From a virus, in IMG/VR virus record IMGVR_UViG_3300031933_000243, positions 1-36,157 of that record: a DNA stretch of 36,157 bases; one strand, written 5' to 3'. Of the stretch, positions 1-36,157 are shown one piece after another. The translations under genes were made by a program, and so were the position numbers. The notes beneath the pieces are model-generated. The model was not told the DNA's origin. It was given only the letters and a program-made list of their open reading frames with translations, and ran no database searches. Each line of letters opens with the position of its first letter. Within the stretch, counting starts at the first letter, position 1.

Positions 1-20
1 CTTGGCTCTTGAATGAGAGT

Positions 21-46
21 AGGCCACCTTCGGGTGGCCTTTTTTT
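21..46 (+). terminator. Rho-independent terminator in left host flank
   Basis: A perfect 8-bp stem (AGGCCACC / GGTGGCCT) closed by a TTCG tetraloop is followed directly by a run of T. It faces rightward, so it should end a host transcript entering from the left of the window. It lies just outside the proposed prophage end, so the element would have inserted just downstream of a host gene's terminator. Confidence 0.85.
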
Positions 47-54
47 GCGTTGTG

Positions 55-96
55 TGTAGCGCGGCGCGATATTCGTAGCGGATCTGCGCGATAATT
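55..96 (+). repeat. Left transposon end: terminal TGTAGC plus two 22-bp-spaced repeats
   Basis: After the terminal TGTAGC, the octamer GCGCGATA occurs at 64-71 and again at 86-93, exactly 22 bp apart. That is the period of MuA end-binding sites. Read inward, GCGCGATAATT (86-96) resembles the right-end repeat GTGAGATAAAT in the inverted orientation expected for transposase sites. Binding is inferred; the period and sequence are directly visible. Confidence 0.55.
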
Positions 97-121
97 GGCT
101 GGAATAAATACTTACAAAATG

Positions 122-167
122 GGCAACTGAGTTTCAAATTCTCACCTCGAATTCAAGACTCAGTTGC
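122..167 (-). terminator. Stem-loop at the end of the late operon
   Basis: An 11-bp perfect inverted repeat (GGCAACTGAGT 122-132 / ACTCAGTTGCC 157-167) lies just past the stop codon of the last tail gene. The T-run on the leftward transcript is weak (ATTTTGT). It probably terminates the late transcript about 70 bp before the transposon end. The loop carries TTTCAAATTCTCA, which recurs near the other end. Confidence 0.6.
132..144. repeat. 13-bp repeat TTTCAAATTCTCA, left copy
   Basis: The 13 bases are identical, in the same orientation, to 36012-36024, about 130-145 bp inside the opposite end. It overlaps the terminator stem-loop. Its role is unknown; an accessory transposase or host-factor site is one possibility. 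The core TTCAAATT also occurs in the late-promoter element. Confidence 0.5.
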
Positions 168-174
168 CTTTCTA

Positions 175-2334
175 CTAAACGTCTACTCGCTCAAACTGGT
201 GCTGATGCTTCTGCATCGACTCCAACCCATCTCTGACGGACCACAGTTCAACAACCACCAGTCCGACATATTCGGTAGCCAATACGGTCGAGGTGCCGGT
301 AATGCCTGATTCGCTGGTCAGAAGGGTCTGGTTGTCGGCGCGTCGTAGCTGGACGACGTAGGTTGTACCGGGCTCCGGACCTGTCGATCCGAATAATGTA
401 TCGATGGCTTGATCGGCTTGGCCGAGACGGTCTCTGTGTGCCCAAGACACTGCCACGTCACCAGTAATGCTGGCTGGGTAGAACTGTCCACCTATCTGGA
501 ACTGCCCCGGTGGGTAGGGACGGCCCTGGCGGCCCTGCAGCTGCAGGCTGTCCACTGCAGCCAGACTGGGGTCCAGCTGACCTTCGCTAGTGTTGGTCAG
601 CAGCTTGGCCGCCATCGTGGTGTTCATTGAGTAGGCAACATCATCACTGACCGCATTGTCGCTATAGAACCAGATGCGTGATCCTGCCGCGTGCTGCTGA
701 GGAACGGTGTCGGCACAGGCGCGGGCGATGGTGCAAGTCCCGGTGGCAGGATTGAGTGCGTCGATACGGACCACTTCGTCATTGATCAGAGCTACGCTGC
801 CAACCTCGACAATATCCAGCCAGCTCGGTGAGCCGATCAGAATACTGGTGGCCTGCTTGTCGATCGCTAACGTCAGCAGCCCGCTGGGGCACCAGTCGCC
901 AGTCTTGCTGTCGATGAACTCACCGCTACCCCCAACACGGGTGGTCAGCGTGTAAGAGCGTGATTGATCGTTGGGGGCTACGGCAACCGATGCCAACCAG
1001 GCGGCGCTGGGGTCCACCAGAGCTAAGTTGGGCGGGTCCAGACGCGCAGCCAGATCCATGTAAGGCACCTCCAGCAGTCGCCGGTGAGTGATCGGTGCGG
1101 GCGTTCTATCCGGTGGCACCCATCCACTGGGCGGCACGGCAACATAACTGCTGCTGGGCAAGCCGAACACATCCTGCAGTGCGGTGATGGTGATACGACC
1201 ATCCAGTAAGGTGCCATCCTCGATCTTGCCTGCCCGCACCACCACCTGTTCAATCCCACGACGCAGAGACCTGATGCGGAACGGCTCACCGATATTGATA
1301 TCTCGTGCCCGGCGATCCAGCACCACTTTGAACCGCTTGAGGCCCGAGGTTTTGATGCGTAAATCACGTTCGGCCAAGCGCCCAGCGATTTCACCAGTCG
1401 GACATCCTGGATACTCAACCGTCTCGGTCGATCGGCCCCGGTAACGTGCCGCGACCGCCGCATTCACCGCTCGCACCGTTTTGCTCTCGCCGTTAATCGC
1501 ATCAACATAGCGCACGATCAGCTCGCTGGGGATCTCGTCAGCGGCGGTATTTTCATCCTCAAGCACTTCCAGCAGACCCGAGTCTTCATCGAACAGCGGC
1601 AACTGGTTAACGTCATAATCATCCCGCAACAGCCGAATACTAACCAACCCGGTGCGGCGATCATCGAAGATCTCGGCGCTTATATGGGCACAGATAGTGT
1701 CACTGAAGCTTTTGAACGAGTCAGAGCGCTTCCACTCTAGACACAGGCCCAACCCTTCGTTGTAACAGCGGTCAGCGGCTGCACGCCAGGCAGTATCATC
1801 CATCCAGGCACGGGGCCAGCCTCTGAAACGAGAGCCCGTACGCACCAGATACAGGATGTGGACCGGGTTCATCGCCTTGATCTCGCCATCCGCCAGCCAG
1901 ATGAACTGCTTTTCGGGGTACCAGGCACCTTCGCCGTCCCATAGGCGATTGCCACCCCGGCGCAGGATCTCCCATGCCTTGGGATACGGGTTCATGCTGG
2001 TGACCAGCCCGGAATAAAAGGCGGTTGTGATCCCTTTGAACGCGGGCACAACACCGCCCAGCATTTCGGCTAACTTGGGCAGCACACTCTGGTTTTCTTC
2101 ACCGAACATGACATCCAGAGTGCCATCGATACCGCCCTCACCACTGTCACCGCCAAACACCTTTGGAGCGTTCAGGTGGATTTGCTGATTATCGGTCACT
2201 GAGCCCCGCCAGATCCGTTTCTTGCTGGCCCGGATCTCCACAAGCTCATCAATCGGCATACCCAGCCCCATGTGAATGTCGAAGTAATAGCGGTAGCCAA
2301 CCGTGACCTTGCCACCTTTACTGCTACCGCCCAT
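175..2334 (-). CDS. Tail tip hub protein (J-like), B3/D3112 type
   Basis: This is the last and largest tail-tip gene of the late operon, about 719 residues, probably the central hub that carries host contact at the distal tail. The N-terminus (MGGSSKGGKVTVGYRYYF) is, from memory, typical of the tail hub proteins of D3112/B3-like siphophages. I chose the ATG at 2334 because a GGGGTGA ribosome site lies 4-6 bases upstream and it overlaps the preceding stop by 11 bp. The in-frame ATG at 2379 would overlap by 56 bp and has a poor ribosome site. No separate tail-fibre gene follows, so receptor binding may lie in this protein. Function is inferred from position and family resemblance. Confidence 0.75.
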   Translation of the reverse strand: MGGSSKGGKVTVGYRYYFDIHMGLGMPIDELVEIRASKKRIWRGSVTDNQQIHLNAPKVFGGDSGEGGIDGTLDVMFGEENQSVLPKLAEMLGGVVPAFKGITTAFYSGLVTSMNPYPKAWEILRRGGNRLWDGEGAWYPEKQFIWLADGEIKAMNPVHILYLVRTGSRFRGWPRAWMDDTAWRAAADRCYNEGLGLCLEWKRSDSFKSFSDTICAHISAEIFDDRRTGLVSIRLLRDDYDVNQLPLFDEDSGLLEVLEDENTAADEIPSELIVRYVDAINGESKTVRAVNAAVAARYRGRSTETVEYPGCPTGEIAGRLAERDLRIKTSGLKRFKVVLDRRARDINIGEPFRIRSLRRGIEQVVVRAGKIEDGTLLDGRITITALQDVFGLPSSSYVAVPPSGWVPPDRTPAPITHRRLLEVPYMDLAARLDPPNLALVDPSAAWLASVAVAPNDQSRSYTLTTRVGGSGEFIDSKTGDWCPSGLLTLAIDKQATSILIGSPSWLDIVEVGSVALINDEVVRIDALNPATGTCTIARACADTVPQQHAAGSRIWFYSDNAVSDDVAYSMNTTMAAKLLTNTSEGQLDPSLAAVDSLQLQGRQGRPYPPGQFQIGGQFYPASITGDVAVSWAHRDRLGQADQAIDTLFGSTGPEPGTTYVVQLRRADNQTLLTSESGITGTSTVLATEYVGLVVVELWSVRDGLESMQKHQHQFERVDV

Positions 2335-2539
2335 CCGTTTCACCCCGTACAAATTCGACCAGATAAACCGCCAAGGCATCGCCTGTCTTCAGTAGGACAT
2401 CCGCGTCAATGCCATTACGCACAAAGTCGAGCCAATCCAAGTCATGTCGCTTAAAGAAGGCCCGAGATTGTGAGTGACAGTAACCTTGACGGCCGTTCCA
2501 GGTTGGCACCCGATGGAGGTCATCAATCGTGATTATCAC
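2324..2539 (-). CDS. Small conserved tail-module protein, 71 aa
   Basis: A 71-residue protein starting at GTG (MIITIDDLHRVPTWNG). A GGAGGT ribosome site lies upstream, and the start overlaps the previous stop in a GTGA junction, so it is translationally coupled. It has aromatic and charged residues but no signal peptide or membrane span. Small proteins of this type sit between the DUF2163 gene and the hub gene in D3112-like tails. Its molecular role is unknown; assembly of the tail tip is the natural guess from context. Confidence 0.65.
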   Translation of the reverse strand: MIITIDDLHRVPTWNGRQGYCHSQSRAFFKRHDLDWLDFVRNGIDADVLLKTGDALAVYLVEFVRGETDGR

Positions 2540-2766
2540 TTTTTACCTCCTCCTGACTTAATCGGTCGGGTACGGTAATTGCCGACAGTTAGCACCATCC
2601 AGCCCTTTGTCCAAACTTGACCAAATACCGCTGACTGGGCCGTGCCTTCTTCTGCCTGGGGGAAACTGAAGTCTTCCAGTGCGGCAGGCTTGGGCTTTGC
2701 CGGTTTGGGTGCCAAGGCCACCATAATGGCGAACGAAGCTACCAGTGTGATGAGAACGGGCCACAT
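2536..2766 (-). CDS. Small membrane-anchored tail-module protein, 76 aa
   Basis: The N-terminus is one hydrophobic helix (residues about 2-17, MWPVLITLVASFAIMVAL). A proline-lysine stretch (APKPAKPKPAALEDF) and a soluble tail ending SGGGKK follow. The pattern of one membrane segment, PKP linker and an AEEG...VFGQVWTKGWMV core recalls a small protein found next to DUF2163 genes in B3/D3112-like phages. It starts 9 bp after the DUF2163 stop and overlaps the next gene by 3 bp. A membrane-associated assembly factor or tail-tip part is possible; the function is not established. Confidence 0.65.
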   Translation of the reverse strand: MWPVLITLVASFAIMVALAPKPAKPKPAALEDFSFPQAEEGTAQSAVFGQVWTKGWMVLTVGNYRTRPIKSGGGKK

Positions 2767-2775
2767 ACTTTCCTC

Positions 2776-3597
2776 CTACCAGACCTGGTCGCCATCGAAA
2801 GGACTTTCACCCTGCAAATGCGGGATACCCCTGAAGTTGGCGTCATTGTTGAATTTGTCGCGACAGGTTTGTGCCATGAAGTCACAGCCGGGATAGATCC
2901 GCACGGTAAGCCCAGAAGGCACCCCGGCCGTGCCGGCCATCAGGGATAACTGACTACCGATGTGGCGTTCGATGTGACGGCGTTCAAATTCACCATTGCC
3001 GATTGGCCACTCGATATAACCGGCGGTAAACCAACCATCGGGATAGGCCTCAAACGCGCCGCTGTAGATGGATTGACCATCCATCGACTGCACCAGAGTT
3101 TCCAGCCGGTGCGCCGACATATCCACGCGGCAGCGATGATCGCCCAACACGGCCGTGCAGGTGCGCATGTAGACATCTGTCAGGCCGGGCTCACCCATTT
3201 CGGACTCACGAGTCACACATTTGATGCGGCATCGGTCAAGCGCTGCCCACTGCACGGTATTGATACGGCCGCTCCAGCTGAGCCGGGCCTCATCATCGCC
3301 ATAGTGCATATCGAAGATCGACAGCCCTACCGGCTCACTGGGCGGAAAGGAGCGATACAGTTGGGCCACGCTGAGGTCGGCCGGGGCAGTGATAGTCAAC
3401 GTGTCCGAGCGAGTTTCGCCAGACAATTTCAAACCGCTGTCGCTGATGCCGCCGGATACCGCACGAAAGGTCTGCGTCTGCACGGTGACATCCCGCTCCG
3501 CTGTACAGTACAACCAACGAAACACGCCGCGGCTAAAGCTATACAGACGCACCGGCTGTCCCTGGTCCAGGGAGGATTCAAGCTGACTGAAGCTCAT
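2776..3597 (-). CDS. DUF2163 / BR0599-type tail tip protein
   Basis: The 273-residue protein begins MSFSQLESSLDQGQPVRLYSF and fits the DUF2163 family of siphophage and gene-transfer-agent tail-tip proteins. The C-terminal third carries the conserved cysteine-rich stretch (GCDFMAQTCRDKF, then NFRGIPH), which marks the BR0599-like C-terminal domain. It is thought to form part of the distal tail/baseplate hub. The start overlaps the end of the upstream gene by 20 bp, which implies coupled translation. Family assignment is from remembered motif pattern, so fairly sure; structural role is inferred from relatives. Confidence 0.8.
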   Translation of the reverse strand: MSFSQLESSLDQGQPVRLYSFSRGVFRWLYCTAERDVTVQTQTFRAVSGGISDSGLKLSGETRSDTLTITAPADLSVAQLYRSFPPSEPVGLSIFDMHYGDDEARLSWSGRINTVQWAALDRCRIKCVTRESEMGEPGLTDVYMRTCTAVLGDHRCRVDMSAHRLETLVQSMDGQSIYSGAFEAYPDGWFTAGYIEWPIGNGEFERRHIERHIGSQLSLMAGTAGVPSGLTVRIYPGCDFMAQTCRDKFNNDANFRGIPHLQGESPFDGDQVW

Positions 3598-5311
3598 CGT
3601 CGCGTACTCCTCTGAAAGTCAGGTTGGCCGAGGCCACCCCTTCCGAATCGGTCAAATGATGGATCTCGATGCTGTCCGACTGGCTGCGCGCCAACACCAA
3701 CCAACAGATACGATAAACGTCCTCGGGGGCAATCTGCACACCCAGCGGTTGATCGATGGAGAGACGCTCCAGGGTTGGGCTCAACTCGCTTGCGGTGGTG
3801 ATCTTTCGGTAAAAGATTTGCCCATTGCGTAACTGGATGCGGATGTGCTGCCGTCCCACGGCGTTGAGTGCAAAGCGGCTGTAACCGATATTCACCACAT
3901 CCAGCGACAGGCCCGTATCCACCACAATGGCTGTCAGAGTCAGATCATCTGCATGGGTAGGTACCCAGACAGGCCGTTGACGACCGTTGAGGGTATACAG
4001 CAAGGACCTGAACCGCGCCCGCTCGGCACGCCCTAGCTCCAGCCAACGCCATTTCATTACGGGCATTGGCTGCCTACCGATATCGGTCACCAGCGGCTTG
4101 GCGGTCCGGCTATCAAGTGTTGTGGTCAGGCGCTCCAGCGTATGGGTCAGATCCTTGGATTCATCCGGGCGCTCTTCCAGCACTGGCCAGCCACGGTATT
4201 GCGGCAGATCCTCAACACTCAACGCGGGCCAGTCGTTGGCTTCCTGAATCAGGAACTCCACTTCAGCCTTCATCGCCGTATCAGTGAGGCGACGAACATC
4301 CGGCTGACTGGTCAGCAATGCCGGCCGGGCGGGATACAAACGAGTACCGGCAGGCCAAGCTTGCTGAGTCTCGCGTTTGAGGTTTAACCCAGCAGCATCC
4401 AGCGTATCGATCTCAACCACTTCATAAGCGTCACCTTCCAGGCTTTGCAGCATGGCCAGTCCGCCCTCGTAAAAGTCGCGATGCTCGGTTTCGCACTCGA
4501 TACGCACCGCACCAATCGGAACGGGTACTGAAGTAATCTGGATATCCGGCCAGATCGGTAGTGCCCAGATACGATTGCCCCAGCCGAACAGCGCCATATC
4601 AAAGTGCTGACGTTGGGTGCCTTCTACCAGAACTGGGGCTGATAGTTGGCGGCGCGGGCTGGTCCGCAAAGCCCGGCGTTGTTCGGCCAGCGTTTCGGAG
4701 GCGAGGATATCGGTCAGCCACTCCAGCTGCTCGTTCACACCATCGCGCCAATTCGGGATAAATGACCAGGCGATAATACGACGCGCCGTCAAATGCAGCC
4801 CCGGCAGTTCGCCATGGCTGAACTGCCACACCAGCCCTATATCCAGTACCGGCGAGCCTTCTGTGGTCACCGCCAATTGATAGACCCGTTCCTGCAGCGG
4901 CTGGAACAATAGAGGCGGCTCGGGCTGATCGCGTAACTCCAGCCCCTCATCCAGCCCTATAATGGCCGTTAGCGTCTTGGGCTCCAGGTGCGCATTCCAT
5001 ACATAGACCGGCTGCGTCTGGGTTGACACGACATTGCCAAGATCCAACACTTGCGGCGCGACGTGAATGCGATAGTAGTAGTCATGCTGAAAGCAACGCA
5101 TGGCCTGGGCCGTGATGGCACGTCCATTGGCTTCTACCGGCCAGTGCTGAACAAGCCACGTCTGCTGTAACGCGATCGTATCGTTGGCGAATGGGCTGGG
5201 CGTAAACTGATTAACCCAGGTGAATTGCGCCAGATCCGTGGTCAGGTGAGTGTTAAACACCTGACCTTCGGCTGGCTGAAGGAGCTGTCCTGCCAGGGCG
5301 ACCATCGTCAT
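3578..5311 (-). CDS. Tail tip/assembly protein, D3112-like, 577 aa
   Basis: A 577-residue late protein between two minor tail proteins and the DUF2163 protein. The N-terminal VFNTHLTTDLAQF region and the central RRALRTSPRR stretch (about residue 213) recall the tail assembly proteins found at this position in D3112/B3-like phages. The start codon overlaps the stop of the previous gene as ATGA. No membrane segment or enzyme motif is visible; it is rich in Trp, Pro and beta-type sequence, which suits a structural tail-tip role. It could instead be a tail-tip scaffold or chaperone. Confidence 0.7.
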   Translation of the reverse strand: MTMVALAGQLLQPAEGQVFNTHLTTDLAQFTWVNQFTPSPFANDTIALQQTWLVQHWPVEANGRAITAQAMRCFQHDYYYRIHVAPQVLDLGNVVSTQTQPVYVWNAHLEPKTLTAIIGLDEGLELRDQPEPPLLFQPLQERVYQLAVTTEGSPVLDIGLVWQFSHGELPGLHLTARRIIAWSFIPNWRDGVNEQLEWLTDILASETLAEQRRALRTSPRRQLSAPVLVEGTQRQHFDMALFGWGNRIWALPIWPDIQITSVPVPIGAVRIECETEHRDFYEGGLAMLQSLEGDAYEVVEIDTLDAAGLNLKRETQQAWPAGTRLYPARPALLTSQPDVRRLTDTAMKAEVEFLIQEANDWPALSVEDLPQYRGWPVLEERPDESKDLTHTLERLTTTLDSRTAKPLVTDIGRQPMPVMKWRWLELGRAERARFRSLLYTLNGRQRPVWVPTHADDLTLTAIVVDTGLSLDVVNIGYSRFALNAVGRQHIRIQLRNGQIFYRKITTASELSPTLERLSIDQPLGVQIAPEDVYRICWLVLARSQSDSIEIHHLTDSEGVASANLTFRGVRDDELQSA

Positions 5312-6225
5312 GGCCCCTCATAACGAATGGCCCAGCCCAGAGTGCCGGTATGATTACCACGCCAGCTGAATCCATCGCGCCCAGTAATATTCTTGCGATA
5401 CCAAGGAAAAATCTTCCAGCGATCACTGCCAATAGTGATGACTTGGCCAGGAGTGTAATGATCCAGCCGGGTGTAACGAGCATGGTCAAGGTCAGCAATT
5501 AGACTGATGCGGTTTTCAAAGCGGGCTTTGTAAGCACGTATCGGTAGTAGTATGGCCTCGCTATTCCAGTCATTCGGGAGAATGTTTACTAGCGGTTTGA
5601 GGGCATCGACACCAATATTAGAACAATTGTAAGTGGTGCCCCACCACCAACCATGAGTATCCAGGTCGCTATATACCAATGACTCAGTTGCATGGCCTGC
5701 TGCAGTACCACCCCCAGACCTCCAAAACAAAGCAGGACAGAAAACATTGGTGCTATAAGATGATCCACCACCAGCAGGCGATATAGAAATTCCGTAGCTA
5801 TATCCAGTTGCAGCTTTGTTACCTGATGCACCCAGCCACATGCCAGATCCTGGCAAATTATCGACGGTAGATTGGCCAAATGCACACCACTGATAGACAT
5901 CCACGTTGTAGTTGATAATGCAGTACACCTCGGCTTCGAATACAAAAAGTTCGTATCCAACCGGCCAGTCCAATGCTGGCAAGGGTGTGCCGGAATATCC
6001 TGTAAACGGCCCCATCTGCACCACATGGGGCGCATCTCCCGTTGTCAGCCCAGTGCGGCCCAGCAGTCGCAGATATTCGCCACTCAACTGCAGCCGCACA
6101 AACATGGTGTCCTTGTGTAACACCTCTTCACCAGCATTCCAGGTCCATCCCTCCGATGTACAGGCCGCAACAAGGGCAGATCGAACGGCGGTCATATCGT
6201 TAGCCGTGCCAGAGTAATAAGCCAT
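5308..6225 (-). CDS. Minor tail protein, variable middle, 305 aa
   Basis: I start this at ATG 6225 because it forms a TGATG junction with the upstream stop; the longer frame to 6273 would overlap 49 bp. The C-terminus (GTLGWAIRYEGP) is, from memory, conserved in D3112-like minor tail proteins. The first 60 residues resemble in layout those of the next gene upstream (a helix ending in SEGWTWN or ANSWQVL, then a strand-rich part), so the two may be distant paralogues. The middle third, about 5580-5880, is visibly richer in A/T and in Gly, Ser, Trp and Cys than its neighbours, suggesting a fast-changing or exchanged surface domain. Function beyond tail tip is unknown. Confidence 0.7.
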   Translation of the reverse strand: MAYYSGTANDMTAVRSALVAACTSEGWTWNAGEEVLHKDTMFVRLQLSGEYLRLLGRTGLTTGDAPHVVQMGPFTGYSGTPLPALDWPVGYELFVFEAEVYCIINYNVDVYQWCAFGQSTVDNLPGSGMWLGASGNKAATGYSYGISISPAGGGSSYSTNVFCPALFWRSGGGTAAGHATESLVYSDLDTHGWWWGTTYNCSNIGVDALKPLVNILPNDWNSEAILLPIRAYKARFENRISLIADLDHARYTRLDHYTPGQVITIGSDRWKIFPWYRKNITGRDGFSWRGNHTGTLGWAIRYEGP

Positions 6226-7082
6226 CAGGTATCCATCCTCAGTGCGTAGTAATCGGTATGTCCGGTGCGCCATACGTCCTGCACCACAACGAAGGTCTCG
6301 CCGTTAATAATCAGGGTGTTCTCAACAGCGTTATCGAAGCCGGTGATATAGAACACGCCCTCCAGAGTGCCCCAGATATTGGCGCTGTTGTCATGCAGCT
6401 CGATGGGCAGCAGGTGATAGATACCGCCGGTATCACGCAGGTTTGTTTTGGTACTGGAGATGGCATTACCGGCAATGAGGTCGTTACCCCAGGGATAACA
6501 GTGCGGCTGCATCCAGCCATCATTGGTGCGCAATTTCATATTGGCCCGGTTGCCCTTGAAATACCCGGCATGCACCGTTTCGCTGAAACGGGTAGCAGCG
6601 GCACCGGTCAGCATGCCGCCACACACCAGCGGATAGGGATACTGGCTCGGGCGCGCATAAGGCAGACATTTGCCGACATAGGCCGACTCATATACCGGAG
6701 TGCCAACCTTCATCATCAGGGCAATCCGCTGGGGTGTCAGCGTCAGCCAGTAGTCCACACGCTGGTTATGGCTGGGCACACCTGACAGCGCAGCGCCCGG
6801 CTGATGGTCGAAGTCATTCCCCGGTACGTAGCCGGTAAAGCCACCCGCCACCAGGTTGTAATAGTCGGCGTCGACATTGTGATAGGTACGGAAACCCACG
6901 AAAATTTCTTCGGTGCCACTGTACCCCACACCTTTCAGAATCAGCTCCCGGTTTTCCAGCGTGGTGTCATAGCGCAACACCTGCCAGCTGTTGGCGGCGG
7001 CAAAATCACGGATCACCTGCAGCATGTTGTAATGCGCCAGCTGACCGTTGCTGTTATCAACAAATCCGATGGTATGTGGCAT
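6225..7082 (-). CDS. Minor tail protein, D3112-like, 285 aa
   Basis: The 285-residue protein carries the segment VYESAYVGKCLPYARPSQYPYP (written in parts: VYESAYVGK at about 127, PYARPSQYPYP at about 138). I recall this as characteristic of the protein next to the tape measure in D3112/B3-like phages. It starts in a TAATG junction with the tape-measure stop, so it is co-translated. Strand-rich, with no membrane segment or catalytic motif. Likely part of the tail tip assembled on the tape measure (distal tail). Confidence 0.75.
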   Translation of the reverse strand: MPHTIGFVDNSNGQLAHYNMLQVIRDFAAANSWQVLRYDTTLENRELILKGVGYSGTEEIFVGFRTYHNVDADYYNLVAGGFTGYVPGNDFDHQPGAALSGVPSHNQRVDYWLTLTPQRIALMMKVGTPVYESAYVGKCLPYARPSQYPYPLVCGGMLTGAAATRFSETVHAGYFKGNRANMKLRTNDGWMQPHCYPWGNDLIAGNAISSTKTNLRDTGGIYHLLPIELHDNSANIWGTLEGVFYITGFDNAVENTLIINGETFVVVQDVWRTGHTDYYALRMDT

Positions 7083-10000
7083 TAATCCATCCCCAGTATC
7101 TGCCGCACGGTGGCGGCGTTATCTTGTAGTTCGACATAGAAGCGTTCACGACCGGCGCGGCCCCAGGTACGGTTCAGCACGAACTCATCAGGCATACCGA
7201 CGAACACATCCACGTTGTTCTTCAAGGTGCTGCCGATACCGGCCGGTTGTGCCAAGGGCGCATTGGCTGAAACAGCACCGCCATCGGCATAACCCTGGAA
7301 GCGTTGCAGTGCGGCCATGCCATCGCGGCGGAATGCCTCCATAAAGGCCATGGCGCCGGGTTCACGCATGCGTTCTTGTGGCTGGACGTACTCGCCGGCA
7401 TGCACGATGCCTGCGACGTCGTACTTGGCACCGGGACCGGTATAGCCGCCATCGGCAAAGGCGTTACTGGCCAAACCGGAGGTGAGCGCCATGGTGGAAA
7501 CAATGGCCGAGTTGGCACTGGTGGCGTTGGCACCGGATGTTGCCAAAGACGCCAGTGCTGCCGCCGGTGACCAGGCACTGGATACGGCACCAGCCGCCGC
7601 GACCTGCTGCGCCACGGTGGAGGTCAGCGACGCACTGGCCAGGGCGCGGTTAACCAGGTACTGAATCCCCAGCTTGATCAGCGCTCGCAGGATGTCCACG
7701 GCCACGGTTTTGGCGACGTTGTGCAGGATGTCCTTCAGATTTTCGCCCTCGACTACGGCCCGTGCCAGGCCATCCGCCAAACCATCTGCCCAAGTTGAAG
7801 CCGCACTGCCGAGGATGTCTGCCAGCGAAGACTGAACGGTGGTGAAGTCATCCAGCACCTGGCCGAGCGCCTCCACCCACAACGTGGTTTCGTCACCAAA
7901 CCCCAGCGTATTCAGCAACTCGGCTGATTCCACGTTCAGACGGGCGATCTGGTTATTGTAGTACTCGGCGGTCAGGGCACCGGCCTCAAAGGCGGAATTG
8001 AGGGCATACAGGCGACCCGCCAGACTCAGCAGCGCACCGTCGGTTTCTTCCCACAGGCGGCGCAGCTCGCCGGCGAACTTTTCAAAGAAATCCATCCAGG
8101 GGTCGAACCCCGGCATGCTCTCGATAATCGCCTGAATGCTCTCACGCTGCTGGTAAGCTTCAGCGTCGGACTGATTACGTTCCAGGGCAGCACGTAGCCT
8201 TGTCGCTTCCGCTTCATCCTTGCGCAGATCAATGCCTTCACGCAGCAACTGGTTGGTCAGCTGGATCATCTTCGCCTCGATCTCGCGCTCCTTCTGAGGC
8301 AGCTTGAGCAGGCGGGCCTGCTCTTCGATCTGGCGGTTGATCTGACGCATGGGGTCGATCTGGTTGAGGTAGCTCTCGCGGGTTTTGGTCAGCTCCCGGT
8401 TGTACTGCTCCTGCGTGATAACACCCCGTGACAGGAGTCGATCCGCCGCCTGACGGGCCGCGTTGTAACGGGTCTGCACGCCGATGGTGGCGGTGTAAAT
8501 ACGGTCCATCTCGGACTGCACCTGGTTGGCCTGCTGGATCAGCGCAATCTTCTGCTGCAAGGCAGCGGCTTCCTGCTGGCTCAGAGTGATCTTGTTGCCC
8601 AGCAGTTGCTCTTCGATGCGGTCAAACTGGATCTGGGCTTCGCGCTCGGGTTTGAGCATGTACAGACGCGACAGCTGGTTATCCAGCTCGGTGTTGACCT
8701 TGGCCAAGCGATCAGCGCGGCTGAGGTCATCCTCACTGGTACCGCGTGACTCACGCAGGGCATCGTTGGCGGTGGCCAAGGCCAGGATGTTCTGGGCCAG
8801 CTCTGAGTTGACATCGATCTGGTTCTTGCGCAGGAACGCGAGGGCTTGTTCTCGGCCACTTAAATCCTGCAACCCATCAAATTGACGCTGAAGCGCGTCC
8901 AGGTATTGCTCGGCCGCTTTCAAGGCTTCAGCGGATGGGCCAGTGGCGGCCAAGCTTTTCGCTACTTCACCTGTACCTTCCAGCGCACCCTTGAGCTGAT
9001 TCAGCTTGCTTGTGAATTCGGCGGCTGTTCGGCCTTCTTCGTTCAGGCTTACCATCAGCGCCAGCATCTGCTCTTTTGTCTGCTCGGATAGATCACCTGA
9101 GTTCTGAACGGCTTCACCCAGCTGATCAAAATCAACCTGCATACCCTGTGAGGCTTGTGCCGCAGCTTGGCGTACTTCTAGCAACAGTGCTTTGGTTTCG
9201 GCAGACCAACCAGCCGCCTGAATCGCACGACCTGATGTTCCCAGCCATCCACCGGTATCACCCTCGGGAGTTGCCAACCCAGCCAGCTCCTGGGCCGCGC
9301 TTGTACGTTTATCCTGAATCTTCTCAATGCCAGTCGCCATATCTTTCAGCGCCTGGTTTTGCTCCAGTTTGGAAATCTTTTCCAGTTTGGCGAGCGTTTT
9401 ATCCAACGGTGCCTGAAGGTCTTCCAGTGCCCGGTCTACACGCTCGGTAGCCGCTTCGGCATCAGCACCGAAATCGATAAAAGACACAGCCAGCAAGCCA
9501 ACCGCCGCCACAACACCGGCAGGGCCACCCAATGCAGCAGCAACGCCTGCACCGGCCACCTTCAACCGGTTGAGCGTAGTCAGGAACAGGCTATTGGCAA
9601 CGCGTGCCTGAGTGGCTGCGGCTGTGCTGGCATGAGTCGCCTGCGTCAAAGTAGCAGTTGCAGCGGCTGCCTGTCCGGCAGCAGCGGAGCGCGCCTTCAA
9701 GGCCGCGTCCAGTCGTGCCTGGGCCGCAGTATGCGCATTGGCTGCTTGTGTGGCTTTTGCTTCGAGAGCGGCTTGAGTCCCCAAACCTCGGGCCGCTTGC
9801 GCCTGCGCAGCAGTACGTTTGGCTTCAGCTGCTGTAGCACGCACCTCAGCCTGTGCACTGATAACAGCGGCTTTGGATTTTTCCAACTCAGCGACTGCAG
9901 CACGATTAGCCGATACGGCTACGCCTTCAAGCACTTTGGCATGGTCCGCAACGGCCAGAGTGTTGGCACGCGTCTTGGCGATATTATCCAGTGTAGATTC

Positions 10001-11092
10001 CGAGAAACCTTTCAGCGCGGCCGCACCACGTGCAAATGGCAGAATCAATGCCACTTGCAGCGCCACACCCAGTATATCCAGCCCCTCAGTCAGCCGATCA
10101 ACCCCATCTGCCACCAGTTTAATGCCATCAGCCAAACCTTCACTGGAGCCAGTATTTGCGCTCAGCGTACCAATCAACCGAGTAAGGGCACTGTTCAACT
10201 CGGTGGAGGCTTGAGAAACCAACGTGACACGGGTCCCAAATTTTTGAGCCACGCTTTCAGCCGCCGCCTCCAGCGCCTGAACGAGTACATCAGCGGTCAA
10301 TTGACCGGCGTTTGCCATTTCGCGCAGCTTGCCGATATCGACCTCCAAGCCATCAGCAAGCGCTTGTGCCAATCCCGGCGCTTGCTCCATAACCGAGTTG
10401 AACTCCTCGCCACGCAGCACGCCGGAAGCCAAGGCCTGCCCAAACTGGACCATGGCCGCTTCAGCGCTTTGAACAGAGCCACCGGAGATCGCCACAGCCT
10501 GACTGACTGTCTGGGTCAGTGCTGCGGTCTGTCGCTGAGAGATGTTGAGCCGGTCAGCATTTTGTGCAAAACGCTGGTAGATCGCGGCGGTCGAGTCCAA
10601 CTGTTGACTGGTGGACCGTGCGATACCGTACACATCCTGCGTGACTTGGCCCAGTTCTTCTTGAGTATCCGTCACCAGGCGCAGGCGGTTTTGAAAGGCG
10701 GTCCAAGCATCGGCCGTACTGACAATCTGATTCAGGCCATAGCCCGCGGCAATCGTTAAGGTAGCGGCTTTGACAGAGGCCGCCAGAGCGGTGAGTCCAC
10801 CTCCTACTTGCCGGTTGGCTTGATCGGCCTGCCGTGCAGACACCGTAGCCTTATCTAATGCCGCATCATATTGACGCGTAGTATTGGCAGCGTTGGCAGT
10901 TTGGCGAGATGTATTCGCAGTAGAAGCACCCAGGGAGCCGATGCCACCCGCAGCCGAGCGGCTGGCACTGCCGGCAGAGCCTGCGCTGGCAGTGGTTTCA
11001 TCCAGCGCCGCGTCGAGCTGACCGAGCTGTCGGATCGCCTGCTGGAGGTCGGCTTTGATGCGGAGTGCGAGTTCGAGATCTTTATTGGCCAT
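7082..11092 (-). CDS. Tail length tape measure protein
   Basis: The 1336-residue protein is by far the longest gene and is mostly Ala/Gln/Glu-rich helix and coiled coil, as expected for a tape measure. Residues about 70-300 resemble the conserved N-terminal tape-measure domain (GEEFNSVMEQAPGLAQAL). A glycine/alanine-rich hydrophobic segment at about 510-540 could insert into the host membrane during ejection. At roughly 0.15 nm per residue (rule of thumb for tape measures) the tail would be near 200 nm. A ribosome site AGGTGA precedes the ATG, and a late-promoter element lies about 50 bp upstream. Confidence 0.92.
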   Translation of the reverse strand: MANKDLELALRIKADLQQAIRQLGQLDAALDETTASAGSAGSASRSAAGGIGSLGASTANTSRQTANAANTTRQYDAALDKATVSARQADQANRQVGGGLTALAASVKAATLTIAAGYGLNQIVSTADAWTAFQNRLRLVTDTQEELGQVTQDVYGIARSTSQQLDSTAAIYQRFAQNADRLNISQRQTAALTQTVSQAVAISGGSVQSAEAAMVQFGQALASGVLRGEEFNSVMEQAPGLAQALADGLEVDIGKLREMANAGQLTADVLVQALEAAAESVAQKFGTRVTLVSQASTELNSALTRLIGTLSANTGSSEGLADGIKLVADGVDRLTEGLDILGVALQVALILPFARGAAALKGFSESTLDNIAKTRANTLAVADHAKVLEGVAVSANRAAVAELEKSKAAVISAQAEVRATAAEAKRTAAQAQAARGLGTQAALEAKATQAANAHTAAQARLDAALKARSAAAGQAAAATATLTQATHASTAAATQARVANSLFLTTLNRLKVAGAGVAAALGGPAGVVAAVGLLAVSFIDFGADAEAATERVDRALEDLQAPLDKTLAKLEKISKLEQNQALKDMATGIEKIQDKRTSAAQELAGLATPEGDTGGWLGTSGRAIQAAGWSAETKALLLEVRQAAAQASQGMQVDFDQLGEAVQNSGDLSEQTKEQMLALMVSLNEEGRTAAEFTSKLNQLKGALEGTGEVAKSLAATGPSAEALKAAEQYLDALQRQFDGLQDLSGREQALAFLRKNQIDVNSELAQNILALATANDALRESRGTSEDDLSRADRLAKVNTELDNQLSRLYMLKPEREAQIQFDRIEEQLLGNKITLSQQEAAALQQKIALIQQANQVQSEMDRIYTATIGVQTRYNAARQAADRLLSRGVITQEQYNRELTKTRESYLNQIDPMRQINRQIEEQARLLKLPQKEREIEAKMIQLTNQLLREGIDLRKDEAEATRLRAALERNQSDAEAYQQRESIQAIIESMPGFDPWMDFFEKFAGELRRLWEETDGALLSLAGRLYALNSAFEAGALTAEYYNNQIARLNVESAELLNTLGFGDETTLWVEALGQVLDDFTTVQSSLADILGSAASTWADGLADGLARAVVEGENLKDILHNVAKTVAVDILRALIKLGIQYLVNRALASASLTSTVAQQVAAAGAVSSAWSPAAALASLATSGANATSANSAIVSTMALTSGLASNAFADGGYTGPGAKYDVAGIVHAGEYVQPQERMREPGAMAFMEAFRRDGMAALQRFQGYADGGAVSANAPLAQPAGIGSTLKNNVDVFVGMPDEFVLNRTWGRAGRERFYVELQDNAATVRQILGMD

Positions 11093-11140
11093 AACATCAC
11101 CTGAGAGATATAGGTGATGGTGGCATTGATCAGGCGGAGG

Positions 11141-11161
11141 GTAATTTGAACGGGGGCAAAA
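11141..11161 (-). promoter_or_regulatory. Late promoter element, copy before tape measure (P-like)
   Basis: Read leftward, the core is TTTGCCCCCGTTCAAATTAC preceded by one more T. It is identical over 21 bp to the copy at 17076 and differs by one base from the copy at 25030. All three stand in otherwise non-coding gaps, in the same orientation, before blocks of late genes. The core contains a small dyad TTTG-N8-CAAA, fitting a dimeric activator. By analogy with the Mu late promoters, the Mor-family protein encoded at 35623 is the likely binder. No good -10 is certain; TATATC lies 28 bp downstream. Confidence 0.7.
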
Positions 11162-11197
11162 AGTGTCTTTGGCCGTGAAGCGGTTGGGCGGAGGGCG

Positions 11198-11296
11198 TTA
11201 TTTCAGCCCTGAGATAATCAGGGCTGCGATCAACATGCCTATCCACCCTTGCGGGGTACAGAACAACACCGTCATGAAAAACCAAAATCCATCCAT
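11198..11296 (-). CDS. Small hydrophobic peptide, 32 aa
   Basis: A 33-codon frame with an AAAGGTG ribosome site 7 bases before its ATG encodes MDGFWFFMTVLFCTPQGWIG followed by MLIAALIISGLK, so nearly the whole peptide could be one or two membrane helices. It lies in the gap upstream of the tape-measure promoter element. A hairpin (11204-11226) spans its last codons. It may be a late membrane peptide or part of the transcript end. No family recognised; the good ribosome site is the main support. Confidence 0.45.
   Translation of the reverse strand: MDGFWFFMTVLFCTPQGWIGMLIAALIISGLK
11204..11226 (-). terminator. Hairpin before the tape-measure promoter
   Basis: Perfect 9-bp arms CAGCCCTGA / TCAGGGCTG with a 5-base loop. 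It lies between the end of the protease-to-chaperone block and the third late-promoter element, the right place to end the upstream transcript. There is no T-run, so it may be a weak terminator or a protein site. A related palindrome (TGTTTCAG CT CTGAAACA, 17110-17127) lies just before the 17076 promoter element, sharing TTTCAGCYCTGARA. Confidence 0.35.
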
Positions 11297-11366
11297 GCAG
11301 TAACACCTTTGTTGATCAATACACTAGAGCGTTGCGGTCATATCGAGTTCCTGAAAATCTGAAGGA

Positions 11367-11651
11367 TCATACGAGCGCAGTATTGCCATCCCAGTAGAGC
11401 GCTTTGGGTTTGAAATGCGGGTTCACCTCTCGAACGATATGCCCCCGCATCATTCCATCGACAGTATGTGCCGCATCCGATGGAGCGGTGAAAATGCCGT
11501 AGTACCGGAACCGGTTGGCAGCTGCACCTTTTCCACAGGGCTCGCGAACAATCCTGATTGGGCGCAGCTGGGCATCCCGCTGAAGGTGCTGAGATGTATG
11601 CTCTCCAACCCTTTCGACCTCCGTAATTTGGTATCTAATATTTAGAAGCAT
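11367..11651 (-). CDS. Hypothetical tail-module protein, 94 aa
   Basis: I start at ATG 11651, two bases past the stop of the chaperone extension; its ribosome site GAGGAAG covers that stop. The longer frame to 11702 would overlap the chaperone needlessly. The 94-residue protein (MLLNIRYQITEVERVGEH...) is basic in the middle with no membrane span or known motif. It lies between the chaperone and the tape measure. I do not recognise it; a tail-assembly role is suggested only by position. Confidence 0.55.
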   Translation of the reverse strand: MLLNIRYQITEVERVGEHTSQHLQRDAQLRPIRIVREPCGKGAAANRFRYYGIFTAPSDAAHTVDGMMRGHIVREVNPHFKPKALYWDGNTALV

Positions 11652-11653
11652 GT

Positions 11654-12291
11654 TTACTTCCTCAACTCCTTCAGCAGTTTCTTGGCACCATCGCCACCAC
11701 ACATGGCCAGGTTGGTATCGATCAACCGATCAGCGCGTCTGCGACGTTCTCGGCGCTGGGCTGCGTTGTGGTGAAGGATCAACTGGCGCTCGGTGTAGCG
11801 GCCGATGCGGTCGACGTCGTGTCCGTTGGCGATGAGGTCGGCATAGATGTCGGCCCAGCGGAGGCCTGATCGGCTTTTCGCTGCGCTTCCAGCAGTTCCG
11901 TGATCGCCCGCGTCTGCAGCGCACGCACGAAAAAAGGGCCGTTCACACCCCACCAGGTCATCAGCAATGCCTGGCCGTCGGCATCGTTGAGCTTCTCGAT
12001 CCAGGCCCGCTCCACATCAGCGGCCGTGGCCACCAGCTGCAGCACAGCATCAAGGTGTTCGGCCACCACGTCGATCACCCCATCAGTGCTCAAACCGCCA
12101 GACCTGAACAGCTCGCCCAGACTGTCGATAAACGGCTGGGCGATCGGGCGGATCTTCAAGCCTTCGACAAAGCCGTATTCCCGCACCGTGATCAACTCTC
12201 CATGAATGCGCAGCTGGCGTTCGGGGTTGAGGATCTCCAGGTCATCCTGGTGATCCTCCACCGGCTCCGGCTTTTCGATCAGCCTAGCCAT
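11654..12291 (-). CDS. Tail assembly chaperone G-T fusion made by -1 frameshift
   Basis: Many siphophages make a short chaperone (G) and a longer form (G-T) by ribosomal frameshift; both recruit tail tube protein to the tape measure. Here the zero frame reads CGA AAA GCC at 11880-11872. A -1 slip on the AAAA run (11878-11875) continues as AGC CGA TCA into the overlapping frame that ends at 11654, giving about 212 residues. The extension (LRWADIYADLIANGHDVDRI, then a basic helix) looks like a genuine T domain, while the zero-frame tail after the site is low-complexity Thr/Ser/Pro. The slippery run, overlap and position between tube and tape genes all agree. Not experimentally shown. Confidence 0.75.
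11779..12291 (-). CDS. Tail assembly chaperone, short form (G-like)
   Basis: The unshifted product has 170 residues. The first 139 (MARLIEKPEPVEDHQDDLEI..., helical, acidic) are shared with the longer G-T product. The last 31 are a Ser/Thr/Pro-rich run with no fold expected, encoded only because the overlapping T frame is conserved. Its start overlaps the last base of the tube gene's stop codon. The family is assigned by gene order (tube - chaperone - tape) and frameshift architecture more than by sequence motif. Confidence 0.75.
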   Translation of the reverse strand: MARLIEKPEPVEDHQDDLEILNPERQLRIHGELITVREYGFVEGLKIRPIAQPFIDSLGELFRSGGLSTDGVIDVVAEHLDAVLQLVATAADVERAWIEKLNDADGQALLMTWWGVNGPFFVRALQTRAITELLEAQRKADQASAGPTSMPTSSPTDTTSTASAATPSAS

Positions 12292-13046
12292 CAGGCAGCC
12301 CCCGGCATCAGCATACGGCCATAGCCGCCCAGTTCGGGATCGGGCTCGTTGTGGGCGTCGTTCAGCAGGGTGCCGCCCACTTCCAGGCCGCTCAGGGTGG
12401 TGGCGTGAAAATCGATTTCATTCGCCATGTTGAACTTCGCCCGGTACAGCTCGACACGTGCATGGTCGTTGGCGCCATCCACGGTGTTTTCGGCCACCAC
12501 GATCAGGTAACGCACAATGGAGGTCTCGGTGGCGATCGCAATGTCCTTGCGCGCTCCGTAGTCATAGGCCGCACTGAACGGCTGCACGAGAGCCGCCGGA
12601 TCGAGGATCTCGATCATGCCGCCCTTGGCATTTTCGATGCGGTAATGGGTGCCTTCGGTCAACGTGACCGGTGCGGCATCGGAGTCTTCCAGCACGGCGC
12701 TGCTGATATCGACCTCATCCAGAGCCACGAAGTTACCGGCCACCAGATCCGCAGGCAGGACTTCACCGGTTACGCTGCCTGAGGCCACGGTATTCACTGT
12801 GCCGCCCAGACCTATGGCAAAGTTCTCCGGTTCACCGTGGTTGAAGGTCAGAGTAAACGTACCCTCAACACCGGTTTGCATGGTCGCACTGGTACGGCGC
12901 TGGCCGGAGTAGGACTCCTGGCGCTTTTCTTCATTGGCGGTGAACTGTGCCTTCAACAGCGCATCACCCACCCAGCGGGCAGACTTGGGCTTGCCGTTCA
13001 CGTTTTCCGCCAGGAACACTTTGCCCTGCAGTGAAAAGTCTTTCAT
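12291..13046 (-). CDS. Major tail tube protein
   Basis: A 251-residue protein (MKDFSLQGKVFLAENVNGKP...) rich in beta-strand and Gly/Thr/Val, lying just before the chaperone genes, as major tail tube proteins do in siphophages. Residues such as SYSGQRRTSATMQTGVEGTF, with a repeat of strand-turn units, suit the tube fold. Expected to polymerise as hexameric rings around the tape measure. The absence of any sheath gene upstream marks a non-contractile tail. Identity rests on position, size and composition. Confidence 0.8.
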   Translation of the reverse strand: MKDFSLQGKVFLAENVNGKPKSARWVGDALLKAQFTANEEKRQESYSGQRRTSATMQTGVEGTFTLTFNHGEPENFAIGLGGTVNTVASGSVTGEVLPADLVAGNFVALDEVDISSAVLEDSDAAPVTLTEGTHYRIENAKGGMIEILDPAALVQPFSAAYDYGARKDIAIATETSIVRYLIVVAENTVDGANDHARVELYRAKFNMANEIDFHATTLSGLEVGGTLLNDAHNEPDPELGGYGRMLMPGAA

Positions 13047-13057
13047 TGGTTACCCCC

Positions 13058-13255
13058 TTAGCCCTTGGCTTTCGTGGTGGTTGCCTTGGCCGGCTCCGGG
13101 CTCTCGGCAGCGATGATGTCACGCTTGATCAAGAACGCCCGCTGCGAGGCGGTGACCTGAATCTTCGCGTCTTTCTTCAGTCGTTTTCCGTTGTGGGTAT
13201 GATCCTTCAAGAGGACCACTTCAACGGTTGCGGGTGTGGGTTTCGGGGTGCTCAT
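13058..13255 (-). CDS. Small basic head-tail region protein, 65 aa
   Basis: I start at ATG 13255, which overlaps the upstream stop as ATGA and has GGAGG 9 bases ahead; the longer open frame is a shadow. The 65-residue protein reads VEVVLLKDHTHNGKRLKKDA, then a short helix and a Lys/Thr-rich tail. The pattern LLK-H-H-G-xxx-G/D-x-I-x-V-xxxxAxxL recalls small proteins (DUF7210-type) in phage head-tail regions. Its function is unknown. Confidence 0.65.
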   Translation of the reverse strand: MSTPKPTPATVEVVLLKDHTHNGKRLKKDAKIQVTASQRAFLIKRDIIAAESPEPAKATTTKAKG

Positions 13256-13707
13256 GCGGTGCCTCCGAAGTAATGGGTAGTAGTGAATACATCGATCCAG
13301 AGCAGCGTATTGGCGTCGTACTCCATTACATCGCCCTGGAGCCAGGTAATCGGTTGAATCGGTTTGCCGGGTGTCCAGCCGATCAATGCGGTGCGCACGG
13401 CACCAATCAACGGCCGCATCTCCTGCATCACTTCGTCGCCGGTTCGCCCTCTGGCGTTGCGGGATACGGTGATGACACCGAAGGTACAAAGCGCCTGGTT
13501 GACGCCCCGGCGCCGGTTGCCTTCCGGGCTATCGGGTGAATTCGGGTTACGCTCTGCTGCCAGCACTACATAGGCGCTGCCGGGACGATAGTCGCGTATG
13601 CTTTTGACCGCGCCGTATTCGGCTGCACCACCCACGCCACCAATCAAGCCGGGCACTTGGTCGCGCAGGCGTTTCTGTATGGGAGTGGTGTCGAGGGGTT
13701 CGTTCAT
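13252..13707 (-). CDS. Tail terminator / completion-like protein, 151 aa
   Basis: The protein (151 residues) starts next to the DUF1320 gene in a one-base overlap and precedes the tail tube genes. It has the pattern of Mu gp37/DUF1834-like and tail-terminator proteins: N-terminal helix, a glycine-rich strand (GLIGGVGGAAEYGAV), a YVVLAAERN strand and a C-terminal DGxx-LW-D-VFTT segment. Such proteins cap the tail and join it to the head. Assignment is by order and general pattern, so moderately sure. Confidence 0.65.
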   Translation of the reverse strand: MNEPLDTTPIQKRLRDQVPGLIGGVGGAAEYGAVKSIRDYRPGSAYVVLAAERNPNSPDSPEGNRRRGVNQALCTFGVITVSRNARGRTGDEVMQEMRPLIGAVRTALIGWTPGKPIQPITWLQGDVMEYDANTLLWIDVFTTTHYFGGTA

Positions 13708-14216
13708 TAGAAGTCGCTCATGGTTTCGCGGGTGAATTGCCGCTCAGGTGACGACCAGTCAGGCGATCCCGTTCCCGCCGGAGCACTGGTATCCTCGGCG
13801 CCCAGGCTGAACTTGCCATCGGCGGTCAGTTGCAGCAGCCGCATGGCATCGTTGTAATCGCGCACGATGGGGTCATCCTTGCTGTCGCCGATACGGTCCT
13901 TGTGCAGCATGTAGCGCAGAATGGCACGTGCCCAGGTGGTCACGATCGGCGGCACCGGATTCAGCGGCAGGTAACCGCGCCGGGCCAGAAAACCATCGAT
14001 CACCGACTTGGCATCTGCCATGGCATCTTCAATGGTGCCCAGCGCCTCATCGGCAACCTCGATCTCTTCGATCGACCAGGTCGAGCGATCGGCACCGGTT
14101 AGGGTCGCTTCCATCAGTTCGGAATCAACCACGGCCTCGTGCTCGGGCGTGGCGACTTGGGCCAGCTCTCGGGCACCGGGTCGCTTGGCGAGCTGATCAG
14201 GGGTAATGTAACTCAT
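13707..14216 (-). CDS. Mu gp36 / DUF1320-like head-tail adaptor
   Basis: The 169-residue protein begins MSYITPDQLAKRPGARELAQ and contains the helical core AMADAKSVIDGFLARRGYLP, then PIVTTWARAILRYMLHKDR and VRDYNDAMRLLQ. This is the DUF1320 pattern of Mu gp36 (protein J), which binds the head-tail connector. It overlaps its upstream neighbour by 4 bp. Family fairly certain from these motifs; length is slightly above the usual 140-150 because of an acidic insertion near residue 35-60. Confidence 0.85.
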   Translation of the reverse strand: MSYITPDQLAKRPGARELAQVATPEHEAVVDSELMEATLTGADRSTWSIEEIEVADEALGTIEDAMADAKSVIDGFLARRGYLPLNPVPPIVTTWARAILRYMLHKDRIGDSKDDPIVRDYNDAMRLLQLTADGKFSLGAEDTSAPAGTGSPDWSSPERQFTRETMSDF

Positions 14217-14515
14217 GCATCCACCTGCACGGGTTCAGCCTTGATGGCTGCGATCAGCTCGGCCTTGCGCATGTCGGCATAGCCCTTGACCTCCAGATCC
14301 TTGGCCAGAGCTTTCAGCTCATCAACCTTCATATCGTCGAGGTCCATTTCGGCGCCATCCGGCTCGACCACGCCAGCCAGCGTGGCGGTCAGTTCCTGGA
14401 CCAGTGCGCCGCTGTCTATCAGGGGCTGTATATCCTCGGCAGTGGCTTCGACATGGCCTTGCTTCAGGATCTCGCCCTTCCATTTCACAGGGCGCTCAAT
14501 GCGGTAGCGGTTCAT
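14213..14515 (-). CDS. Mu gp35-like protein with HeH/SAP-type C-terminus
   Basis: A 100-residue protein. The N-terminal half (MNRYRIERPVKWKGEILKQG) is a small beta domain. The C-terminal part (MKVDELKALAKDLEVKG, then ADMRKAELIAAI) is a helix-extended-helix motif of the SAP/HeH kind, as in the Mu/FluMu gp35 family. It lies between capsid and gp36-type genes just as in Mu. The role in the head is not known; the HeH part may touch DNA or protein. Confidence 0.75.
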   Translation of the reverse strand: MNRYRIERPVKWKGEILKQGHVEATAEDIQPLIDSGALVQELTATLAGVVEPDGAEMDLDDMKVDELKALAKDLEVKGYADMRKAELIAAIKAEPVQVDA

Positions 14516-14565
14516 GATTGCTCTCCAAAAAGGCCATCCGTTGGCGTACAGCTCCTGGGAAACCC

Positions 14566-15495
14566 TTAACCCACGTTCTGCAGCAGGTAACCAGCGTTCA
14601 TACCGGTGAGTACCGGAATGCGCTCATACGTCACTGGATAGACCCAGCTCTTGGCGTTGTTGTCGTAGTAAGCCTGCTCGACGATGGGGTGACCCTCCAT
14701 GGCGTAGGTATAGCCGTAGCTCGGCTCCTCCATGTTCGGGTCTTCAGTGGCAGGCACGTAGCCCAGCACCGCATCAGCCCCCCAAACCTGAGAGAATTTG
14801 CCGGCGGCATCTGAGGTCACGGCTCGGCCAACCTCAACCCGCTCCAGATCCAGCAGCGACGCGATCATCTCGGTTGTGATGGAGTCTTTGGATACGTACT
14901 TGAAGCGCTCCAGCACCTTGGCGTTTTCGCGGAAAGCAGCAAACCCCTTGCTCGACAGGATCAGAGTATTGGCCTCCATTCCCGTGGTCTCACGGATCGC
15001 TTCCTGTCCAGTACGGATATCCTTGGCCGGGTTGTTGGCATCGTCGGTCCACTTCGCGGCAGACAGATCCACCTTGTGATCGGCGTCGTAGCGGCTGGCG
15101 TCGCGTGCCAATGCCGCCTGCTCGCGTTCCAGTGCTAGGCTGGCGATACTCATGGCGTTGTTGACCGCACGCTGTCCCAGGTTAATACCCGGCACGGCAT
15201 TGGCATCGCGCAAATGCTCACGCGGCACCACGCCTTCAAGGGCGTCCTGTACCAGGGCAAACGGAGCACCCAGGTAACCAAATTGGACACGTTTGGTATT
15301 GCTGCCCGGAGTACGGCGGATGTTGTACTCCATGAATGCTTCTTTGCCGAAGGTCAGCACTTGACCGCCGCTGACACCCACGCTCACGCGTGGGAACAGG
15401 AACATGCCGACGTGGCGCTGGTGGCGATAACCGTTGGCATGAGTGGTCAGGATCGGATCAATGATACGTACTTGAGCGTTATTCATTTGGGACAT
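14566..15495 (-). CDS. Major capsid protein (B3/BcepMu-like)
   Basis: The 309-residue protein follows protease, scaffold and decoration genes, the normal place for the major capsid protein. It starts at an ATG with GGAGG upstream. Sequence blocks MFLFPRVSVGVSGGQVLTFG near 30-50 and PVTYERIPVLTGMNAGYLLQNV at the end suit a phage capsid (HK97-type fold expected). It does not look like the Mu gpT sequence; it seems closer to the B3-type capsid. Assembly probably needs scaffold Z and protease I. Confidence 0.85.
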   Translation of the reverse strand: MSQMNNAQVRIIDPILTTHANGYRHQRHVGMFLFPRVSVGVSGGQVLTFGKEAFMEYNIRRTPGSNTKRVQFGYLGAPFALVQDALEGVVPREHLRDANAVPGINLGQRAVNNAMSIASLALEREQAALARDASRYDADHKVDLSAAKWTDDANNPAKDIRTGQEAIRETTGMEANTLILSSKGFAAFRENAKVLERFKYVSKDSITTEMIASLLDLERVEVGRAVTSDAAGKFSQVWGADAVLGYVPATEDPNMEEPSYGYTYAMEGHPIVEQAYYDNNAKSWVYPVTYERIPVLTGMNAGYLLQNVG

Positions 15496-15520
15496 GAGGA
15501 GCCTCCTTCATGGACTCGGG

Positions 15521-15850
15521 TTATTTCACCAGCAGGGCTTCGAATGCCTGACCGTCGACGGCATCCTGCAGCGCAATAGCTACCCGGACACCGGTGCTGA
15601 GCACGACCGCTTTACCTTCGGCCGCCACTTCCAAATCGGCACCATCACTAATTGCACCGCTGGCGATCACGGTGGTGGTGCCAAGCACATCCACCGGCAG
15701 GTCTTTTCCATCCAAGGCGTTGGTGCGTGCCACGCCTAAGGCTGCCGCACCGGCAGTGGCAGTGGCTCCGGTAGCGTCGACAAAAGTTTCGGCTGAAACG
15801 GTACCGCTAGCGGTACGCGTCAGGGTCAGCAGGGGCAAGGATTGAGACAT
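15521..15850 (-). CDS. DUF2190-like capsid decoration protein
   Basis: A 109-residue Ala/Gly/Thr/Val-rich, almost lysine-poor beta protein, between the protease/scaffold gene and the capsid gene. The pattern of short strands (GTVSAETFVDATGATATAG...) and the SDGADLEVAAEGKAVV stretch suits the DUF2190 family, whose members coat or cement capsids. Position agrees. No signal peptide. Moderately sure of the family. Confidence 0.7.
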   Translation of the reverse strand: MSQSLPLLTLTRTASGTVSAETFVDATGATATAGAAALGVARTNALDGKDLPVDVLGTTTVIASGAISDGADLEVAAEGKAVVLSTGVRVAIALQDAVDGQAFEALLVK

Positions 15851-15861
15851 GAGAGGCTCCT

Positions 15862-16347
15862 TCAGCTGACCGCAGCCAGCGCAATGTTGTAGTCACATTG
15901 ATGTTTGGTCTGGTAGGCCAGTGCCTTGTTGTGCAGCGCCAACCGCTCTGCATCGACCGTGAAGCCGGCCGGGGCCGCAAAACTGGCAACACCCGCCGCC
16001 TCTTCATCTTCAGCAGCGGACCGCTCGGCAAAATCCACCTGCTGCGGCAGGCACTGCAGGAATTCACGCAGCCACTCGTTGCAAGGTTTGCTGACGGTGG
16101 TTTCGCCTTCGGCAAAGGAGACGGTGTCGCTGTCGGTCAGGCCCGCCATAAACGCCACCAATCCATCACGGTCACGCGGCAGTAGCTTGCCATCGTCCAC
16201 CAGCTGATCCGCAAAGGACGCGATATCCTGCTGACGCCGGGCCTGTTCCTGGTCTTTGATCTTTCGTTCACGCTCGGCCAGATCGGCTTCACGGGACTGC
16301 AATGCCGTTTCACGTTCTGCAAAATCAGCTGTTGGTTTCAAAGCCAT
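15862..16347 (-). CDS. Nested scaffold protein Z, in-frame start within I
   Basis: Codon 215 of the protease gene is an ATG (MALKPTADFAERE...) with GAGGAGG six bases upstream, a strong ribosome site for an internal codon. Mu makes its scaffold protein Z in just this way from gene I. The 161-residue product starts with a long coiled coil, then a helical region ending in a capsid-binding-like tail (LALHNKALAYQTKHQCDYN). The nested start is inferred from the ribosome site and from Mu. Confidence 0.75.
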   Translation of the reverse strand: MALKPTADFAERETALQSREADLAERERKIKDQEQARRQQDIASFADQLVDDGKLLPRDRDGLVAFMAGLTDSDTVSFAEGETTVSKPCNEWLREFLQCLPQQVDFAERSAAEDEEAAGVASFAAPAGFTVDAERLALHNKALAYQTKHQCDYNIALAAVS

Positions 16348-16989
16348 ACTTTCCTCCTCGGGTTGTGCAAATGCGGCCTGGGAGACAGGCCCCTCGACCT
16401 CGGTTTCTCGGGCGGCTTCTTCATAAGAGGTAATCACCCAATCGGGAATGACCTTGTCGGCCACTTCTGAATCGCGACTTTCCAGCAGGTACTCCCGCAC
16501 ACCACGCATAAAACGTGTCAGCGCCCAAGAGCCGGCAGTCGTTCCGGGGGCTGCAAACTCCACCGTTACAATCTGGTCAGCGTCGCCGGCGGCAAAGCTG
16601 GCGGGCTTCAACCCCTTAACGGATGGAGCCTGGGCACCCAGAAACCCGACATGGCGCAGGTACCACACGCCGGGCTTGGGATTTTGGGGTGAGCTGGGGT
16701 GGTAGAAAGACGCACTGATGCGGGGGAAGCGGCCATCGTTCACCATTTCAGCAAACTGGGATTCGACCTGTTCAGGTTCGGCCCGCATAACCTCGCCACT
16801 CAACGACACCGCTTTTACCCAACCGTATGCGGGGTCATTCAGATCTGGGTGACCCACAACCAACGGGGCCGCGAACAAAGCAGGATCATAAGCCTCGACT
16901 GAAGCTTGAAGGTCCGCCTCGCTGAATGTCAGTTTCTGGCCACTTACAGTGGTGTGATTGCCAGCCTTAAAGATTTCGAGTGCACTCAC
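15862..16989 (-). CDS. Prohead protease I with C-terminal scaffold domain
   Basis: The N-terminal 200 residues match the Mu I-type phage protease: FKAGNHTTVSG, LVVGHPDLNDPAYGWVK (His47), FPRISASFYHP (Ser92 or Ser94 as candidate nucleophile) and VWYLRHVGFLGAQAPSVKGL. The second half is a coiled-coil scaffold (about 225-260, ERETALQSREADLAERERK) that also has its own start (see nested entry). It should cleave scaffold and itself during head maturation. It is the first gene after the late-promoter element at 17076. Confidence 0.9.
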   Translation of the reverse strand: MSALEIFKAGNHTTVSGQKLTFSEADLQASVEAYDPALFAAPLVVGHPDLNDPAYGWVKAVSLSGEVMRAEPEQVESQFAEMVNDGRFPRISASFYHPSSPQNPKPGVWYLRHVGFLGAQAPSVKGLKPASFAAGDADQIVTVEFAAPGTTAGSWALTRFMRGVREYLLESRDSEVADKVIPDWVITSYEEAARETEVEGPVSQAAFAQPEEESMALKPTADFAERETALQSREADLAERERKIKDQEQARRQQDIASFADQLVDDGKLLPRDRDGLVAFMAGLTDSDTVSFAEGETTVSKPCNEWLREFLQCLPQQVDFAERSAAEDEEAAGVASFAAPAGFTVDAERLALHNKALAYQTKHQCDYNIALAAVS

Positions 16990-17075
16990 ATGGCTACTCC
17001 GGCTTAGTTGGTTGAACTCGTTTTATCGGTGTGGCTGTTGCCAATGAGTTCAGCCTATAAGCGCATGCAGACCGT

Positions 17076-17096
17076 GTAATTTGAACGGGGGCAAAA
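17076..17096 (-). promoter_or_regulatory. Late promoter element, copy before protease I (PI-like)
   Basis: This copy is identical over 21 bp to 11141-11161. It is about 85 bp before the protease start. Read leftward, TATAGG follows the element after 16 bases and may be the -10. An 18-bp palindrome TGTTTCAG-CT-CTGAAACA (17110-17127) lies 13 bp upstream. Mu has a C-activated promoter at the same place before its gene I. Confidence 0.75.
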
Positions 17097-17172
17097 CTTG
17101 CAGACGGGGTGTTTCAGCTCTGAAACAGCAAATGCAGGTCAGGACTGGCACGCAATCCTTTTTATAAAAGCG

Positions 17173-17195
17173 AAAAGGGCCTTGTGGCGGCTTTT
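17173..17195. terminator. Probable bidirectional terminator between G and I
   Basis: In either direction the sequence reads AAAAG - GC-rich middle - CTTTT, an imperfect stem with an A-run before and a T-run after (CTTTTTT on the plus strand, CTTTTCGCTTTT on the minus). It lies in the 282-bp gap between gpG and the protease promoter, where the first late transcript should end. The stem has bulges, so confidence is limited. I see no gene in the rest of the gap. Confidence 0.4.
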
Positions 17196-17271
17196 TTGAG
17201 GGCTGGTGGCAGTGGTTGTAGCCCTGTGCGCCTGTCAGGGGCTTAGAGAGGCGCTCAGGCGGTTGGTGGTA

Positions 17272-17844
17272 TTATCGACTGGATACCGCCCTGGCGAGGT
17301 AATCACGCGCCATGGCCAGCAGGTCGTTGTTATCCTCATCACTGGTTCCCAACCAGGGGCGTGCCGGGATCTTGGTTTTGTGCGCACCGATGTTCGCGTT
17401 TTGGGCGAAGTCGGATTTACCAGGTTTAACGAACCGGCTGCCGACCGACCCGTCCCGATTGCGCTTGAAGTACAGGGTGGTATCCCGTGCCTGGTGTTGG
17501 ATCTCGGCGCCAAACTGATGCACTGCACCGTAGGGGCGATCGGTACCGAAGGCCAGACCTTCGTCATCAATCACACCCCGCAACGTATTCATCAGGTAGC
17601 CGCGCAACACCAGAGTCTTGTCAGAATTCTGCTTCTTGCGCTCTCGGTACCGAGGCGAGAGTGGTGCCCAAGGCGTCCCATCGGGCGCACGCTGATCACT
17701 GAAACGCTTTCGATGGGTACGGGTTAGGTATTCACGAATGTTGGACAGCAACGGCCGTGGGTTCTCCAGCGCCTCCAACGCTGTGGTTAATGAACGACTG
17801 GCAGACTGGTTGTTCAGCTCGATATCGATACGCGCACCGGCCAT
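17272..17844 (-). CDS. Virion morphogenesis protein G
   Basis: A 190-residue Mu gpG-type protein (phage virion morphogenesis family). The family pattern is clear: IREYLTRTHRKRFSDQRAPDG, then TPWAPLSPRYRERK, LVLRGYLMNTL, VHQFGAEI and a C-terminal IPARPWLG. It takes part in head completion or head-tail joining. It starts at ATG 17844 with AGGAG upstream, separated from the F gene by 91 bp that contain a hairpin. Confidence 0.9.
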   Translation of the reverse strand: MAGARIDIELNNQSASRSLTTALEALENPRPLLSNIREYLTRTHRKRFSDQRAPDGTPWAPLSPRYRERKKQNSDKTLVLRGYLMNTLRGVIDDEGLAFGTDRPYGAVHQFGAEIQHQARDTTLYFKRNRDGSVGSRFVKPGKSDFAQNANIGAHKTKIPARPWLGTSDEDNNDLLAMARDYLARAVSSR

Positions 17845-17913
17845 GGTTTTCTCCTATAATTGGGTTAACCGCGATGAATACGCCCCCGGCGATTGGGCCG
17901 CCAAGCATCGCGG

Positions 17914-17937
17914 GACCGCAGGTGCCGGCCTGCGGTC
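17914..17937 (-). repeat. Hairpin at the F stop codon
   Basis: Perfect 9-bp arms GACCGCAGG / CCTGCGGTC with a 6-base loop. The outer arm runs into the stop codon of the F gene. There is no T-run, so this is more likely an RNA-processing, stability or attenuation element separating F from G than a full terminator. Confidence 0.5.
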
Positions 17938-19186
17938 ACTCCTCATCTCTGCTGTACAATCTGACACCCACCCGCATATCGTCGATGTCATGGGCATCGG
18001 GCTGGAAAACAGTGATCCCGCTCCACCCATCGGCTGCAATCTCGAACACGGCCAGCGCCGGCAAGATCTGATTCGGCAGGCTGAACTGGGCGATATAGCG
18101 GCGGCGAACAATGGCTTTCTTCTGGGCATGGTGCCATTCCAGGCGGACCCAGATCTCATCCGGATCGGTCACGGCTTCGGCCAGTAACGGCAAGTAGCGG
18201 CCACGGCCACGCTTGTCGGCTTTCAAAGCGCCAGTGCGGCGATCGGTAAACAGATCCTTACCCATCACCAGGCGCTCATCAATCACGTCACGGTATACAA
18301 CAGGGCTATCCAGGTCGGCTCCAAACGGTTGCAGGAAGGCCTGGGCATACTCCTCTTGCGTCAGACCTTCGGCCAGCAGCTGGTCGGGGCTGGCCGGACG
18401 CGGATCGGGCAGTGGCGCATTGGGACGGGTATTGGGCAAGCCCTGGCCACCGGTTGAGCCAGAGATCGGCGGCTCAGGGCGCTCAGGCGGAATAGCACTC
18501 TGTAAACGGGCACGGCCGGGGGTGTACTCGAAGCCGGGATCGATCCCCTCGGGCACTCGTACGGTGCGGGGGCCGCTGGGGCTGCGCTGGCCGATCTCGA
18601 CCGTTTGCCAGTTCTCAGCCGGGGCATCGCCCAACTTTAGCTGTTGTTGCTGGATGTCATACTCCGACAGGCCGGTGACATAGCACTGGCAACCCCAGCC
18701 ACCTGGCGGGAAGTGCGCCTTCCACCAAAGGTTATCGGCGCGCAGGATAAGACCATCCCATGCCAGGTGATGCTCACGCGGGTGGGTAACGGAATCGTTA
18801 TGGTGGTATTGCCAGTACGGCAGTGTGTCGCGGTCGTTCCACAGCTGCTCGAACCGGCCCGCGTTGTAGCTGCTGAACAGGTTGGTTTCATAGATCACCC
18901 GGCTGCGCCAGTTGCGACCGCCGTTATAATCCCAACCGTGTTTTGAAACGATGTTGTCAAAATCCTTGCGGAAGTCTTCCAGGGTGCCGCCGTCAGTGAT
19001 CATGCGTTCGATGGACTCGCGGAAGTCGCCCACGATCGCATCGCGGTTGGCACCGGCCACCATGAACGCCCAGTCATGTTCCAGGGCATAGATATCGGTC
19101 CAGTGGCGCGTCGGGATGTTCAGCTTCTGCCGAATAAAGTCGATCTGCTGCGGGAACGGCACCGAGCCATAGGACACGCTGGGCAT
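17936..19186 (-). CDS. F-like head protein fused to a PBECR2-type nuclease-like domain
   Basis: The N-terminal ~240 residues are the Mu F / SPP1 gp7 head morphogenesis family: IYETNLFSSYNAGRFEQLW, HPREHHLAWDGLIL and WWKAHFPPGGWGCQCYVTGL. After a Pro-rich linker (about 225-275, GFEYTPGRARLQSAIP, RPNAPLPDPRP) comes a second domain at about 295-416 with VVYRDVIDERLVMGKDLF, YLPLLAEAVTDPDEIWVRLEWHHA and a run of alternating strands. This resembles the phage barnase/EndoU/colicin-like nuclease domain (PBECR2) that is known on head proteins of some Mu-like phages. It may be carried in the virion and injected. No nuclease activity is shown here. Family of the first domain certain, second probable. 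Confidence 0.85.
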   Translation of the reverse strand: MPSVSYGSVPFPQQIDFIRQKLNIPTRHWTDIYALEHDWAFMVAGANRDAIVGDFRESIERMITDGGTLEDFRKDFDNIVSKHGWDYNGGRNWRSRVIYETNLFSSYNAGRFEQLWNDRDTLPYWQYHHNDSVTHPREHHLAWDGLILRADNLWWKAHFPPGGWGCQCYVTGLSEYDIQQQQLKLGDAPAENWQTVEIGQRSPSGPRTVRVPEGIDPGFEYTPGRARLQSAIPPERPEPPISGSTGGQGLPNTRPNAPLPDPRPASPDQLLAEGLTQEEYAQAFLQPFGADLDSPVVYRDVIDERLVMGKDLFTDRRTGALKADKRGRGRYLPLLAEAVTDPDEIWVRLEWHHAQKKAIVRRRYIAQFSLPNQILPALAVFEIAADGWSGITVFQPDAHDIDDMRVGVRLYSRDEE

Positions 19187-20700
19187 CAGGTCTGCTCCTC
19201 AACCACTTCGTTACGGCCTGCCAGAAAGGCCGCCGATCCGGCCTGTGCCATGGCAGCCGCGTACTGGTCCAGCGTCATGGCCGGGTACAGCTCCAGCAAA
19301 CGATCGCGCAGCTCTTCCAAACTCTGCACCTGGTCAGCCAAGTCTCGGACCTGATTGACCCAGGCGCTGACACTGGGCGCCACAGCTTTGTGCGTCGCGC
19401 CCATCATCTGTGCCGGCGGTTGACCAACGGCCTCGGCAAAGCTTGCCGGCAGTTGGGCGGGCTGTGGCGGTACCGGTGGGGTATCGGGTTTATCCTCAAC
19501 CCAGCCCTCGCCGTAGTTGTCCTGGATATACCCCAACGTCGGCTTGAAGCCCATGCTTTTAACGGTGCTGTCCCGCTCCGCTCGCTGGTTGAGGTCCTCA
19601 TCCTGAGCCACCTTGCGATACACCCGTGGTAAAGCCGCGCCCGGAAAGTTCCACTCGGTCAGCCAGCGTGCAATAGTGCGGTTGAAGGATTCACATACCA
19701 GGTCGGCGTCAGCTTTAACCAGGTCATCACGCACATCACCTTGAAGGTCATCATTGCCCAACCGGCCCGGCGTACCTTCTGAACTGGCCACCTGACCCAT
19801 GACGACCTTGGCAATGGCGCGATCCATGCGGTCGACCAGTGACACATAATCCGCAGACCCGCTACGGGCCGCTTCCAGTAACTCAATCTGCATGCCCTCA
19901 GGCACGATCAGGCCAGAGTCGGTATTGATGGCGGAAAGCGCCTGCAGCAGCCGGTTCTTTTCCTCAGGGAGCGCATTGCTGCCATAGGTCCCTTTGGCGG
20001 TTGGCTGGCCGAATTTCTCCAGGAAGATCAGCCAGAACTTGATGCCGTTGCGCTTGAACAACACCGGCCAGTACAGCCAATGGGCCAACCCCAGACCATA
20101 GGGTTCATCGTCATGGTCGGCGCCTGTGCTGAAGGCCCAGAACTTGCGATCGGGCAGCAGCTCGCCTTCCGGGTTGCTGTAGGTCTTCATGCGCAGCCGC
20201 ATGGCACCATCAAAGCCGAAGCGCTGGCGATCGCGCACCTTGATGGCATCCAGGGTAATGAACCGGCCATCGCGTGCCCAAAGAGCTTCTGCCACAGCAA
20301 AGCCATAGAACACACCGAACATCATCTTGCCGGTGACACGGTCCCAGCCAATGTTATTGAGCTGCTCGGTCATAAAGTCCGCAGCCGCCTGGTCACGCCT
20401 GGTCTTGCCTCCGGGCTCAACACCCCATTCCTTACTGGTAATGGCCAACTGACGCTGCTGGAACACGCCTGCAACCTGGTCATCACGCAGCACTTGGCGA
20501 TAGATCTCATAATCACCGGCACCTCTCAGTCGCAGGATTGAATCAGAGGTTGGTTGTATCTGCATGGGGTCAACGTAACCCCTTGTGATATCCCTGCCAT
20601 CAAAAGTGGTCGCAATTTCGCGCATTTCAGGGCGGGCGCTGCGCCGTGCTGTATCGGCAAAACTGGCTGGCAGGTAGAGGCCGCTCTTTGTCTGCTGCAT
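19186..20700 (-). CDS. Portal protein, Mu gp29 / DUF935 family
   Basis: The 504-residue portal forms the ring through which DNA enters the head. It has the DUF935 pattern: LRLRGAGDYEIYRQVLRDDQ near the start, ITSKEWGVEPGG, FGVFYGFAVAEALWARDG, a central YGLGLAHWLYWPVLFKRNGIKFW, and EKFGQPTAKGTY. I chose ATG 20700: it follows the terminase stop by one base and has GGAGG 8 bases ahead. The open frame runs 10 codons further back, into the terminase gene. The C-terminal 80 residues are Pro/Ala/Gln-rich. Confidence 0.92.
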   Translation of the reverse strand: MQQTKSGLYLPASFADTARRSARPEMREIATTFDGRDITRGYVDPMQIQPTSDSILRLRGAGDYEIYRQVLRDDQVAGVFQQRQLAITSKEWGVEPGGKTRRDQAAADFMTEQLNNIGWDRVTGKMMFGVFYGFAVAEALWARDGRFITLDAIKVRDRQRFGFDGAMRLRMKTYSNPEGELLPDRKFWAFSTGADHDDEPYGLGLAHWLYWPVLFKRNGIKFWLIFLEKFGQPTAKGTYGSNALPEEKNRLLQALSAINTDSGLIVPEGMQIELLEAARSGSADYVSLVDRMDRAIAKVVMGQVASSEGTPGRLGNDDLQGDVRDDLVKADADLVCESFNRTIARWLTEWNFPGAALPRVYRKVAQDEDLNQRAERDSTVKSMGFKPTLGYIQDNYGEGWVEDKPDTPPVPPQPAQLPASFAEAVGQPPAQMMGATHKAVAPSVSAWVNQVRDLADQVQSLEELRDRLLELYPAMTLDQYAAAMAQAGSAAFLAGRNEVVEEQT

Positions 20701-20701
20701 A

Positions 20702-22165
20702 TCAGAATCCTCCGAAGTCGTTGCCGCCACCGATAGTGCCGAAGCCGGTATCGGTGACGATCACGCCACGGTTGAAGTTATCGTCATTAAGGGACACGCG
20801 GCGGCCAGTGGACTGGAAGTCGATTTCAATAGTTGGGCCACTGGCCGCATGAATCGCCAGTCCCAGTGCCCAGAAACGGTCCGAGTGACCATCCGGCGTA
20901 CGCTCGGCGGTGAATCGCACGTTGCCGGCAGCGGTGACCTGTTTTGTCACCTGCCGCAAGTCGGCGCGGATCTTGGGGTCGTGGGGAATGCGGATCTTGC
21001 GGTCTTCCATACCGGAGCGGATCGGATATGCCAGCTGCTCTTTCACAGCGGTGGTGAACGTCACAGCTTCAACCCGATAGGTACCGAACTGATCCTGGGC
21101 ATCATCGGCCCAGCCAATCCCGAGACCGGTGGCATCGATACAGATGCGATCAGCCTTGGCGAACCAAGGCCAGAGCACGGCTTCCTGCTCGGACTTGCGC
21201 ATGTTCTGCAGACACTCGACATGGCGGGTGTAGAGCACATCGCCCAGCTTCTCGATCACCCACAGCACGGTCAGGTCTTTCTTGCGGCCGATATCGACGC
21301 CGATGAACAGGCGACCACTCTCGAACTGTTGCCAGTCGGTACCGCCGGGGTATTCAGCGGCCGCGATCAGGTCGTATTCAAGGAAGGCCGCATCATCGTC
21401 GGCCGGGTTGCACATGTACTCCTGCTGGAAGGACTCTTCATCGGCACAGCCGGAGCGAACGAAGTCGAAATACGCAGCTTCGTCCATATCCTGGCGTTCA
21501 TCACCTGCAGGTAGCATCTGCTGCAGCTTGAACAGAAAACCCTGATCCAGTGCGTCCTGCAGCGTCACGCGGTGATGACTGATACCTTTGGGGTTGCCAT
21601 TCTCTTTGATCTCGCGGATCAGCTGATTGAAGAAGTTGTGCGAGCCTCGGTGCGTAGAAATCACTTCCAGAATGCCGCCCCAGGTGATACCCGGATAAGC
21701 GATGGACCAGAGATTGCGCGGGTCCGGGTGCAGGGCGAATTCGTCCAGGGCACGGCTGCCGCGCTTACCGGCCTGAGCATCCGGGTTGCTCGACATGCTG
21801 TGGATGCGGCGACCGCTTGCGAACTCCAGCACATAGGCAGAGATCCGCTTCTCGGGATCGACGACCACCTCGCCCAGGTCGTTGGCGGCCATGTTCATGA
21901 TCTTCGCCCACATCTTGCAGTCTTCGATGAACAGACGCGCCTGCAACTCGTCACGGCTACTGACCCACTGGTCGAACCGTGCGCCCTGTGCGGCGGTGCG
22001 TTCGTCGGAAGCGTAAGCGGTCGACCAGGACAGGCCGATCTGACGGCCTTTTTCCATCAGCTTCAGGCGGCTGGAGTCGGTGATCCATTTGGATTGGTAC
22101 GGCAGGAAGATGGCGTCCGGGTTGGCCGGCACAACCTTCGCGTTACCCTTGAACGGCGCAGACAT
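20702..22165 (-). CDS. Terminase large subunit, Mu gp28 family
   Basis: A 487-residue motor/nuclease that packages DNA by headful. The N-terminal ATPase shows the short Walker A variant GRQIGLSWS at about 40-48, and RALDEFALH at 138-146 as Walker B with the catalytic Glu142. The C-terminal RNase H-like nuclease starts with GVDIGRKKDLTVLW (Asp291), followed by CIDATGLGIG. In Mu-like phages it cuts in flanking host DNA. It overlaps the small subunit gene by one base. Confidence 0.93.
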   Translation of the reverse strand: MSAPFKGNAKVVPANPDAIFLPYQSKWITDSSRLKLMEKGRQIGLSWSTAYASDERTAAQGARFDQWVSSRDELQARLFIEDCKMWAKIMNMAANDLGEVVVDPEKRISAYVLEFASGRRIHSMSSNPDAQAGKRGSRALDEFALHPDPRNLWSIAYPGITWGGILEVISTHRGSHNFFNQLIREIKENGNPKGISHHRVTLQDALDQGFLFKLQQMLPAGDERQDMDEAAYFDFVRSGCADEESFQQEYMCNPADDDAAFLEYDLIAAAEYPGGTDWQQFESGRLFIGVDIGRKKDLTVLWVIEKLGDVLYTRHVECLQNMRKSEQEAVLWPWFAKADRICIDATGLGIGWADDAQDQFGTYRVEAVTFTTAVKEQLAYPIRSGMEDRKIRIPHDPKIRADLRQVTKQVTAAGNVRFTAERTPDGHSDRFWALGLAIHAASGPTIEIDFQSTGRRVSLNDDNFNRGVIVTDTGFGTIGGGNDFGGF

Positions 22166-22767
22166 CAGCCAATCCCCAGCGCTTCGCGAATGGCTTGTTT
22201 GGTGTCTTCGGTGACACCACCTTTGCTCGGCATGGCCGCCAGTTTTTCCTTCTGTTCCCGCAGCAGCTCCTGCCGGGCTGCCTCGGCGATATCCTCCTGG
22301 TACTTCTTCAGCGTCACGCTGGAGCGTGTCAGGGTGGCGATGTTCTTGGCCGCATCCGACAGCAGGCCGATCCGCTGAGCGATATCGACCTCTTCAGCGT
22401 CAGCTTCTTGCAGGGACATAATCGACTCGAACAGCTCTGACTGGATCATGGCCGTCAGTGCCTCAGAACGGGCGTCTTCCCGGTCACCGGCATGGGCGCG
22501 GATGATCTTGGCCGCTTCGGTGCTGGCCCGAATGGCGGATAAGCGCTTCTCCAGCTTTTGGCCGTAACGGTGTACAGCGCTTCTGCTGGGCAACTCTTCG
22601 GCATGTTCTGGAAACCGGCCCTGCAGGTCAGCGATCAGTTCATCCAGTGTCATGCGGTCTTCGACCAGACGCTGCTCAATGTGGCGCTTCACCTCGTCGG
22701 GCAGGCGTGCGATGGATGAGCGCCCCGGTCGAGCGATCAACGGCATGGATTCGTCGTGCTCACTCAT
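22165..22767 (-). CDS. Terminase small subunit, Mu gp27 / DUF3486 family
   Basis: About 200 residues. The N-terminal part has the recognition pattern RPGRSSIARLPDEVKRHIEQ, MTLDELIADLQ and SRSAVHRYGQKLEKRL, a HTH of the DUF3486 family that selects DNA for packaging. The C-terminal part is a long helical region (QEADAEEVDIAQRIGLLSDA). I use the ATG at 22767 with GAGGT upstream; a GTG three codons earlier (22776) is possible. Confidence 0.88.
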   Translation of the reverse strand: MSEHDESMPLIARPGRSSIARLPDEVKRHIEQRLVEDRMTLDELIADLQGRFPEHAEELPSRSAVHRYGQKLEKRLSAIRASTEAAKIIRAHAGDREDARSEALTAMIQSELFESIMSLQEADAEEVDIAQRIGLLSDAAKNIATLTRSSVTLKKYQEDIAEAARQELLREQKEKLAAMPSKGGVTEDTKQAIREALGIG

Positions 22768-22777
22768 CCTGCGCACC

Positions 22778-23089
22778 TCACCAGTACTTCTCTGGGCGGG
22801 CGATACCTGGGCGGCAGTCGACCGTGTATTCTGCGATATCGGTACCGAGGCTGGTCAGGTCGCAATGCCAGCGGCCGTCCGGTTTCTTGTCGACATCAAC
22901 CATTTTGCGATCGAACAGGTAATCGATCTCTTTGCGCAGCTCCAGCGGTGTGGCATCCGGGTACTCGCTACGCACCACCGACAGTACCAGGTGCTCGAAT
23001 GCACCGATCGGGCGGGCGTTGTTAAGCGTCAGCAGGATCAGCCAGCGCATGGATTCACGGCGTACACGCTCCATATCAATTTGCTGCAT
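22778..23089 (-). CDS. Small winged-helix Mu-like phage protein, 103 aa
   Basis: The protein has the pattern of a small Mu-like phage family (VpaChn25_0724 type): RESMRWLILLTLNNARP, a helix pair, LRKEIDYLFDRKMV and a C-terminal LTSLGTDIAEYTVDCRPGIARP. It looks like a winged helix fold. The family sits at this same place next to the terminase small subunit in many Mu-like phages, so a packaging or regulatory role is possible but unproven. It overlaps its upstream neighbour by 14 bp. Confidence 0.75.
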   Translation of the reverse strand: MQQIDMERVRRESMRWLILLTLNNARPIGAFEHLVLSVVRSEYPDATPLELRKEIDYLFDRKMVDVDKKPDGRWHCDLTSLGTDIAEYTVDCRPGIARPEKYW

Positions 23090-23447
23090 TTTGACCTCCT
23101 ACCAGCCCATGCAACGGTGTGGTTTGCAGCCTGCTCGCCAGACTGTCCAGCTTTGCTTCCAAACGGCTTTGCCCCCGGATGTAGTCTTCGTTGCGAACGT
23201 ACTTTTCGGGCAGCTGAGCCCGCAGCTCCATCAGGTCACGTTCTACCTTGGTGACAGCCTGATGGTTGCGTTGCTCGCTTTCTTCGATTCGGTTCAATCG
23301 TTGATTCAGCGCCTCGAACTTGCTATCGAGCTGCTGTGTAAAGAGCCGTCCTACATACTTGGCCAGCGCCCAGTAGCCCCCGATCAACGTGAGCACGACA
23401 GCCACCAGGCTGATCACATCCCGCAGCTCAATTGCCTCCATCTTCAT
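23076..23447 (-). CDS. DUF2730 (Mu gp25-like) membrane coiled-coil protein
   Basis: A 123-residue protein with one N-terminal membrane helix (about 10-30, VISLVAVVLTLIGGYWALA) and a coiled coil (about 45-85, EALNQRLNRIEESEQRN...). This is the DUF2730 pattern of Mu gp25, encoded between lysis and terminase genes. Function is unknown. Its start overlaps the Rz1-like gene by 20 bp. Confidence 0.8.
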   Translation of the reverse strand: MKMEAIELRDVISLVAVVLTLIGGYWALAKYVGRLFTQQLDSKFEALNQRLNRIEESEQRNHQAVTKVERDLMELRAQLPEKYVRNEDYIRGQSRLEAKLDSLASRLQTTPLHGLVGGQNAAN

Positions 23448-23688
23448 CTCCCTGTAAGCGGTGTATCAGTTCAAACACACGGCCCGCGCAGAGGCCGTAC
23501 TGGTCATATAAAATCTTCAACGCGATTGCAGCCGCGTCGGGACTGCCATCACCCGGTTCAATCGGTGGTGGGCACGGTACCGTCAAGACCGCTGGCTGCG
23601 GCTTGGGCGGCGCGGTTACGGGCTTCGGTGAGTTCGCGCATGACGCGGTCGTCGAAGCGGCAATCAGCACGCAGAGCAGCCGTTTCAT
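23428..23688 (-). CDS. Rz1-like outer membrane spanin lipoprotein
   Basis: About 86 residues starting at ATG 23688 (MKRLLCVLIAASTTASCANS). The signal peptide ends in a lipobox-like TTASC with Cys16 or so, then a proline-rich stretch (PKPVTAPPKPQPAVLTVPCPPP). It starts inside the Rz-like gene in another frame and extends past its end, overlapping by about 130 bp, the usual Rz/Rz1 arrangement. Together with Rz it would fuse inner and outer membranes at the last step of lysis. The longer frame to 23745 lacks a signal sequence at its start. Confidence 0.82.
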   Translation of the reverse strand: MKRLLCVLIAASTTASCANSPKPVTAPPKPQPAVLTVPCPPPIEPGDGSPDAAAIALKILYDQYGLCAGRVFELIHRLQGDEDGGN

Positions 23689-23959
23689 GCAGCACCTCCT
23701 TGAGTGTTTGTGTGGTCGAGTCGTTGTGGGTTTGGCGTTGTGCAATCAGGCGGTTAAGCCGCTCGCTGGCGGCATTGGCCTCCCGTACCTGCTGTGCGTG
23801 TTGTTCAAGCAGCGATGTGAAGCTGGCGACCGTCTGGCTGTCGGTGGCGGCCTGAACGGCGAGCGCCCCGTGATCTCGTCCCACCCAGTAGCCTCCCGCC
23901 GCACCTGTAATAAGGGCGGCAAGGGCCAGTGAGACTGTCTTGGCGCTGGGCATCAGCAT
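23558..23959 (-). CDS. Rz-like inner membrane spanin
   Basis: I start at ATG 23959, which overlaps the endolysin stop; a second ATG at 23953 forms TGATG with that stop. The 133-residue protein has an N-terminal membrane anchor (SLALAALITGAAGGYWVG), then a long coiled-coil-rich periplasmic part (SLLEQHAQQVREANAASERLN...). This is the i-spanin layout. Its partner Rz1 is encoded within and past its end. Confidence 0.82.
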   Translation of the reverse strand: MLMPSAKTVSLALAALITGAAGGYWVGRDHGALAVQAATDSQTVASFTSLLEQHAQQVREANAASERLNRLIAQRQTHNDSTTQTLKEVLHETAALRADCRFDDRVMRELTEARNRAAQAAASGLDGTVPTTD

Positions 23960-24606
23960 GATCCAGTCCCCCAGCCCGCGGCCTTGTAGAGTGGTTCCCA
24001 GCGCAGAAGAATCAGGCGCACATACTGGCGGTTTTCCTTGCGCGCCCAATCGGCTCGGCGGGTGTGGTACTCAACGCTGTCGAACCACACGGCAGGATCG
24101 GCCCCCTTAGCCGACGCCAGGCGCTGATCACTCTGTACCCAACCAAGCCCACCGTTGTAGCTAGACAGCATCATGGCAATGGCATTGCACTCATCTGCAG
24201 CTCGTACCCGTACATAGTTCCAGCGGTCGTAGATCACCAGGGCACGCAATGCCCAGCCGGGGTTCATCGGCTGATTACTGCCCAGTGCATCGGGGTAGAG
24301 TTCGGCCATCCACGCTGAGGTGCCCGGCATAAACTGCGCCATGCCCTGAGCACCCACCGGGCTGACTGCATCAGGCATCCAGCGGGACTCTTGATGAATC
24401 TGAGCGGCAAAGGTCGCAATGGGCGCGTTCAGCCCCCAATACGCATGGGCACTGCGAATCAGCGTGCGTTGATACTGCTTGGCGGCGGCCGGAATGGTGG
24501 ATGCCTCGGCAGGCTGGCAGCTAACGATCAAGACCAGCAAAGCCAGAATGGACAGCACCCAAGCCGGCGCTTCGACGTTGCCCCAGACTTTTGCAAACCA
24601 GTCCAT
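23953..24606 (-). CDS. Endolysin: lytic transglycosylase (SLT fold) with membrane anchor
   Basis: The ~217-residue enzyme cleaves peptidoglycan glycan strands during lysis. An N-terminal hydrophobic segment (AWVLSILALLVLIVSC) may be a signal-anchor or a lipoprotein-type signal. The SLT catalytic motif is visible: AAQIHQESRW with the catalytic Glu (residue 73 from this start), then GAQGMAQFMPGTSAW and MLSSYNGGLGW. BcepMu also uses a transglycosylase endolysin. A GTG two codons earlier (24612) overlaps the holin stop as GTGA and could be the start instead. Confidence 0.9.
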   Translation of the reverse strand: MDWFAKVWGNVEAPAWVLSILALLVLIVSCQPAEASTIPAAAKQYQRTLIRSAHAYWGLNAPIATFAAQIHQESRWMPDAVSPVGAQGMAQFMPGTSAWMAELYPDALGSNQPMNPGWALRALVIYDRWNYVRVRAADECNAIAMMLSSYNGGLGWVQSDQRLASAKGADPAVWFDSVEYHTRRADWARKENRQYVRLILLRWEPLYKAAGWGTGSC

Positions 24607-24608
24607 GG

Positions 24609-24971
24609 TCACAGCCCCAGCGTCAGGCCCAGCACACAGGCCAGGACGATCAGAGCGCGGCGAAGGGTGGCGAGGGCAAAGGCCCGCAAATAAGCATCAG
24701 CAGCATCAAGACTCCCCCGATCAGCCCAATGTCGATATTTATCAAGAGCATCATGAGGCCGGGCATACGGAAACAGCGTCCGATCCAGCCAATACGCCAA
24801 CACGGCCGCAATGGTGACCAGCGCGATCTTGTACAGCACCACCGGCAGCTGCTGCGGGCTGATCAGGGCAATCCCGGCCAGCAGAACAACGCTGACGAGA
24901 AGCCAGACAACCAAGCGTGGAATGGGCAGTTTGGGGAGTTTGGGGAGCTTTGAGAGCAGGTTTTGCAGCAT
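24609..24971 (-). CDS. Putative holin, three membrane segments
   Basis: The 120-residue protein has membrane segments at about 20-38, 44-62 and 104-120 (LALATLRRALIVLACVLGLT). Between them is a charged loop with RPHDALDKYRHWADRG. It is the first gene of the leftward late block, next to the endolysin, so holin is the natural call. The pattern is that of putative holins in Mu-like phages. A late-promoter element lies about 60 bp upstream. Confidence 0.75.
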   Translation of the reverse strand: MLQNLLSKLPKLPKLPIPRLVVWLLVSVVLLAGIALISPQQLPVVLYKIALVTIAAVLAYWLDRTLFPYARPHDALDKYRHWADRGSLDAADAYLRAFALATLRRALIVLACVLGLTLGL

Positions 24972-25029
24972 GTCGGCGTCCTCTGACTGTTGTGGGTACA
25001 GTCAGAGCATGACGCCGATCAGGTAGGGA

Positions 25030-25050
25030 GTAATTTGAACAGGGGCAAAA
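25030..25050 (-). promoter_or_regulatory. Late promoter element, copy before holin (Plys-like)
   Basis: This matches the two downstream copies at 20 of 21 positions (CCCCTG in place of CCCCCG, read leftward). It lies 59 bp before the holin start. With the copies at 17076 and 11141 it marks the start of the three late transcription blocks, just as Mu has C-activated Plys, PI and PP. Confidence 0.75.
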
Positions 25051-25104
25051 TCAGTTCAGCGGTGTGGCTGGCATGCTTGTGATTCAACTTAGCTGGAGAT
25101 CAGT

Positions 25105-25287
25105 ATGCAACCCTCAATCTATGAAATACATCACCAAAAAGTTTTTGCAGTTGCCAAGGCTATGGATGCGGTTGCTTTGCATCAGGTGAATAATTTGCTC
25201 GGTCAGCTACTTCAAACGGGAGCCTCATTTTCTGAAGCAAATACAGAATTGCAGCACCTGTTCTTGCAGATTTCGGCAACCGACTAG
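25105..25287 (+). CDS. Small hypothetical protein, 60 aa, rightward
   Basis: A 60-residue helical protein (MQPSIYEIHHQKVFAVAKAM...QISATD) with GGAG seven bases before its ATG. It is isolated between the late promoter and the lysogeny genes, and its last two-thirds overlap the end of a leftward gene tail to tail (25160-25287). I do not recognise it. The helix pattern and ribosome site argue it is real. No good promoter was seen, so its transcription is unclear. Confidence 0.5.
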   Translation: MQPSIYEIHHQKVFAVAKAMDAVALHQVNNLLGQLLQTGASFSEANTELQHLFLQISATD

Positions 25288-25618
25288 GTATTGGCATTAG
25301 AAAATTTCCAGCCAATTCGTTTGCTAGCGCAACCTGGATCGCCTGTTGGTGACGTTCCAAAATCACGCGCCATACCTCTACACTAACGGGCGGCCATTTT
25401 CCTGTAAAAACGAAATGTTCTTGCGCCGTATCGGCCTGGTCTTCAAAACGAGGCTCATAGGGCAAAGCAGCGAAATCACGGAAGTGGTTTTTAAAGTCGT
25501 TGTTCAAAGGCCAGAGGGCCTCGACAACTTCCCAACCTGATAGCTGAACAGGTGGGCTGTTTTGCCAATCAGGGCCGATGACTTCTGCGAAATATTCAAA
25601 CATCAAGACTTTATCCAT
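25160..25618 (-). CDS. Hypothetical protein of the lysogeny region, 152 aa
   Basis: Starts at ATG with GGGAGG nine bases upstream. The N-terminal 100 residues (MDKVLMFEYFAEVIGPDWQNS..., FVFTGKWPPVSVEVWRVILERH) look like a soluble folded protein rich in Trp and Phe. The C-terminal 43 residues lie over the rightward 60-aa gene. It is the last leftward gene after the repressor and so may be made in the lysogen. No family recognised. Candidate lysogenic conversion or exclusion gene by context only. Confidence 0.65.
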   Translation of the reverse strand: MDKVLMFEYFAEVIGPDWQNSPPVQLSGWEVVEALWPLNNDFKNHFRDFAALPYEPRFEDQADTAQEHFVFTGKWPPVSVEVWRVILERHQQAIQVALANELAGNFLMPIPSRLPKSARTGAAILYLLQKMRLPFEVADRANYSPDAKQPHP

Positions 25619-25665
25619 AGCGCTTAACCTCCCTATCTAAAATTCCCGCTCAACCAAAACTTGAT

Positions 25666-26328
25666 TCACTGCCTCGGTGAAACTTCAATAACACCCGACT
25701 TACCCGGCTCAAAAACACAGTTTGCTGTATATGGAATATCCACGCCCATGGCGTTTTGAGCATCAAAGTTCATGGTCACCACCACATTACTGGTCACTGG
25801 CGCAACATAGACTCCCGTGCCGGTAAAGGCATGAATATCCACCTTACTCGGAATCAGCGCATTCGCCTTGATCATCTCTGCACATTCACCAATTGCATCG
25901 GGTGTTGACCAAGCTTTCTCGGCTTGCGTCAAGAGTTTGTCGGCGGACTGCAGCTGAAACTCATCCATTGTCAGACGTTGGCCGTTGGTGCAGTCCACCC
26001 AGAAGTGGAGATGATCAAGACTGCTTTTGGAGGTGCTAAGCTCTGCCATCTCGACCCGATCACATTTCCCGGAATCGATTGCTTTCTCGGCAGCTGCCTG
26101 CCTGAATGCCTGAATCTCTTCGAGCCTGGAACCATACATAGCGACCGTCTTTGGATACCCACTTTGGGTATAAGGGGCGAGTGCACCTGATGACATGCGA
26201 CTGGAATAATCGCCATCCGTAACGGGTGGATACTCTGTTTTCACTGCCCTGACCTTATTGTCATTACCGCCAAACAGGACGTAGAGCACAAAGGCCATAA
26301 AGCCCAATAGCAAAATTACACGAATCAT
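25666..26328 (-). CDS. Membrane-anchored protein of unknown function, 220 aa
   Basis: One N-terminal membrane helix (MIRVILLLGFMAFVLYVLFGG) followed by a ~195-residue soluble part, probably periplasmic. That part contains four cysteines (in GKCDRVE, WVDCTNG, IGECAEM and TANCVFEP) that could form disulfides, consistent with export. GGAGGG precedes the ATG. It lies downstream of the repressor in the same direction, so expression in the lysogen and a role at the cell envelope, such as blocking superinfection, are reasonable guesses. No family recognised. Confidence 0.65.
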   Translation of the reverse strand: MIRVILLLGFMAFVLYVLFGGNDNKVRAVKTEYPPVTDGDYSSRMSSGALAPYTQSGYPKTVAMYGSRLEEIQAFRQAAAEKAIDSGKCDRVEMAELSTSKSSLDHLHFWVDCTNGQRLTMDEFQLQSADKLLTQAEKAWSTPDAIGECAEMIKANALIPSKVDIHAFTGTGVYVAPVTSNVVVTMNFDAQNAMGVDIPYTANCVFEPGKSGVIEVSPRQ

Positions 26329-26337
26329 ATTCCCTCC

Positions 26338-26787
26338 TTAGATCATTTGCAGCGCCAAACCCGCGGTCATTCCCATTATGAACAGCAGCCCGGCATACTC
26401 AGGGAATTCAGCCATCCAAGTGACAACACCACCCTTTGAAACCCTATCTTCGAGCGTAGAGGGGTCGTCTGAAAGGTCTGGCTCAGGCGGTGCTTCCCCA
26501 GCCAACTGGTGCTTCAAGCTGCAGCGTTCTTCCAGCAGACCAAGGATAAAATGCGCCTGGTCTCGGTGCTCGATATGCAGCTGATTTACCCCCTCCACAC
26601 CGATCGCCTGATGTATGAGGCGCCAAGTCTCCCAAGGTGGCTCGCCATACTTTTCGGCAAGCGTTTGGACGCGGCTGTTTAACTCTTTCCGCTCATCCTT
26701 GGTTAAAAGCCGCCCTGGTACATTGTGGATCTGATAAAGATCCCGTGCTGCCACTTGGTTATTGCTTCCCTCAATTTCCAATTCCAT
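26338..26787 (-). CDS. GSNNQVAARD-motif protein with ORF6C-like middle and C-terminal anchor
   Basis: Start chosen at ATG 26787, 13 bp after the repressor stop; the longer frame runs antisense-like into the repressor. The 149 residues show three parts. First is an N-terminal motif (MELEIEGSNNQVAARDLYQI) resembling the repressor's C-terminal NGNTVAGRN. Next is a helical middle (ELNSRVQTLAEKYGEPPWET, then IGVEGVNQLHIEHRDQAHFI) like the ORF6C domain of phage antirepressors. After an acidic linker comes a C-terminal hydrophobic helix (YAGLLFIMGMTAGLALQMI). Co-transcribed with the repressor by position. Membrane tethering plus a shared motif suggests a partner of the repressor or a signal protein; that is inference. 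Confidence 0.65.
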   Translation of the reverse strand: MELEIEGSNNQVAARDLYQIHNVPGRLLTKDERKELNSRVQTLAEKYGEPPWETWRLIHQAIGVEGVNQLHIEHRDQAHFILGLLEERCSLKHQLAGEAPPEPDLSDDPSTLEDRVSKGGVVTWMAEFPEYAGLLFIMGMTAGLALQMI

Positions 26788-26800
26788 GTCATATCCATCC

Positions 26801-27397
26801 TTACTTCTTGATGAAATTGCGCCCCGCGACAGTGTTGCCATTACCGGAAACGCTGAACGACGTATCGCCCCCGTTATCAATGATGCTGCCTTTGTTTGAC
26901 ACTTTGCCACCGCTCTTGGCGAACACGCTGGCCGTTGAACGCAGGGCTTTTTTGCCTTCCGGCGCACTCTTTCGGTAGTTTTCGATCAATTGCTGTTCAT
27001 CTGCCGACAACACATTCAGAGCCTCCATCACCAAGTCAGCATTCCGAAGCTCCAGCCCAGTCAGCAGCATCTGTACACGAGTCTGAGCTTCCGTATCCAA
27101 CCCCGTCAGCTGCGCCTTGTGTGTCGCATCTGCCACCGCATCCAGCCGACGTTCTAATTCCTGCTCACCATCAGAGCGGAACATTGGCTCTTCCCCTGTC
27201 GCCAAGTACTCGCCACGGACATTGAGCTTGCGAATCAACGCTTCGCTCTCTTCGCGCGTCAGGTTCTTAACTTTTCCAGACGTAATGCTTTTAACCCTAT
27301 CGATTGACACCCCAAGCACTTCAGCCAAGCCAGCCTGACGAAGCTTGCACTCTTTCATGATGGCTTTAACAAAAAACCTTATTTCACTTTTTTCCAT
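26801..27397 (-). CDS. Phage repressor (HTH, no peptidase domain)
   Basis: The ~198-residue protein has a N-terminal HTH (KLRQAGLAEVLGVSIDRVKS, about 18-38), a helical middle with an LxxxLNVLSADEQQLIENY stretch, and a C-terminal Gly/Ser/Asn-rich tail ending SVSGNGNTVAGRNFIKK. No S24 peptidase Ser-Lys domain is present, so it should not self-cleave on SOS. It faces the early operon across an operator region. ATG 27397 is preferred because AGGTG is four bases ahead; ATG 27400 is adjacent. It probably keeps the early promoter off and controls itself. Confidence 0.85.
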   Translation of the reverse strand: MEKSEIRFFVKAIMKECKLRQAGLAEVLGVSIDRVKSITSGKVKNLTREESEALIRKLNVRGEYLATGEEPMFRSDGEQELERRLDAVADATHKAQLTGLDTEAQTRVQMLLTGLELRNADLVMEALNVLSADEQQLIENYRKSAPEGKKALRSTASVFAKSGGKVSNKGSIIDNGGDTSFSVSGNGNTVAGRNFIKK

Positions 27398-27399
27398 CA

Positions 27400-27431
27400 T
27401 TCACCTTGATAAGTGAAATATCTTCACTTAT
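27400..27431. promoter_or_regulatory. Operator region: nested inverted repeats
   Basis: The strongest element is ATAAGTGAA (27409-27417) - ATATC - TTCACTTAT (27423-27431), perfect 9-bp arms. An overlapping dyad TTCAC (27400-27404) - N8 - GTGAA (27413-27417) uses the same half-site, and a further TTCACTT is at 27383-27389 inside the repressor gene. Repeated TTCACTT half-sites suggest several repressor dimers, or competition between the repressor and the gp16-like protein. Confidence 0.75.
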
Positions 27432-27434
27432 ATT
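27406..27434 (+). promoter_or_regulatory. Early promoter, rightward
   Basis: TTGATA (27406-27411), a spacer of exactly 17 bases, then TATATT (27429-27434): a good sigma70-type promoter about 60 bp before the first early gene. The operator palindrome fills the spacer and overlaps both boxes, so a bound repressor would shut it. A leftward repressor promoter must also be here but I could not fix its boxes. Confidence 0.75.
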
Positions 27435-27495
27435 TAATTCACACACACGCACTACCGGCCACACACCGGGATACACACAAACAGGAGCACGCATC

Positions 27496-27732
27496 ATGTC
27501 TCTACGTACCCCAGACGAAGTCCGCGCCGAGTTTAAGCGCAAGGGCGTCTCAATCAGCCAATGGGCTGCTGCCAACGGCTTTACCGTCAACATGGTTTTC
27601 GAAGTACTCGCCGGCCGCAAGAAAGGTGTTCGCGGTCAGGCTCACCGGATCGCCGTCAAGCTCGGCCTTAAAGAGGGCGACGTTGTCGAAGAAGCCGATA
27701 TCGCCAACGCGCTTCAGCGCAAATCTGCCTGA
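27496..27732 (+). CDS. BcepMu gp16-family DNA-binding protein (Ner-like position)
   Basis: About 78 residues from ATG 27496 (MSLRTPDEVRAEFKRKGVSI), with GGAG ten bases ahead; the open frame upstream of it crosses the promoter and is not coding. The sequence SISQWAAANGF, VNMVFEVLAGRKKGVRGQAH and IAVKLGLK matches the BcepMu gp16 family (a small HTH). As the first early gene it occupies the place of Mu ner and probably represses repressor and early transcription. Confidence 0.85.
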   Translation: MSLRTPDEVRAEFKRKGVSISQWAAANGFTVNMVFEVLAGRKKGVRGQAHRIAVKLGLKEGDVVEEADIANALQRKSA

Positions 27733-27743
27733 GGAGCCGAATC

Positions 27744-28019
27744 ATGACTGATCTCTACAACGCATACGGCTTCCCCATTAACGCTCCGGTAATCGGTGCT
27801 GACGAGCCTGCTCAAGCTGGTCAACCAACCCTGACAACATCGCTTGCGCATAAGGCTCGAAAGCCGCATCGGGCCATCGTCGCTGCTGTAGCGCGCTGCT
27901 CAATCCATCTGGGTTATGGCCGCCTGCAGCTTCGGATGCAGCCGCCAAATGGAGCCATGCCTGGGCCAATGCCTGCACCTGGCCTTCCAATTTCAGCAAA
28001 CGCTCATCGGTCGTCATAG
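27744..28019 (+). CDS. Doubtful short frame with transposase-like N-terminal peptide
   Basis: A frame 12 bp after the gp16-like gene with GAGGAG before its ATG starts MTDLYNAYGFPINAPVIG. The last 13 residues of this resemble NEYGFPMDAPVIG in the transposase (DNA at 31557 on), 10 of 13 identical. After residue ~25 the composition becomes that of an antisense frame (the reverse strand gives a better protein). It may be a short peptide, a remnant or a leader whose first part alone is meaningful. Confidence 0.3.
   Translation: MTDLYNAYGFPINAPVIGADEPAQAGQPTLTTSLAHKARKPHRAIVAAVARCSIHLGYGRLQLRMQPPNGAMPGPMPAPGLPISANAHRSS
27778..28017 (-). CDS. Possible antisense early-region protein, 79 aa
   Basis: The leftward frame encodes MTTDERLLKLEGQVQALAQA, then WLHLAAASEAAGG and a helical tail, a sensible coiled-coil-like protein with normal codon choice and GAGG nine bases before the ATG. 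It would lie opposite the early operon in the 400-bp space between the gp16-like and next early gene. If real, it is the only leftward gene inside that operon. If not, 27733-28137 holds only the short frame opposite and no other visible gene. Confidence 0.5.
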   Translation of the reverse strand: MTTDERLLKLEGQVQALAQAWLHLAAASEAAGGHNPDGLSSALQQRRWPDAAFEPYAQAMLSGLVDQLEQARQHRLPER

Positions 28020-28137
28020 CAGCGCCCTCGGTTAATCAATGTACCGAAGAGCCTAGCGAATTTGAAACGGTTTTACCTATAGCAAAAACCTTTTTTGTTT
28101 GGACGCGGCAACAGCCGCATGGAAATACGAGGTTCCA

Positions 28138-28605
28138 ATGAGCGCCAGACGTTGGAAACACTACCAACCCAGCAACATCCGCCGCGCCCTGGAGGGTTGC
28201 AAGGAGCATGCGCGTGAACGGCACAACATGAGTGTCGAGCGCATCGCAACCGAGATGGGGCTTGAAGATCACTGGACTCTGTACAAGTGGATTCAGACCG
28301 GCCGCATTCCAGCTACACAGATCATCCCGTTTGAGAAGGCCTGCGGCATCAATCTGGTCACCCGCTGGATGGCCGCACATACCGGCAAGCTGCTGGTCGA
28401 GATCCCGTCAGGGCGTCAGGCCACGGCTGAGGATATCCAGGAACTGCAGTCACGGCTGCACGAAGTTACTGGCCTGCTGATGCAGTTCTACGCCGGCAAC
28501 GCCGAAGCCGAAGACACCTTGGCTGGCATCCAGAACGCCATGCAGGCACTGGCCTGGCATCGCGGCAACGTGCAGCAACACGCTCAACCACAACTGGAGT
28601 TTTAA
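28138..28605 (+). CDS. Early HTH-type protein, 155 aa
   Basis: Start at ATG 28138 with an AGGT site six bases before; the TTG start further up lacks a ribosome site. The sequence NIRRALEGCKEHARERHNMS, VERIATEMGLEDHWTLYKWI, ACGINLVTRWMAAHTGK is a pattern I recall from early proteins of B3/D3112-like phages. The SVERIATEMGLEDHWTLYKW part fits a HTH. The C-terminal 60 residues are helical (IQELQSRLHEVTGLLMQF). Probably a DNA-binding early regulator; exact role unknown. Confidence 0.7.
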   Translation: MSARRWKHYQPSNIRRALEGCKEHARERHNMSVERIATEMGLEDHWTLYKWIQTGRIPATQIIPFEKACGINLVTRWMAAHTGKLLVEIPSGRQATAEDIQELQSRLHEVTGLLMQFYAGNAEAEDTLAGIQNAMQALAWHRGNVQQHAQPQLEF

Positions 28606-28607
28606 CG

Positions 28608-28913
28608 ATGGCAGACAGCTATGTCAGCAATACCGGGGTGAAGCACCTAAGGGCCATCAAGGCGCTGTCAGGTCACACGCTGGATGGGGTCAGCAATACC
28701 GAGCTGGCACAGGCGCTGAAGATCCCGGCCAGTGGTGTCACCCGCATTATGGCCACGCTGATCGCCGAGGGGTTTGCTGTGAAGCTGGACAACGGCCGCT
28801 TTGCCCCCAGCGTGGCACTTCTGCAGATCGCCCAGCGGACCGCCAATGAGCTGAGCAACGGCTCCGATCGGATCAACGAACTTACCCAGCGCATTGCTGC
28901 TGGCAGTCGATAA
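28608..28913 (+). CDS. IclR-type winged helix early protein, 101 aa
   Basis: About 100 residues: VKHLRAIKALSGHTLDGVSN, TELAQALKIPASGVTRIMATL and IAEGFAVKLDNGRFAPSVAL are a winged HTH like the N-terminal domain of IclR regulators, without the effector domain. A short helix tail follows. It starts two bases after the previous stop and has GGAG ahead. Probably controls early genes or transposition. Confidence 0.72.
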   Translation: MADSYVSNTGVKHLRAIKALSGHTLDGVSNTELAQALKIPASGVTRIMATLIAEGFAVKLDNGRFAPSVALLQIAQRTANELSNGSDRINELTQRIAAGSR

Positions 28914-28923
28914 GGACGGGTTT

Positions 28924-29253
28924 ATGAAAACAAAGAGTCAATCACCGCAAGACCAAACTATGCAGATTTTGGGCATGGCCGAGGCAGCCTTTAACCAGCA
29001 CATGATGGCGCTGGTGATGCAAGGCAATCCGGTGCGTGAGATGGCCCAAAACCATGACATCAAGTTTTTGGGTGAACATAACCCTGAGTTCAAAAACCCC
29101 TTGCTCACCGCGCTGCTGATACAGATTGCTGATCGTTTTGAATTGTTGATCCGTGAAGGGAAAACGACCACCCAGTCATTGAAAACAATGCGAATAGACG
29201 GACTTTTGGACCGCTATATGGAACTGACTGAACCAGGCGTGGAGGTGCACTGA
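28924..29253 (+). CDS. Conserved early phage protein, 109 aa
   Basis: I start at ATG 28924 (MKTKSQSPQDQTMQILGMAE) with AAGGA seven bases ahead. Helical protein with no membrane segment or known motif; middle segment FNQHMMALVMQGNPVREMAQ. It lies between two early proteins in the operon with minimal spacing. I cannot assign a function. Confidence 0.6.
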   Translation: MKTKSQSPQDQTMQILGMAEAAFNQHMMALVMQGNPVREMAQNHDIKFLGEHNPEFKNPLLTALLIQIADRFELLIREGKTTTQSLKTMRIDGLLDRYMELTEPGVEVH

Positions 29254-29254
29254 T

Positions 29255-30256
29255 ATGGATCGCGATAGCACAGTTGGCACACAAGAAGAAAACCACGAAC
29301 TGGAGCTTGATGCTCAGTCCGTGCAGGCAGTGCATGACCTGCAGAACAAGAATGCGGCCTTGCAGAGTGCGTTCAGTGAAGAGCAGCAGCACAAGAACGC
29401 GGTTGTTAACCAGCGTATTGGCCGCCGGCAGATTCTTACCATGTTCGAGAAAATCAGTAACGTTACGAATCTGGTTGATCTGCAAAAAATAAAGGAATCC
29501 AAGGAATACAAAGGGTTACAGATCAGCATCGATGGAGAAACTCGCAATATTACGACTTGGGCCGACTACTGCCGACTGGTTGAGGGGCGTTCTGTCGAAT
29601 CCATCGACCTCGATCTGCAGAACCTCAATGCCTTCGGCGAAGAGTTGTTTGAGTCGATGCGCCAGGTCGGTATCGGCCCCGGGAAGATGCGAACCCTGCG
29701 CAAGCTGCCAGATGAAGATATTGCGCTGATCCAGCAGGCCCGTGAGTGCGATGACAAAGATCAGATCGCCGAACTGGTCGACAGCCTAGTGAGCAAACAC
29801 GCCCGAGAGAAACTGCAACTCGCCCAGGAAAAGGAGCAGCTCACCAAAGAACGTGACGACGCCCATGCAGATAAACAGGCACTCGAAGAGGTGGTCTCTG
29901 ACAAAACCTCCAAAATTCTGGACCTTGAGAAACAGGTCAGCCGCAAACGCCTGGAACGCCTGCCACCGGACGAAGAGAGCCAGCAACTGCGCGAGGAAGC
30001 CAACAACCTGTTATTCGATACCGAAACAACTATTCGCCAGCTGGTAGCACCGCTGGAACAGGTGGTAGCCCACGCCAACGATCACCAGCTGGATGTCGGC
30101 CACTGGCTGCGCGGGCAGTTGGACCAACTGAGTGAAGCCACCGAGTACCTGCGTGAGCAGCTGGGCATGGTGACCTGGCAGCAATCAACTGACCCGGATC
30201 TGGATGGCGAACAGTGGGACGGTCAGGTCATTGATGCGGAGAGGACAGTGCAATGA
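29255..30256 (+). CDS. Coiled-coil early protein preceding the transposase, 333 aa
   Basis: The middle has a compact domain (QRIGRRQILTMFEKISNVTN to NLNAFGEELFESMRQVGIGP, about 53-143). A long Lys/Glu-rich coiled coil follows at about 175-245 (HAREKLQLAQEKEQLTKERD...) and a helical C-terminus. The gene ends in an ATGA overlap with the transposase, so it is co-translated with it. Coiled-coil proteins at this place occur in related Mu-like phages, but I know of no role. It may help transposition or early host takeover. Confidence 0.7.
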   Translation: MDRDSTVGTQEENHELELDAQSVQAVHDLQNKNAALQSAFSEEQQHKNAVVNQRIGRRQILTMFEKISNVTNLVDLQKIKESKEYKGLQISIDGETRNITTWADYCRLVEGRSVESIDLDLQNLNAFGEELFESMRQVGIGPGKMRTLRKLPDEDIALIQQARECDDKDQIAELVDSLVSKHAREKLQLAQEKEQLTKERDDAHADKQALEEVVSDKTSKILDLEKQVSRKRLERLPPDEESQQLREEANNLLFDTETTIRQLVAPLEQVVAHANDHQLDVGHWLRGQLDQLSEATEYLREQLGMVTWQQSTDPDLDGEQWDGQVIDAERTVQ

Positions 30257-32016
30257 ACACCTTGGCACAGGGGCAGTTCCTGCTCGACGTGGCACAACGT
30301 GCCGAACAGGCCGGTCATGGCGGCAAGACGGAGATCTACGCCTCTGCTGCCGAGCAACTGGGTGTGAGTATCCACACGTTGTTACGCAAGCTGTCGGAGA
30401 TCCGGCCCAGTACCCGTAAACGCCGTGAAGACGCGGGACAGAGCGCCTTATCACGTGATGATGCCAAGGCGATCTCGGCCTACATGATGGACAGCCGCCG
30501 CAAGAATGGTAAGCGCCTGTCCTCCCTGGAGGATGCGGTGGAGGTACTGCGGGCCAACGGTGAGATCGAGGCTGGCCGGGTGGATGATGAGACCGGCGAG
30601 TTCTGCCCGCTATCGCTGTCGGCCATCAACCGTGCCCTGTACCAGTACAACCTGCACCCGGAGCAGCTGCGCCGCCCCAGCCCTAAACAAGTGCTGGCCA
30701 GCAAGCATCCGAACCATGTATGGCAAATCGACCCGTCGCTGTGCGTGCTCTATTACCTGCCCACCAAGGCCGGTGAAGCTCTGCAGGTGATGGACGAAGC
30801 CAAGTTCTACAAGAACAAACCGGGCAATATCCGCCGTATCGAGAAGGAGCGGGTCTGGCGTTACGTCATCACCGACCACACCAGTGGCGTGATCTTTGTG
30901 CACTACGTTCTGGGCGCCGAGAGCGGCGTCAACCTGCTGACCGCCTTTATCCGCGCCGCGATCAAGCGCGATGGTGACCCGTTCCACGGCATCCCCCAGG
31001 TGGTGATGGTCGACCCCGGCAGCGCCAACACCGGTGCGGTGTTTCGCAACGCCTGCCGGGCGCTGGGTATGCACCTGCAGGTGAACGTACCGGGACAGCC
31101 CTGGGCCAAGGGCCAGGTGGAAAAGGCCAACGATATCGTCGAGCGCTCGTTCGAGCATCGGCTGAAGTTTCTGGCGCATCCGCCCACCAGCCTGGATGAG
31201 TTGAATGCCGCCGTCGAGCAGTGGATGACCTGGTTTAACGGTACCAAAACGCACAGCCGTACCGGCAAAACCCGCTATGCCGTGTGGCAGACGATCCGAG
31301 CCGACCAGCTGATCATTGCACCTGATGCCCAGGTGATTCGCGCCGTAGCCATGAGTAAGCCAGAGGTGCGTAGGGTGTCGGTACAGCTGGAGGTGAGTTT
31401 CCGTGGCCGAGCGTATTCCGTCGCCGGTATTCCCGGCGTTCAGGTGGGCATGCAGCTGGAGGTAATGCGTAACCCCTGGCACGAGGATGTGGCTGGCGTG
31501 CTCTACAAAAACGAGGACGGCCGCGAGATTGTGCAGCTGGTACAGGCACAGGAACTCAACGAATACGGCTTCCCGATGGATGCACCCGTGATCGGCGAGA
31601 CCTTCCGCAGCCATGCCGATACCGCGCTGGAAACCAATCGCAAAGAGGTAGAACGCTTCTCCATGGGCGCCGGGAGCGATGCCGAGGCCGCCGAGAAGCG
31701 CAAGCGTGGCGCTACACCTTTTGCTGGTCAGCTGGACCCGATGAAACCGATTACTGATACCCAGCTGCCCGATTACCTGCCCAAGCGTGGTACTGAGCTT
31801 GATGTGCAGGCCCCAACCGTTCAGGCGCTGCGCCTGAACCATGTCGAAGCCGCCCGCCGCCTGCGCGATCGCCTGGGGGATGAATGGACGGGCGAACACT
31901 ACAACTGGCTGGTTCAGCGTTATCCAGAGGGTATCACTGAGGATGACCTGCCCGGCATTGAAGCCGCCATGCGCCGATCCAAACCGACAGCGCTCAGAGC
32001 GGTTGGAGGTGAATGA
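30253..32016 (+). CDS. DDE transposase (MuA-like)
   Basis: The 587-residue transposase carries out strand cleavage and transfer for integration and replicative transposition. The N-terminal ~60 residues contain an HTH (YASAAEQLGVSIHTLLRKL). The RNase H-like core has Asp160 (NHVWQIDPSLCVLYY), Asp254 (PQVVMVDPGSANTG) and Glu290 (WAKGQVEKANDIVERSFE), a D-D-35-E spacing. C-terminal part (about 350-425) is the beta-barrel domain of Mu-type transposases (VRRVSVQLEVSFRGRAYSVA), then a tail that probably contacts the ATPase. The core is shorter in D-to-E spacing than MuA and more like Tn552/BcepMu-type enzymes. Confidence 0.93.
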   Translation: MNTLAQGQFLLDVAQRAEQAGHGGKTEIYASAAEQLGVSIHTLLRKLSEIRPSTRKRREDAGQSALSRDDAKAISAYMMDSRRKNGKRLSSLEDAVEVLRANGEIEAGRVDDETGEFCPLSLSAINRALYQYNLHPEQLRRPSPKQVLASKHPNHVWQIDPSLCVLYYLPTKAGEALQVMDEAKFYKNKPGNIRRIEKERVWRYVITDHTSGVIFVHYVLGAESGVNLLTAFIRAAIKRDGDPFHGIPQVVMVDPGSANTGAVFRNACRALGMHLQVNVPGQPWAKGQVEKANDIVERSFEHRLKFLAHPPTSLDELNAAVEQWMTWFNGTKTHSRTGKTRYAVWQTIRADQLIIAPDAQVIRAVAMSKPEVRRVSVQLEVSFRGRAYSVAGIPGVQVGMQLEVMRNPWHEDVAGVLYKNEDGREIVQLVQAQELNEYGFPMDAPVIGETFRSHADTALETNRKEVERFSMGAGSDAEAAEKRKRGATPFAGQLDPMKPITDTQLPDYLPKRGTELDVQAPTVQALRLNHVEAARRLRDRLGDEWTGEHYNWLVQRYPEGITEDDLPGIEAAMRRSKPTALRAVGGE

Positions 32017-33188
32017 TGTCAATGCGACTCGATCGAGTGCTGAGTTCGTTGGACTTTTCCAAGTCTGACCTGGCCCGTCAGGTACACCTGTCTCCAGCAA
32101 CGATTACGCAGCTGGTGCGCTACAACAAGTGGCCCAAGTCACGAACCGTTGAGGATTTTCAGGCCGAAATCATCGACATCCTGCGTGCCAATGGCCTGCA
32201 GCCTTATCAGGAAAAAGGGCTGTTCGAGTTTGAAAACCGCCCTCTGGCTCCAACCCAGAGGACGGCCCCAAGCCATAACCCAAACGCTGAGCAAGAGCAT
32301 AACTTGGAGAGCATGATGCTACTACGCAAACAGACCCTGAAACCAGATACCAAGCGCATTTTCGGGTTGTTCCGTGACCCGTTTGCCGAGGTGCGCGCCG
32401 CTGAAGAGGTCTATCTGACGCACGATATCCGCTATGTGCGTGAGTCCATGCGTGTCGGGGCCAAGTTTGGCACCTTCATGGCGATCGTGGGTGAGTCGGG
32501 TGCCGGTAAGTCGACCCTGCGCAAGGACTTGGCCACTTGGGCAGCCAATGAGCATGACCCGATCATCCTGATTGAGCCTTACGTGCTTGGCATGGAGGAG
32601 TCCGACGAGCGTGGCAAAACGCTGAAAGCTGGCCACATTGCAGAGTCCATCATGCGCTCGGTAGCTCCAGGTGAAAAGATCAAGGCCAGCTCTGAAGCGC
32701 GCTTCCGCCAGTGCCATGAGGCTCTGCTGGAAAGCTTCCGCGCCGGCAACCGCCATGTGCTGATCATTGAGGAGGCTCACGGTATGCCGATCGCCACCCT
32801 CAAGCACCTGAAACGCTTCTACGAGCTGGAAGACGGCTTCAACAAACTGCTCTCCATCATCCTGATCGGCCAGACTGAGCTGGGCCGCCGCCTGGACGAA
32901 CGCAACCCGCGTGTGCGCGAGATCGTGCAGCGTTGCGAAGTCGTGACCCTGCGCCCACTGGATACTCACCTGGAAGGCTATCTACAGCATCGCTTCAAGC
33001 TGGCAGGTGTTGACCTTGCCCAGATCATGGACGCCAACGCCATTGAGGCGCTGCGCAACAAACTTACCGGACAGGGGTTCTCCGCGCTGTACCCCCTGGC
33101 CGTGCATAACGTCGTGACGGCTGCCCTGAATGAAGCGGCCCAGCTCGGCATCCCGAAACTGACCGCTGACCTCGTGAAGGGGGTGTGA
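32013..33188 (+). CDS. AAA+ transposition activator (MuB-like)
   Basis: The 391-residue ATPase selects target DNA and activates the transposase. The N-terminal HTH (LARQVHLSPATITQLVRYNK, about 20-39) is followed by a linker, then the ATPase with Walker A GESGAGKST (160-168), Walker B HVLIIEEAH (248-256) and an arginine-rich LGRRLDERNPRVREIVQRCE. It starts in ATGATG over the transposase stop; the second ATG (32016) is better spaced from GGAGG. Gene order A-B is as in Mu. Confidence 0.92.
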   Translation: MMSMRLDRVLSSLDFSKSDLARQVHLSPATITQLVRYNKWPKSRTVEDFQAEIIDILRANGLQPYQEKGLFEFENRPLAPTQRTAPSHNPNAEQEHNLESMMLLRKQTLKPDTKRIFGLFRDPFAEVRAAEEVYLTHDIRYVRESMRVGAKFGTFMAIVGESGAGKSTLRKDLATWAANEHDPIILIEPYVLGMEESDERGKTLKAGHIAESIMRSVAPGEKIKASSEARFRQCHEALLESFRAGNRHVLIIEEAHGMPIATLKHLKRFYELEDGFNKLLSIILIGQTELGRRLDERNPRVREIVQRCEVVTLRPLDTHLEGYLQHRFKLAGVDLAQIMDANAIEALRNKLTGQGFSALYPLAVHNVVTAALNEAAQLGIPKLTADLVKGV

Positions 33189-33189
33189 C

Positions 33190-33459
33190 ATGTCAAATAA
33201 GAAGGATCTGCAAAACCAGCTGATTACTGAGCAGCTGGCCAAAACTCAACTGGCTGTTAATCAGCTGAAAGCGCTGAATCTGACAGTGGTGAGCATCGAT
33301 AAAATTGGTGAGCGCCCGTGCATCCGCATTATGCCTGGTTATGGCTGCCAGCATCTCGAATCAGCCTGGACCCGGCGCTCTATCGTGAATGGCCGCCGCA
33401 GTGTCGAGAAGGTAGCGCTTCTGGCCGACTGCCAGATCAGCTGGGAGGTACATGCGTGA
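33190..33459 (+). CDS. Conserved early protein, 89 aa
   Basis: N-terminal helix (ITEQLAKTQLAVNQLKAL) followed by a strand-rich part (NLTVVSIDKIGERPCIRIMP, CQHLESAWTRRS). Follows the ATPase gene by 1 bp; ribosome site GGGGG. I recall similar small proteins following the B gene in Mu-like phages but no function. Possibly an anti-host or replication accessory protein. Confidence 0.65.
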   Translation: MSNKKDLQNQLITEQLAKTQLAVNQLKALNLTVVSIDKIGERPCIRIMPGYGCQHLESAWTRRSIVNGRRSVEKVALLADCQISWEVHA

Positions 33460-33716
33460 GCTATTACATCATCAATTTACCCGCAACGCGCCAGGCGCAA
33501 CAGCTGACCTTTCTGGCCCGAGACTACCCATGGGACACCACTGCGCTTCAGCAAGCCCTAGTTGTTAGTGAGGATCGCCTGAATGCCAGCCTGGAGCGCT
33601 TTGATAACGGCCGGACAACCCGCGCCGTTCTGATCAACATCGTTGAAAGCCATACCGGCGACTGGCGTGAGCTGGTCGGCTGGACTATTCCCGAATCGAA
33701 AGGAGCCGCAGCATGA
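33456..33716 (+). CDS. Small early protein, GTG start, 86 aa
   Basis: I start at GTG 33456 (MSYYIINLPATRQAQQLTFL) because it overlaps the preceding stop as GTGA and has GGAGG eight bases ahead; the frame upstream is a shadow. The 86 residues include ALVVSEDRLNASLERFDNG and a Trp-containing C-terminus. Unknown function. Confidence 0.65.
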   Translation: MSYYIINLPATRQAQQLTFLARDYPWDTTALQQALVVSEDRLNASLERFDNGRTTRAVLINIVESHTGDWRELVGWTIPESKGAAA

Positions 33717-34348
33717 GTCAGGCACAGCAAACTATTCCTGAAACTATTCCTGATGGGTACATGCAGAACGCCATGGGGCACCTGGTACCGGCTGGCCAGG
33801 TATCCGAGCAGGATCAACTGCGTGACCAGCTGGTGAACGACCTGGCCCCGGCGGCCATCGCCCTGCATGAGAGCCTGAAAGCGTTCAAACAGAAGGCGCT
33901 GGAGGACATCGAAGACCTGATCACCATCGCTGGTGAGCGTTACGGCGCCAAGCTGGGTGGCAAGAAAGGCAACGTTTCCCTGACCAGCTACAACGGCAAA
34001 TACAAGGTGGTGCGTGCTTTCCGAGAGGTAATCGCCTTCACCGAAGAGATCGAGGCCGGTAAGGCGCTGATCGACAACTGCCTGAAGCGCTGGAGCAGCA
34101 ATGCGGACCCGCACCTTCAGGCGGTGGTGGAGCAGGCTTTCCGTACCAACACCCAGGGCGAAATCCGCACCGGCAAGATCCTGGATCTGATGCGCCTGCA
34201 GATCGATGACGACGAATGGAAGAACGCCATGCAGGCGCTGCGCGATGCCATGAAGAACTGCGGTACAGCTGTCTATGTGCGGGTGTATGAACGCATCGGG
34301 AAGTCGGATCAGTACAAGCCGATCGCGCTTGATCTGGCGTCAGTGTGA
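33713..34348 (+). CDS. DUF3164 family early protein
   Basis: The 211-residue protein shows the DUF3164 pattern: IPDGYMQNAMGHLVPAGQVS at the N-terminus, then KKGNVSLTSYNGKYKVVRAF, and a C-terminal EIRTGKILDLMRLQIDDDEW with VRVYERIG. The family is common in the early operons of Mu-like phages and its function is unknown. Starts in an ATGA overlap. Confidence 0.85.
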   Translation: MSQAQQTIPETIPDGYMQNAMGHLVPAGQVSEQDQLRDQLVNDLAPAAIALHESLKAFKQKALEDIEDLITIAGERYGAKLGGKKGNVSLTSYNGKYKVVRAFREVIAFTEEIEAGKALIDNCLKRWSSNADPHLQAVVEQAFRTNTQGEIRTGKILDLMRLQIDDDEWKNAMQALRDAMKNCGTAVYVRVYERIGKSDQYKPIALDLASV

Positions 34349-34358
34349 GGTGGTGACC

Positions 34359-34628
34359 ATGCCGAAATACATGACGATAGGTATCGAGCTGTCAGATGAA
34401 GTGGACTATCCAACCATCAATTTTGGTTCTGAATTGCTGACTGGACGGATAGTGTCAGCCTCCATTGATGATGTGTTTGAACAGCTTGATGCTGCCGAAG
34501 AAAAGCTGGACCAGGTCTCGGATATTGCCTTGGACGCATTGGCCTCACACGAACTGGAGCATGACTGCCTGGTTGCAATTGAAAAGATCAAAAAGCTGAT
34601 CAATAAGCATGATGCTGAGGAAGACTGA
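34359..34628 (+). CDS. Acidic early protein, 89 aa
   Basis: Start ATG 34359 (MPKYMTIGIELSDEVDYPTI) with GAGGTGG upstream; the earlier frame overlaps DUF3164. Strongly acidic with an amphipathic C-terminal helix (DDVFEQLDAAEEKLDQVSD, ELEHDCLVAIEKIKKLINKH). Strong negative charge could mimic DNA or bind a host protein; that is only a thought. No family recognised. Confidence 0.6.
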   Translation: MPKYMTIGIELSDEVDYPTINFGSELLTGRIVSASIDDVFEQLDAAEEKLDQVSDIALDALASHELEHDCLVAIEKIKKLINKHDAEED

Positions 34629-34888
34629 TGACAAAAAGTACAGAACACACGGGCATTGTCACCATCCAGGATCTAGCTAAAACCGTTGCCTTTGCAGCTC
34701 GACTGACTGAGCTGCAAGCACAGCATGCCATTCTGGCAGTCGGGAATGCAGTGGTTGCCGAAGTTGCACAAAATCGCGCTGTTCAAATCGAAGGTTTCGG
34801 CATGTTTGATAAGGGTTTCCGCTCCAACGGAGAACCGGCTATCCGGTTTCGACAGCACAACAATGCGCGGGAGGCGTTGAGGTCATGA
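34628..34888 (+). CDS. HU/IHF-like DNA-bending protein, short form
   Basis: The 86-residue protein matches the HU fold: helical start IQDLAKTVAFAARLTELQAQ, HAILAVGNAVVAEVAQNR, then the strand VQIEGFGMFDKGF. It then ends differently: the usual HU arm with its GRNPxTG motif is replaced by a short RSNGEPAIRFRQHNNARE. Mu transposition uses host HU and IHF, so a phage-coded variant may shape the phage ends or operator. Starts in an ATGA overlap. Confidence 0.75.
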   Translation: MTKSTEHTGIVTIQDLAKTVAFAARLTELQAQHAILAVGNAVVAEVAQNRAVQIEGFGMFDKGFRSNGEPAIRFRQHNNAREALRS

Positions 34889-35058
34889 GCATCAGATTGC
34901 CAGTCACTGAAAATGACATCCAGGAAGTACTTGCTTGGTCTGAGGAGCATGTCGAAGGCGAGACAACTGACCACGAATGTGGCTCCTATGAAGAAGGCGT
35001 ACATGACACGATCAAGTGGATGTTGGGACTGACCCACTTACGACCGGATGGGGTGTGA
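34885..35058 (+). CDS. Small acidic early protein, 57 aa
   Basis: A 57-codon frame that starts with an ATGA overlap on the HU-like stop and ends two bases before the next gene's ATG, so it fills the gap exactly. It encodes MSIRLPVTENDIQEVLAWSE and then EHVEGETTDHECGSYEEG, very acidic, ending in WMLGLTHLRPDGV. The tight packing supports it as real; no function known. Confidence 0.6.
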   Translation: MSIRLPVTENDIQEVLAWSEEHVEGETTDHECGSYEEGVHDTIKWMLGLTHLRPDGV

Positions 35059-35059
35059 G

Positions 35060-35644
35060 ATGGCTAAAAACACACGCACACGCGACTTGGCAGCTATCCA
35101 TGCTGCCAAGCGCGACCTTGCATTGGATGACGATATTTACCGAGACATGCTGGAAAGCTGGACCGGGAAACGAAGCTCAGCGAATCTGAATGCCCGTGAG
35201 CGTGGCATGGTGCTGAGCAACCTGGGCAGGCTGGGAGTTCAGCGCCAGCTTCGTCAGCAGGTGGGCAGTCACCCCGGCAAACCCAATAACCTGGACTCAA
35301 CTCCCATGCTGCAGAAGATTGAAGCGCAGCTGGCCGATATGCAGCTGCCCTGGAGCTACGCGGATGCGATCGCCAAGCGCCAGTTCAGCATTGAGCGTGT
35401 GGGCTGGCTCAAGCGTCGCGAACATTTTGAGGCGGTGATTGCCGCACTGCATGTGGAGCAGGAAAAGCGGTCACTATGGGCAGGTGTTGAGCGTGAAATG
35501 CTGCGCCTCAGTATCACCGAGGCTGATATCGAGCGCGACTACAGACCCAGAAAAGGCTGGAAACGCAACCGTAAAGCCCTAGAACAACTGCTCAGCCTAC
35601 TGATCCAGAAGGAGGTGGTTGTATGTCACGCGAGGGATCTGTAA
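35060..35644 (+). CDS. gemA: GemA regulatory protein (Mu gp16 / DUF1018 family)
   Basis: The ~194-residue protein begins MAKNTRTRDLAAIHAAKRDL ALDDDIYRDMLESWTG, the clear N-terminal pattern of GemA (DUF1018), followed by KRSSANLNARERGMVLSNLG. In Mu, GemA alters host gene expression and DNA topology. ATG 35060 preferred; ATG 35048 lies in the previous gene without a ribosome site. It overlaps the Mor gene by 22 bp. Confidence 0.85.
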   Translation: MAKNTRTRDLAAIHAAKRDLALDDDIYRDMLESWTGKRSSANLNARERGMVLSNLGRLGVQRQLRQQVGSHPGKPNNLDSTPMLQKIEAQLADMQLPWSYADAIAKRQFSIERVGWLKRREHFEAVIAALHVEQEKRSLWAGVEREMLRLSITEADIERDYRPRKGWKRNRKALEQLLSLLIQKEVVVCHARDL

Positions 35645-35973
35645 TGGAAGAGCGGCGCAGTGAGCTGCTGGCGGATGTTCATGCCCAAGCGGCCACGATG
35701 ATGCAGGAGTTCGGTATCGATGCCGCAGTGGCTGACCAGGTAGGTTGCGCGCTCGCCGATCACCTGGCCCAAAACTGGGGTGGCCAGAACTTCACAATCC
35801 CGATGGATCATCACTACCGTGTCAGCAAACGCGACCAAGAGATCTATAGTGAATTCGATGGGCGCAATCATCACGTACTCGCCCGCAAATTCAATATGAG
35901 CGTTCGGGGCATATATAAAGTCATCAAACGTGTCAGAGCAAAGGGTGATCCGGATCAGCATACGCTGTTCTGA
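35623..35973 (+). CDS. Mor/C family late transcription activator
   Basis: The 116-residue protein has the Mor pattern: N-terminal dimer helix region (ELLADVHAQAATMMQEFGID, VADQVGCALADHLAQNWGGQ), the strand NFTIPMDHHYRVSKRDQEI, then the HTH FDGRNHHVLARKFNMSVRGIYKVIKR. It binds a dyad and activates sigma70 promoters without a good -35. It is the last early gene, with strong GGAGGTG. I see no second Mor/C gene, so this one probably turns on all three late blocks directly. Confidence 0.9.
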   Translation: MSREGSVMEERRSELLADVHAQAATMMQEFGIDAAVADQVGCALADHLAQNWGGQNFTIPMDHHYRVSKRDQEIYSEFDGRNHHVLARKFNMSVRGIYKVIKRVRAKGDPDQHTLF

Positions 35974-35978
35974 TCCGG
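35950..35978 (+). repeat. Inverted repeat over the mor stop codon
   Basis: Perfect 9-bp arms CCGGATCAG / CTGATCCGG with an 11-base loop. The right arm contains the stop TGA of the activator gene. There is no T-run, so this is not a classical terminator; it could protect the mRNA 3' end or slow the polymerase. Confidence 0.5.
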
Positions 35979-36011
35979 CCCCTCTCGGCCCTTCCGCTAT
36001 CTGAAAATCCT

Positions 36012-36024
36012 TTTCAAATTCTCA
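36012..36024. repeat. 13-bp repeat TTTCAAATTCTCA, right copy
   Basis: Identical to 132-144 in the same orientation and at a similar distance (about 130-145 bp) from its end. The TTCTCA part resembles the TTCTCAC of the repeats at 36061 and 36083, 46 bp away, so it may be a further transposase site. Confidence 0.5.
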
Positions 36025-36060
36025 TACCACTCCATGTCAACGCATCCCGCCCAATCCCAC

Positions 36061-36093
36061 ATTTTTCTCACATACCCTGGATATTTATCTCAC
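36061..36093 (-). repeat. Right end: two 22-bp-spaced repeats
   Basis: ATTTTTCTCAC (36061-36071) and ATTTATCTCAC (36083-36093) are exactly 22 bp apart. Read inward from the right end they are GTGAGAWAAAT, matching the left-end GCGCGATAATT in form and inverted orientation. They lie 64-96 bp inside the proposed right end. Good candidates for transposase binding sites; the site nearest the end is less clear. Confidence 0.55.
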
Positions 36094-36094
36094 C

Positions 36095-36114
36095 CCTGAA
36101 CAGTTGTGTTCAGG
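36095..36114 (+). terminator. Hairpin near right end
   Basis: Perfect 8-bp arms CCTGAACA / TGTTCAGG with a 4-base loop, about 120 bp after the activator gene. A TCTTTTT run follows only 14-20 bases later, so it might be a weak terminator of the early operon or a host-protein site within the transposon end. Confidence 0.35.
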
Positions 36115-36150
36115 TATCACCGTATTAGTCTTTTTGGGTGTTGCTTTGGA

Positions 36151-36156
36151 GCTACA
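36151..36156 (-). repeat. Right terminal inverted repeat GCTACA
   Basis: Reverse complement of TGTAGC at 55-60, giving TG...CA termini. One base (T) lies outside in the window. Six bases alone are weak evidence; the inner 22-bp repeats on each side strengthen it. Confidence 0.55.
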
Positions 36157-36157
36157 T

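Follow-up and report, generated by a model that had tools for sequence, protein, structure and literature searches.

In amyloid signaling pairs (BASS; RHIM and HET-s are the eukaryotic counterparts), a short C-terminal motif rich in G, N, and Q matches the N-terminus of the neighboring protein, and several motif classes are interchangeable; neighboring Bell C-termini and NLR N-termini carry similar amyloid-like paired motifs (PMC8086366). The viral operon analyzed here shows the same arrangement between a repressor and the product of the next gene (ORF2), and likewise occurs in several motif classes, some of which are RHIM-like (VQIG). It is unlike these pairs in that a phage repressor is matched with a predicted membrane-anchored protein of Ant/Flk type and in that NACHT/NLR and Bell are lacking. 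An open-access library, which is incomplete, returned no publication joining amyloid signaling or functional amyloid with phage repressors.

Three further systems bear on the locus. Part of the ORF2 body appears related to residues 127-186 of P22 Ant, and in both cases the presumed target is the prophage repressor; unlike Ant, ORF2 lacks the P22_AR_N/BRO-N domain, has a predicted membrane anchor, and is co-oriented with the repressor, whereas the ant gene of P22 is located in immI and is separately controlled (Arc/Mnt). Flk (RflH), the flagellar secretion checkpoint of Enterobacterales, is a membrane-anchored protein that inhibits the flagellar secretion switch and resembles ORF2 in its helical domain (tandem in Flk) and C-terminal membrane anchor (PMC13344023), but it has no repressor-matching head motif and acts on flagellar secretion. 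The rexAB genes behind cI of lambda are exclusion genes in a repressor operon, and one relative of our phage (L014) has a gene for a protein of about 300 aa and a RexB-like gene in the corresponding slot, but ORF3 and ORF4 in the operon studied here are neither RexA nor RexB.

Layout and boundaries of the operon

The window (the whole stretch of DNA that was analyzed) is a 36,157-base IMG/VR virus record of a transposable phage. The element that carries the operon is a B3/BcepMu-like transposable prophage, with a DDE transposase, a downstream ATPase, and Ner-like and CII-like genes, all divergent from the repressor and late genes. At least 80% of the transposase (30253-32016) is covered by each of 58 named-phage records, mostly of the Pseudomonas B3 group, and the gene order is that of B3: early genes divergent from the repressor, then holin, endolysin, and late genes. 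Among the relatives, L014/L048 and L015/L049 are prophages carried by Marinobacterium stanieri and M. litorale. When the operon DNA was compared with named phages, the single match was one of 179 bp to Komp_PAO1_1.

The original prediction placed a four-gene operon at the repressor, upstream of a late promoter. Both points were confirmed: the repressor, ORF2, ORF3, and ORF4 are four ORFs on the minus strand with short gaps (13 nt between repressor and ORF2, 9 nt between ORF2 and ORF3, and 47 nt between ORF3 and ORF4), and a conserved element at 25017-25050 marks the downstream boundary. The features are as follows.

27380..27431, no strand assigned: repressor operator region, with inverted repeats TATTTCACTT / AAGTGAAATA and ATAAGTGAA / TTCACTTAT
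26801..27400, minus: lysogeny repressor, 199 aa, N-terminal HTH (HTH_3, 5e-5; PHROG transcriptional regulators)
26813..26860, minus: C-terminal tail motif of the repressor, SFSVSGNGNTVAGRNF, aa 181-196
26338..26787, minus: ORF2, 149 aa, with a tail-matching head, an antirepressor/Flk-type helical domain, and a C-terminal TM segment
26734..26781, minus: N-terminal head motif of ORF2, LEIEGSNNQVAARDLY, aa 3-18 (low pLDDT when modeled as a monomer)
26509..26721, minus: three-helix body of ORF2, aa 23-93
26344..26403, minus: C-terminal transmembrane helix of ORF2, aa 129-148 (from the relatives' hydropathy and a helix in the model)
25666..26328, minus: ORF3, 220 aa, with a TM anchor at the N-terminus and four conserved Cys in its C-terminal domain (phrog_29597, 1.7e-21)
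25160..25618, minus: ORF4, 152 aa, soluble protein (single relative found, 79%, L006/L015)
25017-25050, minus: late-promoter-like element before the holin, conserved, downstream boundary of the lysogeny operon

The inverted repeats of the operator region are perfect and overlap a promoter-like site belonging to the plus-strand early operon (27406-27434). The sequence TTCACTT/AAGTGAA occurs three times in the whole 36 kb window, each time within 27383-27431. On the other side, the late element, 34 nt long with the core TTTTGCCCCyGTTCAAATTAC, precedes the holin by about 80 nt, both in the window and in five relatives (L012-L015, L038). Two further copies are found in the window (17063-17096 and 11128-11161, minus strand), some 35-75 nt upstream of other late genes; the element thus stands just upstream of the holin, protease/scaffold, and tape measure genes. 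We regard it as a candidate binding site of a late activator. The four genes are thus flanked by operator-like repeats of lysogeny control on one side and the late-promoter element on the other, so the operon boundaries are credible and expression of the predicted operon in the lysogen is plausible.

Matched motifs at the repressor tail and the ORF2 head

The repressor ends with ...DTSFSVSGNGNTVAGRNFIKK and ORF2 starts with MELEIEGSNNQVAARDLYQIHN, so that a motif at the very end of one protein recurs at the start of the following one. We gathered prophage loci through the conserved neighboring holin, found a repressor-like match in 117 of them, and dropped three ParB-like proteins from these. 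A permutation test was then run on 71 non-redundant pairs of repressor and next gene, selected by a 60% identity filter (which reduces relatedness among loci and does not remove it) and not by motif; the next gene was chosen with a simple rule, and some of the partners are farther downstream (L077, L110). The score was the local similarity of the 40 C-terminal residues of the repressor to the 45 N-terminal residues of the next protein. Cognate pairs had a mean of 30.9 against 20.2 for permuted pairs (sd = 0.89, z = 11.9), and 0 of 20,000 permutations reached a value as high. Control segments of the repressor gave z = 1.0, -0.1, and 2.0, and partner residues 46-90 gave z = 2.5. For the last 45 residues of the partner, z was 6.0, a value attributed to very short next ORFs, still included, in which the head and tail windows overlap.

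The alignment of 31 tails and heads defined a class A motif, VxGxxNRVAGRDY. Class B resembles QxFNG..GQVAGxxIIN (L088, L096, L121), and other classes are of the type GDNNVQIAG or GNNNTQVSG (L025, L030). The classes were recognized by eye after the first loci and their labels were not blind, whereas the permutation test was. True pairs matched better than permuted pairs even within classes (class A: z = 3.5; class B: z = 2.6). Among the 8,505 unique ORFs of the loci, the strict class A motif was found at 33 places, 20 of them at C-termini and 13 in partner heads (one of which had been tabulated as "other" owing to an upstream start), and nowhere else. Class A tails and heads, by the strict pattern, occur together (19/21 vs. 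1/48, Fisher's exact test: P = 9e-14). A co-occurrence test with a loose regular expression (P = 0.001) admitted many false heads and was replaced by this strict version. Codons for identical residues often differ between tail and head (DNA identity 0.48-0.79), so the two are not fresh duplications.

Tail and head of each matched pair belong to the same class, and the class changes in both together. The comparison of L130 with L050, L129, and L134 amounts, for these predicted proteins, to a natural experiment on such a concerted switch: the partner bodies are 71% identical, and the head and the repressor tail of L130 are both of class B, not A. The pairing is also found in classical B3, where ORF18 ends with GGISVTGDGNRTAGRDFHERKE and ORF20 starts with VNIEVTGSNNIVAGRDFIENH, and alike in Ps59. 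It recurs in the P2-like prophages L249 and L250, which were recognized by a downstream tyrosine integrase, and in the Peduoviridae phage 520873, with a tail GGNNRIAGRDYNETKGR and a frameshifted partner head NGSNNRVAGRDFHEK; the partner gene of this phage (L254, 2263-2900) is unannotated and broken by frameshifts, and the repressor keeps its tail motif. Some loci have neither motif.

Several observations touch on the range of the motif. RHIM-like cores occupy the same gene positions in L040 (3871-5076, GAVQIG/GAVQVG), L076 (3024-3900, GIQIGYMAG/LQIGEMNG), and L117 (3613-4340, GVQVG/SVLVG). In L093, L105, L119, and L136 the next-gene protein has an internal GGNN-like segment (QERQITISVGGNNHGSIH), and the repressor C-terminus has no match to it. 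In L006 (2733-2858) and L012 (3919-4044) the partner is a protein of 41 aa, little more than a head motif (MDIRVEGDNNFVVGGDYHCH...), which suggests that the head may be useful by itself or else that the gene is in decay. A Pfam search, in which there were no BASS profiles as such, returned no RHIM, HET-s, or BASS match for ten peptides from tails and heads, and a class A motif profile searched against PDB sequences returned nothing convincing.

The ORF2 body and the possible roles of the pair

In an AlphaFold model built from 14 sequences, the head of ORF2 is of low confidence (pLDDT blocks of 43 and 53), the three helices that follow at 30-97 are confident, and a further helix spans 129-148 at the C-terminus. 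Hydropathy gave at least one TM segment, mostly C-terminal, in 26 of 30 matched partners, and hydropathy and model together show a predicted membrane anchor. The earlier description of ORF2 as a motif/ORF6C-like/membrane-tail protein fits this combination of head motif, helical domain, and C-terminal helix. No Pfam domain was found in ORF2, and no confident NACHT/NB-ARC match in the repressor or ORF2.

All 14 members of the ORF2 body family matched phrog_5825, and a few matched the anti-repressor families phrog_245 and phrog_2127 (phrog_245: 3/14, best 2e-4). The family aligned with P22 Ant by hhalign over 60 columns only, Ant residues 127-186 (E = 5e-5, probability 67%), and a Pfam-type search gave no match of ORF2 to P22_AR_N or BRO-N. 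With an ORF2-body profile we also searched 296 genomes from the order that includes G005 (the Dickeya genome of L088). The search returned proteins of 330-430 aa with two copies of the ORF2-type domain and a C-terminal anchor, which we take to be Flk from their sequence and a weak NCBIfam hint, as well as ORF2-domain proteins with antirepressor-type N-termini (L243, L246). These matches point weakly to a distant relationship of the ORF2 body with both P22 Ant and flagellar Flk. The Flk-like genes (L226-L242) have the domain and the C-terminal anchor in common with the prophage repressor partners (26338-26787 in the window), and one may therefore derive from the other. In fold searches, likeness of the ORF2 body to the C-terminal three-helix arrangement of SSAP/Red-beta proteins (8qe9: Z = 8.3, rmsd = 1.8, 61 aligned; second match 6m9k: Z = 6.4) was not taken as kinship, the arrangement being too common.

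We tentatively propose, with somewhat less than even confidence, that the repressor and ORF2 form a lysogeny-control pair in which ORF2 is a membrane-tethered, antirepressor-like switch, and that ORF3 and ORF4 are passengers. The repressor tail and the ORF2 head, with the same Gly/Asn-rich motif, would co-assemble in a homotypic beta-arch or amyloid-like form, and ORF2, with its C-terminal helix as an anchor in the inner membrane, would capture the repressor there. A membrane event (phage entry or loss of energization) would trigger the assembly and turn the repressor down, giving induction without repressor cleavage. ORF3 and ORF4 would be exchangeable cargo expressed in the lysogen, probably excluding other phages.

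We infer that tail and head meet because neighboring proteins that otherwise differ keep a matching motif and swap it jointly. The C-terminal anchor and the antirepressor/Flk-type helical body are the grounds for placing the putative capture at the membrane. Negative control of the repressor is favored because the ORF2 body seems to be kin to Ant and because domain-family searches (PHROG included) found no LexA-type peptidase or cleavage domain in the repressor. An amyloid-like chemistry is suggested by the likeness to amyloid signaling pairs and by the RHIM-like classes found here. A trigger must be assumed, since repressor and partner lie in one apparent operon and an unregulated antirepressor would destabilize lysogeny. 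Other points also count against this proposal. The body is small, its apparent link to Ant is weak and partial, and Flk, seemingly the stronger relative, is not an antirepressor; L093, L105, and L136 have a partner-like head and no matching tail; and the 41-aa partners would need any antirepressor activity to reside in the motif alone.

If the contact is real, it would be a new form of repressor control that relies on a homotypic motif and a partner in the membrane, and that is shared by two or more unrelated phage groups, classical B3 among them. It would make testable how repressors with no recognizable cleavage domain are inactivated, whether prion-like assembly takes part in lysogeny decisions, and how amyloid signaling pairs and Flk-type proteins originated. 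The motif classes provide a ready specificity test by swapping tails and heads and comparing matched with mismatched combinations. We consider it unlikely that the pair goes as far as a prion-like switch, i.e., that a widespread class of repressors has a self-templating amyloid-like tail caught by a membrane partner, with nucleated co-assembly ending lysogeny or sensing superinfection.

ORF2 could also be a lysogeny helper that tethers the repressor, and through it the prophage, at the membrane, aids oligomerization, or shields the tail from proteolysis. The C-terminus of the Mu repressor governs its degradation by ClpXP, and the C-terminal position of the tail, together with the co-orientation of ORF2 with the repressor, would suit such a role. 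Yet in JBD67, Tom33, and UMP151, which are close relatives of B3, the repressor lacks the tail and the partner is lacking too, so a helper is not generally needed, and part of the ORF2 body resembles an antirepressor; we find this role improbable.

An effector that damages the inner membrane is quite unlikely in our view, though the TM segments of nearly all partners (26/30) would fit it. A seeded or released head would then kill or exclude, with the repressor tail as inhibitor or trigger, in abortive infection or addiction. The second protein of known amyloid signaling pairs is often a membrane-active effector, and the slot behind the repressor of L014 holds a RexB-like gene. Against this, the ORF2 body is apparently kin to Ant and Flk and unlike the pore-forming domains that are known, the head stands at the N-terminus and the anchor at the C-terminus, and ORF2 has no PADLOC match.

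That the operon as a whole is just another moron/exclusion cassette, with ORF2 as cargo and the motif likeness a functionless relic of recombination between adjacent genes, is very improbable: the motif is short and genes are freely exchanged at the locus, but the motif occurs nowhere except in repressor tails and partner heads, matching is kept within pairs across classes, the DNA of the two copies differs, and the pair recurs in two unrelated phage groups (B3-like and P2-like). ORF2, which shares the terminal motif of the repressor and is conserved across these two groups, looks like a dedicated repressor partner and not like ordinary cargo. Here the lysogeny-operon reading of the original prediction has to be amended: its operon layout stands, as does the gene exchange that it named as a check, and its treatment of ORF2 as one more cargo gene does not.

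ORF3, ORF4, and the cargo slot

Gene exchange at this locus across related prophages, which had been suggested as a check, was found on comparison: ORF3, ORF4, and the contents of the slot swap among L012, L006, and L014. The ORF3 DNA of L012 is 98% identical, the repressor there is only 81% identical, and its ORF2 is a different protein of 41 aa; L006 keeps ORF4 and has a different ORF3. The closest relative, L014, has in its slot (4503-5879) a DUF6731-like protein of 306 aa (E = 2.2e-5, below the Pfam cut-off) and a RexB-like membrane protein (PADLOC RexB: 5.5e-4; BLASTP to lambda RexB: 0.002). The former was considered as a RexA and set aside, having no detectable RexA similarity. From these comparisons, ORF3 and ORF4 appear to be exchangeable cargo behind the repressor-ORF2 pair.

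ORF3 had been described as a membrane-anchored cysteine protein, in agreement with its N-terminal TM segment and the four invariant Cys in its C-terminal domain, which is probably periplasmic. A fold search with this domain returned cystatin-like folds, the best of them weak (Z = 8.1, rmsd = 2.8, 77 aligned); a hint of DarT (NCBIfam, E = 0.18) was noise. Elsewhere the domain is fused to other anchors, and it is found behind regulators in L213 and L215. In gp37 of Pseudomonas phage VW-6S (L008, 4533-5456), an ORF3-type domain is combined with a lipoprotein signal and an SH3-like stretch, directly before the tape measure gene, and two contigs similar to this locus (L212, L216) have the same fusion. 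The exclusion moron gp15 of HK97 reportedly lies before the tape measure gene as well.

None of the four proteins matched the PADLOC defense models, and ORF3 and ORF4 had no sequence match to a described exclusion or defense family in Pfam-type, PADLOC, and NCBIfam searches. An exclusion role of this putative cargo is no more than a fair guess from the slot and gene context, namely the tape-measure neighbor of the VW-6S fusion, the gene exchange, and the RexB-like gene of L014. For ORF4, searches of Pfam, PHROG, NCBIfam, PADLOC, phages, plasmids, and eight genomes of the genus of M. stanieri returned only the one relative at 79%. Antisense to the end of ORF4 lies a plus-strand ORF of 60 aa (25105-25287), which has no codon-position signal either way and no phage relatives; a similar ORF occurs at the same place in L006.
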